Assembly (NCBI GenBank): GCA_022402525.1
Contig: JAKRSB010000139.1
Span: forward strand, 1 to 64,000
Length of the DNA stretch: 64,000 bases
From: Thermosynechococcaceae cyanobacterium MS004
GTDB lineage: Bacteria; Cyanobacteriota; Cyanobacteriia; Thermosynechococcales; Thermosynechococcaceae
Direction of reading: 5' to 3'
Shown: one piece after another, positions 1 to 64,000 of the stretch
Layout: each line of letters opens with the position of its first letter
Position numbering within the stretch: the first letter of the stretch is position 1
Notes under the pieces: generated by a model
What the model was told of the DNA's origin: nothing
The model's database searches: none
What the model saw: the letters and a program-made list of their open reading frames with translations, nothing else
Program-made: the position numbers and the translations under genes

Positions 1-196
1 TGACACCCTTGGCCGCTAGGACGGCATTCAAGAATTCGCCAATATTGACGCGGATGGTTCCATCTTTGCCTTCACTCACGTAGCCACATTCCCGCGCCTT
101 TGCCCGACGCGATAGGTGCGAGAGTTCCTTCAGCTTCTGCAGCAGCTCTTTACCCGTTAATGTTTCTGTCCCTTGCTTCGTCTTCGTCTTCTTCAT
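1..196 (-). CDS. cyAbrB-like transcriptional regulator (3' end outside window)
   Basis: The reading frame starts at the ATG complementary to 194-196 and leaves the window at its left edge after 65 codons. The N-terminus reads MKKTKTKQGTETLTGKELLQ, followed by a segment with ECGYVSEGKDG and a conserved FLNAVLAAKGV. The order 'LTGKELLQK.K.L...K...ARECGYVS...DG..R.N...F..A.L.AKG' is typical of the cyanobacterial AbrB-like (cyAbrB) DNA-binding proteins, which regulate carbon/nitrogen balance and other global responses. The family is about 130 residues long, so roughly half is visible. The family assignment rests on recognised sequence; the target genes cannot be told from this window. Confidence 0.75.
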   Translation of the reverse strand, partial: MKKTKTKQGTETLTGKELLQKLKELSHLSRRAKARECGYVSEGKDGTIRVNIGEFLNAVLAAKGV

Positions 197-268
197 CGAG
201 ATAAATGTTGTGTCCTGTGGTGATGGGTCAATGTCGAGCTTCAGTCCTCAGAAAGGGCGATCGCCTTT

Positions 269-601
269 CTACTTCTTGCCTTTACCTTTTGCTTTGGCTT
301 CCGGCGCTGGCGCAGCTTTTGCCTTCTCCCCTGCAACCCTTTCCTTGAATGACTTCCCAGCGCTGAACGCAGGCACAGTCGTAGCGGCAATGGACAAGGT
401 TTCGCCTGTCTTGGGATTGCGCCCCTCTCTGGCCGCGCGATCGCGTTTCTCGAAGACGCCAAAGCCCACCAAGCTCACCTTCTCTCCACTGGCCACTGAT
501 TCAACGATGAGGTCTAAGGTCGCATTCAGAATGCTGTCTGCATCTTTCTTTGTGACGTTTGCTTTCTCTGCAACTGCGTCAACTAATTCACCCTTATTCA
601 T
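269..601 (-). CDS. hup: HU family DNA-binding protein
   Basis: This is a 110-residue HU/IHF-type nucleoid protein that binds and bends DNA without strong sequence specificity. The start MNKGELVDAVAEKANVTKKD is classical HU, and the beta-arm region carries GFGVFEKRDRAAREGRNPKTGE with the expected GRNP turn. The tail after residue 90 is alanine/lysine rich (ending KAKGKGKK), a charged extension common in cyanobacterial and actinobacterial HU and likely to add DNA affinity. I chose the ATG at 601 because it gives the canonical N-terminus and has GGAG about eight bases upstream. An in-frame ATG five codons earlier is possible but unlike the family. It is a monocistronic minus-strand gene. Confidence 0.95.
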   Translation of the reverse strand: MNKGELVDAVAEKANVTKKDADSILNATLDLIVESVASGEKVSLVGFGVFEKRDRAAREGRNPKTGETLSIAATTVPAFSAGKSFKERVAGEKAKAAPAPEAKAKGKGKK

Positions 602-868
602 GGATTCTCCACACATTACCGCTGTGAATTGTAGCCTGAAATGACTACATCTCAGTCACTCTCTGGGTTCTAGTCCTAAATCCTAACATCTGCTTTCTGC
701 AATATCTCATCTACTTTCTGAAATATCTTAAGTAATTCAGCTTCAGTTCGACTTTGATGTCTTCGCTTTACCAATCGCAGGTTCACCCTCTGATTTAGGC
801 TTTGCTGCCTTGACTTTAGCTGTGGTGACAGGAGCGAGATCCTCGCCACGCTAACCCCAAACCCAGGT

Positions 869-1492
869 TCATCTGGCGTCAAGAAATTTTCGGGCAGCGG
901 CTACCCCAGCAGCAATGTCCCAGCCAGGAACCACTGACTCCAGTAAAGTATCCGTCACATTCGCGTCAGCCTGAACCAGAGCAATCAAGGCTTTACGATC
1001 GGGAGTGACCCCATTGAGACTTGGGGCATCCGCAGCAAATTCGGCTAGCGTCTCAATATCAGTGACACTGCAAGCATCGAGTAGTCCAACCGAATTAAAT
1101 CCGTCGTTCACTTGATAATTTGCTCGCTGCCACTGACGGCCATCCCATCCGTAAATGAACCCAATCCATTCACCAAAAGGCTTAGGGTCAAGGTTTAAAC
1201 TCCACCATTCAGGAGCATCAGCCAGCAGGTTTGTCTCTTCTTCGTCGAAATATTCGGCGGCAGCACCAAAGTAAGTGTCTGAATACTCGTGATCGTGCCC
1301 TAGGAGAACAGCCCTACCTTGATCCTGGAAACGCAGGCAAGCCCAATTACCGCCACCGTCATGGTACAACCACTGATTCTCTGTAGCATAGACGTTGTCA
1401 CCCCATCCTCGTGAGGCGCAGACTGCTGCCATCGCAGCCCACCCTCCCCGCAAAGACATCGGGCTCGGTAGATCCATCATGATTAATGGCAT
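869..1492 (-). CDS. conserved-looking hypothetical protein, tryptophan and aspartate rich
   Basis: I do not recognise this 207-residue protein with certainty. It is acidic, soluble, without signal peptide or membrane segment, and unusually rich in Trp. Visible patches are GWGDNVYATENQWLYHDGGG, LLGHDHEYSDTY, EEETNLLADAPEWW and GFIYGWDGRQW, followed by a helical C-terminus with two internal DA.V-type helices. The HDHEYSDTYFG segment could be a metal-binding or structural motif, but that is a guess. The amino-acid composition resembles proteins I associate with Actinobacteria, so transfer is possible. Several start codons are available (1492, 1480, 1477, 1459) and none has a strong Shine-Dalgarno sequence. 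It stands alone between HU and the polysaccharide locus. Confidence 0.6.
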   Translation of the reverse strand: MPLIMMDLPSPMSLRGGWAAMAAVCASRGWGDNVYATENQWLYHDGGGNWACLRFQDQGRAVLLGHDHEYSDTYFGAAAEYFDEEETNLLADAPEWWSLNLDPKPFGEWIGFIYGWDGRQWQRANYQVNDGFNSVGLLDACSVTDIETLAEFAADAPSLNGVTPDRKALIALVQADANVTDTLLESVVPGWDIAAGVAAARKFLDAR

Positions 1493-1549
1493 ACATGATT
1501 AATGACATAAATAAAGCCCATTGTCTTCTGAAATAGGCTCGTCGATACC

Positions 1550-4060
1550 CTAAATTTTTACGGTTGACTTGAGAAGGCCGCTGTAGGGTTTGCCGATTAG
1601 ACGGATCAGGCGTTGCCGAAAAATTTCCCAGTTTAAAGGCTTTGTGATGTAATCAGTTACGCCTGACTCGAAGGCACGGGCGACTGACGCTGAGTCATCC
1701 AGCGCTGTAATCATCAAAATTGGCAGTTCGCCACCTGACGTATTCCCGCGCTCAGCTTCTTCAGCGCGAATTTGACGGCAGCAAGCAAAGCCATCAAGTC
1801 CTGGCATCATGCCTTCTATCAAAATAAGGTCAGGCTTGAGTTGACGGTAAAGCTCTAACCCCTCCTGACCGCTCTCTGCCTCGACTACGCGATAACCGTC
1901 TTTAAAGAGCGCCCGTCGCAAGAGATTTCGCATCTCTCTCTCGTTATCCACCAACAGCACTAATGGCGCAGAATCCGAGGCCTCGTTAGCGATAGAAAGC
2001 AAGTCTTCAGATTCCATCAGGAGTTCGCGAACTTCATGAAGCTGCATTAGCATGGGTTGAACCGCTTCGGATGGAACCGCTAAAAGATACCCTTTGCCAA
2101 AGTCCGTACCCAACGCTTTGAGCCGACCGAGCTGTTCGGATGATTCAATGCCTTCCGCAATAACATCCATATTTTGTTCACGGGCAAGCACAATAATAGA
2201 TTCAATGAGAGAGTCGGCTTCTGGATTAAAGTCGAGTTGCCGCACCAGTTGGCGATCCAGTTCTAAAGCATTGAGCGGAAAATGATTTAAATTCCGAACA
2301 GAGGTAGTCCCTTGGCCAAAATTGTCCAAGCAAATCAAAATCTGGCGTTCTTTTAGGCGCAGTAAAATACCTGTGCTTGCAGCACCATCGTTTAGCAAGA
2401 CTGTTTCAGGAATATCTAATGAAATTTGACTCCCCGCAATATCGTATTCCTGCATTAAGCGATCCAGAAGCGGAACAAGTCCGGGATCAAAAAACTGACG
2501 CTGAGAAAGGTTTAGCTTAAGATAAAGCGGATAATTAACAGGCTTTTGCCAGCTACGGAATTGCCTAAAGGCTTCTGTAAACGTATGTTCTCCAATTTCC
2601 AAGATGCAGCCTGTTTCCTCTGCCAAGTTCAAAAACTCACTAGGCGGCAGTAGCCCTCGTAACGGATGCTGCCAGTGAACGAGAACTTCCAGTCCACGAA
2701 TGGCTCCTGTTCTTAAGGAGAAGATAGGCTGAAAGAAAAGCTGAAATTCTTTTTGGGCAATGGCACGCCTGAGGTCGCTATCTTTTAAGACGGCTCGCTC
2801 CAGCATTTGTAAATATTGCTTGCCGATCAGCTGAGGTGTAAAGCGATTTTGAACATAGCAATACCCCAGACTTCCCATCCGCTCTTGAGTTTTAGGATCT
2901 TGAGCCAGATGCCGAATAAAAGCCGCCAGTCCTTTGCTGTCGCCGGGCTGGAAAGCTGCACCACAGTTCGCATCGGCAATCAGTTGGCGGAGGTAAGAAT
3001 GAGGCTCACAAATTGCGGCAATAGGGCGACCACAGGCTAAGGCAGAATAGAATTTGCTCGGTGCTACAACGCCTTCCATCCCTTCTCCAACACTCACGAG
3101 GGATAGATCACAGGCGGTGAGTGAAAAGGGAAGTACTTCTTTATCTTGGTAAGGTAAAAAGAGACAGTTTTGCAGTTGAAGCGATTCAACTCGCTCCATA
3201 ATAGGCTGTCGCTTTGGCCCCGCGCCAATAAAGACGAAGTGAATGGGTTCGTTTTGAAGCTCTTCTGCGGCATCAATGATTGTTTCTAAGTCATGGCAGC
3301 GGCCCATATTGCCAGAGTACAGCACGACAAACTTGTCCTGTAAAAGATGCTGAGCGGCAAAGGGATTTTCTGATTTCGGAATGGGTTTGATACGTTCGGG
3401 GTCAGACCAGTTATGAATAATAGAGATTTTCTTTGCTACGGTGGGCGCTTTATTCACGACGCGCTCCTTCATCGTTTCGCTTAGAACAATGATGGATTCG
3501 GCGCGCCGCCAAACCGACTGGTTAATCCGATTCCATAGTTTTACAATCCAACTCCCTTCGGAGGCCATGCCAAATTCAACGACTGCATCTGGATATAAAT
3601 CGTAGATCAAGCAGATGTAGGGTGTCTTGAAAAGGCGATGAGCAATGTAACCTACCACGAATAGAAAGGGCGGTTCGGTGGTTAAGAGCAGTACATCTCC
3701 TCGATGAGCGGATTTAAGGAGATGAATGACGGAACGAAAGCTGTACAGCAGGCCTGCAATTGTACGCCCAAGATATTTTCGGGTTTTGGTGATGCGCGAT
3801 CGCTGTATCCTAACTTGCCCTTTGGTCTCATGGGCAGGGGCTTTTGCGGCATTAAAGGCATAGCTCGGCTGTCCAGTAAAGACCTGAACCTCCATTTTTT
3901 GCTCAACTAGGTAGTTTGCCAGTTCTTCGATAAGTTGGCCAGTGGCAGCAAAATCAGGAGGGTAATATTGCGTCAGAATAGAAAGCCGCACAATGCGAGC
4001 CAAGGGGGGTGGAGAGACCACGGCAGATTTTACGCTTTCTGTTGACTTCATGAAACCCAA
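1550..4060 (-). CDS. Glycosyltransferase (GT4, WcaI-like) - EAL - receiver domain fusion
   Basis: An 836-residue protein in one uninterrupted frame with three modules. Residues ~22-425 are a WcaI-type GT4 glycosyltransferase (start RLSILTQYYPPDFAATGQLI; donor-site region VAPSKFYSALACGRP), expected to add a sugar to a lipid-linked glycan at the inner membrane face. Residues ~432-690 are an EAL domain, the c-di-GMP phosphodiesterase fold, but degenerate: ExLxR is EVLVH, DDFG is DNFG, the LKID lysine is replaced (LELD) and the QGY glutamine is Lys. The metal-ligand Asn (LKLNLS) and two Glu (DIPET, AEGIE) remain. Residues ~698-828 are a receiver domain whose phospho-acceptor Asp is Glu (LIEGMMPG, ~residue 749), with Thr and Lys retained. 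I infer an inactive or binding-only EAL and a non-phosphorylatable receiver regulating the transferase. The start may be 4060 or 4051. Confidence 0.9.
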   Translation of the reverse strand: MGFMKSTESVKSAVVSPPPLARIVRLSILTQYYPPDFAATGQLIEELANYLVEQKMEVQVFTGQPSYAFNAAKAPAHETKGQVRIQRSRITKTRKYLGRTIAGLLYSFRSVIHLLKSAHRGDVLLLTTEPPFLFVVGYIAHRLFKTPYICLIYDLYPDAVVEFGMASEGSWIVKLWNRINQSVWRRAESIIVLSETMKERVVNKAPTVAKKISIIHNWSDPERIKPIPKSENPFAAQHLLQDKFVVLYSGNMGRCHDLETIIDAAEELQNEPIHFVFIGAGPKRQPIMERVESLQLQNCLFLPYQDKEVLPFSLTACDLSLVSVGEGMEGVVAPSKFYSALACGRPIAAICEPHSYLRQLIADANCGAAFQPGDSKGLAAFIRHLAQDPKTQERMGSLGYCYVQNRFTPQLIGKQYLQMLERAVLKDSDLRRAIAQKEFQLFFQPIFSLRTGAIRGLEVLVHWQHPLRGLLPPSEFLNLAEETGCILEIGEHTFTEAFRQFRSWQKPVNYPLYLKLNLSQRQFFDPGLVPLLDRLMQEYDIAGSQISLDIPETVLLNDGAASTGILLRLKERQILICLDNFGQGTTSVRNLNHFPLNALELDRQLVRQLDFNPEADSLIESIIVLAREQNMDVIAEGIESSEQLGRLKALGTDFGKGYLLAVPSEAVQPMLMQLHEVRELLMESEDLLSIANEASDSAPLVLLVDNEREMRNLLRRALFKDGYRVVEAESGQEGLELYRQLKPDLILIEGMMPGLDGFACCRQIRAEEAERGNTSGGELPILMITALDDSASVARAFESGVTDYITKPLNWEIFRQRLIRLIGKPYSGLLKSTVKI

Positions 4061-4105
4061 CTCTGTTGTTTGTAGATTGACCGATAAAATGCGTGAATAA
4101 TTGAC

Positions 4106-4152
4106 TCAATTAGTGCGAATTAACTAATATGAATCAACTAGTGTGAGTTAAC
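4106..4152. promoter_or_regulatory. 19-bp direct repeat, candidate operator of the GT-EAL-receiver gene
   Basis: Two 19-bp copies, 4106-4124 (TCAATTAGTGCGAATTAAC) and 4134-4152 (TCAACTAGTGTGAGTTAAC), match at 16 of 19 positions and are spaced 28 bp start to start. They lie 46 to 92 bp upstream of the minus-strand start of the fusion gene, where a promoter-proximal regulator would bind. Repeat structure is seen directly; function as a binding site is inference. Confidence 0.4.
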
Positions 4153-4617
4153 GCAGATTTAAAGTTGCTAAAAGTTTCTAGCTCGAAACCAGTCAAGCGT
4201 ATCTCACGCTATCAGTGCCGATCAGTAGAGTCTAATTTTAATGAAAAATAAGAGTTGCGGAGTCTAGCTTTTTTATTTAAAATTTCTGTAATGTTGCTAG
4301 CTCAGGCGCATATTGTGTTTTCATTATGAAAATAGCTCAAGCTATCCTGGACTGATTCATTACTGTATCTATCTCAGGATGCCCATTCTAGATAGAATAA
4401 GAAACTAGGAAGGAATATAATTGTGCTGTATTGTCCTAATATGCTAACCAAAGCCACCCACTTTAGGTGAATCCAGTGGCTATTCAAGACTATTCCCTTG
4501 CTTCGCTTTAAGGTGATATAGTCTGTGCATTTCCGACTCAGTCTTTGGGGCTTTGATCCCCTTCTCCGGCCGCTGAAGTCTTAACGTATTTGCTGTGTGA
4601 AAGAGGATTGCTGCATG

Positions 4618-4654
4618 AAAGATGATAAAGGAAAATAACTCCTTTATCATCTTT
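4618..4654 (-). terminator. Hairpin with perfect 15-bp stem downstream of the PFE-CTERM gene
   Basis: The arms AAAGATGATAAAGGA (4618-4632) and TCCTTTATCATCTTT (4640-4654) are perfect complements around a 7-base loop. It lies about 90 bp beyond the stop of the minus-strand gene at 4742, so termination of that transcript is the simplest role. There is no long T-tract (only CTTT), so it could also be an mRNA-stabilising hairpin. Confidence 0.55.
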
Positions 4655-4741
4655 GAATGAGGATTAAAATAACATCTGCTGGATTTACAGATCTGAATCC
4701 CGCAGATCTGAATCGCTTTGTCGAGCGCAACGCGCTTTGAT

Positions 4742-5416
4742 TTATCTGATCACTCCTCGCAATGCAGTATGTCCTTTGAAAACTTTTCGGATTCCCAAAA
4801 AGGCAAAAATCAACAATAGGCCCAGGGTTTGTGAGAATTCAAAGGGAACTGGTGTTGGCGAGGTGGTATCACTGCTCGTCGTCTCGCTCGCCGATCCACT
4901 TCCGCTGCTGCTTGAGGATGGGGCTGACGTCACGCCTGCACTGTCAGTATCAGATGAAGCGATCGCCGAGGTTGAACTGCTGAAGGCTGATGTGCTTGCT
5001 ACCGTGGCACCGATATTTGAGGTGTCGCCGCTAGCGCTAGAAGATGCAAGCTGTACATTGCCTGTAAAAGCAGCCATTTGCAATGTGCTGTCTTGGGGTA
5101 AGGTTAGCGCTGACCACTGATCGGGCACAGACGAAAATGCATTGCTCAAGGTGATGGGATCTGCTTCATTGGAAATATTGTCAAACGGAACAACCAACTG
5201 ATTCCCCAAGTCAATGGGTTGAGTGGTTATTCCCGTACTGAGATCGTCGGTACCGGTAGTATCGGCTCTAAGCTTGCTAATGTCTACCAGCCATAAACTA
5301 CTATCGGCTAAGCTAACTGACACTTGCTGGTCACTCAAGTTAGCGTAGTTATCTGGCGCAGATAGCTCGGACGTGATGACGTAATTGTCAATGGGTGCGA
5401 CGGTCAGAGATCCCAT
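4742..5416 (-). CDS. PFE-CTERM-type surface protein, candidate cyanoexosortase substrate
   Basis: A 224-residue protein. Residues ~1-115 look like a folded acidic domain that I do not recognise. Residues ~120-185 are a Ser/Thr/Ala-rich low-complexity linker, likely extracellular and possibly glycosylated. The C-terminus has PTPVPFEFSQTLGLLLIFAF followed by a basic end (GIRKVFK...R). This tripartite signal (a PxPFEF motif, a hydrophobic helix and positive charges) matches the cyanobacterial PFE-CTERM variant of exosortase sorting signals as I know it. A cyanoexosortase A gene 2.3 kb away supports processing by that enzyme. Oddly, no N-terminal signal peptide is visible, and an in-frame TAA upstream excludes a longer start. 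Secretion would then need a non-classical route or the gene is 5'-truncated. Confidence 0.7.
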   Translation of the reverse strand: MGSLTVAPIDNYVITSELSAPDNYANLSDQQVSVSLADSSLWLVDISKLRADTTGTDDLSTGITTQPIDLGNQLVVPFDNISNEADPITLSNAFSSVPDQWSALTLPQDSTLQMAAFTGNVQLASSSASGDTSNIGATVASTSAFSSSTSAIASSDTDSAGVTSAPSSSSSGSGSASETTSSDTTSPTPVPFEFSQTLGLLLIFAFLGIRKVFKGHTALRGVIR

Positions 5417-5668
5417 GAGTTTTGAGTTCCTATGTTACGAGGGATGGAGCGAGTATAAATATTGGATCAAAAGGATGAAGGCACTGCAGCTGTGGGCAAG
5501 GGGTTATGCTTGATTTCGACAGTTTTATTCCCATTGTCGATGGGGCACTCTTGCGATCGCGTTTGTTTTACGCCTACTTTTTGCCAATTTGTTTGCTTTA
5601 TGTATGCGATCTAAAAAATCTAGGAGATGTTGTAATTTCCCCGATCAAAGACTGCATCATTTTTAGAT

Positions 5669-6223
5669 TTAGAGGACAGGAGCGATCATCTTCCGTAGCT
5701 TGACCGCTTGAGCAGGGTTTCCGGCATTGATGGTCATCGGCTCTAAAGACTTTGCAGCAACGCCGCCTAATGCAAGCACTGCACCTTCTCCAATCGTCAC
5801 TCCAGGGCCAATAATAGCTTTTGCACCAATCCAACTGCCGCACTTAACCCGAATGGGCGAACACTTGAGGGCAAACTCGGGATGGGTCCAATCGTGATTT
5901 CCGGTGCATAGGTAAACGCCTTGAGAGAGGCAGACATGCTCCTCAATCACAATCTCTGCCAGATTATCAATCCAGCAGTCTTCCCCTAGCCAAGCGTAAG
6001 CCCCAACCTGAAGCCGCCAGGGAAACTTTACCCGCACGCCTGTCTTAAGCCGGACACCTTCGCCAATGTGCGCCCCAAATAACCGCAGAATAAAGACTTT
6101 GACCGCAGAGACAGGCAGCCAACGATTGGCCACTAATGGGTAGCCCACAAAGTACCACAACAACTGCTTCCACAGTGGTGCGCCAGGGGTATACTCACCC
6201 ACCGTATAGGTATCGAGTCTCAT
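5669..6223 (-). CDS. wcaF: WcaF-like colanic-acid-type O-acetyltransferase (left-handed beta helix)
   Basis: An acetyltransferase of about 184 residues that would acetylate a sugar of the exported polysaccharide using acetyl-CoA. The N-terminus LDTYTVGEYTPGAPLWKQLL is typical of WcaF. The C-terminal half has hexapeptide repeats (IGEGVR, IGAKAI, IGPGVT, IGEGAV) and the catalytic-type His segment TGNHDWTHPEF. The frame is open to a further ATG at 6298/6313, because the first ~12 codons are duplicated 75 bp upstream. I chose 6223 since it gives the family-length protein, but a product 25 residues longer starting MKLDTYTVGEQ is equally readable. The next gene downstream on the same strand is the PFE-CTERM protein. 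Confidence 0.85.
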   Translation of the reverse strand: MRLDTYTVGEYTPGAPLWKQLLWYFVGYPLVANRWLPVSAVKVFILRLFGAHIGEGVRLKTGVRVKFPWRLQVGAYAWLGEDCWIDNLAEIVIEEHVCLSQGVYLCTGNHDWTHPEFALKCSPIRVKCGSWIGAKAIIGPGVTIGEGAVLALGGVAAKSLEPMTINAGNPAQAVKLRKMIAPVL

Positions 6224-6306
6224 AGTCAGCCTTTGCGCAAGTTCCAAAGTGACTTTCTGAGTTTTCTGTTCACCCACTGTATAGGTATCGAGTTTCATGG
6301 TCAGCC
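6195..6306. repeat. In-frame duplication of the wcaF start region (37-bp copies, 75-bp period)
   Basis: The segments 6195-6231 and 6270-6306 are 37 bp each and differ at only three positions. Each encodes LTM(K/R)LDTYTVGE including an ATG. The 75-bp offset is exactly 25 codons, so the upstream copy stays in frame with the gene and offers a second start. Confidence 0.85.
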
Positions 6307-6313
6307 CTCTCAA

Positions 6314-6613
6314 TTAGCTGGACTAAAGTTAGTGTGGACTGATTGAGATGGGTTTAGATCCATCGCGTTAAGAAAAAAATTAATCCGGTCATGTCGGCAA
6401 AGACGGGGAACAATACTCGGCGCTAGTCCCCGAATTTTGATACACAACGATTCAGACTGGGCACCCTCAAATTAACGAAAGAATGGTGGAAAACGATGCT
6501 TCCACAGCCGCAGCACGGCGTTAAAAAGATTGATCCAGGCAACTGTAAGCCTGTCTAGGGCATCAATCCTTTGCATCCATCCCACCATTACCGCTTGAGG
6601 ATGTTTAGCCCTT
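6314..6613. other. Divergent intergenic region upstream of wcaF and hpsJ
   Basis: About 300 bp with no gene. It must carry the promoters for the minus-strand wcaF block and the plus-strand hpsJ-exosortase trio. Two short inverted repeats are visible: GGGGA...TCCCC around 6398-6427, and GTGGAA...TTCCAC around 6485-6504. No riboswitch that I recognise is present. Confidence 0.5.
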
Positions 6614-7675
6614 ATGACCGCAACGCACCCCGAAGATACTTCTTTACAAGTGTCCGAACAGCCCACCCTAGAGACTTGGGTAGATGATTTGGATCGGACT
6701 TTAGAGGCTCTCGACAAAAATAATGCAGATCACAAAGTTGGAGGGGGTACCTCAGGGGGACGATCCCCCGAATCGCTGCATTCCCCTACCGCTGAAGCCC
6801 CTGAACAATTAATCTATGGGGCAGAGATCGCCCCTCACTCTTCTATAAGTTCCCCGCAGCATGCCTCCAGCCGCAGGGTGACTGAATCACTCATCACGCC
6901 CAATACGCTGTTCATTGCGAGATTAATCGGCTATGGGCTGATGATGATGGGGTTTATCGATTTACTTTACATCCTCATTCCGCCGCAGTTAGCCAACCCT
7001 GTGTGGGAGTATCAGGCAATTGGCGACATTGTAAAGCTGGTTCCGGTTCCAATTTTGGCATTACTGCTGGTTTTTGCGGGCGAAAAATCGACGCGTCACA
7101 AGCTAGAGTTGAAGCTCCTTACCGTGCTGTCTTGGCTCACGCTTGTGATTAGCATTCTCTTTTTTCTGCTGCTGCCGCTGATTGTGACCAACTCTTTTAA
7201 GATTGATCGCTTCAACAACACCCAGATCACTACTGAAGTCAAGCAGCAAAAGCAAAAGCTCGATGCAACACAGAAACAAGTGCAAAACATGGATGGGGAA
7301 CAGCTCAAGTTCTTTATCCCTACGCCAGATAAGATTGGCAGTCTAGGCTCTTTACCCAATTCTCCAGCCCAAGCTAAAACCAGTATCTCTGCGAACTTGG
7401 AGCGAGCCAAGGCTAAGGCTGACGCGCAAGCCGCAGAAGCCCGAAAAAACGTAACCGCAAATCTTGTGAAAAATACGTTTCGGCTTTTTGCTGAGGCGTT
7501 AATTGCTGGGGTTATCTTTTTAATGTTTTGGTCACGGACGGACTGGGCAAGACAAAGGTCGGTACGGCGCTCTGCTCCAGGAGTGCCGTCAGCAACGTCA
7601 GTCTCTAGCGGCAAGCCTGGCGGCAAGTCTGGCGGCAAGTCGAATGGCAAAGCTAAAAAACAACGTTTCCGCTAG
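6614..7675 (+). CDS. hpsJ: HpsJ family protein, exosortase-associated membrane protein
   Basis: A 353-residue membrane protein of the HpsJ family, named from the hormogonium polysaccharide locus of Nostoc and often found beside cyanobacterial exosortases. The N-terminal ~95 residues are a polar, probably disordered cytoplasmic stretch. TM helices follow at ~98-120 (RLIGYGLMMMGFIDLLYILI), ~135-155 and ~170-195. A charged coiled-coil-like region (KQQKQKLDATQKQVQ, later ERAKAKADAQAAEARKN) precedes a last helix at ~295-312. The tail is a Gly/Lys/Ser repeat (GKPGGKSGGKSNGKAKK). It is the first gene of a three-gene plus-strand unit, with five bases to the exosortase start. Its biochemical role is unknown; it probably helps secrete or assemble the polysaccharide and sorted proteins. 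Confidence 0.8.
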   Translation: MTATHPEDTSLQVSEQPTLETWVDDLDRTLEALDKNNADHKVGGGTSGGRSPESLHSPTAEAPEQLIYGAEIAPHSSISSPQHASSRRVTESLITPNTLFIARLIGYGLMMMGFIDLLYILIPPQLANPVWEYQAIGDIVKLVPVPILALLLVFAGEKSTRHKLELKLLTVLSWLTLVISILFFLLLPLIVTNSFKIDRFNNTQITTEVKQQKQKLDATQKQVQNMDGEQLKFFIPTPDKIGSLGSLPNSPAQAKTSISANLERAKAKADAQAAEARKNVTANLVKNTFRLFAEALIAGVIFLMFWSRTDWARQRSVRRSAPGVPSATSVSSGKPGGKSGGKSNGKAKKQRFR

Positions 7676-7680
7676 GGTCT

Positions 7681-8592
7681 ATGCCCTTTGCTCTTGAACC
7701 TATGTTTCTGGTTCGGTTTAAAACGCTCTGGCAATCCAGTTTTGCTCCCCCTGCTCTGGCATCTTTCCCTTGGCTGATTGCCCTGAGTCTGGGGTTAATT
7801 GCACTGCACTTAACCCTGCTGTGGCGGGTTGGGCTACAGATGGATGATTTGGTATTGAATAGCGCGTTTTGGGCTGTTCTCTACCCCAAACTTTATCAAA
7901 AGTACCACCGAGCACATGTCGGAGAGTCTGCGATCGCCTTTTGGATAGGAGTGATGCTTGTCGCCGGCATTCTGATGAGATGCACATCGCTGTACGGCAT
8001 TGATGCTCCCTTTGCTAAGCTCATGCCCCTGCTCATTATCATCAGCATGGGGCTAATAGCTTCTGGCTGGAAAGTCTATCGGGATTGGCCGCAACTGTTG
8101 CTGATAGCGCCTTTAGCCATGCCCCAAACGCTCATCAACAGCGGAATGAGCCATGGCGCTGGGGAACCTTTGCAGATTGCCACGGCAAAGACAGCAACCT
8201 TTGTGTTGCACTACCTTGGATTTGCGATTTCTACCCACCAGACCATCATTACCTTACCCCAGGGGAGTGTGGAAATCGAGCTGGCCTGTACTGCCTTTCC
8301 ATCCCTCTTGGTGTTATTGCAGCTTGCCGTGCTGTTTGGTGCAATGCTGCCGATTCCGTGGCGGCAGCAGGCGGTGGTATGGACACTTTCGGCCAGTTTT
8401 GCTGGCGTTGCCAGTGTGGTACGAGTGGCTATTCTTGCCTTTTCGGTTGATCGCCCTGAGTTATTTTCCTTCTGGCACGGCGACCCCGGTCAGCAAATCA
8501 TCTCTACGGGGCTAATTTTGTGCATGGTCACGATCCATCACTTTTTTTACCGCCAGGGGGAACTCCAGGGGGTTACTGATGCTCAAGGCTAA
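7681..8592 (+). CDS. crtA: Cyanoexosortase A
   Basis: A 303-residue polytopic membrane transpeptidase-like protease of the exosortase/archaeosortase superfamily. It is expected to cleave C-terminal sorting signals outside the membrane and transfer the protein to an acceptor. Around eight hydrophobic helices are visible. The catalytic triad pattern is present: Cys at ~203 in ELACTAFPSLL, Arg at ~248 in SVVRVAIL and His at ~266 in FWHGDPGQQ. It overlaps the next gene by 14 bp, which suggests translational coupling, and follows hpsJ by 5 bp. The best candidate substrate nearby is the PFE-CTERM protein at 4742-5416. Assignment to the A subclass rests on the neighbour and overall pattern. The symbol is the one used for the TIGR family and should not be confused with carotenoid crtA. 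Confidence 0.85.
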   Translation: MPFALEPMFLVRFKTLWQSSFAPPALASFPWLIALSLGLIALHLTLLWRVGLQMDDLVLNSAFWAVLYPKLYQKYHRAHVGESAIAFWIGVMLVAGILMRCTSLYGIDAPFAKLMPLLIIISMGLIASGWKVYRDWPQLLLIAPLAMPQTLINSGMSHGAGEPLQIATAKTATFVLHYLGFAISTHQTIITLPQGSVEIELACTAFPSLLVLLQLAVLFGAMLPIPWRQQAVVWTLSASFAGVASVVRVAILAFSVDRPELFSFWHGDPGQQIISTGLILCMVTIHHFFYRQGELQGVTDAQG

Positions 8593-9289
8593 GCCTTTAC
8601 GCACAGTCGGCTTAATGGTGCTGACCGTTGGGGTTCTGTCCAGTTTGGGCAAGCTCCTTGTGCAACCTCAGTCGCTTCAGAACCAGTCTTCTCGCCAACT
8701 GCCTCAAACCCTTCAGCTTTCTGGCTGGACAGGCACTCAACGCAGTCCGCTACCTCGCTCCGAGGTATCAACTCGCTACGACATTGTGTTAGATGCCCAA
8801 GAATATCGCTTTCGTCAGCGCTCTACAGCCTTAACGGTGCAGCTTCGCTATGTTTTTAATACGGACGGTAGCCTAGATACCCTACAGGAGAAATGGGTGA
8901 CGGGGCGATCGCCTGTCCGACCAACGACTCAAACCTCAGAACAAATTACAGCGCTAGGTTACCATGCTTTATCTACCGCCCCAAAAGAGACAGTGCCAGA
9001 GAAAATTCAAGAGACAACTTTAGATACTTGCCTCAACCCCCACGGTAAAACCACTATCACCAGAAGACAGTTCTTAGAGACTCGTCTGAGGCACGACCTA
9101 AACCCCATTCACTTAATGCAGTGGAGCATAGGTCAAACCCCGTTGTTGAATAAACAATGCATCTGGATGCGCCTCATCCTGCACTCAACCCCTCATCGCT
9201 CATCTTCAGCTTTAAGTGAGCAGCTTTATCAAACGCTGAAAGAACTCTATCCTCAGCTGATGACAACCCTACACAAGCCACGCTCTTAG
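8579..9289 (+). CDS. Cyanoexosortase A system-associated protein
   Basis: A 236-residue protein with an N-terminal hydrophobic anchor at ~9-25 (VGLMVLTVGVLSSLGKLLV) and a soluble extracytoplasmic remainder. It begins inside the last codons of the exosortase gene (14-bp overlap), the usual arrangement for the exosortase-associated (EpsI-like) partner. The sequence has LQLSGWTGTQRSPLPRSE and YRFRQRSTALTVQLRYVFNT, resembling the cyanobacterial subfamily. Family function is not established; it is thought to aid the sortase or its polysaccharide context. It converges with the Wzc-like gene across a 72-bp gap that contains two short tandem duplications (ATTATTTCTGCC and AAGCATCTCC). Confidence 0.75.
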   Translation: MLKAKPLRTVGLMVLTVGVLSSLGKLLVQPQSLQNQSSRQLPQTLQLSGWTGTQRSPLPRSEVSTRYDIVLDAQEYRFRQRSTALTVQLRYVFNTDGSLDTLQEKWVTGRSPVRPTTQTSEQITALGYHALSTAPKETVPEKIQETTLDTCLNPHGKTTITRRQFLETRLRHDLNPIHLMQWSIGQTPLLNKQCIWMRLILHSTPHRSSSALSEQLYQTLKELYPQLMTTLHKPRS

Positions 9290-9361
9290 CAGCCTATTAT
9301 TTCTGCCCATTATTTCTGCCTTGAAGCATCTCCCTTAAAGCATCTCCTTTGAAGCAGCAGA

Positions 9362-11671
9362 TTAACGGAAGCGACGGAACCACTTAAAGGTATATTCTTT
9401 AACGCTATTTGCCGCAATTCCCACAACTGGAATTTTTGCAATGCTTAGGCGATCTAGAGCATTGGTTAAGTTTGTCGATGCGCCCCACTTTCTAAATTTC
9501 ACCACCAGCAGCACCCCATCGGTATGGGTTGCAAGAATGCCTAGATCTGCTAATCCCATGAGGGGAGGCGTGTCATAAATAACAATGTCAAAAGACTCCC
9601 GTACACGGCGCATAAATTCCTGCATGCGGGGAGAAGCCAGCGCTCGTGTTGGATCTGGGGGAGAAGTTCCGGCGCTGATAAAAAATAAATCGTTTTCCCA
9701 ATTGAGGGGACGAATGACCTGCTTGAGGGTGTTTTGCCCCATCAAGAAATCTCCTAATCCAGGGCGAGGTGCCATTCCGAGGAACTCGCTGGCCGCATTA
9801 CCCCCACCCTGAAAATGAGCGTCAACTAGCAACACCCGCTGGCTCATAGCAGCCGCAGCCTGCGCCAAGTGGAGCGCAATAATGGTGCGTCCCTCTCCCT
9901 GCGATGCGGAACTGACCGCAAGTGTCCACTGCTTTGAGTTATCTTGAACTCTTGAAATGTAGGTATTGAGCGTGCGAAAGGCTTCTAGAAAACCGTAGGT
10001 ACTCCCCGTAGGGACGGGCGCAGGAAAATCGTCTTCCCCATCTACAATCACTACGTCTGTATTAAAGTCAGCATTAAAGTCAGCGTCATTGTTAGCGTCA
10101 TCGTCACGATAGGTAGGCTTTGTCAGATCTGAGTTGGGCAGTATGAATGCTTTTTCTAATAAAGGTCGCCAGTCTACGGCGTAGGCGTCAGTGCCTGCGG
10201 AGCGTAAGTCTTTGCGATAGGGAATGGTGCCCAAAATTGGAAGTCGGGTTATGCGCCGTAAGTCGCTGACCGTGTAGAAGGCTCCTTCGATCCGCTCTAG
10301 CAAAACGGCAAGCACGATGGATAGCACTGCACCACCAATAAAACCGGATATTACTCCCTTCATAAAGCTACCCTTAGGGAGGGGAATAGGTTCTTTGGTC
10401 GGACGTACCAATTGCCACGGCACTTGATTTTGAGCAGCTTCGATTTCAAGCCCTTCTCTAGACGTTATAAATCGCTCTAGGCTTTCATTAGCGGCCTTCA
10501 GATCGCGCTGTAGGTCTGCAAAAATCCGAGAGACTGAGGGCATTTTTTGATATTTAAGATTGATTTGGCGCTGAATTTCTGCCAGCGACCTTTCTCGCGC
10601 AGATGAAATCTGCATGTCGTTATTGAGCGTCGCCAACTGGTTTTTGACGGCTCTTTGAGCCTCAGATTGAAGTAGGGGGATCAAATTCGCCTGCTGCTGT
10701 CGCAACATTTTAATCGTGGGGCTATTCTCCCCAAACCGAGCCAGCTCAATGGCGATTTGGCGATCTAAGGCCTGGAACTGAGAGAGGAATTCTTTATAGG
10801 TTGGAGATTGATTGATTGTAACAAGCGCTCCATCCTGCTTTTTCAAGATGCTATGCCGAATTTTCATCGTATCCAGCTCGTTGCGTAGCGCTTGTCTTTG
10901 CTGGGTAATATCTGCAATTTTTTTATAGAGATCAGCAGAATAGGACTCAGGCTCTACGAAATTAAAGGTTTGCCTGAGATTTTGAATTTGATCTTGAATC
11001 TGATTGACTCTTTTGCGGAATTCTGGTAGCTGCTCATCAACAAATTTAATCCCTTGTCTCAGACTGGCGCGCTGTTCCTCAAAGCTATATTTTAAATAGC
11101 CTTTAGACACCTTTTCGAGAATAAATTTAATTTTTTCTGGATTTTCATCCTTTAACTTAACTTCAATAACTTTGGTTTCGCCAAGCCGATAGACCGTCAA
11201 GCTTTTGTTTAGGTATTCAGCTGTTACCTCAGGAAATCTCTGATTGATTTCTGCGACGATGGGTGCCAAGACCTTAGGACTCAGTAAAACCTCAATCTGC
11301 GTTGTATAGTCAAACTCTACGTTTGAACCTCCAGCTTGTTTCTCTCCCGTCAGATTGGAAAGCTTTTGTTTTTCAGTGACGGGCTGTACCAAGAGTTGAA
11401 AAGTGCTTTCATAGGTGAGCTCTTCCTTATAGGCTTTAAGTCCAGAAAATAAAGCTAGTCCGATGGATAGCCCCATAATCAAAACTTTTTTCCGCCGCGC
11501 CATTCCAATTAATTTAGGGATGTTGACGGAGCCTTCAGAGCTTTCTGGGACTGTGAGTAATTCCGCATCGTGATCGCTAAACTTGGCGGTGCCGACAGGC
11601 TTTTTTGTAGTGCCTAAATTAGAATTAGATATCTCATCCATTGGAAGTGTTTTTGAAGCCTCAATTGTCAA
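9362..11671 (-). CDS. Wzc/GumC-like polysaccharide co-polymerase with degenerate tyrosine-kinase domain
   Basis: A 769-residue inner-membrane protein controlling polysaccharide chain length and export. A Wzz-type domain begins after a first TM helix at ~59-78 (VLIMGLSIGLALFSGL). Long coiled coils (~200-400) lead to a second TM helix at ~437-460, and a cytoplasmic CpsD-type ATPase domain occupies ~560-760. The ATPase domain departs from active BY-kinases. The Walker A is SSASQGEGRTII, with Arg (~595) where the catalytic Lys should be. Walker A' is VLLVDAHF rather than (I/V)DAD, and Walker B (IVIYDTPP) is intact. No C-terminal tyrosine cluster is present; the end is EYTFKWFRRFR. I infer a structural co-polymerase without kinase activity. 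It follows the Wza-like gene by 86 bp on the same strand. Confidence 0.85.
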   Translation of the reverse strand: MTIEASKTLPMDEISNSNLGTTKKPVGTAKFSDHDAELLTVPESSEGSVNIPKLIGMARRKKVLIMGLSIGLALFSGLKAYKEELTYESTFQLLVQPVTEKQKLSNLTGEKQAGGSNVEFDYTTQIEVLLSPKVLAPIVAEINQRFPEVTAEYLNKSLTVYRLGETKVIEVKLKDENPEKIKFILEKVSKGYLKYSFEEQRASLRQGIKFVDEQLPEFRKRVNQIQDQIQNLRQTFNFVEPESYSADLYKKIADITQQRQALRNELDTMKIRHSILKKQDGALVTINQSPTYKEFLSQFQALDRQIAIELARFGENSPTIKMLRQQQANLIPLLQSEAQRAVKNQLATLNNDMQISSARERSLAEIQRQINLKYQKMPSVSRIFADLQRDLKAANESLERFITSREGLEIEAAQNQVPWQLVRPTKEPIPLPKGSFMKGVISGFIGGAVLSIVLAVLLERIEGAFYTVSDLRRITRLPILGTIPYRKDLRSAGTDAYAVDWRPLLEKAFILPNSDLTKPTYRDDDANNDADFNADFNTDVVIVDGEDDFPAPVPTGSTYGFLEAFRTLNTYISRVQDNSKQWTLAVSSASQGEGRTIIALHLAQAAAAMSQRVLLVDAHFQGGGNAASEFLGMAPRPGLGDFLMGQNTLKQVIRPLNWENDLFFISAGTSPPDPTRALASPRMQEFMRRVRESFDIVIYDTPPLMGLADLGILATHTDGVLLVVKFRKWGASTNLTNALDRLSIAKIPVVGIAANSVKEYTFKWFRRFR

Positions 11672-11757
11672 TTGGTGAATGGGTGGATGGGATGTGACTG
11701 ATTGAGATAAGGATTTAGTTGAGGGTTTAGACGAGGACTGGATGAGAGCTTTGAAAG

Positions 11758-13272
11758 CTACTTTGTCGCCGGAAACAAGAAGTTAAAGAAGTTCAAGAAG
11801 GAAAAGGATTGACTGATCGGGGAAAGAATCTTGCTTAAAATATCGCCATAGCGCGCCAGGGTGGAGCTTCCGACCAGCACGACGTCTCTGTGCTGCAAAA
11901 TCGGATTTGCATTCTCACTAATGGAGTCTGACCAGCGGACGGGATATTTCCGACGGGTGACGGAACCATCTGGATTAGCTCGAATCAATTCGACGGTTTT
12001 CACTTGGGCACGTCTGTTAAAACCCCCAACCAATAGCAGGGCTTGATTAAGGGAGGTATTGGGGGGAACTTTTACAAGCCCTGGCGAGAGCACTTCGCCC
12101 AAAATGCCAACCTGCATATCGGTTGGGGATAGGTTGGCCGAGCCAATCAGGCTTGCCTCTTCGGGCTGGACGGGGGCTCTCTGGAGCAAGATGCGATCGC
12201 CACTGCGCAGGGTGATATCTTGCCGAAGGTCAGCATTCTGAATGAGCGCCCAAAGGTTTACGTCTAAAACCTGATCTGTCCCATTGGGGCTGAGGCGGTA
12301 AACCTTCACCTGCTTGAGGTCGGCAGTCCCTGTAATTCCTCCAGCAAAGGCGATCGCATCGGTAATGGTGGGCAGCTTGGTATCGACGACGGGAATGTTG
12401 TATGCGCCGGGGCGATTGATGGCTCCGGACAGCGCAATTTTGAGGGGGCTGGAGGCCAGGAGCTGCACCGCAATAAATGGCTTTCGTAAAACATCGGTCT
12501 GGACGTAGCGTTCTGTAACGGCCTGAGTCGCCTCAGCTAAAGTCATGCCCCAGAGCGATAGCGATCCGGCAACGGGTAAGTTAACTGTGCCATCACTCAT
12601 GATTACGTTCTTGGTCGTAAACTCTGGAACGTTTGCCACGAAGATAGAAATGCTATCGCCAATGGCGAGACGATACGTATCCAGCTCGTAGGGGTTGACG
12701 ACGCGGGGAACCGTTCCGGGAATTGGAGGGGGCGCGCTGGAATCTGCTCCAGCAGGGCTGAGGGGCGCGTTGTCTAGGCTGGGGTTTAAGGGGGACGCTG
12801 TGACCTGTGACCCTGGAATTTTGGGGAATGGAAATTGTGGCGCGATGGCCCCTGGAAAAGGGATCGAAGGTGCTGCTAGAACTGCTGGAGGCACCTTGGT
12901 TGGAGGGGTGACCCCAGGTGGAGTCGAAAAAATGGGTTGAAAACTAGCTTGAGGCCTAGGGGGTTGAGCTGTAGGGGCCGCAATAGGGGCTGCAATAGGG
13001 GCCGCTATTGGGGCTGCTATTGGGGTTTGCGTTAAGGGAACTGTTGGGACAGGAAGCCCATTATTATTGAGCCCGCTATTATTGAGCCCACCATTATTGA
13101 TCTGGGGCTTTAAGACGGGTAGCCTCGGAAACGAGGGTCGTGGCGCACTTTGGGTGGGGACGGGTCTGAAGCCCAGTGCTGCGGCAAAGACAGATACCGT
13201 ACTCAGTGCGATCGCAACGGTGCGGCGATCGCAGCTAAGTCGAAGTGAGTTTGGGGTGGACTGAACAGGCAT
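11758..13272 (-). CDS. Outer-membrane polysaccharide export protein (Wza/OPX family)
   Basis: A 504-residue OPX protein. It begins with a basic N-terminus and hydrophobic stretch (RTVAIALSTVSVFAAALGF), a probable signal sequence without an obvious lipobox. A long Pro/Ala/Asn-rich linker (~45-190) follows, containing two tandem repeats. The export domain ~195-280 starts DTYRLAIGDSISIFVANVPE and is the PES motif region. At least two SLBB-type domains follow (~290-370 and ~395-470), with SGAINRPGAYNIP and LGEVLSPGLVKVP as their first strands. It would form the outer-membrane or periplasmic channel working with the Wzc-like protein just downstream. The low-complexity linker is much longer than in enterobacterial Wza, as is common in cyanobacteria. 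Confidence 0.88.
   Translation of the reverse strand: MPVQSTPNSLRLSCDRRTVAIALSTVSVFAAALGFRPVPTQSAPRPSFPRLPVLKPQINNGGLNNSGLNNNGLPVPTVPLTQTPIAAPIAAPIAAPIAAPTAQPPRPQASFQPIFSTPPGVTPPTKVPPAVLAAPSIPFPGAIAPQFPFPKIPGSQVTASPLNPSLDNAPLSPAGADSSAPPPIPGTVPRVVNPYELDTYRLAIGDSISIFVANVPEFTTKNVIMSDGTVNLPVAGSLSLWGMTLAEATQAVTERYVQTDVLRKPFIAVQLLASSPLKIALSGAINRPGAYNIPVVDTKLPTITDAIAFAGGITGTADLKQVKVYRLSPNGTDQVLDVNLWALIQNADLRQDITLRSGDRILLQRAPVQPEEASLIGSANLSPTDMQVGILGEVLSPGLVKVPPNTSLNQALLLVGGFNRRAQVKTVELIRANPDGSVTRRKYPVRWSDSISENANPILQHRDVVLVGSSTLARYGDILSKILSPISQSFSFLNFFNFLFPATK
12974..13107. repeat. Two in-frame tandem repeats in the Wza-like gene (12 bp x4 and 15 bp x3)
   Basis: At 12974-13021 four 12-bp units of the form GGGGCYGCWATW encode the tetrapeptide PIAA repeated. 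At 13063-13107 three 15-bp units beginning ATTATTGAGCCC encode NNGGL/NNSGL/NNNGL. Both keep frame and lie in the proline-rich linker. Confidence 0.85.
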
Positions 13273-13425
13273 AGAATTCGCTTGAATGAAATGCTGAATA
13301 GGAAGTATTCTCGTCTCCGCGATTTCAACTTCATAACTTCAACTTCATACTCAGTTTGCCCATTCCTACCCCAGCAAGGGACAGTTACCCTGTACGAATA
13401 GATAGAAAACCCAGGGAAGGTCAGA

Positions 13426-14253
13426 TTAGCCCTCTTCTAACAGCCGCAGAGACAGCAAAAGTTCAGCCAAAACCCGCTGATAGGCGTAATACCAGCCTGC
13501 TCTGCCGTCTAAAATGCCGCCGCGCAGAATGAGGCAGTAGAAGAAAATGACGAGAGGCCCCAAAATTTTAGTTTTACGAATGCGATCGCCCCAACTTAAC
13601 TCCTGGGTAGGCGTGGTACGGTGTTTTTCGATTTCTAGTAATACATACCGATCCTGTGCCCACAGCCACCGAGACAGGGGTTTGCGATCGTCGTGGAGAA
13701 TCGCGGACGATAGCGCAGCGGTTGAACCATCTACCGTCAGCAGTTGTGTATGACCATCATCTATATAGGTAGCAAAATCGCGCCGGAATAGGGCGATGCG
13801 CGGCGGCAGCAGGGTTCCTTGCAGGGGGCGTCCAAACACGCAGTATTTGAAGGGAATTTTAAAGCCATCAAAGGGGGTATGTGGGTCAAGGGCGGCCATT
13901 TCAGCAATCAACTCATTGCTAAGCTGATAGTCGGCATCTAAGGACAGCACCCACTCCGTGTGTACCTGTGCCAAGCCGTAGTTCCACTGCTGGGCGTGGG
14001 TATCAAACACCCGCTGGAATAATTCAACCTGGGGATAGGCTTTGGCAATATTGATCGTTTCATCCGTACTAAAACTATCGATAATCACAATGCGCTTTGC
14101 CCAAGTGAGAGTTTTAAGGGTGCGCTCTAGGTTCGGTTCTTCGTTGTAGGTCAAAATGACGGGCGTTAGGCAGTCCAGAAGGCTGGCTTGCTCAATTTCT
14201 GGCGCAAGGGGGGCAGGACGGGTCGAAACAATGGAAGGGACTACGCTGGTCAT
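13426..14253 (-). CDS. Glycosyltransferase family 2 (WaaE/KdtX-like)
   Basis: A 275-residue inverting GT-A fold transferase. The nucleotide-binding start is VILTYNEEPNLERTLKTLTW, the metal-binding motif is LSLDADYQLS, and the acceptor side has PFKYCVFGRPLQG. This arrangement matches the WaaE-like GT2 group that adds a beta-linked sugar to lipid-linked glycans or LPS core. A hydrophobic segment near the C-terminus (LVIFFYCLILRGG) may dock it to the membrane. Its ATG overlaps the stop of the upstream GT4 gene (ATGA, 4 bp), so the two are translationally coupled. Confidence 0.85.
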   Translation of the reverse strand: MTSVVPSIVSTRPAPLAPEIEQASLLDCLTPVILTYNEEPNLERTLKTLTWAKRIVIIDSFSTDETINIAKAYPQVELFQRVFDTHAQQWNYGLAQVHTEWVLSLDADYQLSNELIAEMAALDPHTPFDGFKIPFKYCVFGRPLQGTLLPPRIALFRRDFATYIDDGHTQLLTVDGSTAALSSAILHDDRKPLSRWLWAQDRYVLLEIEKHRTTPTQELSWGDRIRKTKILGPLVIFFYCLILRGGILDGRAGWYYAYQRVLAELLLSLRLLEEG

Positions 14254-15497
14254 GGTGCTTGGTAAAGGGGTGAGGGGGCAACAATGTTAGAGGTGCTGGA
14301 ATTGGCGGTGCTGGATTGGAGAACCGTGCGATACTGCGCTTCAAGCTGGAGGGCAATGCTGTCCCAGCTATACTGCGCTTCAACAATCTGACGGGCGCGA
14401 TCGCCCTTATCCCGGCGCGCTTGGGCATCCTGTAACGCGGTCTGGGCCGCTTCTGCAATGGCCTGGATCTCCAGATCGCAAACCCAGCCTAAATTCTGCT
14501 GCTGAACCAGTTCTGCCAGTGCTACACCAGGGGTGAGCAGTGCGGGTGTGCCGGCAGCGAGTGCTTCTAAGACCGCAATGCCAAAATTTTCGGAGTGAGA
14601 GGTGAGGGCAAAAAGATCGGCCCCCTGCAGGTAGAGCTGCTTGGTTTCTCCCGTGGCAAACCCAACCTTACGGGTTCTGGCCTCTAGGCCATTGTCCCGC
14701 AGCAGATCGTTGAGGGTGGCTTCGTAGTCTGGGTCGCCGCTGCCTGCCAAAAGAAAGGTAAATCGCTCGGTTTTCAGTCGCGCTAGGGCTGCAATCAGCG
14801 CATCCAATCCTTTTTTAGGATGGAGCCGAGACATGAACAAAAGAATGGGCTCATCCGGGGGGAGCTGCAACTGCTCTCGCAATTTGAGCCGCGCTTGGGG
14901 AATGGGGGCGGGCATCCGCAGCCCGTGGGGCAGCACAAATCCACCCACATTGAGGTTAAGTGCCGCTGCTTCTTGCTGCTCTTGAATGGCGGTAAAGTGT
15001 AGCCCCTGACTGCCCTTGAGATTTGCGCGCTCAATGACGTTTAGGTAAATCTGTTTGCGAAGGCGACTTTGGGTCAGTGACCACTCGCAGAGCTGACCGA
15101 GGGGACGACTAAAATAGGGGATGCCCTGATGACGGGCGATCGCCATTGCAGCGGTAGGCGCGTAGGAAAAAATGGCGTGGACGTGGAGCAAGTCGTAGGT
15201 TTTTGCCTGCTGCTTTAGCCAGCGTCTTAAGTCCCCTGAAATAATAAACTCTCGCACGGCGCTAATTTTGGAGCGCTGACGGGGAAAGCAGTAGACCGGA
15301 ACAGTACCGCCCCCGGTGACTGGATGCTCAAAACGCTGGTGCAGGGGAAGATCCAGCTCTGTAAGGCCATTGTCATTGGTGGTTGCAATGTCCGCCTCAA
15401 TGCCCCGCTGACGCAGCGCCTGTACCATCTCTAGAACGGCTTGACTCGGCCCCCCCCGCACGGGAGAGATAGAAGGAATAACGTGGAGAACTTTCAT
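14250..15497 (-). CDS. Glycosyltransferase family 4 (GT-B)
   Basis: A 415-residue retaining glycosyltransferase. The N-domain begins KVLHVIPSISPVRGGPSQAV, the usual GGxxxx acceptor-site loop. The C-domain has LFMSRLHPKKGLDALIAALA and the donor-binding segment SHSENFGIAVLEALAAGTPA, the E-x7-E motif of GT4. The sugar specificity cannot be read from sequence. It sits in the Wza-side block of the polysaccharide locus, 108 bp after the preceding GT4 gene and overlapping the GT2 gene downstream by 4 bp. Confidence 0.88.
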   Translation of the reverse strand: MKVLHVIPSISPVRGGPSQAVLEMVQALRQRGIEADIATTNDNGLTELDLPLHQRFEHPVTGGGTVPVYCFPRQRSKISAVREFIISGDLRRWLKQQAKTYDLLHVHAIFSYAPTAAMAIARHQGIPYFSRPLGQLCEWSLTQSRLRKQIYLNVIERANLKGSQGLHFTAIQEQQEAAALNLNVGGFVLPHGLRMPAPIPQARLKLREQLQLPPDEPILLFMSRLHPKKGLDALIAALARLKTERFTFLLAGSGDPDYEATLNDLLRDNGLEARTRKVGFATGETKQLYLQGADLFALTSHSENFGIAVLEALAAGTPALLTPGVALAELVQQQNLGWVCDLEIQAIAEAAQTALQDAQARRDKGDRARQIVEAQYSWDSIALQLEAQYRTVLQSSTANSSTSNIVAPSPLYQAP

Positions 15498-15605
15498 GGG
15501 TCAAAACCCTTTTTATTGCAAAGGCGCTTTGTCTCAAAGGCGCTCTGTCTTAGGGTGCACCAACGCCAAGCTCCGCCGATCAGGGGGAGGCTGAGGAACG
15601 TTTCA

Positions 15606-16778
15606 TCAGGGCTGCATCAGCGGTGATGTTTGGAGCTGATGGGCTAAGTTATGTTGAAACTGCTGGAATCCAAAGCGTTTGATGGTTGCTTGACGCAGCG
15701 CTTCGGGCTGGTAGAGCAGTGGGTTGGTGTAAGTTTTCTGCAAAATTTCAAGGGCAGTTTGGGCGATCGCCCCCACATCCTCGGCATTCACCAGTGCGCC
15801 CAATTCCCCATCGACAACCGCATCTCGACCACCATCCAGATGGCTGGCTAACACAGGCTTTCCAGAGGCCAGCGCTTCTAGAAACACGATGCCAAACCCT
15901 TCCAATTTGCTGGGCATGGCGTAGAGGTCGCACAGATTATAGTGATCGCCCAGTTCTTCGTCGGGGACAAATCCAGCCAGAATAACCGTATTTTGTAAAT
16001 TGCGACGGGCAATTTCTGCTTCCAGACGAGGGCGATCGTTGCCTTTCCCCACAATCAAGTAGCAAACGTCTGGCAGGGTCTGGCGAATCTGCGGCAGCGC
16101 CTCTAGCATCTGGTCGTAGGGGCGAAAATCTTCCCCTGCTGCGAGGCGATTCACGGTTAGGATGACGGGGCGGTTGGGCGGCAAGCCGTAGCGTTGGAGC
16201 AGATGAACGGGCTTAGGTGCAACCTGAAATCGCTCTGCAGCAAAGGTATTGGGCAGGAGCTGAATCTTGTCTGGGTCTATCCCCTGCTCAGAAATGAGGC
16301 GATCGCGGGTATAGCGACTGACCGCTAGAATCCGATCCGCATGGGCGAGAGACTTGCGTAGGATTGGCTTCTGCACATCCCAGGCTTCAAACCCGTGGGC
16401 CACAGTCCAGTAGGGAATGCCCGCTACCTGCTTGAGACGATAGGCTACCGTCGTCAAGTTGAGGTGGGTCGAAAGAATGAGTCGAGGTCGTTCGACTAAG
16501 CCCCAGCGAAACAGGTCGGCGCCAAAGGTCGGAATCCTAAATTTTGCAGGGATACGACCCATGCAGTGAATATGCTGATGGCTAGATAGCTGCAAATTGG
16601 ATGGTGCATCCCGATCATGCAGACAAAAGATGCGCTGACGAACATCTGGGCAAGCGTTTTGTAACGCCTCCCAGAAAAAGGTTGAAAAGGTCTGAATGCC
16701 GCCTTTCAGGTCAAACAGGCCCGTCGTCCAAAGGTGCAGTGAGCGGTCTGGCCGAGATGGAATTATAAGGGAAGACAT
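15606..16778 (-). CDS. Glycosyltransferase family 4 (GT-B)
   Basis: A 390-residue GT4 enzyme starting MSSLIIPSRPDRSLHLWTTG. A GGIQTF acceptor loop follows, then ILTVNRLAAGEDFRPYDQML at the start of the C-domain and the E-x7-E donor motif MPSKLEGFGIVFLEALASGK. I chose the start at 16778 over the ATG nine codons upstream because the extra residues are not family-like. It is the first gene after the initiating transferase block and could add the second or third sugar; its specificity is unknown. Confidence 0.87.
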   Translation of the reverse strand: MSSLIIPSRPDRSLHLWTTGLFDLKGGIQTFSTFFWEALQNACPDVRQRIFCLHDRDAPSNLQLSSHQHIHCMGRIPAKFRIPTFGADLFRWGLVERPRLILSTHLNLTTVAYRLKQVAGIPYWTVAHGFEAWDVQKPILRKSLAHADRILAVSRYTRDRLISEQGIDPDKIQLLPNTFAAERFQVAPKPVHLLQRYGLPPNRPVILTVNRLAAGEDFRPYDQMLEALPQIRQTLPDVCYLIVGKGNDRPRLEAEIARRNLQNTVILAGFVPDEELGDHYNLCDLYAMPSKLEGFGIVFLEALASGKPVLASHLDGGRDAVVDGELGALVNAEDVGAIAQTALEILQKTYTNPLLYQPEALRQATIKRFGFQQFQHNLAHQLQTSPLMQP

Positions 16779-16884
16779 ACAGCAGACCTGCCTAAAATCA
16801 ACCAAATCAAACCCTTCAGTCGTGCTTCGCAGTTCCTGTACTTAGTTCACTCTTTTTTAACGTGCGTTCGATGATGCACTTAAT

Positions 16885-16990
16885 GCCCCTCACCCCAAAC
16901 CCCTCTCCGAAAGGCGAGGGAATTAAGAAGCTTGATTGCTAATTGCTCTTCCTGCTCTCTAGGGAGCAGGAGGATGGGAGGATGAGGGGC
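16885..16990. repeat. ~106-bp palindromic dispersed repeat (MITE-like)
   Basis: The ends GCCCCTCA (16885-16892) and TGAGGGGC (16983-16990) are perfect inverted repeats. Inside are CCCCTCTCCGAAAGGCGAGGG and a hairpin TCCTGCTC...GAGCAGGA. CCCTCACCCC...CCCTCTCC segments of this kind recur in the intergenic regions of many cyanobacterial genomes. A related element lies at 30389-30482. Confidence 0.6.
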
Positions 16991-17019
16991 GGCTGTTTTT
17001 GATCGAACTCACTCTTTTT

Positions 17020-18114
17020 TTAGTCCACTAAGACAGAGGAGGGCTGCGTCGTCGCTGAAGCTTTAACAATACGAATTAGGCCATAGCTCATGGCCGCAAA
17101 GGGAATGGATGATCCAACGATCGCCACCCAGCTCCACGGTGCGCCCACAATGGAGATCGCCCAGCTTCCGACCCATCCTGAGCATGCCCAGATAAAGCCT
17201 GTAGTGAACATTGGGGGGCAGCCGTTGTCCAGCAGCCGATGGTGGAAGTGGCTACGGTCGGGGTACAGCGGCGACTTGCCCTGACGCACGCGGTTGAGCA
17301 TCACCAAGGTCATATCCACTAACGGGACGCCCAAAATCACAAAAGGCAGGATGGCGCTGCGAAAGCTTGGGGTTTGCATTGTCCCAATGGCGCTAATGGC
17401 GGCTAGGGTGAACCCAATCAGGTAGGAGCCACCGTCTCCCATAAAGAGTTTGGCTGGGGGCAAATTAAACTTCAGAAAGCCAATGGTTGCACCTGCGAGG
17501 GCCAAGGCTAAGCACACGGCGGCAAAGTTGTCCTGATGCCAAGCCACAAATGCCAACAATAAAGCACCAAGCGTTCCTGTGCCTGCGGCTAAACCGTCTA
17601 GTCCATCAAACCAGTTAAGGGCATTTGCCGTCCCTGCCAACCAAATTAACGTAATGGGCAGGCTCAAAAGCCCCGTTGAAACTGCGCCAAAGTAGGGCAT
17701 CGGTAAATACTCGACCCGTACCCCCATGAACCAGGCGATCGCCGCAAAGGCCATTTGCAGCAGTAAGCGGGGCAGCGGCGGTAGCTGAAGCAGGTCATCC
17801 GCAAATCCGATGGCAAAAAAGCCAAAGCCCCCGACAATTACGCCCCAAGCGCCCCAATCGCCCCATGTGCTCCCCTCTGGACTGCCAAAGCTATGGGTTG
17901 TGGTGCCAATGGCTAAGGTCAGAATACTGGCGACGATGGCTCCCATGGCGATCGCCAGTCCACCCACCCGCACCATTGGACGCCGATGAACCTTCCGCGC
18001 GTCGGGGGTATCCACCCACTTTCGCCGCATTCCTAGGGCGATGACCCAAGGGACTGCCTGCCATACCAACAGGAGAGATAGACAAATTGCCGTTACGGAA
18101 AGTATCGCGTTCAT
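17020..18114 (-). CDS. Undecaprenyl-phosphate sugar-1-phosphate transferase (WecA/MraY family)
   Basis: A 364-residue integral membrane enzyme with about ten helices that starts a glycan by moving a sugar-1-phosphate (commonly GlcNAc-1-P) from UDP to undecaprenyl phosphate. Family motifs are all present: KVHRRPMVRVGGLAI near the start, the Asp pair GFADDLLQLP, the catalytic NALNWFDGLDGLAAG, FMGDGGSYLIGF, and the cytoplasmic His motif PDRSHFHHRLLDNG. I place the start at 18114, which gives a hydrophobic N-terminus; 13 more codons are open upstream. This is the only initiating transferase seen in the polysaccharide locus and so probably makes the first lipid-linked sugar for it. Confidence 0.88.
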   Translation of the reverse strand: MNAILSVTAICLSLLLVWQAVPWVIALGMRRKWVDTPDARKVHRRPMVRVGGLAIAMGAIVASILTLAIGTTTHSFGSPEGSTWGDWGAWGVIVGGFGFFAIGFADDLLQLPPLPRLLLQMAFAAIAWFMGVRVEYLPMPYFGAVSTGLLSLPITLIWLAGTANALNWFDGLDGLAAGTGTLGALLLAFVAWHQDNFAAVCLALALAGATIGFLKFNLPPAKLFMGDGGSYLIGFTLAAISAIGTMQTPSFRSAILPFVILGVPLVDMTLVMLNRVRQGKSPLYPDRSHFHHRLLDNGCPPMFTTGFIWACSGWVGSWAISIVGAPWSWVAIVGSSIPFAAMSYGLIRIVKASATTQPSSVLVD

Positions 18115-18351
18115 CACTACAGCCCCCCGAAAATACCTAGGTCTTTCAATCATGGCGGGGCTGTGTTTATTTTCGTGTTTGTGTTTAACCTGCCAACGTA
18201 TATGCCAACGTATATTTTGCCTCTGGCTTAAGCACTGTTTCTATCAAGTGCTTCTCTCAAGTAGTGCGTAAACCTCAGTGAATGCAGGGAACTCTAAGTA
18301 GAGCCTTCATCTAGAGAAACGGAATACTGAGCTAACTCGGTCATAGTATCC

Positions 18352-20874
18352 ATGCCCAAGCGTTCCCTCATCGCCTCTCCATCGGGTCGATTGCTGGCCA
18401 AGCAATCTTTCCAAAGAACGGGTTGGACTCAAGAGTATTTAGCCTATCAAGCAGGCCTAGAAACTCGGCAACCCGTCTGGAAATTCTTTTCCGGCCGTCC
18501 CGTTGAGCGACACGTCTTTGTTGAGATCTGCTTTCAGCTCAATCTCGACTGGGAAGATATCGCTGAAGGCCCTGACATTGGCCCTGACATTGCCCTAGAA
18601 CTGGGCCTAGACCTTGCCCTTGATGCGCCTGCAGCGATCAATGCGGAGCCGTCTGTATACCCCGATGCTGCTGAATTTGCAGACCTTAAAGCAAAAGTAC
18701 GACCCTTTATCGAGCGTCGCTGTGGCTTTATTCAAGCGGCTTTAGAAGCAAGCAACGCCCTCCCTCTCGCGCAACTCTATACAGATGTGAAGGTTTTGCC
18801 ATACCTCACCCAGCAGCGCTGGCTAGAGGTTTCTGACTTATCGAGGATTAACATTAACCTCCAGCCTCTCCGACTGAACGAACCTTCTACGGTCTCCACA
18901 TCGGCATTATCAGTGGCAGAAAGTCAGACTCGCCTCATGCTGATTGGCAAACCGGGCGTAGGGAAAACGACGTTCCTGCGGTATTTGGCCCTTCAATGTG
19001 TCAACGGCCATTTCCGAGCCGACTGCATTCCAATGTTTGTGAATTTACGGACTTGGATTGCAGCGTCCAACCTTAACCCCTCGGCTGACCTCACCGAGGC
19101 TCTAGAGGCTTACTGGGCCAAAGATGGGCTGCCCACGCAGGCGATCGCCCCTCTCCTTCAGGCTGGCAGACTTCTCATTTTACTGGATGGGCTAGATGAG
19201 GTGGACACCGCAGACCTGCCTATCCTCAAGGACTGCCTCCAGCGTTTTGCTGAGCGGTATCACCAGTCACCCATCATCATCACCAGCCGAATTGCGTCCA
19301 TTCCTTTTGCATTGCCCCTATTCCACTATGCAGAAGTTGCCGATCTCACCCAAGCCCAAATTGAATACTCGGTGGAGCGGTACTTTACAGCAGCGGGTGC
19401 ACAGGATCATGCTCTTGCCCATCAATTTCTAGTGCAGCTCGCGCATCCCAATAATGCGGCCATTCGGGAGCTAGCCACGACACCTATTTTGCTCCATCTA
19501 CTGTGCCGCGTCTTTCAGGATCGCAAAACGTTCCCCGTAAAACGCGTAAAGCTCTACCAAGCTGGGTTAGAAATGCTGGTCATGGGCTGGGATCAGGTGC
19601 GGGGGAATCATCGCAGCTCCATGACAGATACCTGGTCTGTGGCAGATAAGCTTAAGCTGCTGAGCCATCTTGCGGCCCATTTCTTTGAGCAGGAACGCTA
19701 TTTCTTTGATAAAAACGAGGTTGTGCAGTTTATTGCTCAGTATCTTCAGGCCGAAACGACAGCCCCTATGGATAGGGAGCAGCTTTGGTTTTTGAGCGAA
19801 GGGATTTTGCGCGTGTTTGAAACGCAGCACGGGTTACTGGTGCAGCGTGCCCATAACGTTTATTCCTTTTCTCACCTCACGTTTCAAGAATATTTAACCG
19901 CGCGCAAAATTGCAGCAACCCCAGAACACCGACTGCCAGAGATACTGCAACAATTGGTTCAACAAGGGATTCAAGACGGGGTTCAACAAGGGGCACACCA
20001 ATGGGCGCAACAAGGGGATGTGCCCCATTGGCGCGAGGTGATTAGCATGACCAGTGGACTGCTGCATCAGCCCCAACTGCTGCTAGAGCCGCTGTTGCAA
20101 GCCATTCAGCAGAACGTTGACAAGATACCTGAAATTCAGCCGCTGGTGGCACAGGTGCAGCAAAAAATAAAAAAACTCGCGGCCAATCTGAATCCCACGG
20201 CGCTCAGGCTATTTTACGTGGCGCTCTCGCGCAACTGGGGATGGGGAACAGCGATCGCCTCAGATCCGCGCATCGCTCAGTCACTTTCTGACCCTCTAGG
20301 CTTAGACCCTTTAGACTCAGGCCCAGTGCAAACTCGCCTGTTTCCCCAGTGCGACAGGGTTGAGGCAGAAGTAGACTATCGCGCAATCTTAAACCTATAT
20401 TCTCCCCTTGACCTAGAACCCAAACCTCTGAGTCCTGCACCTGAATCTGCCCCTGAATCTGAACGGCGATCGCAGTGGCAGGTCAGCACCGCCCAACTTG
20501 CTCCATTAAATCTGGAGAAAGACCACCTATTGGCCTGGTGGAATAGCTCTGGCACCCTCTGGCGTCAACAATTTTTTCGGCTGTTGGCGGATCGGTGCTT
20601 TGGGGTGGCAGAACCGCTATCGGGAGAGCTGGGGTGGCAGCTTGTCAGCTACTACAAATCTCTTCAGTTGTTTATGACCTGTCTACAAGAGGCAACCCTC
20701 CACCCAGAACTGCGGCGTCAATTGCAAGACCAAGTTTTACAATCTATCGACCCATCTATCAGCCCATCTATCAACCCATCACTCGACTCAGATCCCTCAA
20801 CCCCTCCACCGCTCAAGCAGGGAAAGCGCCAACATGTTCACCGTCGTGACTGGGTGATGCCTACGGCTGGTTAG
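18352..20874 (+). CDS. NACHT-domain STAND NTPase with N-terminal HTH
   Basis: An 840-residue signal-transduction ATPase. Residues ~10-75 form a helix-turn-helix-like domain (GWTQEYLAYQAGLETRQPVW, then KFFSGRPVERHVFVEICFQL) seen on many cyanobacterial NACHT proteins. The NACHT core begins at ~200 with Walker A LMLIGKPGVGKTTFLRYLAL, Walker B LLILLDGLDEVD and sensor segment IIITSRIASIPFA. The characteristic FSHLTFQEYLTARKI comes at ~500. The C-terminal third is helical and ends in a low-complexity SIxPS repeat. Bacterial NACHT proteins include anti-phage effectors and sensors, so defence is a reasonable hypothesis. No toxic effector domain such as a nuclease or TIR is visible. It is a single plus-strand gene inside the polysaccharide locus, divergent from the initiating transferase. 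Confidence 0.85.
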   Translation: MPKRSLIASPSGRLLAKQSFQRTGWTQEYLAYQAGLETRQPVWKFFSGRPVERHVFVEICFQLNLDWEDIAEGPDIGPDIALELGLDLALDAPAAINAEPSVYPDAAEFADLKAKVRPFIERRCGFIQAALEASNALPLAQLYTDVKVLPYLTQQRWLEVSDLSRININLQPLRLNEPSTVSTSALSVAESQTRLMLIGKPGVGKTTFLRYLALQCVNGHFRADCIPMFVNLRTWIAASNLNPSADLTEALEAYWAKDGLPTQAIAPLLQAGRLLILLDGLDEVDTADLPILKDCLQRFAERYHQSPIIITSRIASIPFALPLFHYAEVADLTQAQIEYSVERYFTAAGAQDHALAHQFLVQLAHPNNAAIRELATTPILLHLLCRVFQDRKTFPVKRVKLYQAGLEMLVMGWDQVRGNHRSSMTDTWSVADKLKLLSHLAAHFFEQERYFFDKNEVVQFIAQYLQAETTAPMDREQLWFLSEGILRVFETQHGLLVQRAHNVYSFSHLTFQEYLTARKIAATPEHRLPEILQQLVQQGIQDGVQQGAHQWAQQGDVPHWREVISMTSGLLHQPQLLLEPLLQAIQQNVDKIPEIQPLVAQVQQKIKKLAANLNPTALRLFYVALSRNWGWGTAIASDPRIAQSLSDPLGLDPLDSGPVQTRLFPQCDRVEAEVDYRAILNLYSPLDLEPKPLSPAPESAPESERRSQWQVSTAQLAPLNLEKDHLLAWWNSSGTLWRQQFFRLLADRCFGVAEPLSGELGWQLVSYYKSLQLFMTCLQEATLHPELRRQLQDQVLQSIDPSISPSINPSLDSDPSTPPPLKQGKRQHVHRRDWVMPTAG
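20741..20788. repeat. 12-bp tandem repeat near the 3' end of the NACHT gene
   Basis: Four 12-bp units of the form CATCTATCARCC (first and last degenerate) encode SIDP/SISP/SINP/SLDS. The frame is kept. A second run in the same gene near 19950-20010 encodes QQGxQxG units. Confidence 0.7.
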
Positions 20875-21262
20875 GGCAGCCATAGACAGCATCCGTTAAC
20901 CCCGAAGCGCTCGGAGTGGATGTTCAAAACGAAAGTCTTCTCCATAACGCCATCAGTCGAGATAGCTGCCCCTAGAATTTCCAGGGCTGACGGTCAAACA
21001 TGAATAGCACCAGAAGGTGGATTGCCCCGCTTCGCTGTCGATACTAGGAAAACAAAACTAGAAAAACAAGATTAGAGACACAAGACTAGAAAAACAAGAT
21101 TGGGTCAGCAAAAGACTTGCACTTGTCTTTTCTCGTGCTCTAGCCCAATTTCACGACCTAAACCCTACGGGTTACGGATCATGTCCTTAAAGTTCTCTCG
21201 ACTCGTGCTGCATTCGTTCGTGCTGCACTAGGTCGGCCAAATCCGTTACACATAACACCACA
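20875..21262. other. Intergenic region between the NACHT and ydcF genes
   Basis: About 390 bp without a gene. The motif ACTAGAAAAACAAGATT occurs twice (near 21057-21073 and 21085-21101), with partial copies next to it. A hairpin lies at 21110-21131. No RNA gene is recognised. Confidence 0.5.
21110..21131 (+). terminator. Weak hairpin, possible terminator of the NACHT transcript
   Basis: The arms AAAAGAC and GTCTTTT are perfect complements around an 8-base loop. The right arm supplies a short T-run. It is 235 bp past the stop codon, and its stem is short and GC-poor, so this is only a candidate. Confidence 0.3.
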
Positions 21263-21934
21263 ATGCAAATTTGGAGTGATCGGTATCGTCAGATAGGTCG
21301 CCAGCGTGGGCGGCAAACCTTCGCTGCCGCTTTAAGTATCAGTTTTGTGTTCTTGGGTATTATCCCGGTTAGACTGGCGATCGCCGCTTACCAATCTCCG
21401 ATGCCTGAGGCAATTTTGGTGCTGGGGGGCAGTCAAAGCCGAGAGTATGCTGCGGCAAAACTAGCGCGGAATTATCCCCAGATGAAGGTCTGGATTTCCA
21501 GCGGTAGCATGCCTGAAGATGCTTTAAAGATGTTTGAGTTTGTAGGGGCTTCTACCGAGCAACTGCAGCTAGACTATAGTGCGACGGATACGGTTACAAA
21601 CTTTACAACGATTCTGCCTCAACTCCAGCGCCAGAACATCAAGCATGTTTATTTGGTTACGTCCGACTACCATATGAACCGTGCCAAGGCGATCGCAGCG
21701 ATTGTTTTTGGCAGTCACGGCATTACCTTTACGCCCGTTCCAGTCCCCTCCCACCTGCCTGAAGAGTCCTACCATCGAATTGTGCGGGATGTGGGCCGAA
21801 CCCTCTTTTGGATGTTGACGGGGCAATCAGGCGCTGAGCTGAAGTCTAGTCGCTGTAGGGCAAAAAATAAAGTAGATGCAATCACAGAGCTGCTGATCGA
21901 CGGGGACATCCAGTGTCCCATCTCAAGGCGTTGA
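21263..21934 (+). CDS. YdcF/SanA-like (DUF218) envelope protein
   Basis: A 223-residue protein with one N-terminal membrane helix (~20-40, FAAALSISFVFLGIIPVRLA) and an extracytoplasmic or cytoplasmic DUF218 domain. Family motifs are visible: AILVLGGSQSREYAAAKLA at the start of the fold, ISSGSMPED, and KHVYLVTSDYHMNRAKAIA, where TS.YH is the conserved pocket. YdcF/ElyC/SanA proteins are linked to envelope and peptidoglycan or lipid-carrier maintenance, but their chemistry is unsettled. Its 3' end overlaps the convergent GT4 gene by 12 bp. It occurs inside the polysaccharide locus, which fits a role in envelope glycan metabolism, although that is inference. Confidence 0.8.
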   Translation: MQIWSDRYRQIGRQRGRQTFAAALSISFVFLGIIPVRLAIAAYQSPMPEAILVLGGSQSREYAAAKLARNYPQMKVWISSGSMPEDALKMFEFVGASTEQLQLDYSATDTVTNFTTILPQLQRQNIKHVYLVTSDYHMNRAKAIAAIVFGSHGITFTPVPVPSHLPEESYHRIVRDVGRTLFWMLTGQSGAELKSSRCRAKNKVDAITELLIDGDIQCPISRR

Positions 21935-23161
21935 TGGGCTACTTGAATCTCCTGGCAGATGGTTTTGACGGTTCCCTGGGATTGCCATCCGGCCTGAATT
22001 TTCTCGCACTGACTCCAGTGCTGCTTTGAGTCCCTTCGTCATTTGGGTATAGCTGTGATGTTCAATAATGGCTAAACTTTCACGCCCCATTTGGGTGAGA
22101 TCGCTCTCCATAAATGCCTGTTGCAACACTTGGCTGAGGTGCTGTACATCTCCTGCTGAAAAGATAAACCCATTGCGCTCCGGGTGAACCAGATCTGCCC
22201 CACAGCCAACATGATGACTAACGACAATGGGTTTTCCCAGACACATCGCCTCATTGACAATGAGGCCCCAGGTTTCCCCAGATCCATAGCTGGGGAGGAC
22301 TAACAGATCTGCGATCGCCAAGGTGCGGGGCATTAAGCTTTGGTTCTGGAACGGTGCAAAGTACACGTTAGGCTGGGAAGCCGCTTGCGCTTTTAGATCG
22401 ACTTCCAGTTCCCCTGCCCCGACAAAGAGAAGAGAGACGTTGGTCAATTTTGCCTGAATAAAGGCCTGCAACAAATCAAGGGGCCGCTTTTTGGCAATAA
22501 ATTTCCCTGCAAATAAAATCACGCGATGCTCCCCAGGGATGCCTAAGGACTGTTTCCAGCGTTGGGCCTCTTGGGTGGCGATCGCAGAGATTCCCATAAA
22601 GCGTCCATTGTCGACGGAGTGCGGTGCAAAAAACAGCCGTGCCGAGGGGACACCATGATATTGAAAATAATGCTTATTGGCCTGACCTACGTAGAGACAG
22701 GCTGAAAATCGACGATAAATCGTAGAAATCCAGACTTGTCTTGCCCAATCTTTCACGCCTTTTGCTGGCACCAAGCGGTGAGAGTCCCCTCGAAACAGAA
22801 GCGGACATTGACGCCAGGTGAAAATGAACCGATAAAGACTCGCGTAATTATATAGGGTACAAAACACCGCATCGGGCTGGTAGGCTGCAACCTGCTGCGC
22901 CAGGGTTGGATTTTGTAGACCCCAGAAGTGATTGGTATTGGGGCGATCGCTAGTATTCGGGACAAATTCGTAAGCATATCCATCTAGGAGAGGAATATCC
23001 CACTCAATGGATTGGCGAAACCCTGGATCGATGGTTTGCTGTGCGCCCACATCCCAGAGATAAAACACCCGCAGATCTAGATCGGGTTCTTGGGCAAGAT
23101 AGCGAAACCAAGGTGCGTAGTATTGAATGGGGTGAGAAGCAATGATGGCAAGTTTTGGCAT
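21923..23161 (-). CDS. Glycosyltransferase family 4 (GT-B)
   Basis: A 412-residue GT4 enzyme beginning MPKLAIIASHPIQYYAPWFR, a start seen in a subgroup of cyanobacterial GT4 proteins. The C-domain has VILFAGKFIAKKRPLDLLQA and the donor motif PSYGSGETWGLIVNEAMCLG, an E-x7-E variant. I chose the start at 23161, five codons inside the longest frame. It is the last gene of the long minus-strand operon that begins with the Wzm/Wzt exporter, 15 bp after the polymerase-like gene. Specificity is unknown. Confidence 0.87.
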   Translation of the reverse strand: MPKLAIIASHPIQYYAPWFRYLAQEPDLDLRVFYLWDVGAQQTIDPGFRQSIEWDIPLLDGYAYEFVPNTSDRPNTNHFWGLQNPTLAQQVAAYQPDAVFCTLYNYASLYRFIFTWRQCPLLFRGDSHRLVPAKGVKDWARQVWISTIYRRFSACLYVGQANKHYFQYHGVPSARLFFAPHSVDNGRFMGISAIATQEAQRWKQSLGIPGEHRVILFAGKFIAKKRPLDLLQAFIQAKLTNVSLLFVGAGELEVDLKAQAASQPNVYFAPFQNQSLMPRTLAIADLLVLPSYGSGETWGLIVNEAMCLGKPIVVSHHVGCGADLVHPERNGFIFSAGDVQHLSQVLQQAFMESDLTQMGRESLAIIEHHSYTQMTKGLKAALESVRENSGRMAIPGNRQNHLPGDSSSPSTP

Positions 23162-23176
23162 GGTCGTCCGTTGCAT

Positions 23177-24640
23177 CTAGGCGTACTGGGTTGGTTTCGT
23201 CTCTGTTTTAGGGGTTGGCTTAGGCTTTTGGCGCTTCATAAACACGATGCGAATGCCAACAATGGGCATCGAAGACTGAAAGAGCGACGCAGCATAGACC
23301 CCAGCAGTCCACTCCGTGGAGGCCAGCGCCATACTCATGACCAAAATGCAGTAGAGGGTCGCAAAGGAAAAGGCTGGTTTGTCGATAGACATGCGCGTCA
23401 CTAAGCCATAAAACGCCCCAAACAGCCCGCCGATCAATGCACAGCCCGGAAAGCCAAAGTTGGCGTAGGCTTCCGGCAATAATCCCCAGGCGATTGTGGT
23501 TTTCAGGGTATCTTGAAAGGTTTGGCGCTTGACATGAATATTGAGCATGTGGGTGCCCTCGTGGCTGCGAATCTTATTCGCACTCAAAAATCGAGGAACC
23601 AAGAGCTGTGGAATAATGGCGTAGGTCGTGCCGTTAAGGTGAGGAAACGGCTCAGGGATTTTTTCCTGCGCCATCATCAGCATGTGAATCACGCTAGAGC
23701 GTTCGACAAAGGATTCTTTTTCTTCCTTTGGCTTTTCCCAGCGCGGCTGAGGTTTATCGCCCAAATTCTCTAGGGCATAACCGCCCCATTGCAAAAACCA
23801 AGCCGGATATTCCCAGGGTTGTACATAGTTCGTTGGCCCCCCGTTCATATACCTCTCCCGCATTTCATGCTTGCCGTAGTGGAGGGGCAATATCACGACG
23901 AGACCTAGCAGAAGGGGTACTATAGGGAGCTTACGTCCGCCAATTAAATAGGCCACAACGGACAGCAAAAAGAGGGTCAGCGCTGTTTTGAGAATGAGGG
24001 TGGCGGCAGCACTGAGGATATTGGCACACAGAAATATAAAAAATAGCCTTGCCTTACTGGGTGGCAGCGCGCCCTGCCCCGTGCGATAGGCCACCACAAA
24101 CACACCCAAAAAGCTGAGTCCTAAAACAATGCCTCGGACAAGGGTAAATAAATTATCTGGGATGCCTTTCCAGCCACCCATAATATACATATTCAACAAT
24201 GCCGCCACGCCCACCATTGCTGTAAAAAAGCTGTCCGCTGACTCGGCGTTGAGCGCAAAAAAGGGCTTCTCTCGCTTGGATGTGCCCTGCACAAGGGGGT
24301 ACCAGACGAGGGTGCCGCTGACCAGAAATAAAACCGTGGCGAGGGAAGCCTGAAGGTGTTGTTCTGAACTGTATTTAAGAACGTTAGGATTTTTGCTAAG
24401 GAGGGGCAGGCAAAAAGTCCACAGATAGGTGATGCCGAAAAAGGGGAAGACAGGGATGCCTTTCACTTTATTGGCACACCACAAATAAAACGGATACATG
24501 CAGGCAGCCCCAATCATCAGGCAGCCCAGGGCTGTGCGCGGGGCAACCTTCATCAAGGATGTTGCATTGCCTACCAATAATAGCGCAGTCAAAATCCAGA
24601 ATAGTGAGGTGATTGACTGGTTTTTGGCGGTAGAAGCCAT
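23177..24640 (-). CDS. Polytopic membrane protein, Wzy/O-antigen-polymerase-like
   Basis: A 487-residue protein with about ten to twelve hydrophobic helices and a large hydrophilic loop at ~265-365 containing KPQPRWEKPKEEKESFVERS and the segment PQLLVPRFLSANKIRSHEGT. The topology (helix bundle plus one big periplasmic loop late in the sequence) and its position among glycosyltransferases fit an oligosaccharide repeat-unit polymerase. Sequence motifs for Wzy are poor in general, so the call rests on topology and context. A cation-transport or ligase role cannot be excluded. The C-terminus is Lys/Thr/Pro-rich and cytoplasmic. Confidence 0.6.
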   Translation of the reverse strand: MASTAKNQSITSLFWILTALLLVGNATSLMKVAPRTALGCLMIGAACMYPFYLWCANKVKGIPVFPFFGITYLWTFCLPLLSKNPNVLKYSSEQHLQASLATVLFLVSGTLVWYPLVQGTSKREKPFFALNAESADSFFTAMVGVAALLNMYIMGGWKGIPDNLFTLVRGIVLGLSFLGVFVVAYRTGQGALPPSKARLFFIFLCANILSAAATLILKTALTLFLLSVVAYLIGGRKLPIVPLLLGLVVILPLHYGKHEMRERYMNGGPTNYVQPWEYPAWFLQWGGYALENLGDKPQPRWEKPKEEKESFVERSSVIHMLMMAQEKIPEPFPHLNGTTYAIIPQLLVPRFLSANKIRSHEGTHMLNIHVKRQTFQDTLKTTIAWGLLPEAYANFGFPGCALIGGLFGAFYGLVTRMSIDKPAFSFATLYCILVMSMALASTEWTAGVYAASLFQSSMPIVGIRIVFMKRQKPKPTPKTETKPTQYA

Positions 24641-24776
24641 GCTAAAAAGTGCGTCCTGGGCGAAGGTGCCATCAAAGATCTATACACCCCTAAGCATTCC
24701 CGTTTGAGGCGGAGGTCTCGACAGAACCCCACCAAAAAGTTGACCGTCTCTTTATGGCAGCAGGTTCGATAGGGGG

Positions 24777-26165
24777 TTAGACCGTCGCCCTTCCCGTTGC
24801 GCAGCGATCAAAGACCTCGCAAAGCTTGCGGGTCATCGCACGGGCCGTATAGGGTTCAAAAGCAGGCCAGTTAAGCAATGGCTGGTAGCCTTTGGGGTGG
24901 TTCAGGAATGCCTGAAGTAAAGGAGCGATCGCCGCTACACTCATCTCCGGTGCAGCCCCTGGCGTAAACGTTGCAACGTGCCCCGCCCGACAGGCTTGGA
25001 GAATGTCAACCACCGTACTATTGGGGTGAAAGATCGCCAGGATGGGTTTACGCGCCAATACCGCAGGATACAGCTTTGACGCGGTATAGCGTGGATCGTC
25101 AGAGCCGATCATCAAAATAGCATCGCTCTCTAAAAGAAGCTGCTGGGCTTCAAAGTAGGGGATGCGGTGGGCGTACTCCGTCACCAGATCGCTTAGGCCG
25201 TATTCCTGGGCGAGTGGCTCCACGGTTTTGACTGCGCGATCGCCTTGGGCATAGCTCGTCCCCACAAAATGGAGCCGGAGCGATCGCAGGGCTTCTGGCT
25301 GCTGCTGTCGCAATTGCTGAAGGGCGTAGAACAACGCACGGAGCGCCGTTGCCATATCTGCCCCGCCGCGACCCACGTAGACCCAATGGCGATCGCCATC
25401 CTTGGGGTCAAAAATAGATTGGCGAATATTGAGCGTCGGCAGTTGGGCAAAATCATCCTCTGGCGCACCGAAGGGAAGCGTACTACATTGTGCAGCGGAG
25501 AGATGGGGGTAGCGCTGCTGCAATAGCTCAGGATAATCCGGTGATACCGAAATAACGTGGCTCACGGACTGCATCGCTTTTGGCTCTAAGAACTGCGCCA
25601 TTGCTTTATCCACGGCATACTTGAATCGCCCGCCTGGAGGAACGGCGGCTTTCCCCTTTTGGGATTTCCCGTTCTGGTTTTGGTAAAACCCACCCAGCCA
25701 CGGGTCTTGGAAATCCAGAACGTAGGGGACACCAAACTTACGCTGCCACCTTGCCCCCAAGGTCATGACCGGGAAAATAGTGGTGGAGAAAAACACCGCA
25801 TCAAAGGACTTTTGGGAAAGAAGGCGATCGCCCCTTCGCTGAAACAAGGGCAAACACCGCAACCCTAAGTTGCCTAAGCCTACTTTGCGGGTATAACGCG
25901 TGGAAAACGCCGCCGTGCGATGAATGGCTAAGTCCGGCGGCAGCAGTTGGGTGAGATAGGCATCTTGGGGATGTTCTACAAACTCCGGTGCAACCGTTAG
26001 GATTTCTGCTTCCCAGCCAAACTCTGCCAAGTAGGGCAGCATGGTGCGAATGCGCTGGCTATCGGGGGCATTGATGGGCGCAAAGTGGGGACTCACCATC
26101 AACACCCGTTTGAGAGGGCGTTGGGATGGGGGGATGTTGGCGATCGCACGAGAGTCAGTCAGCAT
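24777..26165 (-). CDS. Glycosyltransferase (GT4-like, GT-B fold)
   Basis: A 462-residue protein. The N-domain has KRVLMVSPHFAPINAPDSQR and VLDFQDPWLGG, typical of the WbuB-like GT4 subgroup. The C-domain starts DRHWVYVGRGGADMATALRA. The donor-site region (ESDAILMIGSDDPRYTASKL, then YPAVLARKPILAIF) is divergent, with Ser/Lys in place of the usual second Glu of E-x7-E, so activity is likely but less certain than for its neighbours. It starts 24 bp after the upstream GT4 gene in the operon, and the gap to the polymerase-like gene downstream is 136 bp. Confidence 0.78.
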   Translation of the reverse strand: MLTDSRAIANIPPSQRPLKRVLMVSPHFAPINAPDSQRIRTMLPYLAEFGWEAEILTVAPEFVEHPQDAYLTQLLPPDLAIHRTAAFSTRYTRKVGLGNLGLRCLPLFQRRGDRLLSQKSFDAVFFSTTIFPVMTLGARWQRKFGVPYVLDFQDPWLGGFYQNQNGKSQKGKAAVPPGGRFKYAVDKAMAQFLEPKAMQSVSHVISVSPDYPELLQQRYPHLSAAQCSTLPFGAPEDDFAQLPTLNIRQSIFDPKDGDRHWVYVGRGGADMATALRALFYALQQLRQQQPEALRSLRLHFVGTSYAQGDRAVKTVEPLAQEYGLSDLVTEYAHRIPYFEAQQLLLESDAILMIGSDDPRYTASKLYPAVLARKPILAIFHPNSTVVDILQACRAGHVATFTPGAAPEMSVAAIAPLLQAFLNHPKGYQPLLNWPAFEPYTARAMTRKLCEVFDRCATGRATV

Positions 26166-26189
26166 GGGTCTATCCCAACCAATAAAAAG

Positions 26190-27245
26190 CTAAGCCACTT
26201 GAGCCGCAGCAGCAGGAACTGCAAGGATCTCCCGATAAAGTTGTTCGTACTGGTTCACAATCGCCTCGGCAGAAAATAGATCTTCCACTCGTTGGCGACA
26301 GTTCACCCGATTAATTTCAGATAGACGGGCGATCGCCTCGCAGGTGGCATCCAAATCCGCTGCAATAAAGCCATCTACGCCGTGGCGCACAATTTCAGGC
26401 ACGGCTCCACGGGGGGTAGAAATAACGGGAGTACCGCAAGCCAAGGCTTCCGTAAAAACAATCCCAAAGGGTTCCTCCCACTCAATCGGCACAATCATGG
26501 CTGCCGCCTGCCCCAGCAATTGGTTTTTCTGAACGTCATCGACCGGGCCAACATATTCAATGCCGTCTCGCCCCAAGTGGGGTGCGATTTCAGTGCGCCA
26601 GTATTCTTGGCCTTCCTCGCTGTTGACCTGGTTCCCTGCAATCAACAACCGTCGTCCTGTTTTACGCGCAGCAGCGATCGCCGTGTGGGCACCCTTGATC
26701 CGCTCAATTCGACTCAAAAAGACCAGCGGTGCATCAGGCGCAACCGTGGGCTGACATTGAAAGGTGTCCAGTTCTACAAAGTTATAGATGGTGCGCCATG
26801 TTCCGCCTGCAGCGGCTCCATCGCGGCTAATGTGTTGGCTACATCCGGTAAAGATGAGGGAGTCTCCGGCAAGCTTGGCACTCCAGCCCACGGTGCGACG
26901 GGCGGGTTCACGACCGTAGCTCATAATCTTGGGCAGCGATGTCGCCATAAAAGGCAGCATGTACAACAGCCGCGAAAAACTATGCACCACATCGGGTTGG
27001 AAGCGTCGTACCGCAGCCTGTAAAGCAAAGGTATTGCGCACGGTATCCCAACGGTTTTGGGAGTCTAGCCCAGGCCAGGGATAAAACGCATCGGCTGGCG
27101 ATTCCGATTCTGGGTGAGCAACCAGACCAACCTGATGTCCTCTAGCCTGAATGCCGCGCAAAATGGTATCGACCAGCCTTTGTACACCGCCGTAAAGGCG
27201 GGGCGGCACCGGAATTTCAGGGTCGGCGGTGAAGAGGACGCGCAT
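26190..27245 (-). CDS. Glycosyltransferase family 4 (GT-B)
   Basis: A 351-residue GT4 enzyme. It begins MRVLFTADPEIPVPPRLYGG with GGVQRLV as acceptor loop. The C-domain has LVFLSRIERIKGAHTAIAAA, and the donor motif is PIEWEEPFGIVFTEALACGT with E-x7-E intact. The start at 27245 lies one base past the stop of the FkbM methyltransferase gene, so it is probably translated by re-initiation. Seventeen additional codons are open upstream but would overlap that gene. Specificity is not readable from sequence. Confidence 0.88.
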   Translation of the reverse strand: MRVLFTADPEIPVPPRLYGGVQRLVDTILRGIQARGHQVGLVAHPESESPADAFYPWPGLDSQNRWDTVRNTFALQAAVRRFQPDVVHSFSRLLYMLPFMATSLPKIMSYGREPARRTVGWSAKLAGDSLIFTGCSQHISRDGAAAGGTWRTIYNFVELDTFQCQPTVAPDAPLVFLSRIERIKGAHTAIAAARKTGRRLLIAGNQVNSEEGQEYWRTEIAPHLGRDGIEYVGPVDDVQKNQLLGQAAAMIVPIEWEEPFGIVFTEALACGTPVISTPRGAVPEIVRHGVDGFIAADLDATCEAIARLSEINRVNCRQRVEDLFSAEAIVNQYEQLYREILAVPAAAAQVA

Positions 27246-27246
27246 A

Positions 27247-27957
27247 TTATTTACCCCAGCGTTTGTCAGCACGAAATGGGCTGCTGTAGGGCACAAACAT
27301 CACGTCAATTTGCCATAGGGCATCATCTAAGGGACGACGGTGAAGTTCGCAAATGTCAAAGGTGCCCCAACCTCTTTCGTGGAGCCAGCTCACGGTTTCG
27401 GCAAACAGCGAAACACCCTGGTGGATATCAATCAGATTCACTTCTGCCAAAATACCTTGCAGGTGGGGCAGCGTTTGTTCTGCACCTTTTAACACTTCCA
27501 GTTCGTAGCCTTGAACGTCGATCTTGAGTAGCTCTGGGGGGCGATCGCTAAAATTTGCAGCCACGATGGAGTCGAGGGTGTGCATGGAATGGTAGGACAC
27601 CGGAAAATTTTGGGGGACTTGCTCGGTTAAGACCGAAGAAGCCGTTTCGGATTCATTCAGCGGAATATTATCAGCCATCTTTGAGCCAACCAATCCTGGA
27701 AAGACGCGCACGGCATCACATTCGTGGGACAGGGCCTGAAGGTCTTTAACTCTGGCGGGAAGGGCTTCAAAACAGGCCACTTTCACCTCAGGCCAAACTT
27801 CCATACAGATGCGGGCAAAGTCACCTTTGTAGGCGCCCACATCAAAAATGAGATTGGGCTTAAACCCCTGCTTAGAAATACGCTCCAGGCTGCTGGGAAT
27901 TTCGGGCACACCTAAACGTTCGGATAGATATTCACGGAGCTGAGTTGGAAGTTTCAT
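27247..27957 (-). CDS. FkbM family methyltransferase
   Basis: A 236-residue SAM-dependent O-methyltransferase. The SAM-binding motif is NLIFDVGAYKGDFARICMEV, with the acidic end of strand 2 in VACFEALP. The FkbM signature segment LLKIDVQGYELEVLKGAEQT is intact. In polysaccharide loci these enzymes methylate sugar hydroxyls, which would cap or decorate the glycan made by the surrounding transferases. I placed the start at 27957 (MKLPTQLREYL), since the 57 upstream codons are not family-like and run into the neighbouring gene region. It lies one base from the following GT4 start. Confidence 0.9.
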   Translation of the reverse strand: MKLPTQLREYLSERLGVPEIPSSLERISKQGFKPNLIFDVGAYKGDFARICMEVWPEVKVACFEALPARVKDLQALSHECDAVRVFPGLVGSKMADNIPLNESETASSVLTEQVPQNFPVSYHSMHTLDSIVAANFSDRPPELLKIDVQGYELEVLKGAEQTLPHLQGILAEVNLIDIHQGVSLFAETVSWLHERGWGTFDICELHRRPLDDALWQIDVMFVPYSSPFRADKRWGK

Positions 27958-28013
27958 GGGTTGCTCTCCTAACAATAAAAATAATGGTGAGCAGAAACGT
28001 TTATGAGCTGCTC

Positions 28014-29294
28014 TTAAACCGAAGCACTTGTTGGAAGGATGCCCCCTAATGAGGGTTGACTGTGCAAAGACGGGGCGATCGCCTGTTCTAATGTCTCGAT
28101 CAATCGCCCCGTCTGGGCTTCCCAACACAGGTGTTCTTGAGCTGCGCGATAGGCCGCCTGCTGGGCGATCACCAGGGTTTCGGGGTGGCCTACATAGGCA
28201 TCAATCGCCGCCGCCAGCGCCGCCGGATCGTCGGGCGCAATGAGAGTGCCTGCACCAGGGGCTTGCCCTAGGGCTTCTCGTTGACCTTCTGTATCTGTGG
28301 CAATGACGGCTAAGCCGCCTTGGAGATACTGAAAGAGCTTGTTGGTGATGGTGTGCTGGCGGCTGCGGCAGAAGGGGGTTTCTAAGGCCAACCCGATGTC
28401 GTGGTCGGCAATGCGCAGGGGCAGTTCGGCATTGCTGACGAGGGGATGGAGGGTGAGGCGCGATCGCCAATCTTCTGGAATGAGTGGTTCCATCCAGCTG
28501 CTGCTGCTGTCGGGGTAGTGGCCTCTCAGATGGATCTCTACGGGGGACTGCACCAGGGGTAACGCGGCAAATAGGGTTTCTAGACCGCGACCTGGCCCAA
28601 TCGTATGAGAAAACCAGTGGAGCGAAGGCGGATTGCAGCGCGGGGCATGGCTCAGCGGTGCCACACCCTCCGCACGGGGAAAGGCATTGTAAACCACCGT
28701 AGGGGGTGGGGCGTGATAGGCCTCTGCCATGGCTGCTGCCATCGTCTCTGAGGTGGTGAGGGCGTAGGTGCAGCGCTGGGCTAGGGTTTGCTCAAGCTGG
28801 CGCAACTGGGCGATGGGGCGAGTCTTTTGGGCACTGGGTAAAAGATCTTCAGAAAACCAGTCCTCAAAATCTACTCCCACCCGTAATCCACGTTTGAGCA
28901 ATTCCACGCCAGCCCACAGCCCTGCTTCGGAATGCACAATGGTCAAGTCTGCGTTTTCCCGAAGGGCGCGGCGCAGCATGGCTCGTGCCCCGTAGCCCAG
29001 CAGTTCCGGCGAGAACTGTCCCCAACGGCGAAACCGTTCGCGGGCGATGCGGGCAGGAAGGCGGACCCCCAGCCGCTGCCACCGCTGGGACGGCAGGGGA
29101 CGGAAATCCAGAATGGGTTCAAAACGGTAGGGGAGGGTTTGGATCAGAGTTCGATCGCGTTCGACGAGCTGCGGATCGAACCAGATGCCGTATACGGTCA
29201 CGGAATGCCCCGCTTGTGCCAAGGTTAGGGCTTCCTTTTGGGGACGGGGGGCGGTACAGAGGTGTGCGCCAATAAAAATTGCAATCTTAGCCAT
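28014..29294 (-). CDS. Glycosyltransferase (GT4-like)
   Basis: A 426-residue GT-B protein starting MAKIAIFIGAHLCTAPRPQK. The N-domain carries KEALTLAQAGHSVTVYGIWF, and the C-domain carries LHWFSHTIGPGRGLETLFAA. The late segment ITNKLFQYLQGGLAVIATDT is the GxxxNKxFQY-type nucleotide-sugar region found in a GT4 subgroup. The start at 29294 overlaps the stop of the upstream transferase gene by 8 bp (ATGGCTAA), implying coupled translation. Its base composition is GC-richer than the average of the window. Donor and acceptor are unknown. Confidence 0.82.
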   Translation of the reverse strand: MAKIAIFIGAHLCTAPRPQKEALTLAQAGHSVTVYGIWFDPQLVERDRTLIQTLPYRFEPILDFRPLPSQRWQRLGVRLPARIARERFRRWGQFSPELLGYGARAMLRRALRENADLTIVHSEAGLWAGVELLKRGLRVGVDFEDWFSEDLLPSAQKTRPIAQLRQLEQTLAQRCTYALTTSETMAAAMAEAYHAPPPTVVYNAFPRAEGVAPLSHAPRCNPPSLHWFSHTIGPGRGLETLFAALPLVQSPVEIHLRGHYPDSSSSWMEPLIPEDWRSRLTLHPLVSNAELPLRIADHDIGLALETPFCRSRQHTITNKLFQYLQGGLAVIATDTEGQREALGQAPGAGTLIAPDDPAALAAAIDAYVGHPETLVIAQQAAYRAAQEHLCWEAQTGRLIETLEQAIAPSLHSQPSLGGILPTSASV

Positions 29295-30282
29295 GAGCTG
29301 TTTCCCCTTGCACGGCTTCGACATGGGCAAGATACTGTTGGGCGCAGCGCTCTAGGGTGAGATGCTCCAGAATGTAGTCCCGTGGGGAAAACAGTCCATT
29401 TTGACGCTTGTCTTGAAAATCTTCTAGCACTTGGGGAAATTCCCCAAAGGCAGGGAATTTGAGGCCGCAATGACGATCCCAGTAGGGTACAGAACTGACA
29501 GGCGCAAACTGTTCCCGTTGGGGATAAAAGTTGGGGTCGCGCCAAGCCCCGCCCCGATCCCAGGCCAGAATGGGGACGTTACAGGCCAACGCCTGCTGGT
29601 AGGCAATGCCTTGGGTTTCGTGTTCGCACAGAAAAATCATGGCTTTGCACTGGTGCAGCAGGGCATGGAAGTCTCGTTCTTCGTACTGTCCATAGCGCAG
29701 TTCGGCGAAGGTAAGTCCTCTTCGGTTCAGTTCCGCTCGGATCGGGTCGATGAGTTCGGTGGTGTAGTGCTCATGCTCCCAGCGCACTTTGTCGTAGAGC
29801 AAGAAGTCAATGGTTTTAGGTTGGTCGGGGTGCGGTTGCCACTGATCGGTATCAATCCCAACGGGCCAGGGGTGAACGCGATCGCCGTAGTAGGGTTTCC
29901 ACATTTCCACGACCCAATCCCCTGGCACTAAAATGCGGCGAATCGGAAAGTCTTGGAATCCAGGGGGTTCATCGCAGGGATGGGAGAAGATAGAAGCCCC
30001 AAAGAGAATCGGGTTTTGCCAAGGGATAGTTTCTAGCACATTGGGCTTGCCGATGATACAGGCCACTTCATCGGGATGGTTGCGAATGTAGCGATAGTCG
30101 TTTTCGCGGTAGGGAATCCCCAGGCGATCGAGTCCGATCTTGAGGTTCAAGAAGACGCGCTTCTGGCCAGAAATCCTGGGATTGCGCCGGACGAGGTTCC
30201 GAATGGCGCGACGGGGATGGCGATCGCCCGGAAACCAGCGATCGGGGTCGGGTTCTTCGTAGAAAAGGTTGAGCGGTTTCAT
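29287..30282 (-). CDS. Glycosyltransferase-like protein (GT-B, CgeB/GT1-like)
   Basis: A 331-residue protein with a less common GT-B sequence. The N-terminus is MKPLNLFYEEPDPDRWFPGD. RRILVPGDWVVEMWKPYY followed by VHPWPVGIDTDQW resembles the interdomain region of GT-B enzymes, where the name of a coordinate sugar (PVGID) is typical. Late segments EHETQGIAYQQALACNVPIL and WDRGGAWRDPNFYP give an E-x7-like donor loop. It is the first gene after a 278-bp gap containing a palindromic repeat, so a new promoter or a transcript processing point may lie there. It overlaps the next gene by 8 bp. Confidence 0.75.
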   Translation of the reverse strand: MKPLNLFYEEPDPDRWFPGDRHPRRAIRNLVRRNPRISGQKRVFLNLKIGLDRLGIPYRENDYRYIRNHPDEVACIIGKPNVLETIPWQNPILFGASIFSHPCDEPPGFQDFPIRRILVPGDWVVEMWKPYYGDRVHPWPVGIDTDQWQPHPDQPKTIDFLLYDKVRWEHEHYTTELIDPIRAELNRRGLTFAELRYGQYEERDFHALLHQCKAMIFLCEHETQGIAYQQALACNVPILAWDRGGAWRDPNFYPQREQFAPVSSVPYWDRHCGLKFPAFGEFPQVLEDFQDKRQNGLFSPRDYILEHLTLERCAQQYLAHVEAVQGETAHG

Positions 30283-30388
30283 AGGTCAAGGCCAGAAAGG
30301 TTGAGGTTGTAAGCCACAAAGCAAGAACGGGTTAATCCCTTCCCAGGCTATGGCGCACACACAAGGCTGCGGAAAATCAAAACGTGGT

Positions 30389-30482
30389 CAATCCCCTCTT
30401 TGGAGGGGTGCCCGTAGGGCGGGGTGGGTTGGTCAGTAGCGCCATGACTCACCCACCCCTACCCCTCCCAGGAGGGGATTGA
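30389..30482. repeat. ~94-bp palindromic dispersed repeat between two operon genes
   Basis: The left side CAATCCCCTCTTTGGAGGGG, running into GGGGTGGGT by 30429, is mirrored by ACCCACCCCTACCCCTCCCA and then GGAGGGGATTG on the right. The arms are nested hairpins, each with its own CCCCTC/GAGGGG stem, and the whole forms a long imperfect palindrome. It resembles a non-autonomous palindromic element. The surrounding 278-bp gap (30283-30560) holds nothing else that I recognise. Confidence 0.65.
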
Positions 30483-30560
30483 GAGATTGGTTGATGGCAC
30501 AGCCTTTGCATAGGGATAGGTGCATAGGGATAAGTGCATAGGGGTAAGACACATCAGGAA

Positions 30561-31529
30561 TTAAACCGATGAGGGCTTCAATGAGCGGGGTAAACTCAAC
30601 CGCAACCCTGCCAACAACTCCCGTCGCCACTGGAGGATGCGCTCGGTGTAGCGAAAGCCGAGTCGTCGGTAAAGATGTCCCAAAACGCCCCGTTCTGGGG
30701 GCTGAAAGGTTTGGTCTAGTTCGTATACCCAGTGAGCAACAGCGGCTCCTTCTTCGGGGTGGGTATAGGCAATCCAGTGGGCCAAATGCCAGAGAATCTT
30801 CGCCGCAGCGCGACCACGGCGCGGGGTTAATTCCCCCATCTGCTCCAGCTTTGCCAGACATTTACGGTAAAGCCGCAGATGCTGCCAATGGGTGGCCACC
30901 GAGTCTAAGCCTTGCGCCGCCTGCAAGCGAACGTGCTGATGATGGCGATGACAAAACGCAGGGTGATCGTCTACCGCCACCTTGGGATGAGCCATTGCCA
31001 CTTCCAACACAAACAGGCGATCGTCTCGCTGGGCAAAGTCTGGTCTGTGAGGAATGGCAGCAATAAATTCGCGCCGAAATAGATAGGCCGAGTAGTGGGA
31101 ACTACTGCACTCGCCAAGCTGCTGGGCAATAAAGTCGTCACACTCTACCCACGGGGAGGTGTGCAGTAAGGTGCCGGGTTCGGCATAGGCTTCGTAGCCT
31201 GCCACCACCACATCGGCGGTGGCAGCTTCTGCCTGTTGAAATTGACGATCGATTGCGCCTTCGCACAGCCAGTCATCAGAATCTAGAAAGCGCACGTACT
31301 TCCCCTTGGCGTGTTCAAAGCCTCGGTTTGCGGCCCAGGGTTTACCCCAGTTTTCTTGGCGCAGAATCACCAGGTCAGGCTGGGTTTGCAGCCAGTCCCA
31401 GGTGCCATCGGTGCTGCCATCGTCCACCACAATAATTTCTGTCTGGCAGGTGCTGTTGCGACAGGAGGCGATCGCCTGGGGTAGACACCATAGACGGTTG
31501 TAGGTGGGGATAATGACAGAAACATCCAT
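30561..31529 (-). CDS. Glycosyltransferase family 2 (GT-A)
   Basis: A 322-residue GT2 enzyme. It starts MDVSVIIPTYNRLWCLPQAI, has the UDP-binding acidic motif EIIVVDDGSTDGTWDWL and the metal-binding DxD in YVRFLDSDDWLCEG. The acceptor-binding half contains HSSHYSAYLFRREF-like residues (GECSSSHYSAYLFRR) and a helical C-terminus. It is 14 bp downstream of the next GT2 gene, and the two share family but not close sequence. The sugar specificity is unknown. Confidence 0.88.
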   Translation of the reverse strand: MDVSVIIPTYNRLWCLPQAIASCRNSTCQTEIIVVDDGSTDGTWDWLQTQPDLVILRQENWGKPWAANRGFEHAKGKYVRFLDSDDWLCEGAIDRQFQQAEAATADVVVAGYEAYAEPGTLLHTSPWVECDDFIAQQLGECSSSHYSAYLFRREFIAAIPHRPDFAQRDDRLFVLEVAMAHPKVAVDDHPAFCHRHHQHVRLQAAQGLDSVATHWQHLRLYRKCLAKLEQMGELTPRRGRAAAKILWHLAHWIAYTHPEEGAAVAHWVYELDQTFQPPERGVLGHLYRRLGFRYTERILQWRRELLAGLRLSLPRSLKPSSV

Positions 31530-31543
31530 AGGTCAAACGGGGG

Positions 31544-32569
31544 TTAGGAAGATACAGATTGTGACGGGAGAGAGAAGGCGGCTGATCGCCCCCTAGTCTT
31601 CCATCGCTGAGCTTGAACACTGATTCGGCGCGCCACCTTCCAGCCAAAGATGCGCCCAATCCATTGCAGCCCTTGCCCTCCCAAGGGTGGATGGTAATCG
31701 CTGCCACCCAAAGCCTTGACCTGTTTTAAGGCCGCTGCGGCAAGGGAACGATGAGCGGGATAGGCGGCAACGGCATATTCTAAGAAACAGCGCGCTAGGG
31801 CACGTTTCGCACGGGGATCTTGGGTGTGCGCCAAGAGGTGTTGGGTTTTAAGATCCAGGGCAAGGAGAGCAGATCGCTGATGGCGCTCTGACCGGGCACC
31901 GCTGAGACTCACGCCACTCCGATGTTTACGGTAGTAGGAGACCGCTGTAGGCGATCGCCGAATGCCCGCACTGCTCAAAATGGCGCGGGCGAAGTATTCC
32001 CCGTCATCGTCTACCGTGAGGGCTTCATTCCACGGCCCGATCTGCTCAGCGATCGCCCTCGGCATCAGCCAAGCGCCGGGATGCACCATTGCGCCTTCTC
32101 CATCGCCGCCAAAAAGTCTGGTCAGCCAAGCCACAGGGTCGTCGCTATCGGCAAAAAAGGGCAAACCCTCATGGAAAATGCCGCCTGCTGGATCGTCGCC
32201 ATCAAAAAAATGCATTGTGCTGCAAATCGCCATGCAGTGGAGTGGACTTTGCTGTAGCAACTGCACCTGATCTGCAATTTTGTTGGGACTCAGTAAATCA
32301 TCCGCATCCAAAAACTGAATAAACTCACCCTTTGAGGCGTTGAATGCCGTGTTGCGAGTAGCGCTTGCCCCGCGATTGGATTGGGCAATCACCGTTACTC
32401 CGCGTGGTGCAAAAGATTGGGCGATCGCCACACTGCCATCCGTTGACCCATCATCCACCACAATGATTTCCGTGGGAGTCCAGGTTTGAGCCAAAGCCGA
32501 CTCCAGGGTTTGGGCTAACCACGGTGCGGCGTTGTAGCAAGGGATGAGGATGGAAACGAGAGGGCGCAT
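31544..32569 (-). CDS. Glycosyltransferase family 2 (GT-A)
   Basis: A 341-residue GT2 enzyme starting MRPLVSILIPCYNAAPWLAQ, with EIIVVDDGSTDGSVAIAQ and the DxD segment FIQFLDADDLLSPNKI. The acceptor side includes WLMPRAIAEQIGPWNEALTV, followed by DDDGEYFARAIL, which supplies the usual (E/D)D catalytic-base region. I moved the start seven codons inside the longest frame to 32569 because MRPLVSILIP is the family start. It lies 64 bp after the GT8 gene and 14 bp before the next GT2 gene. Confidence 0.88.
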   Translation of the reverse strand: MRPLVSILIPCYNAAPWLAQTLESALAQTWTPTEIIVVDDGSTDGSVAIAQSFAPRGVTVIAQSNRGASATRNTAFNASKGEFIQFLDADDLLSPNKIADQVQLLQQSPLHCMAICSTMHFFDGDDPAGGIFHEGLPFFADSDDPVAWLTRLFGGDGEGAMVHPGAWLMPRAIAEQIGPWNEALTVDDDGEYFARAILSSAGIRRSPTAVSYYRKHRSGVSLSGARSERHQRSALLALDLKTQHLLAHTQDPRAKRALARCFLEYAVAAYPAHRSLAAAALKQVKALGGSDYHPPLGGQGLQWIGRIFGWKVARRISVQAQRWKTRGRSAAFSLPSQSVSS

Positions 32570-32633
32570 GGCAACGGCTGAATGCAACAAAAACGGCGTG
32601 TAGGCGTAAAGACTTTGGAACCGGAAAGATTGC

Positions 32634-33587
32634 TTAGGCGAGTTCTCCGGAGATGGACGGCGATCGCCTCAGCTTTTCAACCTTGGTTTGTACTCTTTGG
32701 AGCCACAGATCGAAACGAATCTGCCAGCCAGACCAAGCGGTGCGATCTAAATACTCAAAGAAGTAATGCTTTTCTGGATGTTGAAATCCTGGCGTCCAGG
32801 GTTTGCCGCTTTCTGTGAAGTGAATGATGGCAGGATGTTTCAGCAGTCGCTTAAACAACGCCTCAGAGTAGGGACTGTCTTGCCAAGACTGACAGCGATG
32901 CAGGACGCTGGCGCGGTTCCACTGTGGGTCTAGTTCGCCCCAACGATCAAAGAGAATGGCGTTTAAACCGTCTTGATCGTGCCAGCGCACAAACTCTCGA
33001 TTCTGTTCGATATAGCTCACCACTTTCTGAGCCAATCTTTCCCTACGCCACAGCGCTAGATTGAGGCACAAAACACCGGAATTAAAATACTTGCGATTGC
33101 TAGGAATACCCAAGGCTTTGTAGTTCAGCAAACCCATGGGAGAAGACACATAGTGGGCGTTCAGATCGGCTACTGCAAGGAGGGCTTGATTGCCAAGATG
33201 TTCATTCCATAGGTCTTCAATGTCTCCCAGCACAATTAAATCGCTGTCCAAATACAGCGCTTTTTCGATGTGCTTTGGCAGCAGATCGGGAATCAGCAGA
33301 CGATAGTAGCAGGCGGTTGTAATGTGACCGGAGATCATCAAATGCTCAACCTGAGTTGCATCGGGGGTGATCCACTGCAATGCCACCCGATGTCGCTGCA
33401 TGGTTCGTTCTAGTCTGCGGCGGTTCTCAGCCTGAATGCCTCCATCAATCACAAAAAGCTGAAGGGGGCGATCGCCCCTATGATTCATTGCTACTGAAAC
33501 CACCGTCACTGCAAGGGGCAGGGCGTAGCGATCATCGGCGGCACACACCAACACAATGGGATCGAGTAAAGACGAAGGCTGGGACAT
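32634..33587 (-). CDS. Glycosyltransferase family 8
   Basis: A 317-residue retaining GT-A enzyme related to the LPS glucosyl/galactosyltransferases WaaJ and LgtC. Motifs: PIVLVCAADDRYALPLAVTV at the N-terminus, the metal-binding DxD in ALYLDSDLIVLGD, YFNSGVLCLNL, HDQDGLNAILFD, and the late His motif HFTESGKPWTPGF. All are in family order, so I expect an active enzyme transferring glucose or galactose from UDP. It is the only GT8 member in the locus. Confidence 0.9.
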   Translation of the reverse strand: MSQPSSLLDPIVLVCAADDRYALPLAVTVVSVAMNHRGDRPLQLFVIDGGIQAENRRRLERTMQRHRVALQWITPDATQVEHLMISGHITTACYYRLLIPDLLPKHIEKALYLDSDLIVLGDIEDLWNEHLGNQALLAVADLNAHYVSSPMGLLNYKALGIPSNRKYFNSGVLCLNLALWRRERLAQKVVSYIEQNREFVRWHDQDGLNAILFDRWGELDPQWNRASVLHRCQSWQDSPYSEALFKRLLKHPAIIHFTESGKPWTPGFQHPEKHYFFEYLDRTAWSGWQIRFDLWLQRVQTKVEKLRRSPSISGELA

Positions 33588-33629
33588 AATCAGGAATGGG
33601 TGAAAGGCTGGAGAAAGGTGATATCCAGT

Positions 33630-34580
33630 TCAAGCTGTGGCCTGTCGCCGCAAGTGGGGCTTCAGCCATCGGATCAGGTACTCCCGCGATCGCAGGGCTA
33701 ACCCTGGACTCAAGCTACAAATCTGCTGGAACCAAAAGCTGGTACGCGGGGGTGCAGCGTAGGCCAACTTGCGGGCGAGGGCAACACAGGCATCGGCATT
33801 TTCCCAATCGGAGTGCGCCGCAGAAACGGCGGCAATATCCCAGAGGCGCTGGGCAATCTCCGGTCGGTATCGCTCTGATACCTGATCCGCCACCTTCGCC
33901 ATGACGTGATACTGCGATCGCAGACACTTATTCAAATTGCCGCTGGACATGGAGTTGGCGCGGCAGTAGTTGATGATCGTCACCGTTGACTCTGCGGCAA
34001 AGGTCAGTCCGGCGATTGCCAACCGACAGTGGAAGGCCACGTCTTCGTTGTAAAGCACCAGCGGGTCGAGGTCATAGCCGCCAGCTTTCAGGAGGGCTTC
34101 GCGGCGGTAAAGGCCGCAGAACGGGTTGATTTGTTCACGGATGCCGTAGGCGATCGCATCTTGCCGGAGCGCCCCATCGTCAAACTGCCGCACGTAGAGC
34201 TTGGCATCGGTTTCGTGATCGCGGGCTTCATAGTCAAACAGCACCACATCCGGTGATGGGTCTTTTGCCATCCAGGCTCGTGCCGTTTCCACAAACTGTG
34301 GGTAGAGGGCATCGTCTGCATCGTGGAAATGAATCCAGTCGCAGCGGGTTTGGGCTGCGAGGGCATTTTTGCCGTAGGAGCAGCCTTTGTTTGTTTCCCC
34401 CCGTACCACCTGAGCGCCATAGGCTTTCGCGACCGTACTGGTCTCGTCTGGGCTGCAATCGTCATAGACCCAGATCTCATCAAAGGGTTGGGTTTGTTGC
34501 CGTGCCGACTCCAGTAGGCGCGGCAGGTAAGCAGCGGCGTTATAGGCAGGGATGCAGAGCGCCAGAGTGGGGGCTGTCAT
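33630..34580 (-). CDS. Glycosyltransferase family 2 (GT-A)
   Basis: A 316-residue GT2 enzyme. It starts MTAPTLALCIPAYNAAAYLP and has EIWVYDDCSPDETSTVAKAY and the DxD in WIHFHDADDALYPQFV, where the preceding His is slightly unusual. The acceptor half has NPFCGLYRREALLKAGGYD, then LVLYNEDVAFHCRLA, giving the ED catalytic base. It is separated by 42 bp from the GT8 gene and 62 bp from the GT4 gene of the same operon. Confidence 0.87.
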   Translation of the reverse strand: MTAPTLALCIPAYNAAAYLPRLLESARQQTQPFDEIWVYDDCSPDETSTVAKAYGAQVVRGETNKGCSYGKNALAAQTRCDWIHFHDADDALYPQFVETARAWMAKDPSPDVVLFDYEARDHETDAKLYVRQFDDGALRQDAIAYGIREQINPFCGLYRREALLKAGGYDLDPLVLYNEDVAFHCRLAIAGLTFAAESTVTIINYCRANSMSSGNLNKCLRSQYHVMAKVADQVSERYRPEIAQRLWDIAAVSAAHSDWENADACVALARKLAYAAPPRTSFWFQQICSLSPGLALRSREYLIRWLKPHLRRQATA

Positions 34581-34642
34581 AGCGGTTTCAACCTAAGGGA
34601 CAAAGGCAGAACAGATAGGCTGTGATGATTTGAAGGTGTCTC

Positions 34643-35989
34643 CTAGCGCCACAATTTCTTGAGACTGCGCCGGAACACATAGCGAACCAGCGGCTGTAGC
34701 GGTAAAGCATCCAGAAAAGCCAGCGGATTGCCTGAAAATGGACGAGGCGTCGTTGCCTCCCGCAGCCATTCCTGGGGCGGCGTTTGCCAGCGACCGTGAT
34801 GCATTAGCTTGGCGTAGGCTTCCGAGCGCTGGTACGCCACCCGTTCGGGGTCAAGCAGGGTGCGAATCGTATCTTGAGCCGCCTGCTGCATTTTGGTACG
34901 CTCAGCGGGACTGAGGGCCAAACAGCGCTCCAACGTCTCTGCCAGCGCCTGGGGGTCATTGGCTGCAAATCGAAAGCCATTCACCCCCGATTCAATCAAA
35001 GCGGTGGCCCCAGCCCCTTCGGAGCACAGCACAATTTGGCCGCAGGCCATTCCTTCTGCGCTGGTGAAGTTAAAGACATCCCACAGGGATGGCACCACCG
35101 TAAACGCAGCCTCTCGCTGATGACGGCGCGTCTCTTGGGGCGATAATGTCCCCACACACTGCACCTTTTTTCGCCACAGATTCGGGTACTGCTGGGCTAA
35201 CCAATCAGACATAAAGGTTCCCGACTGACCGTAGACGGTATCTCGACCAATCCAAACCATTCCTGGAGCGCGATCTCCCAAGAGCTGGAGCGCTTCACAC
35301 AGCACCGCTGGCCCCTTCCAATGCTGAATCCGCCCCACCACTACTCCAGCTCCAGATTTGGCTCCAGTGTTTGAGTCAGATTCAATCAAATTTTCTGCGT
35401 GGGGTAACGCTAATGCCGGAGGTAAGTAGTCCACTTCCCGATGAATCAAGGCTTGCCAATAGTGGGCATTGCTAGGGCTATTGCTTTGCAGCGCATCGGC
35501 CACAGCAAAACAGCCCGTCTCGATCAGCCGAATCAACCTTCCCTGCACAGGCTTATCGAGCTGCGGGTCATAAAAATCAATTTGCCCCATGCTGCCGTGG
35601 AGCTGAATCACTGTGGGCGGGGCTTCGGGGGAAACAATCCAAGGGACGAAGGTGAGTCCCCAGTCCGTTGTTTCTACCGCGTCAAATTTTTGCCCCCCCT
35701 TTATAAATTCCCAAGCAGCCCAAGCTGTTGCTAAACTGCGCTGTAATTCTGGCAGACTCGCGTAATGGGCAAAGGCCGACATCTGGGCGGCGATCGCCCC
35801 CTTGGGCACACAGGACACCGTCACGCCCGCCTCGGAATACCCCTCGAATTCTCCACTAAAGGGATTCGCCACCAGCACTGTCACTTCATGCCCCTGCGTC
35901 ACCAATTGCGGCAAAAACTGGGCATAGAAGGTGCCAATGCCGCCACCAGAATGGGGGGGATACTCAGGAATGGTAAACAGGAGTCTCAT
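34643..35989 (-). CDS. Glycosyltransferase family 4 (GT-B)
   Basis: A 448-residue GT4 enzyme. It starts MRLLFTIPEYPPHSGGGIGT with a GGGIGTFY acceptor loop. The C-domain has GVVVGRIQHWKGPAVLCEAL, and the donor motif PSLWDVFNFTSAEGMACGQI is a variant in which Asp/Ser replace parts of E-x7-E. It lies six bases after the Wzt-type ATPase gene, so it is probably the first transferase translated from the operon mRNA. Specificity is unknown. Confidence 0.86.
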   Translation of the reverse strand: MRLLFTIPEYPPHSGGGIGTFYAQFLPQLVTQGHEVTVLVANPFSGEFEGYSEAGVTVSCVPKGAIAAQMSAFAHYASLPELQRSLATAWAAWEFIKGGQKFDAVETTDWGLTFVPWIVSPEAPPTVIQLHGSMGQIDFYDPQLDKPVQGRLIRLIETGCFAVADALQSNSPSNAHYWQALIHREVDYLPPALALPHAENLIESDSNTGAKSGAGVVVGRIQHWKGPAVLCEALQLLGDRAPGMVWIGRDTVYGQSGTFMSDWLAQQYPNLWRKKVQCVGTLSPQETRRHQREAAFTVVPSLWDVFNFTSAEGMACGQIVLCSEGAGATALIESGVNGFRFAANDPQALAETLERCLALSPAERTKMQQAAQDTIRTLLDPERVAYQRSEAYAKLMHHGRWQTPPQEWLREATTPRPFSGNPLAFLDALPLQPLVRYVFRRSLKKLWR

Positions 35990-35995
35990 GGTGAG

Positions 35996-37291
35996 TTAAC
36001 GGGCGATCGCCGTGGAGTGAGCCTTCAGCGCACGAACCGCGCCCCCGTTTGCAATCCGTACAATGCCGTGATCCGCCCGATAGGCCCACATGGCATCGCC
36101 CAAAATAGAGGGATGTACGTCGAAGGACAAAATATCTTCCGCCGCCATGTACTCCACAGGGTCATTGGCTCGGTAGACAAAAATGCTGACCCGATACTGC
36201 CCCGGCATGAGCTGAAGGCGTGGCAGATTGAAATATAGTTCCGTATCGTCCTTCAGCAAAAAGGGTGGAATATCTTCTTCTGGCGTACAAATGCTAGAAA
36301 CTAGGGTGCCGATGGCATCATAGATCCGCACCACCACGCCCACTTGGGTCATGGGTTCATGGGCACGAAACCGGAGCTTAAGCTGGTAGTCGCTATTAAA
36401 CATGACCGCTGCAAGCTGATCGCCCGTCTTCACATCCTCCAGATAGGCATCCAGCAGCTCAATCCCGTGGACATTCACCTTGCCGCGATAGCCGCCCCCT
36501 GCTTCCGTAACTCTCAGGTAGCGCGCCACCCCTTCTTCTGCCGTGCCCCTAAAGCTTAAGGTTCCTTGATCCAGCAGAAGGGAGACATCACAAAGCTGAC
36601 GAATCGCCGCCATATTGTGGCTCACGAACAGCACCGTCCGCCCCGAACTTGCCACATCCTTCATTTTGCCCAGACATTTGTTCTGGAATTGGGCATCCCC
36701 CACGGCCAACACTTCATCCACGACCAGAATTTCGGGTTCCAGGTGAGCCGCGACGGCAAAGGCCAGTCGAACATACATTCCAGAGGAATAGCGCTTCACG
36801 GGCGTATCCAGAAATTTATCCACCTCCGCAAAGGCCACAATTTCATCGAACTTGCGCTGAATTTCGGAGCGCATCATCCCCAATACTGCGCCGTTGAGAA
36901 AAATATTTTCTCGTCCGGTCAACTCTGGGTGAAACCCCGTCCCAACTTCCAGCAAACTTGCGACCCGTCCCCGAATCCGAATGCGGCCATCGGTGGGTTC
37001 AGTGATCCGGCTGAGCACTTTTAGCAAGGTAGATTTCCCTGCACCATTGCGTCCAATCACCCCAATCCGTTCGCCCTGCTTAATCTCAAAAGAGATTCCG
37101 TTCAAGGCCCAAAATTCCATCTCCTGCTCTTGGGGCGTCGCGCGACGGCCGACGGTGTTCAACACCGACCGTCCAATGGACTTGGTGCCCTCCACTAGAT
37201 TTTCGCGTAGCGACTGGTAACGTCCATGCTGCTTACGTCCCAGTCGATAGCACTTTCTTAAATTTTCAACACTGACGACAACATCTGACAT
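35996..37291 (-). CDS. ABC transporter ATPase for polysaccharide export (Wzt-like)
   Basis: A 431-residue ATPase of the teichoic-acid/O-antigen/capsule export family, working at the inner membrane with the Wzm-like permease just upstream. Motifs: Walker A GVIGRNGAGKSTLLKVLSRI, signature YSSGMYVRLAFAVAAHLEPE, Walker B EILVVDEVLAVGD and the H-loop LFVSHNMAAI. Beyond residue ~250 is a C-terminal beta-rich domain (~265-420), as in Wzt proteins that recognise the end modification of the glycan. This suggests that export is coupled to a specific terminal residue, perhaps a methyl group added by the FkbM enzyme. I place the start at 37291 (MSDVVVSVENL), 14 bp after the permease stop, with AGGAG-like bases upstream. 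Confidence 0.92.
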   Translation of the reverse strand: MSDVVVSVENLRKCYRLGRKQHGRYQSLRENLVEGTKSIGRSVLNTVGRRATPQEQEMEFWALNGISFEIKQGERIGVIGRNGAGKSTLLKVLSRITEPTDGRIRIRGRVASLLEVGTGFHPELTGRENIFLNGAVLGMMRSEIQRKFDEIVAFAEVDKFLDTPVKRYSSGMYVRLAFAVAAHLEPEILVVDEVLAVGDAQFQNKCLGKMKDVASSGRTVLFVSHNMAAIRQLCDVSLLLDQGTLSFRGTAEEGVARYLRVTEAGGGYRGKVNVHGIELLDAYLEDVKTGDQLAAVMFNSDYQLKLRFRAHEPMTQVGVVVRIYDAIGTLVSSICTPEEDIPPFLLKDDTELYFNLPRLQLMPGQYRVSIFVYRANDPVEYMAAEDILSFDVHPSILGDAMWAYRADHGIVRIANGGAVRALKAHSTAIAR

Positions 37292-37305
37292 CTCAAAGGA
37301 GCCTC

Positions 37306-38136
37306 TTAAATAACATCCGCAAAGGAGCGTTCGTAGGCTCGGAAATAGTTGATGCCGCTGAACAATAGCGCCACGACCAAACCGAGCGAGAGCAGAAATC
37401 CGGGCCAATAGATAGCAGCTTGCCCACCTAAAATGGCCCAGCGAAACCCGTCAATGACGCCCACCATGGGGTTAATGGAATAGAGCAAGCGCCACTGCTC
37501 CGGCACAATGGAACTGCTAAACCCCACGGGAGAAATGTATAGGCCAAACTGAATAATGAAGGGCACCACGTAGCGAAAATCTCGGTACTTCACATTCAGT
37601 GCCGCCAGCCAGAGTCCTGCGCCAATCGCAGCAGCAAAGGCAATCAAAATAAACAAAGGTAAGGTCAAAATCCGCCAGGTCGGCATAAAGTCATACCAGG
37701 CCATCAGCCCCAGTAGGATAATGCCGGAAATCATAAAGTCTACAAAACAGACGATGACGGCACTAGCCGGCACAATCAATCGCGGAAAATAGACCTTTGA
37801 AATGAGGTTGGCGTTTCCGAGCAAGCTGTTGCCGCTTTCTGAGAGAGAACTGGCAAAAAATTGCCAGGGCAACATCGCTGAAAACACTAAAATCGGGTAC
37901 GGGACACCGTTAGAGGGAAGTTTCGCCAGATTTCCAAAGACAATCGTAAAGACCACCATGGTTAGAAAGGGGCGAATCAGCGCCCAGGCCATCCCAATCA
38001 CGGTTTGCTTATAGCGCACTAAAATATCGCGCCATGCCAAAAAGTAAAAGAGTTCGCGGTAGCGCCACAAATCACGCCAATAGCGCCCGCGATGCCGACC
38101 TGCCTCAATAATTAATTCTGGTGTCGGAGCATTCAT
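37306..38136 (-). CDS. ABC transporter permease for polysaccharide export (Wzm-like, ABC-2 type)
   Basis: A 276-residue permease with six hydrophobic helices. Family landmarks are the cytoplasmic N-terminal segment RYRELFYFLAWRDILVRYKQ, then TVIGMAWALIRPFLTMVVFT, and later VLVFSAMLPWQFFASSLSES and VVPFIIQFGLYISPVGFSSS. With the adjacent ATPase it would flip a lipid-linked glycan across the inner membrane. Either of two ATGs (38142 or 38136) could start it. It is the first gene of a minus-strand operon running about 16 kb leftwards; the promoter must lie in the 385 bp upstream. Confidence 0.92.
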   Translation of the reverse strand: MNAPTPELIIEAGRHRGRYWRDLWRYRELFYFLAWRDILVRYKQTVIGMAWALIRPFLTMVVFTIVFGNLAKLPSNGVPYPILVFSAMLPWQFFASSLSESGNSLLGNANLISKVYFPRLIVPASAVIVCFVDFMISGIILLGLMAWYDFMPTWRILTLPLFILIAFAAAIGAGLWLAALNVKYRDFRYVVPFIIQFGLYISPVGFSSSIVPEQWRLLYSINPMVGVIDGFRWAILGGQAAIYWPGFLLSLGLVVALLFSGINYFRAYERSFADVI

Positions 38137-38521
38137 AGTCATCTGGAATCCACAAGCAGTTCGATTCTTCTTGCTTGCTAGTGTGAACCATCACCCATGA
38201 AAATCTGACACTGGCACCGTTCACTTCATGGCATCTCCATGACATCTCAAAGACATCTCGAAAACATAAAGAATTAAGGGTCTTCCAGAGAAAAAAGCGC
38301 TTTGGTTTAACCGTATGAAGTCAAGGCCATCCAGCCGCACTGCCCAGCTTGTTGAGGGAAGTGGCTTTTTCCTTACGCTGGCGTAGTCTCGCTGCTAGAG
38401 CATCGCCTTTTCTCGGCTAACGTTTGTGGCGATTGTCCTAAACTCCAGCTTTAGATAATCACTACTTCTGGCATTAGAATAGGGCTGAGATGCCTCATAC
38501 ATTTCCCTCTAAAATAAGCTG
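38137..38521. other. Divergent intergenic region upstream of the exporter operon and the toxin-antitoxin pair
   Basis: About 385 bp without a gene. The word GACATCTC occurs twice near 38238-38257, with a related GGCATCTC just before. This region should hold the promoter of the long minus-strand polysaccharide operon and, near 38460-38521, that of the plus-strand toxin-antitoxin pair. No clear hairpin or RNA is seen. Confidence 0.45.
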
Positions 38522-38788
38522 ATGCATATTACGTTAGGGTCAGAACAAGAGCAATTTATCTCCGAACAGTTGGCACAGGGGAAATTTCAGTCTGCTGATG
38601 AAGTGGTTACAAAGGCGCTACAAGTTTTGGAGCGGCAGCAGAGAGACTATCAGGCGTGGGTAGAAGAGGTTCGGGAAAAGGTTGATGAAGCGGCACAATC
38701 GTTGGAAAGAGGTGAGAGAATTCCGTTAGAGGTTGTTACGGATCGGATACAGGTCAAGTTTCGCAAGGCGCGTGAAGCTGAAGGGTGA
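38522..38788 (+). CDS. parD: ParD-like antitoxin (ribbon-helix-helix)
   Basis: An 88-residue antitoxin that should neutralise the toxin encoded next to it and repress their shared promoter. The N-terminus ITLGSEQEQFISEQLAQGKF, followed by QSADEVVTKALQVLERQ, is the ParD (CC2985-type) ribbon-helix-helix domain. The C-terminal half (REKVDEAAQSLERGERIPLE) is the charged toxin-wrapping region. Its stop codon overlaps the GTG start of the toxin by 4 bp, the usual coupling in type II toxin-antitoxin operons. Confidence 0.9.
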   Translation: MHITLGSEQEQFISEQLAQGKFQSADEVVTKALQVLERQQRDYQAWVEEVREKVDEAAQSLERGERIPLEVVTDRIQVKFRKAREAEG

Positions 38789-39072
38789 GCAATTGTTTTC
38801 TGTCAAGACAGGCCAGTCAGGATTTGGACACCATTGCTGATTATTATTTGACTCGAAATATTGAAGCTGGCGAAAATTTATTTCAAGAATTTACGCGAAA
38901 ATGTGAAAATCTGGTGCGTTTTCCAAGTTTAGGGCGCAGTTATGGCCATATTAGACCTGGAATGCGCGGAATTCCGTTAGATAGCTACATTATTTTCTAT
39001 CAAATTGTGAATGATGGGGTTGAGGTTTTACGAGTAGTTGGCGGTCGGCAGGATTTAGAGGAGTTGTTTTAG
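38785..39072 (+). CDS. parE: ParE-like toxin (RelE/ParE family)
   Basis: A 95-residue toxin of the ParE branch, which poison DNA gyrase in studied members. Visible family features are SRQASQDLDTIADYYLTRNI with the N-terminal helical hairpin, RFPSLGRSYGHIRPGMRGIP, SYIIFYQIVNDGVEVLRVVG and the terminal GGRQDLEELF. It starts with GTG inside the antitoxin's last codons. The gene looks full length and intact. Confidence 0.9.
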   Translation: MSNCFLSRQASQDLDTIADYYLTRNIEAGENLFQEFTRKCENLVRFPSLGRSYGHIRPGMRGIPLDSYIIFYQIVNDGVEVLRVVGGRQDLEELF

Positions 39073-39149
39073 TCGTGCTTGCCCTCTCTTCTCCAAGATT
39101 TATGGCACAGAAATTCAGGTGATGCACTAGATCTGTGGGTCGAATTTCT

Positions 39150-39512
39150 AAGTTAAGGTCAGACAGCAAACTTTGATGGGCATTACCCACAGGTTTAGAA
39201 CACTACCCGCAGGGACAAGCGATCTCACCGGATTCACGCTTGCCCCGTAATTGGCCCCATAAATGCAGTTTCCAGCGTCACTGTAAGACCAATGGCAAGA
39301 TCCGCAAACTCGCAGGGCGCTCGGCAATCCAGACCCTAAGATGGCAAACATCAAAATCAACGCCAAAACCACTTCGAGCATAAACGACTGTTGCGAGTTG
39401 CCGTTTAGCGGCAGTGTTGCCCCCATATTGGCGATATTGCCCAGTGAAAATCTCATGAAAGCAGACGAGCCAATCGCCCCGATCGCCCCAGCCACCCCAC
39501 ACCCAACGGCAC
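39150..39512 (-). pseudogene. Aquaporin/MIP family channel remnant (truncated and frameshifted)
   Basis: Directly behind the ArsJ stop codon the minus strand encodes pieces of an aquaporin in shifting frames. The first is GAIGAIGSSAFMRFSLGNIA, leading to FMLEVVLALILMFAILGSG. The second, in another frame at ~39240-39300, is ADLAIGLTVTLETAFMGPIT. The third, back in the first frame, is ASVNPVRSLVPAG, the second NPA box. The N-terminal half with the first NPA box is missing and at least two frameshifts separate the pieces, so no channel can be made. Aquaglyceroporins (AqpS) occur in some arsenic operons, so this is probably a decayed third gene of the arsJ operon. The fragments are seen; the operon history is inference. 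Confidence 0.72.
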
Positions 39513-40775
39513 TCAATCGCCCCCTTCTGCTTGCCATGCGATCGCCCGACTCGGTTTCGGGTCTGGTAACTTCCGCGTCACCATCGCTGCCGCCAACACC
39601 AGCGCCGCAGAAACCCATAGACAGCCCACCAGCCCATAAAACTGGTAAATCAACCCCGATAACACCGTTCCCGCCAAGCGTCCGCCGGAATTTGCCATGT
39701 AGTAAAAGCCCACATTCAGCGCCACCTTGTCATCATCGGTAAAGGCCAGCACCTGGTAGGAATGCACCGCAGAATTAAACGCAAACACCACGCCAAATAG
39801 CAACAGGCCCCCCACGATCACAGCATTCGCTGGGACGTTGAGCTGAAGGGCAAGGGCGATCGCTGCTGGCACCGCCACCAATGAAAACGTCCAAAACTGC
39901 ACCGTCTTAGCCTGGGGTGGGCGACCCGACCCAAACTGTCGAATGAGCGTCGGCGCTAAAGACTGAATCATGCCGTAGCCAATCACCCAGCAGGCTAAAA
40001 ATCCACCCACCTGAGAGAACGACCAGCCCAACACACTCCGCAAAAAGACCGGTAGCCCCACCACAAACCAGACATCCCGTGAGCCAAACAAAAAGAACCG
40101 CGCTGCTGAAAGGATATTGATCTCTTTACTTTTAGAAAAGAGCTGAGAAAACTTAACCTTCGCCTTAATTTTGCCCATCCCCTTCGGCAAAAATAAGCCC
40201 GTAAACAGCAGCAAAAATAAGCAGCCCGCCATAATCCATAGGGAATGGACAAAGCCAAACGCTCCCAACAGCGCACTCCCCACAAAAAAGCCAACCCCTT
40301 TGAGGGCATTTTTAGAGCCCGTTAAAATTGCCACCCACTTAAAGAGTGCAGACTGGGCATCCTGCGGCACCACCAGCCGGATGGCGCTCTTGGTGCTCAT
40401 TTTGGTTAAGTCTTTGGCAACCCCAGAAAACGCCTGCGCCATCATCACGTACAGCACCGCAATCCACTGCGCCCAGGCCGGATTCAAGAATGACAGCAGC
40501 ACCAACGACAAAATCTGTAGCCCTAACCCAGCATAGAGCGTCACCTTAAGGCCAAGCTGAGAGCCAATCCAGCCGCCCAAGAAGTTCGTAACCACCCCAA
40601 ACACTTCATAGAACAAAAACAATGAGGCAATTTGAATGGGCGTATAGCCGATGTTATTGAAGTAAAGCAGCACCAGCAGCCTGAGCGCACCATCAGTGAT
40701 CGTAAAGCCCCAGTAAGTCAGCGTCACCAGAATATAGTTTCTGAAATTGGCGCGCGAAGCAGTAGAAACTGTCAT
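39513..40775 (-). CDS. arsJ: Organoarsenical efflux MFS transporter ArsJ
   Basis: A 420-residue major-facilitator protein with about twelve helices. The start region FRNYILVTLTYWGFTITDGA and the motif TKMSTKSAIRLVVPQDAQSA match ArsJ as I know it. ArsJ exports 1-arseno-3-phosphoglycerate, the unstable product formed when GAPDH uses arsenate instead of phosphate, and so gives arsenate resistance without reduction to arsenite. The partner dehydrogenase gene lies 45 bp upstream on the same strand, which is the diagnostic arrangement. The gene is intact. Confidence 0.88.
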   Translation of the reverse strand: MTVSTASRANFRNYILVTLTYWGFTITDGALRLLVLLYFNNIGYTPIQIASLFLFYEVFGVVTNFLGGWIGSQLGLKVTLYAGLGLQILSLVLLSFLNPAWAQWIAVLYVMMAQAFSGVAKDLTKMSTKSAIRLVVPQDAQSALFKWVAILTGSKNALKGVGFFVGSALLGAFGFVHSLWIMAGCLFLLLFTGLFLPKGMGKIKAKVKFSQLFSKSKEINILSAARFFLFGSRDVWFVVGLPVFLRSVLGWSFSQVGGFLACWVIGYGMIQSLAPTLIRQFGSGRPPQAKTVQFWTFSLVAVPAAIALALQLNVPANAVIVGGLLLFGVVFAFNSAVHSYQVLAFTDDDKVALNVGFYYMANSGGRLAGTVLSGLIYQFYGLVGCLWVSAALVLAAAMVTRKLPDPKPSRAIAWQAEGGD

Positions 40776-40820
40776 AGAAGCTTCCTTCCCTGATGCGTCA
40801 GGGTCAATTCAGGTTGGGGA

Positions 40821-41837
40821 TCAATTCAGGCTGAGGGCAACCTTTCTGGCCAGTTCCACCATGCGGTTGGCGTAGCCCCACTCGTTGTCGTACCAGGCCA
40901 AAATCTTCACCTGGGTTTCGTCCACCACCATGGTTGAGAGGGCATCAATAATCGACGATCGCGGGTCGTCTTTATAGTCAATGGACACCAGCGGACGTTC
41001 TTCATACCCCAAAATGCCTTTCAGGGAACCCTCCGCTGCTGCTTTTAACAAGCCATTCACTGCCTCTACGGTGGTAGGCTGCGCCACTTCAAACACACAG
41101 TCCGTCAGGGATGCATTGAGTAACGGTACTCTGACCGCTAAGCCATTCAGCTTGCCCTTGAGTTCGGGATAGATGAGTGCGATCGCCGTTGCAGAGCCAG
41201 TTGTAGTGGGAATCAGCGACAGGGCTGTGGCACGGGCACGGCGCAGGTCTTTGTGGGGCGCATCCACAATGGTTTGGGTGTTGGTGTTGTCATGGATCGT
41301 TGTAATCACCCCGTGCTTAATCCCCAAGCCTTCCTGAATCACCTTCACCACAGGCGCTAGACAGTTGGTGGTACAGGACGCTGCGGTTAGAATGCGGTGC
41401 TGAGCAGGGTTATAGAGATGGTCATTAACGCCCATCACGATGTTGAGGGCTTCTGCTGCTTTCACAGGAGCCGCCACAATCACCTTCTGGACACCTCGAT
41501 CAAAGTAGGCGTTAAGGGTTTCTGGCGTTCTAAACTTACCGGAGCATTCCAGCACCACATCAACGCCAACGGCATCCCAGGCCACCTCTCCCGGCTGGGC
41601 AGCGTCGCTGAAGCTTAAGGTCGTTTTTTCGTCAATGGTGACCGTATGGTTGGCTCCACTCACCTCCGGTGCCCAGCGCCCATGCACCGAGTCAAACTTG
41701 AGCAGGTGAGCGGCGGTTTCAGCCCCCCCCTTAACTTCATTAATATGGACGAACTCAAGCTCTGGCCAGCCCCAAGCTGCCCGCAGCGCCAGCCGTCCAA
41801 TGCGGCCAAACCCGTTTATCCCGACTCGAATACCCAT
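40821..41837 (-). CDS. gapdh: ArsJ-associated glyceraldehyde-3-phosphate dehydrogenase
   Basis: A 338-residue GAPDH. The NAD-binding start is [20 protein letters not shown]. The active-site segment [20 protein letters not shown] has the catalytic Cys, with His in [13 protein letters not shown]. Late motifs [17 protein letters not shown] and [15 protein letters not shown] are canonical. Its pairing with arsJ means that it probably converts glyceraldehyde-3-phosphate plus arsenate to 1-arseno-3-phosphoglycerate for export, rather than serving central metabolism. I use the ATG at 41837, which gives the family N-terminus. No arsR gene is adjacent. Confidence 0.9.
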
Positions 41838-42043
41838 GCTTGCTCTCTCAATCAATCTGATTTTTCAAAACCCCTGAAACCTGGTCGTGGAGTTCTGGGC
41901 TAGACCACACCTGCCCCTCCGACCACAGACTCAACCGCTAGGAGGCGACTGTAGGAGCGATCGCGCAAAGAGCCATACAGAAACAAAACTTGAGGCGGAT
42001 GGTCAAAGCTGCCCATAGGAAAGAATCGATACGTTCAACACAT

Positions 42044-42068
42044 TGACACTCATATATATTGAGAGTCA
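42044..42068. promoter_or_regulatory. Inverted-repeat operator candidate upstream of the ars genes
   Basis: TGACACTCA (42044-42052) and TGAGAGTCA (42060-42068) form an inverted repeat with one mismatch around TATATAT. Flanking ATTGA and TCAAT bases extend the symmetry in the style of ArsR/SmtB operators. It lies about 210 bp upstream of the GAPDH start. Symmetry is observed; recognition by an ArsR-type repressor encoded elsewhere is inference. Confidence 0.4.
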
Positions 42069-42164
42069 TCAATATACTGAAGCTTATATCGAACGCTGTC
42101 AATATAAGGGTATTGCGCAACACATTGCCCCATTGACCCAAGCCTGCTGGCCATCGTGCTTTAT

Positions 42165-42215
42165 GCTGCCGGGCATAGTGAGCTGCCGAGCATAGTGAGC
42201 TGCCGAGCATGGTGA
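42165..42215. repeat. 17-bp tandem repeat, three units
   Basis: Three consecutive 17-bp units, GCTGCCGRGCATRGTGA, occupy 42165-42181, 42182-42198 and 42199-42215. A partial fourth (GCTGCCGAACAT) follows. The copies differ at one or two positions. The array is intergenic, 60-110 bp upstream of the histidine-kinase-like gene. Confidence 0.85.
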
Positions 42216-42274
42216 GCTGCCGAACATAAGATTATGGAGATGCACTAGACTAGAATGTATGTGCCTAGGGCTTT

Positions 42275-44221
42275 ATGGCAGATTTCACCCCTTCTCCTGT
42301 GCTGCACTCCGCGCTCCAAAATTCGAGTGAGCCCTTGAATGGAGCAATGAGTGGGCCAATGAATGGGCCGGCCATTCTAGCCTGTCCCCTTCCCCTGTCC
42401 CTTGTGCCGCCCGAAGAACTTTTGCCGGAGTTGGGGCATGAGCTAAAGACCCCCTTGGCTGGCATCATGGGTTTATCTCAGGTCATGCAGCGTCAGGCTG
42501 GGCTGGGCGATCGCAGCGTGCAGTATGCGGGGCTCATTCACCAAAAGAGTCAACAATTGTTGATTGCCATCAACGACTTACTTGACCTGACTCAACTTTG
42601 TACCCACCAGTTTGTTTTGCAGCTCCAGTCCGTTGAGTTTTACTCCGCCTTTAAAACTGCCCTCCAGGTCGCCCAGCGAATTTCCGGACAGACTATTGCC
42701 ATTAATATCAATTCAGGCAGCATCGATTCAGGCAAGAACGACCAGGCATCAGACGCATCAGCGCAAATCCCATCCCCATCCCAATCGCCCACAGGCACTG
42801 CGGACAGTTGGCTGCCACCGCATCTTGAGCATTGGGTTGTCGCCGATCAGTCCAGGGTAGAGCAGCTATTCATTCATCTGCTGGGCTATCTGTTTCTTCA
42901 AAGCTCGCCTCAAAGTTCTTCCCAAAGTTCTCTAGGGCGTACCCTAACCGTTGATATTTCACCGTGGGGTCACTGGAGCTGCTTCAAAATCAAGATGACG
43001 CCTCTCGCGCTTTCAGATCACGAGCTGATTTCTCTGGGCTGGTCTGGGCAGCCCTTGGGAGCCGATGCCTCGGCGGTTCCGTACCGTAGTAGCGCCGTAC
43101 TCAAGTTTTTGCTGGCGCGACGGCTGGCTCACCTCCAGGGAGCAGAACTGACCTGGCGCTCGGATAAACCCGCCGGACAAACGACTCACGCAACAGAAGT
43201 CGCCGTTTGGTTTCCCCGTGATTTGACCCACACCACACCCCTCTCGCGATCGTCGGTTAAGGCACCGCTCTGGCTGGCGATCGCCCAGTGCTCCGAGGTG
43301 TTTCAGGAACTGTTCCAGGTGCTTCAGGGCCACGACGCTCAATTACTCATGGCGCGATCGCTCCCCGAAGCGCAGGAAAAAATTCAGTTTTTGTCGCCCA
43401 CCGTCATTCTGATTCATAGCGAATTTGCCGAGGCCTATGGCCTGAACGTCATCCAGAATTGGCTCATGCAGCAGCGCTTCATCACATCAAATACTGCCGC
43501 ATCGAATCCTGCCGCATCGAATCCTGCCCCATTGCACCCTATGGCACCTATTCTCGAAAAACAGCCCATGCTCCTATGGGTTGGAGCCGTCCCCTTCTCT
43601 GGTCAGTTGACTGGGCCAGACCCTATTCCTTCTTGGCCAATGCCTTTGTCCCTCGATACCTGTCCTGCTCTCGTCAATCCTCAGCAATCGGGTCAGCCAT
43701 CGCCGCCAGCAGATCCTCGCGTAGAGGTTCGCGCAGAGATTTGCTCAGAGGTCGCCTATGCTGCCCCCTCTGCTCGGAGTCAGTCCCCAGCGTCCCATCG
43801 TCCGCTGACGCTGCTGCAGCTCGATAGCGCTGCGATCGCCGATACGCCCAGCCCCAGAACCCTAGACCTCATTACCCAGCTCGTGCAGCGCTACGGATGC
43901 TCTATGTTAGCGATCGACGATGCCCATCAAGCCGAATTGCTCATCCGCATCTGGCAGCCCGACGCGATTCTTTGTCCCGGTACGCTTCCAGAATGGGCAA
44001 TGCAGGTTTCAAAATCTTCTCTACTCACGACCCTACCTATTTTTCTGCTTCAGGAAACCGTAAACCTTCCCCCGTCCACACTGCTGCACTACATTCCCTA
44101 CGCCCCTCCCCAGCCTCTACCAGAGAGCGCCTTTGCCGCTGTAAGCCTATCCCCAGACTTGGTCGATCATTTTTATCAACAGCTCCTGAGTGCGACTTCA
44201 CGCTTATCTCAGCTACCGTAA
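42275..44221 (+). CDS. Histidine-kinase-like protein with degenerate ATPase domain
   Basis: A 648-residue protein. Residues ~45-110 are a HisKA dimerisation domain with the phospho-acceptor His (~55) in GHELKTPLAGIMGLSQVMQR. The following HATPase-like region (~185-320, with VVADQSRVEQLFIHLLGYLF) lacks the N-box Asn and I see no G1/G2 glycine motifs, so ATP hydrolysis is doubtful. Two later alpha/beta segments (~325-400 and ~520-620) resemble worn receiver domains without clear acceptor Asp pockets. Linkers contain short repeats (QSSPQSSSQSS, AASNPAASNPA). It may act as a phosphotransfer or scaffolding protein; no partner is adjacent. The next gene on the same strand is dnaK, 232 bp away. Confidence 0.65.
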   Translation: MADFTPSPVLHSALQNSSEPLNGAMSGPMNGPAILACPLPLSLVPPEELLPELGHELKTPLAGIMGLSQVMQRQAGLGDRSVQYAGLIHQKSQQLLIAINDLLDLTQLCTHQFVLQLQSVEFYSAFKTALQVAQRISGQTIAININSGSIDSGKNDQASDASAQIPSPSQSPTGTADSWLPPHLEHWVVADQSRVEQLFIHLLGYLFLQSSPQSSSQSSLGRTLTVDISPWGHWSCFKIKMTPLALSDHELISLGWSGQPLGADASAVPYRSSAVLKFLLARRLAHLQGAELTWRSDKPAGQTTHATEVAVWFPRDLTHTTPLSRSSVKAPLWLAIAQCSEVFQELFQVLQGHDAQLLMARSLPEAQEKIQFLSPTVILIHSEFAEAYGLNVIQNWLMQQRFITSNTAASNPAASNPAPLHPMAPILEKQPMLLWVGAVPFSGQLTGPDPIPSWPMPLSLDTCPALVNPQQSGQPSPPADPRVEVRAEICSEVAYAAPSARSQSPASHRPLTLLQLDSAAIADTPSPRTLDLITQLVQRYGCSMLAIDDAHQAELLIRIWQPDAILCPGTLPEWAMQVSKSSLLTTLPIFLLQETVNLPPSTLLHYIPYAPPQPLPESAFAAVSLSPDLVDHFYQQLLSATSRLSQLP

Positions 44222-44256
44222 GTCTTGAGGTCACGCGATCTTGCGCTTCCACACGC

Positions 44257-44342
44257 TACCCCAATCTGCTCCCCGACCTGTTCCCCAATCTGCTCTCCAA
44301 TGGGCACCCTAAGCTCCCCGATCTGCACCCTAACCTTGCTCC
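44257..44342. repeat. Degenerate 12-bp repeats upstream of dnaK
   Basis: About seven degenerate units of the form CCCCRAYCTGYT run through this stretch. If read in the +1 frame they would encode PNLL-PDLF-PNLL-type tetrapeptides. The array lies between the kinase-like gene and dnaK and is followed by the dnaK leader. Confidence 0.7.
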
Positions 44343-44453
44343 TCATTACGGTTGGTTCGGTAAATACGCCTTAAGATTTCTGCCCCAGAGCGCCACTATA
44401 GGAAGGAGAGTGCAGGCGAAAAGCCGAATAAAGAAGGAGCAAGATAACGTCCT

Positions 44454-46358
44454 ATGGCTAAAGTTGTTGGAATTGACTTAGGTACGACAAATTCTTGCGT
44501 TGCGGTTATGGAAGGCGGTAAGCCGACGGTGATTGCCAATGCAGAAGGATTCCGTACTACCCCCTCCGTGGTGGCCTACGCGAAGAATGGCGATCGCCTT
44601 GTCGGCCAAATCGCTAAGCGCCAGTCGGTCATGAACCCCGAAAACACCTTCTACTCCGTAAAGCGGTTTATTGGCCGCAAGGTGGATGAAGTCGGCACTG
44701 AGATGACCGAAGTGTCCTATAAAGTGTTGACCGTCAACGGCAACGTCAAAATTGACTGTCCCGCCGCAAGCAAGCAGTTTTCTCCTGAAGAAATTTCAGC
44801 ACAGGTGCTGCGCAAGCTGGTGGATGATGCCAGCAAGTACCTGGGCGAAAAAGTAACCCAGGCCGTCATCACCGTTCCCGCTTACTTCAACGATTCCCAG
44901 CGTCAGGCCACTAAAGATGCCGGTAAAATTGCTGGGGTTGAAGTGCTACGTATCATCAACGAGCCTACCGCAGCTTCCTTGGCCTACGGCCTAGATCGCA
45001 AGAGCAATGAAACCATCTTGGTCTTTGACTTGGGCGGTGGAACCTTCGACGTTTCCATTCTAGAAGTGGGCGATGGCGTGTTTGAAGTGCTAGCCACCTC
45101 TGGGGATACCCACCTGGGCGGCGATGACTTCGACAAAAAAATTGTGGATTTCTTGGCCTCTGAATTTCAAAAAATAGAAGGCATTGACCTCCGCAAGGAT
45201 CGTCAAGCCCTCCAGCGTCTCACAGAAGCCGCTGAAAAAGCCAAGATTGAGCTGTCCAGCGTGACTCAGGCCGAAATTAACCTGCCGTTTATTACCGCAA
45301 CCCAGGATGGCCCCAAGCACCTGGATACGACTCTCACCAGAGCCAAATTTGAAGAGATTTGCGCCGACCTCATCGACCGCTGCCGGATTCCCGTTGAGAA
45401 CGCTGTCCGCGATGCCAAGATTGACAAAAGCGCCTTAGACGAGATTGTGCTCGTGGGTGGCTCAACCCGGATCCCAGCGGTACAAGAGATTGTGCGTAAG
45501 GTGCTAGGGAAAGAGCCCAACCAAACCGTTAACCCAGACGAAGTGGTGGCCGTAGGCGCTGCAATTCAGGCGGGTGTGCTGGCTGGAGAAGTGAAGGATA
45601 TTCTGCTGCTTGACGTCACACCGCTTTCCTTTGGTGTAGAAACCTTGGGCGGCGTGATGACCAAGCTCATCCCCCGCAACACGACCATTCCCACCAAGAA
45701 GTCGGAAGTCTTCTCAACTGCTGTGGATGGTCAAACCAACGTAGAAATCCATGTGCTTCAGGGTGAGCGTGAGCTATCCACGGATAACAAGAGTTTGGGA
45801 ACCTTCCGCCTAGACGGCATTCCTCCCGCACCGCGTGGTGTGCCCCAAATTGAGGTTACCTTTGACATTGACGCCAACGGCATCTTGAACGTGACGGCAA
45901 AAGACAAGGGGACGGGCAAGGAGCAGTCTATCAGTATCACGGGCGCTTCCACCCTGTCTGATTCAGAAGTAGAGCGCATGGTGAAAGACGCTGAGTCTAA
46001 TGCAGACGCTGATCGGGAGCGCCGCGAAAAGATCGAGGTCAAAAACCAGGCCGATACGCTGGTCTATCAGGCGAAGAAGCAAATCGAGGAGTTTGGCGAT
46101 AAGGTGTCTGCTGCCGATAAGGAAAAGGCAGAAAACCAAGTCAAGGCGCTTGAAGATGCGATCGCCAGTGAAAACACCGAGCAAATCAAAACGCTGACAG
46201 CCGAGCTTCAGCAAACGCTCTACTCTATTGGCACCAGCGTATATCAGCAGGCAGAAGCTAGCGCTCCTTCTCCAGATGGAGACGGTGGCTCCGATGCTTC
46301 GGATAGCGCCTCTGCAAATGATGACGTGATTGATGCCGAGTTCTCCGAAACGAAGTAG
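44454..46358 (+). CDS. dnaK: Molecular chaperone DnaK (Hsp70)
   Basis: A 634-residue Hsp70. The ATPase domain begins [20 protein letters not shown] and includes [58 protein letters not shown] and [17 protein letters not shown]. The interdomain linker [15 protein letters not shown] is followed by the substrate-binding domain and helical lid. The C-terminus ends in an acidic [10 protein letters not shown]-type tail that fits the main cytosolic DnaK. It folds and rescues proteins with DnaJ and GrpE, neither of which is in the window. AGGAG precedes the start by about 17 bases. It is followed by two strong terminators. Confidence 0.98.
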
Positions 46359-46451
46359 GCTCCAGACTCTTTGGCGGGTGGTTTCGTTCGGAACCTAACT
46401 GAACGCTAGCCTCCCCTCGCTTTAGCCGCTGGGTCGTTAACTGCTCCAAAC

Positions 46452-46491
46452 CTCCTCCTTGACGCACTCTTTTTCAAGGAGGAGATTTTTG
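46452..46491 (+). terminator. Rho-independent terminator of dnaK
   Basis: The arms CTCCTCCTTGA (46452-46462) and TCAAGGAGGAG (46474-46484) are perfect over 11 bp with an 11-base loop. ATTTTTG follows directly. It is about 95 bp after the dnaK stop. Confidence 0.85.
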
Positions 46492-46552
46492 TCTAGGTGC
46501 GCGCCAATCATTGCTTTTCCTGCACTTCAGCCCAATCCTAGACCCAACAGCC

Positions 46553-46586
46553 AAAAAGCAGAGCTTAGCTAAGCTCTGCTTTTTTT
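46553..46586. terminator. Bidirectional terminator, perfect palindrome between dnaK and psb35-like gene
   Basis: From AAAAAGCAGAGCTTAG (46553-46568) to CTAAGCTCTGCTTTTT (46569-46584) every base pairs, so the A-run on one side and the T-run on the other serve both strands. It sits between converging genes and would stop transcription from both. Confidence 0.85.
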
Positions 46587-46670
46587 GAATGGAGAGTTTT
46601 GAATTGAGAATTGAAAACTTTTATGGAGTTTGGTGAGGTCTGACGGCAACGAACTCAGCTCAATAGGCGG

Positions 46671-46874
46671 CTACGGTTTCTCGTCAGTATCAATTTTAGG
46701 AACATAGTTGGGCCGTTCCTTGCCTTCCCAGCCAGCGGGACGTTTTGAGTTATAAAAGGCCACTGACCCCAGGGAGACAGCGGCAACAAAGCCTAGCGCC
46801 AATACAGCATAGAATGCATAGGGCGTATGGGAACCCGTTCCCATCAAGGTTGTCAGGTCAATTGCAAACAGCAT
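46671..46874 (-). CDS. psb35: Psb35-like small thylakoid membrane protein
   Basis: A small single-helix protein. The helix at ~22-45 (YAFYAVLALGFVAAVSLGSV) is followed by FYNSKRPAGWEGKERPNYVP and an acidic tail. This pattern (one helix, then YNSKRP.GWE.KERP..VP) is one that I associate with cyanobacterial Psb35, which stabilises the CP47 assembly module of photosystem II. That assignment is from memory and moderately sure. I chose the start at 46874 (MLFAIDLTTL) because the 37 upstream codons contain a direct repeat (KATKIKATKI) and are not family-like. A start at 46895 is also possible. Confidence 0.58.
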   Translation of the reverse strand: MLFAIDLTTLMGTGSHTPYAFYAVLALGFVAAVSLGSVAFYNSKRPAGWEGKERPNYVPKIDTDEKP

Positions 46875-47051
46875 AGGATTTAGTGCCCAGTTCATTGCCA
46901 AGTTTGGGAAGATAATTTTAGTGGCTTTAATTTTAGTGGCTTTATCATGATGTTGCCCAGGCTTATTGCCAATGTCTATGGTCAACGCTTATCGCCAACG
47001 CCAGAAATCTACCTACTCTAGATTAACGTTTATGGAATTAACGTTTATGGA

Positions 47052-47246
47052 CTAGCCTTCTGTTAAGTCTCGAATCAACATGGTGCGATCGCCCAAGTAT
47101 TCTGAAAGAATGTGAGACTCTTCTGGGGCAAGACACACCAGTCGCTGCAGCTCATGTAAGACCTGGCGGATGAGCTGTACATCGGAAAGCCCTGAAATCA
47201 GGTTGGGCTGGATGTTCTCAACCACCGTCCAAAGAAGGCGAAGCAT
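47052..47246 (-). CDS. Small conserved cyanobacterial-type protein of unknown function
   Basis: A 64-residue protein starting MLRLLWTVVENIQPNLISGL and ending SEYLGDRTMLIRDLTEG. It is helical, slightly acidic, without membrane segment or signal. I recall similar small hypothetical proteins in cyanobacteria with the LLW.V.E and LIRDL ends, but no function. An eight-codon longer start (47270) is available. It stands alone on the minus strand 180 bp from the Psb35-like gene. Confidence 0.5.
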   Translation of the reverse strand: MLRLLWTVVENIQPNLISGLSDVQLIRQVLHELQRLVCLAPEESHILSEYLGDRTMLIRDLTEG

Positions 47247-47764
47247 GGAAGGAGAAGGTGCTCGAAGCATGAATAACTCGCTTGTTTGAAAAACTTAATC
47301 TTTTCTTCATAAGTTGATTGTTTTGATTGTAGCCCTCAATTCGGGTTTTGCTGACGCTCAGCCCCCAGAAGTTCTTAAAAATACACGCGGCTGAATCCTG
47401 TCCGGGGAATCTTCTGTAAATCTGGAGGTGGGCTGAACTGGATCAGATCTCCTCCACGTCTATTTTCCCTGCTCCCAGGCCCTTGGCCTGTCTAGGTGAA
47501 GGGGTTGAAGGGAACCATGAATGCAGAATCGAGTATCAAGATCGGGAAGAAGGTCCAAGACCTTGCCAGAAGTCTAGTCGCATAAGATTCAGATGGTCAG
47601 CGTCAAGCTCTTTAGCGTCAAGCTCTAGAGAGGCTGGGGATAGAAACTCAGCAGCAGCGGAAAGGGTCTGGTGGAAAGGGGCTGGCTAAAAATACTGGCT
47701 GTTTGGTGCATTCGTTTTTACTCATCTATTGGCTTTCGTTGGGTATTTCAGGTTCACACAATCT
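47247..47764. other. Intergenic region before the flippase gene
   Basis: About 520 bp with no convincing gene. A perfect short palindrome CAGGCC-CTT-GGCCTG occurs at 47476-47490. A 13-bp direct repeat AGCGTCAAGCTCT occurs at 47599-47611 and 47614-47626. No terminator or RNA is recognised. Confidence 0.5.
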
Positions 47765-49111
47765 ATGACCTCTCTCAAAACACAGGCCATTCGAGGCATA
47801 ATCTGGACAGTAATCGGGTATGGCTCAAGTCAGGGTCTGAGGCTGGTCAGTAATTTAATTCTCACCCGGCTCCTTTTCCCGGACTTATTTGGTCTCATGG
47901 CATTGGTGCAGACCTTTCTCATGGGGCTGCATCTTTTTTCGGATATTGGCATCAGACCCAGCATCATTCAGAATCCGCGAGGGGATGATCCTGACTTCTT
48001 AAATACGGCCTGGACGGTCCAGGTGCTGCGCGGAATTGCGCTTTGGCTGTGCTGCTTGGTCGTTGCGGGGCCCGTCGCCACGTTTTACCAGAATCCACAG
48101 CTCGCCTGGCTGCTGCCAGTCATTGGGCTAACGACGATTTTCGATGGCTTTACCTCAACCGCGATCGCCTCTCTCAACCGCCATCTAGAGGTGGCAAAGC
48201 TAACTCGGTTTGAATTTGCAGTACAGCTCATCTCAACCTTTATCATGCTGATTTGGGCCTACTATAGCCACTCTATCTGGGCACTGGTCGGCAATAGCCT
48301 CGTGAGCGGCATCCTCAGAATGATTTGGAGTCATCACTTAGGACAGACACACCCTAATCGGTTTGCCTGGGATGCCAGCGCCTGGAAAGAAATCAAAAAG
48401 TTTGGGCAATGGATTTTTCTATCTACCGCCATGACCTTCCTGGCTGGGCAGGTCGATCGTCTGATTTTGGGTCGTCTCTTTTCACTGGATCTGCTGGGAA
48501 TTTATGCCATTGCCTTCACCCTTTCAGACTTACCCCAAGCCGTCATCCAAGCCGTCAGCGGCAACGTAATCTTTCCGGCTATCTCCAAACAGGCTCACCT
48601 GCCGCGCCCAGAACTTCGCACAAAACTCTTAGCCCAGCGGCAGCCCCTCGTCTTTGGTACAGCCCTAGGGCTTTCATTGCTGATCTGCTTTGGCGATCTG
48701 CTCATTCATTTGCTTTACGATCATCGCTACGACCGAGCGGCCTGGATGCTTCCCATTTTAGCCTTGGGGAACTGGCCTCGAATGCTGCCATTATCAACCT
48801 CCCCAGTGCTTTTTGCGGTGGGAAAGCCCATCTATGGCGCGGCAGGAAATTTTATCAAGTTTCTGTATATGGTAGTGCTATTGCCCTTGGCGTTTAAGAC
48901 TATGGGCCCTTTTGGCGCAATTGTAGTGATTGCTTTTAATGACTTCCCGTATTATGTGATCAATAGTTACGGGCTTTGGCGGGAAGGCTTTTCGAGTCTG
49001 GGGCAGGATCTACAGGCAACAGCCGCGCTGCTTGGGATAGTGGCGCTGATCTTATTGGCACGCTATGAACTGGGGTTTGGCTACCCGCTAGTCGATCTCT
49101 ATGGTGGATAG
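47765..49111 (+). CDS. Oligosaccharide flippase (Wzx-like, MOP superfamily)
   Basis: A 448-residue membrane protein with about twelve helices. The start MTSLKTQAIRGIIWTVIGYG, then RLLFPDLFGLMALVQTFLMG and SDIGIRPSIIQNPRGDDPDF, are characteristic of the polysaccharide-transporter group that flips lipid-linked repeat units across the inner membrane. I place the start at 47765, 12 codons inside the longest frame. It is 9.6 kb from the edge of the polysaccharide locus, separated by the ars and dnaK regions, so it may serve that locus or another one. It would provide the Wzx partner for the Wzy-like and Wzc/Wza-like proteins. Confidence 0.85.
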   Translation: MTSLKTQAIRGIIWTVIGYGSSQGLRLVSNLILTRLLFPDLFGLMALVQTFLMGLHLFSDIGIRPSIIQNPRGDDPDFLNTAWTVQVLRGIALWLCCLVVAGPVATFYQNPQLAWLLPVIGLTTIFDGFTSTAIASLNRHLEVAKLTRFEFAVQLISTFIMLIWAYYSHSIWALVGNSLVSGILRMIWSHHLGQTHPNRFAWDASAWKEIKKFGQWIFLSTAMTFLAGQVDRLILGRLFSLDLLGIYAIAFTLSDLPQAVIQAVSGNVIFPAISKQAHLPRPELRTKLLAQRQPLVFGTALGLSLLICFGDLLIHLLYDHRYDRAAWMLPILALGNWPRMLPLSTSPVLFAVGKPIYGAAGNFIKFLYMVVLLPLAFKTMGPFGAIVVIAFNDFPYYVINSYGLWREGFSSLGQDLQATAALLGIVALILLARYELGFGYPLVDLYGG

Positions 49112-49250
49112 GGGAATGACGGGCAGGAGCTATTGATTTTGACTGGGTGAAGCCTAAAGACTACCGGATGCGGGTGGTATGATTGTAGACTAGTATACTG
49201 GGTCTTCCTGAACCAAATACTTTTACCCCACGCATTCTGCACACATCACC

Positions 49251-49388
49251 ATGACACAACGTACCCTAGGCGGCACCAGCCGTAAACGGAAAAGAACCTC
49301 TGGCTTCAGAGCGCGGATGAGAACAGCAAACGGTCAGAACGTGATTAGAGCACGTCGCCGTAAAGGACGTCATCGCCTAGCTGTCTAG
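49251..49388 (+). CDS. rpmH: Ribosomal protein bL34
   Basis: A 45-residue, highly basic large-subunit protein. The sequence [20 protein letters not shown], then [20 protein letters not shown], is the universal L34 pattern. It is the first gene of the conserved rpmH-rnpA-(PH)-yidC-jag cluster. A TATACT hexamer at 49194-49199 may be its -10 element. Confidence 0.97.
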
Positions 49389-49449
49389 GTTGATCTAAAG
49401 TCTTCGTTAGATCTTCGTTAGCAATGAAGTCCTCTACAGAAAAACTCTC

Positions 49450-49824
49450 ATGCTGCCCATTCAAAATCGACTGCGGCATCGACGAGACTTTTCTAGGGTC
49501 TATCAGCGGGGCACCCGACTTAATTCCTTGGCCCTCAGCCTTCGGGCCTATTCGAGAGTAAAGCAGGCTCATCCGCCTGAAGAATCCAGTCATCCTGTAC
49601 GCATCGGGTTTTCTATTAGTCAGAAAATCAGTAAGCGTGCCGTCATTCGCAACCGCATCAAACGTCGGCTTAGAGCTGCGTTTCGGCAGCTATTGCCGCG
49701 CGTGCAGGACGGATGGGATCTAATCCTGGTTGTGCGCCCTGACGCCGTTGAGTGCGACTACCTCGAATTTCTGCAACAATTGGAACAGTTACTGGCGCAG
49801 GCAAACATACTCCATGGGAATTAA
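49450..49824 (+). CDS. rnpA: Ribonuclease P protein component
   Basis: A 124-residue basic protein that assists the RNase P RNA in 5' processing of tRNA precursors. The N-terminus LPIQNRLRHRRDFSRVYQRG and the RNA-binding signature AVIRNRIKRRLRAAFRQLLP are clear. It follows rpmH by 61 bp and overlaps the next gene by 11 bp. Confidence 0.96.
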   Translation: MLPIQNRLRHRRDFSRVYQRGTRLNSLALSLRAYSRVKQAHPPEESSHPVRIGFSISQKISKRAVIRNRIKRRLRAAFRQLLPRVQDGWDLILVVRPDAVECDYLEFLQQLEQLLAQANILHGN

Positions 49825-50197
49825 AGAAGACGTTTACTTTGAAGGCCCTCCCCACGTTGGGGATCTAATCCTCAACCTTTTGCTAGGGCTAACCGTCATT
49901 TGCCTCCCCTTGACTGTTGGGGCCATTGTTCGTTCGCTCTGGCTGCGCTACCGCATTACAAATCGGCGGGTGACGGTGACTGGAGGCTGGTTAGGGCGCG
50001 ATCGCTCTGATGTGGTTTACTCTCAGATTACCAATGTGGTTTCCGTTTCTCGCGGCATTGGGCTCTGGGGCGATATGGTCGTCACCCTCAAAAACGGCAG
50101 CAAGCTGGAGTTAAGAGCGGTTCCTCGTTTCAGAGAGGTTGCGGCCTATATTCAAGAGCAGGCCGGACTCAATGCCAAGGTTCCCGCTGCTGTATAG
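49814..50197 (+). CDS. PH-domain membrane protein (YdbS-like) of the rnpA-yidC cluster
   Basis: A 127-residue protein. A hydrophobic segment at ~19-42 (LILNLLLGLTVICLPLTVGA) is followed by a bacterial PH-like domain with RYRITNRRVTVTGGWLGRDR and VYSQITNVVSVSRGIGLWGD. The start at 49814 lies inside rnpA (11-bp overlap). In cyanobacteria this gene normally sits between rnpA and yidC, which hints at a membrane-biogenesis link; its molecular role is unknown. Confidence 0.85.
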   Translation: MGIKEDVYFEGPPHVGDLILNLLLGLTVICLPLTVGAIVRSLWLRYRITNRRVTVTGGWLGRDRSDVVYSQITNVVSVSRGIGLWGDMVVTLKNGSKLELRAVPRFREVAAYIQEQAGLNAKVPAAV

Positions 50198-50269
50198 GCT
50201 CCCTTTTGAGCCGTGGGCATCAATAAAGTTAGTGCAAATCTTGACGTATAGAGGTCAGCTTTAATCACG

Positions 50270-51457
50270 ATGGACTTTGGGGTTGGATTTCTTTCAAACA
50301 ACGTCATGCTGCCGATCCTGGATTTTTTTTACGGGATCTTTCCTAGCTATGGTTTGGCGATCGTTGCGCTGACGTTGGTCGTTCGATTTGCGCTGTATCC
50401 GCTCAGCGCTGGCCAAATTCGCAATATGCGACGGATGCGTGTAGCGCAGCCCATCATGCAAAAGCGCCAAGGCGAAATTAAAGAGCGCTACAAAAATGAT
50501 CCTGCCAAGATGCAGGAAGAGCAGGCCAAGCTCATCCAGGAATTTGGAAATCCACTGGCAGGCTGCTTGCCTTTGGTGGTGCAAATGCCGATTTTATTTG
50601 CCCTTTTTGCCACCTTGCGAGGTTCGCCTTTCTCGGACATTAACTACACCGTCGATGTTCAGGTCGTGCCCAAGGAGCAGCTTGAGCAAGTCCAGGCGCA
50701 GCCCCTAACCACAAAGCCTCAAAATATTTACGTCTCAGATGGCCTGCACTATCCCGTACTGGCGATCGTTCCGGAGGGCAGCAAATTAGCCCCAGGAACC
50801 TCTGCTAAGGTTGAGTTCCAGAGCGTGTCTGGGAAGCCCCTCAATGAGCTATTGCCTACAGAGCATGCATCAGATGTAGACCTTAAGCCTCGGTGGAAAG
50901 TCACCAAGGGTGAAGATCGCGTCAAGGTTGATGAATCGGGTCAGGTCACAGCCCTTCAGCCCGGTGAGGCAACTATTCAGGGCACCATCCCTGGTCTTGC
51001 CTCTCAGAAAGGGTTCCTGTTCATTCAAGCGCTCGGTCAGGTGGGTGTCGTTGACCCTGATACATCAGGCGACGGTAGCAGTGGCTTTAACTTTAATGCC
51101 GTTCACTGGGACGTCCTTGCCTTGATTTTGGGATTTGGCGTGTCGCTATACGTGAACCAGCTTCTGTCTGGACAGGGAGAAAGCAGTACGCCTTTACAGC
51201 AGCAACAGCAGGCCGTCAATAAGTTTTTGCCCGTGATCTTTTCCGGCATGTTTATCTTCATTCCGCTTCCCAGCGGCGTGTTGCTCTACATGCTTATTGC
51301 AAACATCTTTCAGACGGCTCAAAGCTTTATTCTTTCGCGGGAGCCTTTACCTGAAAATTTGCAGAAGATTTTAGACGAAGAGCAGAAGCAAACAAAGGGG
51401 AAGGGAACTGCACCAGTAGCGCTACCCTTTGAGCGGAAAAAGAAAGCCAGTGAGTAG
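50270..51457 (+). CDS. yidC: Membrane protein insertase YidC/Oxa1/Alb3
   Basis: A 395-residue insertase. The N-terminal part has [20 protein letters not shown] and the coiled cytoplasmic loop with [40 protein letters not shown] marks the conserved second helix pair, with the hydrophilic-groove Arg upstream. Between ~125 and ~265 is a beta-rich lumenal or periplasmic insertion with a Big_2-like sequence ([20 protein letters not shown]), as is usual in cyanobacterial YidC. Three further helices and a basic tail (ERKKKASE) follow. It inserts thylakoid and plasma membrane proteins. Confidence 0.95.
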
Positions 51458-51522
51458 GGTGGCAAGGTCGAGGGATTGGGCGTGAGAGAGCGGAGAGCGG
51501 GCGTAAGTCATTAGGAAGTTCC

Positions 51523-52032
51523 ATGTCAAAGTCAAAGGAAGCAGCAGAGTGGCTAGGAAAGGTACTAAACTTCTGTAACCTTTCCACCGAGTTGCGCACC
51601 ACAAAGCCAGAGTCTGTCTCTGATGAACTCCATCAGTTCGGTGGAGAGTGGTTGACCTTGGACGATCGCCTACTATCCGCTCAGCAACTTGAAGTCCTGA
51701 CCGCCCAGAATCATAAGGTGCTTGATGCCCTTCAGTACCTCATTAATGCAACGCTAAATCTAGGATTAGATCCTGCAGAGAAAATCGCCTATACCGTTGA
51801 GCTATCAGGTCACCGGGAGGAGCGCTATCTGCAGCTTGCGCAGTTGGCCAAAGATATTGCTCAGCAGGTGCGTCAGACCGGAGAGGCTGTGGAAATGACG
51901 CCATTGCCCTCAGCGGAACGCCGCTTAATTCATACTCTGCTGAGCGAAGAGGTGGATCTTGAAACCTTTAGTCGCGGACAGGAACCTGATCGACGCCTGG
52001 TTGTTGGACTTAAGGCTCCGGTTGAGTCCTGA
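51523..52032 (+). CDS. KH/R3H RNA-binding protein (Jag/KhpB-like)
   Basis: A 169-residue protein. A type II KH-like domain (~50-100, with NHKVLDALQYLINATLNLGL) is followed by an R3H domain (~130-165) with the R-x3-H element in AERRLIHTLLSE. It is the partner gene of yidC in many bacteria, 65 bp downstream here. It probably binds RNA and links translation with membrane insertion, although the mechanism is unsettled. Confidence 0.88.
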   Translation: MSKSKEAAEWLGKVLNFCNLSTELRTTKPESVSDELHQFGGEWLTLDDRLLSAQQLEVLTAQNHKVLDALQYLINATLNLGLDPAEKIAYTVELSGHREERYLQLAQLAKDIAQQVRQTGEAVEMTPLPSAERRLIHTLLSEEVDLETFSRGQEPDRRLVVGLKAPVES

Positions 52033-52142
52033 GCTAGTCCTATCTCTAGGGCTTCAGAACCTTTTTCTAAGCGATCTAGGCGTGAGTTAAGGGCTTCAAT
52101 GGTTTAAGGCTTAAAATTAGGGCTTCAAACTCCAAGGTCATT

Positions 52143-52667
52143 ATGGTAGAACCCATTCACTTACCGCAGTTGCTCCATGCGCCAGGGCAGTCAGACGTGG
52201 TGTTGGTGCAGGAGTGGTTTGCAGATCTCCAGTCCCTGACGCCTGTGCAGGGGCAGGTTAAGGTGGTGCATCATGGAAACTTTTTGCAGGTGGACGGTAC
52301 GGCGGAGACGATTGTGACCTTGACCTGCGATCGCTGCCTTCAAAGCTATAACTACCGCCTTGCCACCGAAACCTCGGAATTGATTTGGCTCAGCGAAGTG
52401 ACCGAGTCAGATGCCCTTCAGGGGATCGTGACCGAAGATTTAGACCTTGAAGACTTGGTTGAAACCCTACCGCCAGACGGCTATTTTCTTCCCGATGATT
52501 GGCTGTATCAACAGCTTTGCCTTGAATTGCCTCAGCGCCAGCTTTGCGATGAACAGTGCCCCGGCATTGAAATTGAGCATCCTCAGTCAGAAAGCGCTTC
52601 TCCCCTAGACTATCGATGGGCGAGTTTGGCAGACCTCAAACAGCAGCTCGAACGGGGGCATTCCTGA
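52143..52667 (+). CDS. YceD family protein (DUF177)
   Basis: A 174-residue protein of the YceD/DUF177 family, which helps 23S rRNA accumulation and is usually coupled to the rpmF or other ribosomal genes. The zinc-like Cys pair is present in TLTCDRCLQSYNY, a further CDEQC follows near 138-142, and the acidic middle (TEDLDLEDLVETLPPDGYFL) is typical. It follows jag by 110 bp. Confidence 0.85.
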   Translation: MVEPIHLPQLLHAPGQSDVVLVQEWFADLQSLTPVQGQVKVVHHGNFLQVDGTAETIVTLTCDRCLQSYNYRLATETSELIWLSEVTESDALQGIVTEDLDLEDLVETLPPDGYFLPDDWLYQQLCLELPQRQLCDEQCPGIEIEHPQSESASPLDYRWASLADLKQQLERGHS

Positions 52668-52771
52668 ATTTTTCAGTTTGGATAAATTGCTTAAATGAAT
52701 TGCTTGGATAAATTGCGCTTAGACTAAAAGTAGTAGTAGAATTGTAGACTGTGTCCAATACTTGAAGCACC

Positions 52772-52969
52772 ATGCCTAAATTAAAAACGCGACGGTCTGC
52801 TGCAAAGCGATTTAAGCGCAGCGGTAGCGGTAAATTCCTGCGTCGTAGGGCATCCAAGAATCACATGCTAGAGCACAAGCCTACGGTCCGCAAGACTCGC
52901 TTGTCTCAAAAAGCAGTGGTGGATGAGCGGGACGCAGATAACGTTCGCCTCATGCTTCCCTACTCCTAA
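52772..52969 (+). CDS. rpmI: Ribosomal protein bL35
   Basis: A 65-residue basic protein: [20 protein letters not shown], then [17 protein letters not shown]. It is the classical partner of rplT, which starts 66 bp downstream. Confidence 0.97.
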
Positions 52970-53035
52970 GCCCACTGCATCTCACTCCTCTCAAGCTCAA
53001 CAGACTGCCAATACACTGGAACGAAGGACTAAGAC

Positions 53036-53398
53036 ATGACACGGGTCAAGCGCGGTAATGTCGCTCGTAAGCGCCGCAAAAAAATATTAAAGCTGGCTAA
53101 GGGATTTAGAGGGTCACACTCTCGCTTATTCCGCACTGCCAATCAGCAGGTGATGAAGGCGCTCCGGAACGCCTATCGTGATCGCCGTAAGCGAAAGCGT
53201 GATTTTCGTCGTCTGTGGATTGCCCGCATCAATGCAGCGGCTCGTCAGCACGGTCTGAGCTACAGCCAGCTTATTGGAAATCTGAAGAAAGCTGAAGTGG
53301 GACTCAACCGAAAAATGCTGGCGCAGCTTGCAGTTTTGGATCCAGACGGGTTCACCAAAGTGCTTGAGTTGGCGGCTGCGCAGGCATCCAAGGCTTAG
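53036..53398 (+). CDS. rplT: Ribosomal protein bL20
   Basis: A 120-residue basic protein beginning [20 protein letters not shown], with [20 protein letters not shown] and [20 protein letters not shown] in family order. It binds 23S rRNA early in large-subunit assembly. It is co-transcribed with rpmI; infC is not adjacent. Confidence 0.98.
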
Positions 53399-53413
53399 GG
53401 CTATTGAGGTGGT

Positions 53414-53443
53414 ATGGCCTGATGTCGAAAGGTTTCAGGCCAT
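53414..53443 (+). terminator. Hairpin just after rplT
   Basis: The arms ATGGCCTGA (53414-53422) and TCAGGCCAT (53435-53443) are perfect over 9 bp, with a 12-base loop, 16 bp beyond the stop. No T-tract follows, so this may protect the transcript 3' end rather than terminate it. Confidence 0.4.
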
Positions 53444-53487
53444 GCATCGCCAAGTTTGATTTCGCCTTTTCAATTTTTTTACCTATG

Positions 53488-53524
53488 AATGTAGTACGTA
53501 CTTTGCTGCGGACTACATTTTTTT
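53488..53524 (+). terminator. Rho-independent terminator of rpmI-rplT
   Basis: The arms AATGTAGT (53488-53495) and ACTACATT (53512-53519) pair perfectly and run into a T-tract. The loop is 16 bases. It is 90 bp after the rplT stop. Confidence 0.6.
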
Positions 53525-53831
53525 ATGGGATTTTGATGGAGCGATGAGTTTCCTTGCCGCTCAAGGCGATACCGCGCTTGCGGAGCTGAGCGATTTGTGA
53601 AACCGCCCCTTTCGCCCTAAGATAAAACCAAATGATATGGTAAGAGCCATCACGTAGGATAGGTAGATGGCGCTAATGGCTCAAGATTCTCTCCTTTTGG
53701 CCTATTCTGATTCATGAAAGTCGATGCGATATCAGCGCTTGTCGTTCAATCTTTTCGCTCAATCTTTCCTCAGTGAATTCAGCCTTTCAATTCAACCTTT
53801 GCGCTAAATCTTTTAGCTTTTCCTGAATGTA
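53525..53831. other. Intergenic region downstream of rplT
   Basis: About 307 bp without a gene. A nested stem, GCTCA...TGAGC enclosing CCGC-GCTT-GCGG, lies near 53557-53594. The stretch at 53735-53830 is a run of related CTTTTCGCTCAATCTTT / CTTTGCGCTAAATCTTT words. A plus-strand promoter for the next gene is expected here. Confidence 0.45.
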
Positions 53832-55931
53832 ATGTCCCCCAACGACTCCCCTGCACCCCAGCCCGTCACCGATCCTGGCTCAGAAAAGTCTGATTCAGAA
53901 AACACTGATTCAAACATAAAGACTGATTCAGAAATAAAGACTGATTCAGAAATAAAGACTGATTCAGAAATAAAGACTGAATCCCAGATGCCCTCACAGC
54001 AAAGGCTTTTTAGAGCCCTTGGCAGTCTTTCTCAAAAGGTTTTGTCTCAAAAGGTTTTGTCTCAAAACCGATCGCAGGGGTTGTTTTGGATTGTGGTGCT
54101 TGTCACCTCTGGAGTGACAGGGGTGGTTGCGTTTCAATGGTTGACGGGACTGCCTGCTACGCCAAACTGTCGCAAAATTTTTCAGGTCACGCTCTCTGAT
54201 TCCAGCCAGCTTTACTGCGCCGATCAAGCAGCCCGCAAGGGGGATGAAGCGTCGCTCTCTGCTGCACTTAAGCTGGCTGGCTCTATTAATGAAAAAGATC
54301 CGCTCTTTGAGCAGTCTCGACAGCTTGCCAATCACTGGTCTGAAGCTATTTTGGTGTTGGCGCGCCAAAAAGTAGATTCTGGCAACCTAAAGCAAGGGGT
54401 TACTTTGGCGGAGCAGGTGCCTAACACGAGTGCAGTCTACCCTGAAGCACAGAGCATGATTCAGGATTGGCGGGCGAACTGGAAGCAAGGAGAATCGATT
54501 TTTAAGGAGGCGAGAAAGGCCATTCAGGAGCAGAACTGGGGAATGGCAACAGAGCAGGTGCGAAACTTAGTGCAGATTGGCAGTGACTACTGGCAAAAGC
54601 AAGCGGATCGCATTGTTGCCGAAATTTCCGTGGAGCAGCAGGCATTCCTAAAAATTGATGCAGCCCAATCCCTGGCGAGTTATGGAACGTCGGACGATAT
54701 TGCTAAGGCGATTCAATCCGTGAGCCAAATTGATCCCAAGCGTCTCGCGCGCAAGCGTGTGGTTGAAAAGATTGACGAGTGGAGCGGCAAACTCGTGGAG
54801 ATTGCGAGATCCGCCCACGAGAATGGCGACTATAAGGCGGCGATCGAAGCTGCCCAGAAAGTACCCCCCAATGCCAAGGTAGCCAATATTGCGGCGGGGT
54901 ATCTGCAATTGGGCCGTGCAGAGACTCTGGAGCGAGAAAGCGCAGCGGAACAGGATTCGGGCAGCGGGACAGGAGGTTCAGATTCCCTGTGGCATTCCAT
55001 GCAGGCTTATGCCTATGTTGCTCAAATTGACCCCAGCACTCCTGTCTACCAGACCAGCCAAGCACAGCGCCAAAAATGGGAAGGGAAGGTTCAAAACTGG
55101 GGGCAGTTGGCGATCGCCCGATGGTTGGCAGATATCGACCAGGTTTCTGGCTATCGTACCGCGATCGCCCAGGCCTCGATGGTTAAGCCTGACCAACCTC
55201 GTCGGGTGGAAGCCCAAACCTTGATTGCCGCCTGGACCAAACAAATAGAAACCTTCACAGACCGTCAGTTTTTAGCCAGAGCCAAGCAGATTGCGGTGGG
55301 CAATACGATCGAGAATCTGCAAAATGCGATCGCAGAGGCCAGCAAAGCCCTCTCCGGCACGCTTCAGGGAACGGCTCAAACCCTTGTTGCAGAATGGCGT
55401 AGCTCCGTAGAGCGCGTTCAGGATCAGCCTATTCTTGACCAGGCGCGGGCGCTTGCCCAAAAGGGCGACTTAAGTGGTGCTATTCGGATTGCTGAGACAA
55501 TCGAATCCGGTCGGGCGCTCTATGGACGTGCCAGGGATGAAATTTATGGCTGGGTGGGGCAGATTCAGGCCGTCGAAGATCGGCCTATTTTGAATGAAGC
55601 CGAAGCCCTTGCGAGCGAGGGGCGCTTGTCAGAAGCTATTGCCAGAGCCTCCGACATTGGCTCCAATCGTAACCTCTACGGAGAAGCACAATCTCGCATT
55701 GCAGACTGGGCCGCCCAGCGCCGCCAAATTGAGGAAGCAAATCGCCCTCAGCCCGATCCCATTGAAGAAACTCCCTCTCAGCAGGAAACTTCCGGCAATA
55801 CGGGTGCCCCTGTATATGAGGAACAGCCCGCCGCACCCGTTGAGAACAGTGCGCCGCCGCCAGAGTCAGAACCTGCACCGCCAGAGCCAGAACCTGCGCC
55901 GGACGCCAACAGCGCAAACCCAAACTTTTAG
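53832..55931 (+). CDS. Single-pass membrane protein with helical repeats, function unknown
   Basis: A 699-residue protein. The first ~55 residues are acidic low complexity, made by an 18-bp DNA repeat (SEIKTD units). A KVLSQKVLSQ repeat precedes a single TM helix at ~85-105 (GLFWIVVLVTSGVTGVVAFQ), so the N-terminus is likely cytoplasmic and the rest extracytoplasmic. The large remainder consists of alpha-helical repeats of about 70-75 residues. The repeats share A..(G)D...A...A..I, a mid-helix G and a W at the end (for example ARALAQKGDLSGAIRIAETI and AEALASEGRLSEAIARASDI). They look like TPR-type solenoids. The C-terminus is Pro/Glu-rich (PPPESEPAPPEPEPAP). Such proteins are often annotated as chromosome-segregation ATPases, for which I see no evidence. 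A protein-binding scaffold is the safest description. Confidence 0.7.
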   Translation: MSPNDSPAPQPVTDPGSEKSDSENTDSNIKTDSEIKTDSEIKTDSEIKTESQMPSQQRLFRALGSLSQKVLSQKVLSQNRSQGLFWIVVLVTSGVTGVVAFQWLTGLPATPNCRKIFQVTLSDSSQLYCADQAARKGDEASLSAALKLAGSINEKDPLFEQSRQLANHWSEAILVLARQKVDSGNLKQGVTLAEQVPNTSAVYPEAQSMIQDWRANWKQGESIFKEARKAIQEQNWGMATEQVRNLVQIGSDYWQKQADRIVAEISVEQQAFLKIDAAQSLASYGTSDDIAKAIQSVSQIDPKRLARKRVVEKIDEWSGKLVEIARSAHENGDYKAAIEAAQKVPPNAKVANIAAGYLQLGRAETLERESAAEQDSGSGTGGSDSLWHSMQAYAYVAQIDPSTPVYQTSQAQRQKWEGKVQNWGQLAIARWLADIDQVSGYRTAIAQASMVKPDQPRRVEAQTLIAAWTKQIETFTDRQFLARAKQIAVGNTIENLQNAIAEASKALSGTLQGTAQTLVAEWRSSVERVQDQPILDQARALAQKGDLSGAIRIAETIESGRALYGRARDEIYGWVGQIQAVEDRPILNEAEALASEGRLSEAIARASDIGSNRNLYGEAQSRIADWAAQRRQIEEANRPQPDPIEETPSQQETSGNTGAPVYEEQPAAPVENSAPPPESEPAPPEPEPAPDANSANPNF
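53903..53974. repeat. 18-bp tandem repeat at the start of the helical-repeat gene
   Basis: Three exact units GACTGATTCAGAAATAAA at 53921-53938, 53939-53956 and 53957-53974 follow one degenerate unit at 53903-53920. A partial unit follows. The frame is kept and the encoded unit is TDSEIK. Confidence 0.92.
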
Positions 55932-56046
55932 GATCGTTCCGTCACTGTTAGCAGCAACTGTTGGCAGCAACCGTTAGCATCGACTGTTACAGCAGCGTTG
56001 CGGGCGTATCCGGGCCCGAAGCGCTTGATTGGGCAGACTGGATAGA

Positions 56047-58641
56047 TTACTGCTGGATAGAATGCGACTGGATAGATTGCTCAATAGAATGCGATTGGAT
56101 AGATTGCTCGGCTTGAGCGATCGCCCTGCGCATGTTCTCAACCGCACCTAAGTCCACAGAAAACCCTGTCAAGCCAAACCGCAGTAGACGCTCTAGCCAT
56201 TCCTCCGAGGCGTAGTCCAGAGAGCCGCACAAAATACTGGGCAGCTCTAGCTCAGCGGCTCGCTTGACTAACTGGGCGATCGCCTCTATCACGGTCGTGG
56301 ATTGCTGCGCCAGAATGGACTCAAACGCGGGATGGTCGCGGTCAATCCCCAATAGAAGCTGCGTCAAGTCATTGAGGCCAATGGTAATGCCTTGAATACC
56401 AGCCCGTTTGTAAGCGTCCAGGGAAAATAAAACCGAGGGCACCTCCGCCATCATCCATAGCGATAGGTGCTGGTCGAGGTCAAGCGCCTGCATTTTTTGG
56501 ACGCAGTACCGTACCTCCTGGGGCGATCGCACAAAGGGCAAAATGAACCGTAAGTTGTCAATGCCGTCCGCAACCAGCTCTTGTAAGACCTCTAGCTCAA
56601 GGGCCAAGAGCTGATCATCATAAAGATGCCGTAGCGCACCCCGTAAACCAATGGCCGGATTATTCTCCGCCGGAGGTGGAGCCTCAGCAAAGGGCTTCGT
56701 TGCCGCAAAGACTCGCCGCCAGTCCGTTGCATAGAGATCCACCGCGCGATAGTAAACCGGACAGGGCATGAGCGCATAGCTCATCTGCTCCAGATCTCCA
56801 CGCAGCTTTCGCTTAATTTGTGTGCGGCGACTGCCCTGTAGCCAGGGGGGCATATTGGGGATCGTATTGGGGGCCGTATTGGAGGCCATATTAGAGGCCG
56901 TATTGGGAGCCGTATTCGCCTGGCGAAGCTGATCGAGCAAAAGCCATTCCCCGCGCACCAGTCCGAGTCCGTCCACGGCCAGCTCCTGTACTCGTGGAAG
57001 CAGCGTAGGCTGACTCAGGTTGACGAAGACAGGCGTGGTGGACGTAATCCTAGGGGGGTGGACAACGGCAGGCTGAGTCACTGAAGCGGCAGGCTGTATT
57101 TTATTCTGCTTGTTTGTCTTGTAAGCTGCGGAAAACTCGATAGCGCTGGGCTTTGCTGAAGCAAAAGATTGAATGAGCGGAGTTTCAGGCGCAGAATTGT
57201 CCCACTGATTGGACTGATTCGGCTGAGCATAGATCTCCCCCAGCGTCCCGTCCAGCATGACCCACTGCCCAGTCCGCAGCGTTTTGAGGATGCCTTCAAT
57301 TCCGACAATCGCAGGGCGACCAAACTCTCGCGCCATAATTGCACCGTGAGATAAGATGCCGCCCGACTCACAAATCAGCCCCGCCGCCTCCTGTAGCCAA
57401 GCAAGATGAATCGGCTCAAGGCTGCGGGTCACTAAGATTCTGCCGCGTAGGGCAATAGGAGAAAGCTGCTGAAAGTTCTCGACCACCACCACAGGCGCAA
57501 CGAGGTCTCCCGGTGCGGCTGGCATTCCTTTTCCTAGGCAGTTGTCTCCTGGAGAGGTCTGGGGCGCGGAAGTTGGCCAAGGCAAGTCAGGTGCCCAGCC
57601 CAAAACCTCTAGATTAGGGGGGGGGTTACTGTGGGTTTTATCTGCCCACAAGATCCACGCTACGGTTCGCGGCAGGTCTAGATGTTGCTGCTCTAGGGCT
57701 TTACCAACCGTGAGGAGCGGCTGAAGGACTTGCTGAGCAATATGCTTAAACTCTTGTGTTGAAGAGGCTTGCGTTGAGGCGATCGCGGGGCTATGGACAG
57801 TCCAAGCCGCCTTTGGCTCTAAACGACAATAGCGGTAGGATTCAGGGCACTGCTGCCCTTCCCAGACAGAGGGGGTCAGACTTTGAACAGCTTGAATCTC
57901 CACCTGTTCGCTTGACCACTGCATCCATCCCGCAGCCTGAATTTCTGGCAATGACTGTACTAAGACACTGAGATGCAGATCTTCAGTTCGCAGCCCCAGT
58001 TTTTGCAGGATATAAAGATTCCCTGCCCAGAAGAGGCTGGCCCAAAGAGACTTGAGGCGGCTCCAAAATTGGTCGACTGCACTGTTGTCGACTGCACTGT
58101 TATTGATCGTACTGTTGTCGACATCACCATTGTCGACTGCACTGTTATTGATCGCATTACTACAAAGACTGGGCGAGAGAGACAGCAGATTGCTGAGGTT
58201 GAGAGCTGGATTAATCGTGGGTTGAGAAGTCCACAGGTAGGGGGTTAGGAGAATCTGCACACTCCCTGCTTGCTGAAGGCCAGCCTGCCAGATAGCCCGC
58301 CAGCGATCGCTGAGGGGTAGCGCAAGAATACCTTCCTGAAGCTTCTGGGCCATGAACTGGAGCTGAGCAGCTTGGTTTAGGTCAAAATTTAGGTTGAGGT
58401 AGGGAAAGTCCTGGAGTGCTTTATCTGTCCAGTGCACCTGAGTCCAGACGCTTTGCATAACCGCATCTGACACAATAAATCCAGTCCGCACAAACCCATC
58501 CGACAACTGCCATTGATTTAGCTCGTGGAGCTGTACACCAACCGGATGCTGCTCCAAATTCTGGCCTAACCAAAGAAGCGGGATGACGCCTGTTTCTATA
58601 CTTGCGGCCTGACCCATGGGCAAATGATTCCGATCCTGCAA
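56047..58641 (-). CDS. PEP-synthase-like protein with degenerate ATP-binding domain
   Basis: An 864-residue relative of phosphoenolpyruvate synthase and pyruvate phosphate dikinase. The central phosphohistidine domain is recognisable: GGILSHGAIMAREFGRPAIV, His at ~432. The C-terminal PEP/pyruvate barrel has LGLVRGEWLLLDQLR, YYRAVDLYATDWR, NPAIGLRGALRH, IGLNDLTQLLLGIDRDHP and LCGSLDYASEEW with the catalytic-type Cys at ~804. The N-terminal ~400 residues should be an ATP-grasp domain but are worn; the VGGK lysine is Gln (VGVQLHELNQWQLSDGF). In-frame repeats have expanded it. I infer a protein that keeps the phosphotransfer and PEP sites but probably lacks its own kinase half. Substrate and role are unknown. 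Confidence 0.7.
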   Translation of the reverse strand: MQDRNHLPMGQAASIETGVIPLLWLGQNLEQHPVGVQLHELNQWQLSDGFVRTGFIVSDAVMQSVWTQVHWTDKALQDFPYLNLNFDLNQAAQLQFMAQKLQEGILALPLSDRWRAIWQAGLQQAGSVQILLTPYLWTSQPTINPALNLSNLLSLSPSLCSNAINNSAVDNGDVDNSTINNSAVDNSAVDQFWSRLKSLWASLFWAGNLYILQKLGLRTEDLHLSVLVQSLPEIQAAGWMQWSSEQVEIQAVQSLTPSVWEGQQCPESYRYCRLEPKAAWTVHSPAIASTQASSTQEFKHIAQQVLQPLLTVGKALEQQHLDLPRTVAWILWADKTHSNPPPNLEVLGWAPDLPWPTSAPQTSPGDNCLGKGMPAAPGDLVAPVVVVENFQQLSPIALRGRILVTRSLEPIHLAWLQEAAGLICESGGILSHGAIMAREFGRPAIVGIEGILKTLRTGQWVMLDGTLGEIYAQPNQSNQWDNSAPETPLIQSFASAKPSAIEFSAAYKTNKQNKIQPAASVTQPAVVHPPRITSTTPVFVNLSQPTLLPRVQELAVDGLGLVRGEWLLLDQLRQANTAPNTASNMASNTAPNTIPNMPPWLQGSRRTQIKRKLRGDLEQMSYALMPCPVYYRAVDLYATDWRRVFAATKPFAEAPPPAENNPAIGLRGALRHLYDDQLLALELEVLQELVADGIDNLRFILPFVRSPQEVRYCVQKMQALDLDQHLSLWMMAEVPSVLFSLDAYKRAGIQGITIGLNDLTQLLLGIDRDHPAFESILAQQSTTVIEAIAQLVKRAAELELPSILCGSLDYASEEWLERLLRFGLTGFSVDLGAVENMRRAIAQAEQSIQSHSIEQSIQSHSIQQ
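56851..56918. repeat. 12-bp tandem repeat in the PEP-synthase-like gene
   Basis: Five full 12-bp units of the form CRTATTRGRGRC plus a sixth partial unit. They encode NTAP/NTAS/NMAS/NTAP/NTIP/NM tetrapeptides on the minus strand. Confidence 0.9.
58075..58158. repeat. 15-bp tandem repeat in the PEP-synthase-like gene
   Basis: Five 15-bp units (58075-58149) of the form GACTGCACTGTTRTY, followed by a partial unit, encode the pentapeptide SAVDN and variants on the minus strand. A third in-frame repeat at the gene's 3' end (near 56047-56118) encodes SIEQSIQSH units. Confidence 0.9.
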
Positions 58642-58711
58642 TTCGGCAAAAGGGTAAGTCTTTTCAGTTTAGCTGGGTTTTTGAGCCTTCACGTGACATG
58701 GGGTTTGACAG

Positions 58712-60616
58712 CTAGGGTGTGGTGGGGACTGGCTGACGATTAATGGCTTCAGGGCTAGGGGTGGATGGGGCGACAGGTGCAGCTTCGGAGGCTGGTTCCG
58801 GCGAGATTTCTGGTGAGATTTCTGGTGAGATTTCTGCCGCTGGCAAGGTTTGAGTCTTGCTAATCAAGACCCTAACTTGTGCATTGGGCGGTGTGGCCGT
58901 TGCGGTAGTAATGCTCAATCGGTCGGGCTGGATTTGGCCTTGGGTTTGCAGGTAGGTGCTGAGGATCTGCGATCGCGCTTGAGCCTGTACGCCTGTTTCT
59001 GTAGGAGTTTGGTTGACCGTGATCTCCAGGCCGAGGGCTGGGTATTGACGCAGTAGCGCAATTATTCTCTCTAGCCTTTGAGCTTGGGCTGGAGCCAGAG
59101 TGGTTTCATCGGCGGCAAAGGCGATGGTTTCGGTCAGGGGCGCGACGCGATTCAGGATCACCTGGGCCGTTGGAAAATTAAGCTGGGTGCGGAGTATCTC
59201 TGTCAGCAAGGTCTGTCCGTCTTGATCAATATCGCGATCGCTGAGGTAGTTAATTTGAATAGTTAGGGGAACTTCCGGGCTAGTCGTGACCGTGTAGTTG
59301 ATCCACTGGGCGGGTTTAGGCAGTTTAAATAGGCGCAGAGAGGCCTCAATTTCCTGCAAAAAACTTGCCTGAAGTTCAGCAATCGTAGGCAATACGGGAA
59401 GCGCTGCTTCAGGGCCTCCTTGGAGTAGTTCGTTAGAGGCCGTTGGCACTTCGACAAGGTTGAGGGCAATGGACTCTACGGGACGGCGGAGGCGCTCGGC
59501 CAAGAGCTGCTTAAATTGGGTTTGCTCTGCTTTGGTATAAACTTTGCTGGTATAGACCTGGAACTGAATCGCAAGTCTATCTGGCTGAGACTTAAAGGAT
59601 AGTGCATTGATATAGGAGCGAATCTGACCATCGGGAAAGACAGCAAAGTTATTCTGCCAGATTTCAGTGGTGGTGTTTCGCAGTCGATTTTCTTGTTGTT
59701 TGGCGGTAATTTCGTTGCGGAGCTGTCCTAAAGATTGACCCAAGGGGATAGAAATGATCAAAATCGTAACGACAATCAGCAGCAAACGCCCTGGCAAGCT
59801 GCCAATGCGCTTCAGCCTTCTTGTCCCAGGGACTCGATCTAACATCACCTGAACCCGCTGACTTTCAGGGTCTTCACCTCGCCATGCGCGTACTTGTTCG
59901 CGCACGAGGTTTGTGTCAATGTGAAGCGCTAAAAAGACCAGCATGGCCGAGAAGGTAATGGCAATAAAGTTGGTCAAAAACAGTAGCCCACCCCCCTGGG
60001 CAACCTGCAACCCTGTTCTGGGGTTAACGCTAACTGCAATCCCAATGCCGTACCCGACCACGCACAGCGGCGGCATCAGCGCCACAGCGATGGATACCCC
60101 TGGAATGGAGGTCGCAATCCCTTTCGCAACTTTACAGATGGAGACAGCGCCCACTGCCCCCGAAAAGAGCGCCACGCCAAGATCCAGTAGGTTAGGGCGA
60201 GTTCTAGCCAAAATTTCGCTGGTCATTTCTTTGAAGGGCAGCACCGACACCAGCACAACAGCAAACAAAATCGCTAAGCTACAGCTTAAAAACAGGTTCA
60301 GCAACGCCCGGAAAGCCAAAATTACATCCCCTGCCGCCAGCGCCAGTCCGTTGGCTAGAATGCTGCCCATCAATGGAGAAATGAGCATCGCACCAATGAT
60401 GACGGCGGGGCTATTTAAGACCAGACCCAAGGTAGCAATGCCAGCGGCAAACAATACCTGAAGCCAATAGCTGGTATCGGTCAGGGTGACGGATTGGGCA
60501 ATATCCAGGTAGACCTCTTCTTTCCGGGCAGCACTGATTCCGAGGTTCCAGGCAAACCAACTCCGCAGACGGGCGATCGCCGTCAGGATTCGGCGCAGGG
60601 GTTGAGAATAACGCAT
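58712..60616 (-). CDS. DUF389 membrane protein with C-terminal extracytoplasmic domains
   Basis: A 634-residue protein of the DUF389 family (TIGR00341 type). The first ~260 residues hold about six helices, including INSPAVIIGAMLISPLMGSI-type sequence (VLNSPAVIIGAMLISPLMGS), the family hallmark. GSLPGRLLLIVVTILIISIP at ~275-295 is a further helix. Residues ~300-590 are a soluble extracytoplasmic part with two alpha/beta repeats and a region resembling an OmpA-like domain (ADETTLAPAQAQRLERIIAL). The tail is Pro/Glu-rich with an EISP repeat made by three 12-bp DNA units (58803-58838). Transport substrate and role are unknown for the family. Confidence 0.78.
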   Translation of the reverse strand: MRYSQPLRRILTAIARLRSWFAWNLGISAARKEEVYLDIAQSVTLTDTSYWLQVLFAAGIATLGLVLNSPAVIIGAMLISPLMGSILANGLALAAGDVILAFRALLNLFLSCSLAILFAVVLVSVLPFKEMTSEILARTRPNLLDLGVALFSGAVGAVSICKVAKGIATSIPGVSIAVALMPPLCVVGYGIGIAVSVNPRTGLQVAQGGGLLFLTNFIAITFSAMLVFLALHIDTNLVREQVRAWRGEDPESQRVQVMLDRVPGTRRLKRIGSLPGRLLLIVVTILIISIPLGQSLGQLRNEITAKQQENRLRNTTTEIWQNNFAVFPDGQIRSYINALSFKSQPDRLAIQFQVYTSKVYTKAEQTQFKQLLAERLRRPVESIALNLVEVPTASNELLQGGPEAALPVLPTIAELQASFLQEIEASLRLFKLPKPAQWINYTVTTSPEVPLTIQINYLSDRDIDQDGQTLLTEILRTQLNFPTAQVILNRVAPLTETIAFAADETTLAPAQAQRLERIIALLRQYPALGLEITVNQTPTETGVQAQARSQILSTYLQTQGQIQPDRLSITTATATPPNAQVRVLISKTQTLPAAEISPEISPEISPEPASEAAPVAPSTPSPEAINRQPVPTTP

Positions 60617-60763
60617 CGCAATGTCTTACTATCCAGGGATGTTACGACGGGTGTACTGTACGGGATTTGGCTGGGGCTGGTTGGCTATGCTCTACGCTGG
60701 ATTCCATGCCTGCTGATAGGATAGCAGTACCCTAAGTTAGCTCCTAAAACGATGGAGGTTGCG

Positions 60764-61369
60764 ATGATCACGACGGCTGCTCCTACATCTTCTGCTGATG
60801 TGCTGCTCCTGAATGTGAGTCACGCAAAGCTAACCGTGACGCCGGCGCAGTTTGACCAGCTTTGTATTGATAACCCAGAACTACGTCTTGAGTTAACAAA
60901 GGATGGGGAATTGATTGTGAGTCCTCCAACGGGTGGAGAAAGCGGGAAAAGAAATTTTAACTTGGCGCTTGAAGTTGGGATTTGGAATCGACAAACGCAT
61001 CTAGGGGAAGCCTTTGATTCATCTACGGGCTATGATTTCATTGCCTTTGGGGGCGGCAAACTCTCTCCCGATGTGTCATGGATTGAAAAGTCGCGGCTGG
61101 AAGGCATAAATATTGTTGGGTTTATTCCGTTGGTGCCTGATTTTGTCATTGAGCTACGGTCTGCAACGGATCCGCTTAGGCCGCTCCAGGAAAAGATGGG
61201 CGAATATCGGCGATTGGGAGTGAAACTGGGTTTGCTGGTGAATCCACTGGATCGGCAGGTGGAGATTTATCGAATTGGGCAGGAGATGGAGCGTTTGGAG
61301 TCGCCGGATACGATTGATTGTAGTGAAGTAATGTCAGGGTTTGTATTGAAGATGAGCAAGATTTGGTAG
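60764..61369 (+). CDS. Uma2 family (DUF820) PD-(D/E)XK-type protein
   Basis: A 201-residue protein of a family that is very abundant in cyanobacteria and has a restriction-endonuclease-like fold. Visible core residues are LSPDVSWIEKSRLE (Asp), PDFVIELRS (Asp-Glu, Lys replaced by Arg) and GVKLGLLVNPLDRQVEIYR. The start is decided by the ribosome-binding site: GGAGG at 60754-60758 lies five bases before the ATG at 60764, so the in-frame ATG at 60752 overlaps that site and is unlikely to be used. The biological role of the family is not settled. Confidence 0.85.
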   Translation: MITTAAPTSSADVLLLNVSHAKLTVTPAQFDQLCIDNPELRLELTKDGELIVSPPTGGESGKRNFNLALEVGIWNRQTHLGEAFDSSTGYDFIAFGGGKLSPDVSWIEKSRLEGINIVGFIPLVPDFVIELRSATDPLRPLQEKMGEYRRLGVKLGLLVNPLDRQVEIYRIGQEMERLESPDTIDCSEVMSGFVLKMSKIW

Positions 61370-61554
61370 CGATACGATGTGGCAACTGTTCTTAACCATG
61401 AAACGCATCCACAACGGTGGGAATACCCCGTCCAATATATTTTGTAGCGCCTACGGCCCAGATGGCGATCGCTCCTGACTGCATAGATTGCTGTGCCCCC
61501 GTGCATGTCATATAAAGACTGAGATACGTAAAAACTTAAACGAGCGGCCAGAGC

Positions 61555-62007
61555 CTATTCCGTTGCAATCACAACATCACTGGACTTGATCACAGCGTAA
61601 GCAGCTTTACCTTCCGCTAGCTCCAGCGCCTCAGCCGAGGTCGTTGTAATGATAGAGGTCAGCTCCACGAGCTGTAAAATTTCGAGAGTCACTTCCGTAT
61701 TGACCGAGCCTTTAGTGAGCTGCTTAACTCTGCCCTCTAAAATATTGCGCGCGCTGACCTTAAGAGGCTTTTTGCGGTCGGTATCAGGTTTATTCGGCTG
61801 AGCTTCACGGGCTTTGTTCGGCTGCCGAGATTTGAGGTCAGGCTCAGATTCGTCTACATCGGCAGAGGTGGAATACTTGAGACCCCGCACCATCTCTCGC
61901 AGCACCTCTGTTTTGGTTCGTTGGGACTGTCGACAGATTTCCTCTAGAAGTTGGCGCTCTTCTTCAGAAGTCTGAAACGTGATCCATCCCTGATCTTTTC
62001 TAGGCAT
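61555..62007 (-). CDS. Ribbon-helix-helix / Mop (TOBE) fusion, putative molybdate-responsive repressor
   Basis: A 150-residue protein with two modules. Residues ~5-45 look like a ribbon-helix-helix DNA-binding domain: a strand (GWITFQTSEEER) followed by two helices (QLLEEICRQSQRTKTEVLRE). A charged linker leads to residues ~80-150, a Mop/TOBE domain that binds molybdate or tungstate: KVSARNILEGRVKQLTKGSV, then NTEVTLEIL and KAAYAVIKSSDVVIATE. The gene diverges from modA with 91 bp between the starts, where two palindromes lie. I infer a repressor of the modA-modBC uptake genes that uses a ribbon-helix-helix domain in place of the winged helix of ModE. Domain calls are by eye; the regulation is inference. 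Confidence 0.8.
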   Translation of the reverse strand: MPRKDQGWITFQTSEEERQLLEEICRQSQRTKTEVLREMVRGLKYSTSADVDESEPDLKSRQPNKAREAQPNKPDTDRKKPLKVSARNILEGRVKQLTKGSVNTEVTLEILQLVELTSIITTTSAEALELAEGKAAYAVIKSSDVVIATE

Positions 62008-62013
62008 TTGATT

Positions 62014-62059
62014 ACCAACTTGGTTGGTTTATGGCGTTAAATTGGTATGGTTATACCAA
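62014..62059. promoter_or_regulatory. Two palindromes in the divergent mod promoter region
   Basis: Site 1 is ACCAAC-TTG-GTTGGT (62014-62028), with perfect 6-base arms. Site 2 is TTGGTAT-GGTT-ATACCAA (62042-62059), with perfect 7-base arms. Both contain TTGGT/ACCAA half-sites, as expected for a dimeric ribbon-helix-helix protein. They fill most of the 91 bp between the regulator and modA starts. Confidence 0.55.
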
Positions 62060-62098
62060 CCTAAATTCTAGCTTGTAGGCTCATCCAGCATTGAATAC

Positions 62099-62887
62099 AT
62101 GAAGCGTAAGCAATTTCTGGCCCTTTTGAGTGCGGCACTCGCCAGCATCTTTTTGGTCTTGGGATTGCAGCTCGTCAATCCAATCCAATCCCCAGCCAGC
62201 ACAACGCTCTTTGTCTCGGCGGCGGCCAGCTTAAAAGACACCTTAGAAGATCTTCTGCCTCTGTATCAAAAACGGGACTCTAATGTAAAGCTGACCTTCA
62301 ACTTTGGAGCTTCCGGTGCGCTGTTGCGGCAGATTGAGCAGGGTGCGCCTGCCGATGTCTTTATTGCCGCTGCCAAGGGCCAGATCGATACTCTAGAGCA
62401 AAAAGGAGCCTTGGTTCCCGGCACCCGTAGCAATATCGCGAATAATAGGCTGGTTTTAATTGCACCCAAAAATTCCAAGCTTGTAACCAGTTTTGCAAGT
62501 TTGAAGAACCCAGGGGTCAAGCGAATTTCCGTGGGTGAACCTCGCAGCGTTCCGGCGGGGCAGTATGCTGAGCAGGTTTTCCAGAACCTGAATTTATTCA
62601 GCGCGCTAAAGCCAAAGTTGGTTTATGGCAATAATGTGCGGCAGGTATTGGCAACGGTTGAAAGTGGCAATGCTGATGCGGGGCTGGTTTACGCGACGGA
62701 TGCCAAAGTCTCAACCCAAGTCAAAGTGGTCGCTACCGCAGCAGAATCTTCCCATTCTCCGATTGTCTACCCAGCGGCAGTCTTAAAGAGCAGCAAAAAT
62801 ATCGATGCGGCCAAAGCGTTTGTGAAATACTTGTCGGGCAGTGAGGCTAAGGGTGTTTTCCGGAAGTACGGGTTTATTGTCAAATAG
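62099..62887 (+). CDS. modA: Molybdate ABC transporter substrate-binding protein ModA
   Basis: A 262-residue periplasmic binding protein. It has an N-terminal signal (MKRKQFLALLSAALASIFLV, cleaved near ...NPIQSPAS) without a lipobox. Family motifs follow: TLFVSAAASLKDTLEDLLPL, LTFNFGASGALLRQIEQGAP, DVFIAAAKGQID and ESGNADAGLVYATDA. It captures molybdate or tungstate for the permease encoded 27 bp downstream. Confidence 0.95.
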   Translation: MKRKQFLALLSAALASIFLVLGLQLVNPIQSPASTTLFVSAAASLKDTLEDLLPLYQKRDSNVKLTFNFGASGALLRQIEQGAPADVFIAAAKGQIDTLEQKGALVPGTRSNIANNRLVLIAPKNSKLVTSFASLKNPGVKRISVGEPRSVPAGQYAEQVFQNLNLFSALKPKLVYGNNVRQVLATVESGNADAGLVYATDAKVSTQVKVVATAAESSHSPIVYPAAVLKSSKNIDAAKAFVKYLSGSEAKGVFRKYGFIVK

Positions 62888-62914
62888 CCTTCATCCATTC
62901 ATGCTGGCGACGCA

Positions 62915-64000
62915 ATGAATGAGCCATTTTTGATCCCTCCAGATCTTTCTCCCCTCTGGATCTCGCTCAAGGTTTCCCTGTTGGCAACCGTCTTTACCTT
63001 CTTTGTGGGGATTGCCGTTGCCTACTGGATGCTGGGCGATCGCGGTACGGGAAAGTCTTTGCTAGAAGGGATCTTCATCTCACCGTTGATTTTGCCGCCC
63101 ACGGTTGTTGGTTTTTTGCTGCTCTTGCTGTTGGGTAAAAATGGCCCTTTGGGTCAACTGCTGCTGTCCTTTGACCTCAGCGTAGTGTTTACCTGGTATG
63201 GGGCGGTCATCACGGCAACCGTAGTTTCTTTTCCCTTGATGTATCGAACGGCCTTAGGTGCCTTCGAGCAAGTCGATCATCATTTATTAGCGGTGGCGCG
63301 CACCTTGGGGGCTTCAGAGTGGACGATCTTTCGTCGCCTTATGCTTCCCTTGGCTTGGCCTGGGGTGGTCGCAGGCACAATGCTGGCCTTTGCTCGTGCC
63401 CTTGGTGAGTTTGGCGCAACCCTGATGCTAGCAGGCAATATTCCAGGCCAGACCCAGACGATTCCGATGGCGATCTACTTTGCCGTAGAAGCTGGTGCCA
63501 TGAATGAAGCCTGGTTTTGGGCGATCGCCATGATGCTCATTTCGCTTTCTGGCATTACTGCCGTGAGTTTTTGGCAAGAGCGGCGGCAAAAACAGCAGAA
63601 CAAGCAGCAGAACAAGCAGCGCATAGCGCCAAGAGATTCTACGGCGAGAGTATATCGTCTTTTTCCTGGGGCTCCTGCGTCTTACGCTGAGGTATTTCCA
63701 CAGCCAGTTGCGGCACCCCAATCCGGTTTAGTTGTGAACCTTCAAAAGCGGCTTGCGGCCTTTGATCTGGATCTAGCGCTGAGCACCGCAGAATCTACTT
63801 TGGGCATCTTGGGAGAATCTGGGGCAGGCAAGAGTATGCTGCTGCGGTGTATTGCGGGGATAGAAGCCCCGACCCAAGGGCAAATTGTGTTGAACGGACG
63901 GGTGCTCTTTGATAGCGCACGAGGGATTAACGTACCCAGCCGCGATCGCCGGATTGGGTTTCTGATGCAAAACTATGCCCTGTTCCCCACCATGACCGTG
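62915..64000 (+). CDS. modBC: ModBC fusion: molybdate permease plus ATPase (C-terminus outside window)
   Basis: The frame runs from the ATG at 62915 without a stop to the window edge (362 codons). Residues ~1-225 are a ModB-type permease with five helices. They include PPTVVGFLLLLLLGKNGPLG, and the EAA loop is DHHLLAVARTLGASEWTIFR. A basic, Gln-rich linker (ERRQKQQNKQQNKQ) leads to a ModC-type ATPase from ~255. Its Walker A is LGILGESGAGKSMLLRCIAG, and DRRIGFLMQNYALFPTM is the Q-loop. Fused ModBC proteins are known in cyanobacteria. The signature motif, Walker B and any C-terminal Mop domain lie beyond 64000. An earlier ATG at 62901 stops after five codons. Confidence 0.93.
   Translation, partial: MNEPFLIPPDLSPLWISLKVSLLATVFTFFVGIAVAYWMLGDRGTGKSLLEGIFISPLILPPTVVGFLLLLLLGKNGPLGQLLLSFDLSVVFTWYGAVITATVVSFPLMYRTALGAFEQVDHHLLAVARTLGASEWTIFRRLMLPLAWPGVVAGTMLAFARALGEFGATLMLAGNIPGQTQTIPMAIYFAVEAGAMNEAWFWAIAMMLISLSGITAVSFWQERRQKQQNKQQNKQRIAPRDSTARVYRLFPGAPASYAEVFPQPVAAPQSGLVVNLQKRLAAFDLDLALSTAESTLGILGESGAGKSMLLRCIAGIEAPTQGQIVLNGRVLFDSARGINVPSRDRRIGFLMQNYALFPTMTV

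What the first reader, a model, noticed from the sequence alone, without database searches (positions are those of the whole stretch)
1550..4060. Glycosyltransferase fused to an EAL domain and a receiver domain
One 836-codon frame joins a WcaI-type GT4 transferase, an EAL domain and a receiver. Polysaccharide synthesis is widely controlled by c-di-GMP, but usually through PilZ or GGDEF/EAL proteins acting on synthases in trans. A transferase carrying its own EAL and receiver modules would be an allosteric glycosyltransferase. I know of no described protein with this order, though I cannot search for one.
Basis: partly seen in the sequence, partly recalled or inferred. Interest (0 to 1): 0.78.

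Follow-up and report, generated by a model that had tools for sequence, protein, structure and literature searches.

The report
Sugar transferase with built-in signalling domains
Some cyanobacteria carry one protein that joins a sugar-adding enzyme for surface slime to two signalling modules, an enzymatically dead EAL domain and a two-component receiver; it arose once and is kept by selection, so slime assembly may be switched directly on the enzyme rather than only through gene expression.

Summary
One uninterrupted 836-codon frame on the minus strand encodes GT4 glycosyltransferase, EAL and receiver (REC), in that order. It is not an assembly accident: 15 other cyanobacterial genomes in at least five families carry the same protein as a single open frame (45-63% identity), the fusion is one clade on a GT tree (100/99), and EAL and REC are under purifying selection as strong as the GT. 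It lies in exopolysaccharide/exosortase loci, usually beside a PFE-CTERM gene.

The c-di-GMP reading is only partly supported. The EAL is degenerate in every member (4-8 of 10 catalytic residues kept), so it is not a phosphodiesterase. The window copy and its sister (L112) have also lost the pocket arginine (H/Y), Lys (E) and Gln (K). The REC keeps its phospho-Asp in 15 of 16 members, and four loci carry a hybrid histidine kinase-HPt nearby; only the window copy has Glu there.

Best reading: a response-regulator glycosyltransferase, with REC as input, a non-catalytic EAL as transducer (possibly a c-di-GMP sensor in relatives) and GT as output. The window copy is a derived, probably signal-locked member. 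Regulation is inferred; nothing was measured. New variant of a known kind.

The parts
1550..4060 (-). GT4-EAL-REC fusion gene, 836 codons (TTG 4060; alternative ATG 4051)
   Evidence: conserved full length in 15 other genomes
2786..3988 (-). GT4 glycosyltransferase (aa 25-425), WcaI-like; 96 of 101 near-invariant positions of the stand-alone orthologues kept
2075..2776 (-). Degenerate EAL domain (aa 429-662)
2675..2677 (-). H462 in place of the pocket arginine of ExLxR
2414..2416 (-). D549 in place of a metal-ligand Glu
2321..2323 (-). N580 in place of the second Asp of DDFG
2261..2263 (-). E600 in place of the catalytic Lys
2093..2095 (-). K656 in place of the Gln of QGY
1982..2059 (-). Predicted helix (aa 668-693) joining EAL to REC; confidence falls below 50 at 684-692
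1616..1960 (-). Receiver domain (aa 701-815)
1814..1816 (-). E749 at the phospho-acceptor position (Asp in the 15 other members)
1943..1945 (-). N706 in the acidic pocket (Asp in the 15 other members)
4742..5416 (-). PFE-CTERM protein, next gene upstream of the fusion; such a gene lies beside the fusion in 14 of 16 loci
5669..6313 (-). WcaF-family acetyltransferase, conserved neighbour
6614..7675 (+). HpsJ-like protein, cyanoexosortase A-associated
7681..8592 (+). Cyanoexosortase (A-like; Pfam Exosortase_EpsH)
8579..9289 (+). Cyanoexosortase A system-associated protein (below the curated cut-off)
9362..11671 (-). Wzc-type chain-length/tyrosine autokinase
11758..13272 (-). Wza-type polysaccharide export protein

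Best explanation
A family of cyanobacterial glycosyltransferases with response-regulator-style control. The N-terminal GT4 domain adds a sugar during exopolysaccharide assembly in a Wza/Wzc/exosortase locus. The C-terminal receiver takes phosphoryl groups from a hybrid histidine kinase/HPt relay. The EAL between them is no longer an enzyme; it acts as a rigid transducer and possibly, in relatives that keep the pocket arginine, as a second-messenger sensor. Phosphorylation therefore changes transferase activity or docking post-translationally. The window copy, with Glu at the phospho site and Asn in the acid pocket, is a derived member whose switch is probably locked. Shown: architecture, single origin, selection on all three domains, EAL degeneration, REC conservation, locus context. 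Inferred: active GT, phosphorylation, direction of control, locking.
For: Unbroken full-length fusion in 16 genomes, at least 5 families; one clade, 100/99. In close pairs dN/dS of the EAL is 0.03-0.14 and of the REC 0.09-0.10, like the GT's 0.04-0.15. REC D-D-D-T-K set complete in 15 of 16; EAL complete in none. HK-REC-HPt hybrid kinases within about 7 kb in 4 loci (L113, L116, L117, L124); a lone receiver gene in 3 of these and in L115 is the best or near-best match to the fused REC among the sequences compared. GT invariant positions kept. EPS/exosortase context.
Against: No kinase, and no other receiver or GGDEF/EAL gene, was found in the window's 64 kb, and 12 of the 16 fusion loci lack a hybrid kinase-HPt gene in the stretch read. 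The window REC cannot be phosphorylated at the usual Asp. No measurement of transferase activity or regulation exists. REC and EAL could instead serve docking only.
Confidence: 0.48

Rival explanations
1. c-di-GMP-allosteric glycosyltransferase: the inactive EAL binds c-di-GMP like LapD or FimX and switches the GT, with REC tuning it.
For: 13 of 16 members keep the pocket arginine, all keep the Gln of QP and the Glu of EAL, 14 of 16 keep the Gln of QGY. The genome has 17 GGDEF places. An orthologous GT (L025) carries a tail resembling MshEN, the c-di-GMP-binding domain that controls the transferase NfrB (PMC8669469). A PAS-GGDEF-EAL gene lies upstream in L119 and a GGDEF-EAL gene in L121.
Against: The window copy and L112 have H or Y for the arginine and K for the Gln; LapD R450 at this place is at the centre of its c-di-GMP site (PMC3032553). 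Binding cannot be tested here.
Confidence: 0.27
2. The EAL-REC part is a docking scaffold, YdiV-like, that places the GT in the EPS machinery without regulating it.
For: EAL residues are lost while the domain stays under purifying selection; YdiV is an EAL protein that lost catalysis and c-di-GMP binding and works by protein contact (PMC3510510).
Against: The phospho-Asp and partner residues of the REC are kept in 15 of 16 members, which a pure scaffold does not need.
Confidence: 0.18
3. An active c-di-GMP phosphodiesterase that lowers c-di-GMP locally beside the transferase.
For: EAL fold with close structural matches to active enzymes.
Against: No member keeps all ten catalytic residues; the window has K to E, DD to DN, Q to K, whereas 10 of the 12 other EALs of the same genome that were compared keep all ten.
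Confidence: 0.04
4. Assembly error or chance read-through joining separate genes.
For: Stand-alone orthologues of the GT are common.
Against: 15 other genomes carry the same unbroken fusion; one clade.
Confidence: 0.01

Closest known systems
NfrB of E. coli (GT2 + MshEN; PMC8669469)
   Same: A glycosyltransferase with a C-terminal signalling domain, controlling a surface polysaccharide
   Different: GT2 rather than GT4, MshEN rather than degenerate EAL, no receiver, experimentally shown to bind c-di-GMP
WcaI-like GT4 glycosyltransferases of cyanobacteria (stand-alone, about 425-460 aa)
   Same: Orthologous transferase (50-61% identity), often near Wzc and sometimes WcaF
   Different: No EAL or REC; no EAL gene found beside them in the loci read
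LapD / FimX (degenerate EAL receptors)
   Same: Enzymatically dead EAL kept for signalling
   Different: Output is a periplasmic domain or protein partners, not a fused transferase; the window copy lacks the pocket arginine
RocR / PvrR (REC-EAL response regulators)
   Same: REC and EAL in one chain
   Different: REC is N-terminal, EAL is active, no GT (order and activity from general knowledge)

Membership tests
EAL c-di-GMP phosphodiesterase | Ten conserved catalytic/metal residues (positions from memory of RocR; the count of ten is in PMC3510510) | tested here: not met
   6 of 10 in the window copy, 4-8 in all 16 members
EAL c-di-GMP phosphodiesterase | EAL fold | tested here: met
   Pfam E 3e-60; MucR EAL Z 34.5, rmsd 1.6 over 247 residues
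LapD/FimX-type c-di-GMP receptor | Arginine just after the EAL motif at the centre of the c-di-GMP site | tested here: not met
   H462 in the window, Y in L112, H in L116; R in the 13 other members
LapD/FimX-type c-di-GMP receptor | Binds c-di-GMP | not testable with these tools
   needs ITC or DRaCALA
Phosphorylatable response regulator | Asp phospho-acceptor and acid pocket | tested here: not met
   E749 and N706 in the window; complete in the 15 other members
GT4 glycosyltransferase | GT-B two-domain fold and GT4 Pfam domains | tested here: met
   MshA Z 39.5, HepE Z 35.2
WcaI equivalog (TIGR04007) / WcaI family (NF007640) | Curated score cut-off | tested here: not met
   97.8 against 800.45 bits and 166.6 against 276 bits: WcaI-like, not WcaI
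Cyanoexosortase A system | Exosortase, HpsJ-like A protein and sorting-signal substrate together | tested here: inconclusive
   HpsJ_like_A 232 bits and PFE_CTERM 27.2 bits pass; CrtA 107 (cut-off 150) and TIGR04153 86 (cut-off 100) do not

The most novel reading that the evidence does not exclude
A response-regulator class whose output is a glycosyltransferase: a two-component phosphorelay, relayed through an enzymatically dead EAL that may also read c-di-GMP, directly gates one sugar-transfer step of exopolysaccharide synthesis in exosortase loci, with the window lineage locked on or off by Asp-to-Glu.
Probability: 0.4. Interest if true: 0.75.

Novelty: new variant of a known kind. Interest (0 to 1): 0.6.

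Why it matters
Exopolysaccharide synthesis is known to be controlled by transcription or by c-di-GMP acting on membrane synthases. A receiver and an EAL on the same chain as a soluble GT4 would put one sugar-transfer step under direct signal control. The natural series, from canonical REC with less degenerate EAL (L113, L124) to doubly degenerate (the window), lets the inputs be tested separately. It also ties cyanobacterial exosortase/PFE-CTERM loci to two-component signalling.

Tried and rejected
Phosphodiesterase function: rejected on residues. Assembly artefact: rejected by 15 genomes. A parental EAL-REC gene: none at E<=1e-75 in 292 genomes. Fusion on plasmids: none covering 80% of the query among the 5000 best records. 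L068 first looked like a fusion from the tblastn span, but its GT is a separate gene. Order searches around two other families gave no members beyond those already found. Papers: none found that joins glycosyltransferase, EAL and receiver in one protein, but subscription papers and preprints are not held. The VIA list is filled by GT and EAL rows and does not test the receiver's fold.

Full report
WHAT IS THERE. The frame at 1550-4060 is on the minus strand, 836 codons, without stops. Pfam gives GT4 domains, EAL (429-662) and Response_reg (701-815), each above its gathering score. An AlphaFold model from 59 aligned sequences has mean pLDDT 90 and pTM 0.72. VIA-align matches the first part to GT4 enzymes (sucrose-phosphate synthase Z 40.4, rmsd 2.6 over 376; MshA 39.5; Anabaena HepE 35.2) and the second to EAL phosphodiesterases (MucR Z 34.5, rmsd 1.6 over 247). 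A helix from 668 to 693 leads to the receiver; its end is of low confidence.

IS IT REAL. A search of 390 genomes of the class found the fusion in 16, the window's included, in at least five coded families. Fetched with flanks, the other 15 are single open frames of 841-913 codons, one longer frame apart (1253, open upstream). Identity to the window protein is 45-63%. One of them is Lyngbya confervoides BDU141951 (L028/L112). Another draw of 386 genomes of the phylum gave no other fusion but 55 other genomes with the transferase alone, so the fusion is patchy and the frequency depends on the sample. Within the window's own order 2 of 29 genomes have it. On a tree of 91 GT domains the 16 fusions are one side of a branch, support 100/99, with the window and L112 as sister to the rest. 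A single origin is the simplest reading. No near relative of the EAL-REC part alone was found.

SELECTION. In close pairs dN/dS (NG86; some dS values are near saturation) is 0.04-0.15 for GT, 0.03-0.14 for EAL and 0.09-0.10 for REC. The GT keeps 96 of 101 positions that are near-invariant in 70 stand-alone orthologues, and all 30 that distant bacterial relatives share as well, so it is probably active. This is inference; the donor and acceptor sugars are unknown.

THE EAL IS DEAD, NOT DECAYING. Of 12 other EAL domains of the same genome, 10 keep all ten catalytic residues; the fused EAL of the window and L112 carries H/Y for the pocket R, D for E, N for D, E for K and K for Q. Over the 16 members 4-8 of ten catalytic residues remain and no member has all. 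The losses differ by lineage: the Glu of AEGxE goes in one large group, the Lys in another. 13 members keep the pocket arginine, 14 the Gln of QGY. In LapD the arginine just after the degenerate EAL motif lies at the centre of the c-di-GMP site (PMC3032553); YdiV shows that EAL folds can also lose c-di-GMP binding and serve as protein binders (PMC3510510).

THE RECEIVER. 15 of 16 members keep the acid-pocket pair, the phospho-acceptor Asp, Thr and Lys. Only the window has N706 and E749. Glu at this position sometimes mimics phosphorylation in response regulators (general knowledge); whether it does here is unknown. Read data for these two codons were not available.

NEIGHBOURS. Clustering of genes around the 16 fusions shows a conserved block: PFE-CTERM proteins (14 of 16 loci, counting one divergent copy in L118), DUF218 (10), HpsJ-like (10), exosortase (8), WcaF (7), Wzc (5). 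In the window the fusion ends a cluster of about 36 kb with many glycosyltransferases, a WecA-type initial transferase, Wzt, Wzc and Wza. Cyanoexosortase B was shown to be needed for motility, biofilm and adherence to polysaccharide in Nostoc (PMC12188702); the A-like type here is untested. In L113, L116, L117 and L124 a PAS/GAF histidine kinase with its own REC and HPt lies nearby; three of these and L115 also hold a lone receiver gene, the best or near-best match to the fused REC among the receivers compared. L119 and L121 have a GGDEF-EAL gene upstream. The window has none of these in 64 kb.

MECHANISM. I favour REC as the input, the EAL as a non-catalytic transducer, and the GT as output, with the window copy derived and probably locked (0.48). 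The c-di-GMP reading (0.27) fits several relatives better than this copy. A scaffold (0.18) explains the EAL but not the kept receiver.

KNOWN KINDS. GTs carrying c-di-GMP modules exist (NfrB: GT2 plus MshEN, PMC8669469), and so do REC-EAL response regulators (RocR). A GT4-EAL-REC chain was not found in the papers searched. An orthologous GT in G011 has a tail with weak similarity to MshEN-type domains (PilF E 2e-5, MshE 0.21), a second sign that this transferase acquires signalling modules.

LIMITS.

Noticed in passing
L025:1324-3138: The orthologous GT of G011 is fused to two C-terminal repeats resembling MshEN domains, another possible c-di-GMP module on the same transferase.
   Followed up: partly
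window 18352-20874: A NACHT ATPase gene lies inside the polysaccharide cluster; NACHT genes of one cluster also lie near the fusion in L115, L116 and L124.
   Followed up: no
G000:C17:107077-108005: A REC-GGDEF gene whose GGDEF domain is split between two frames, a probable frameshift or pseudogene; its receiver is among the closest in the genome to the fused one.
   Followed up: no
L113:2255-2860, L124:11226-11846, L115:13640-14371, L116:15060-15569: A lone receiver protein (169-243 aa) near the fusion in four loci, in three of them beside a hybrid kinase-HPt gene.
   Followed up: partly
window 4742-5416 and neighbours in 13 other loci: PFE-CTERM proteins, some with serine/threonine-rich middles, directly beside the fusion; likely exosortase substrates.
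   Followed up: partly
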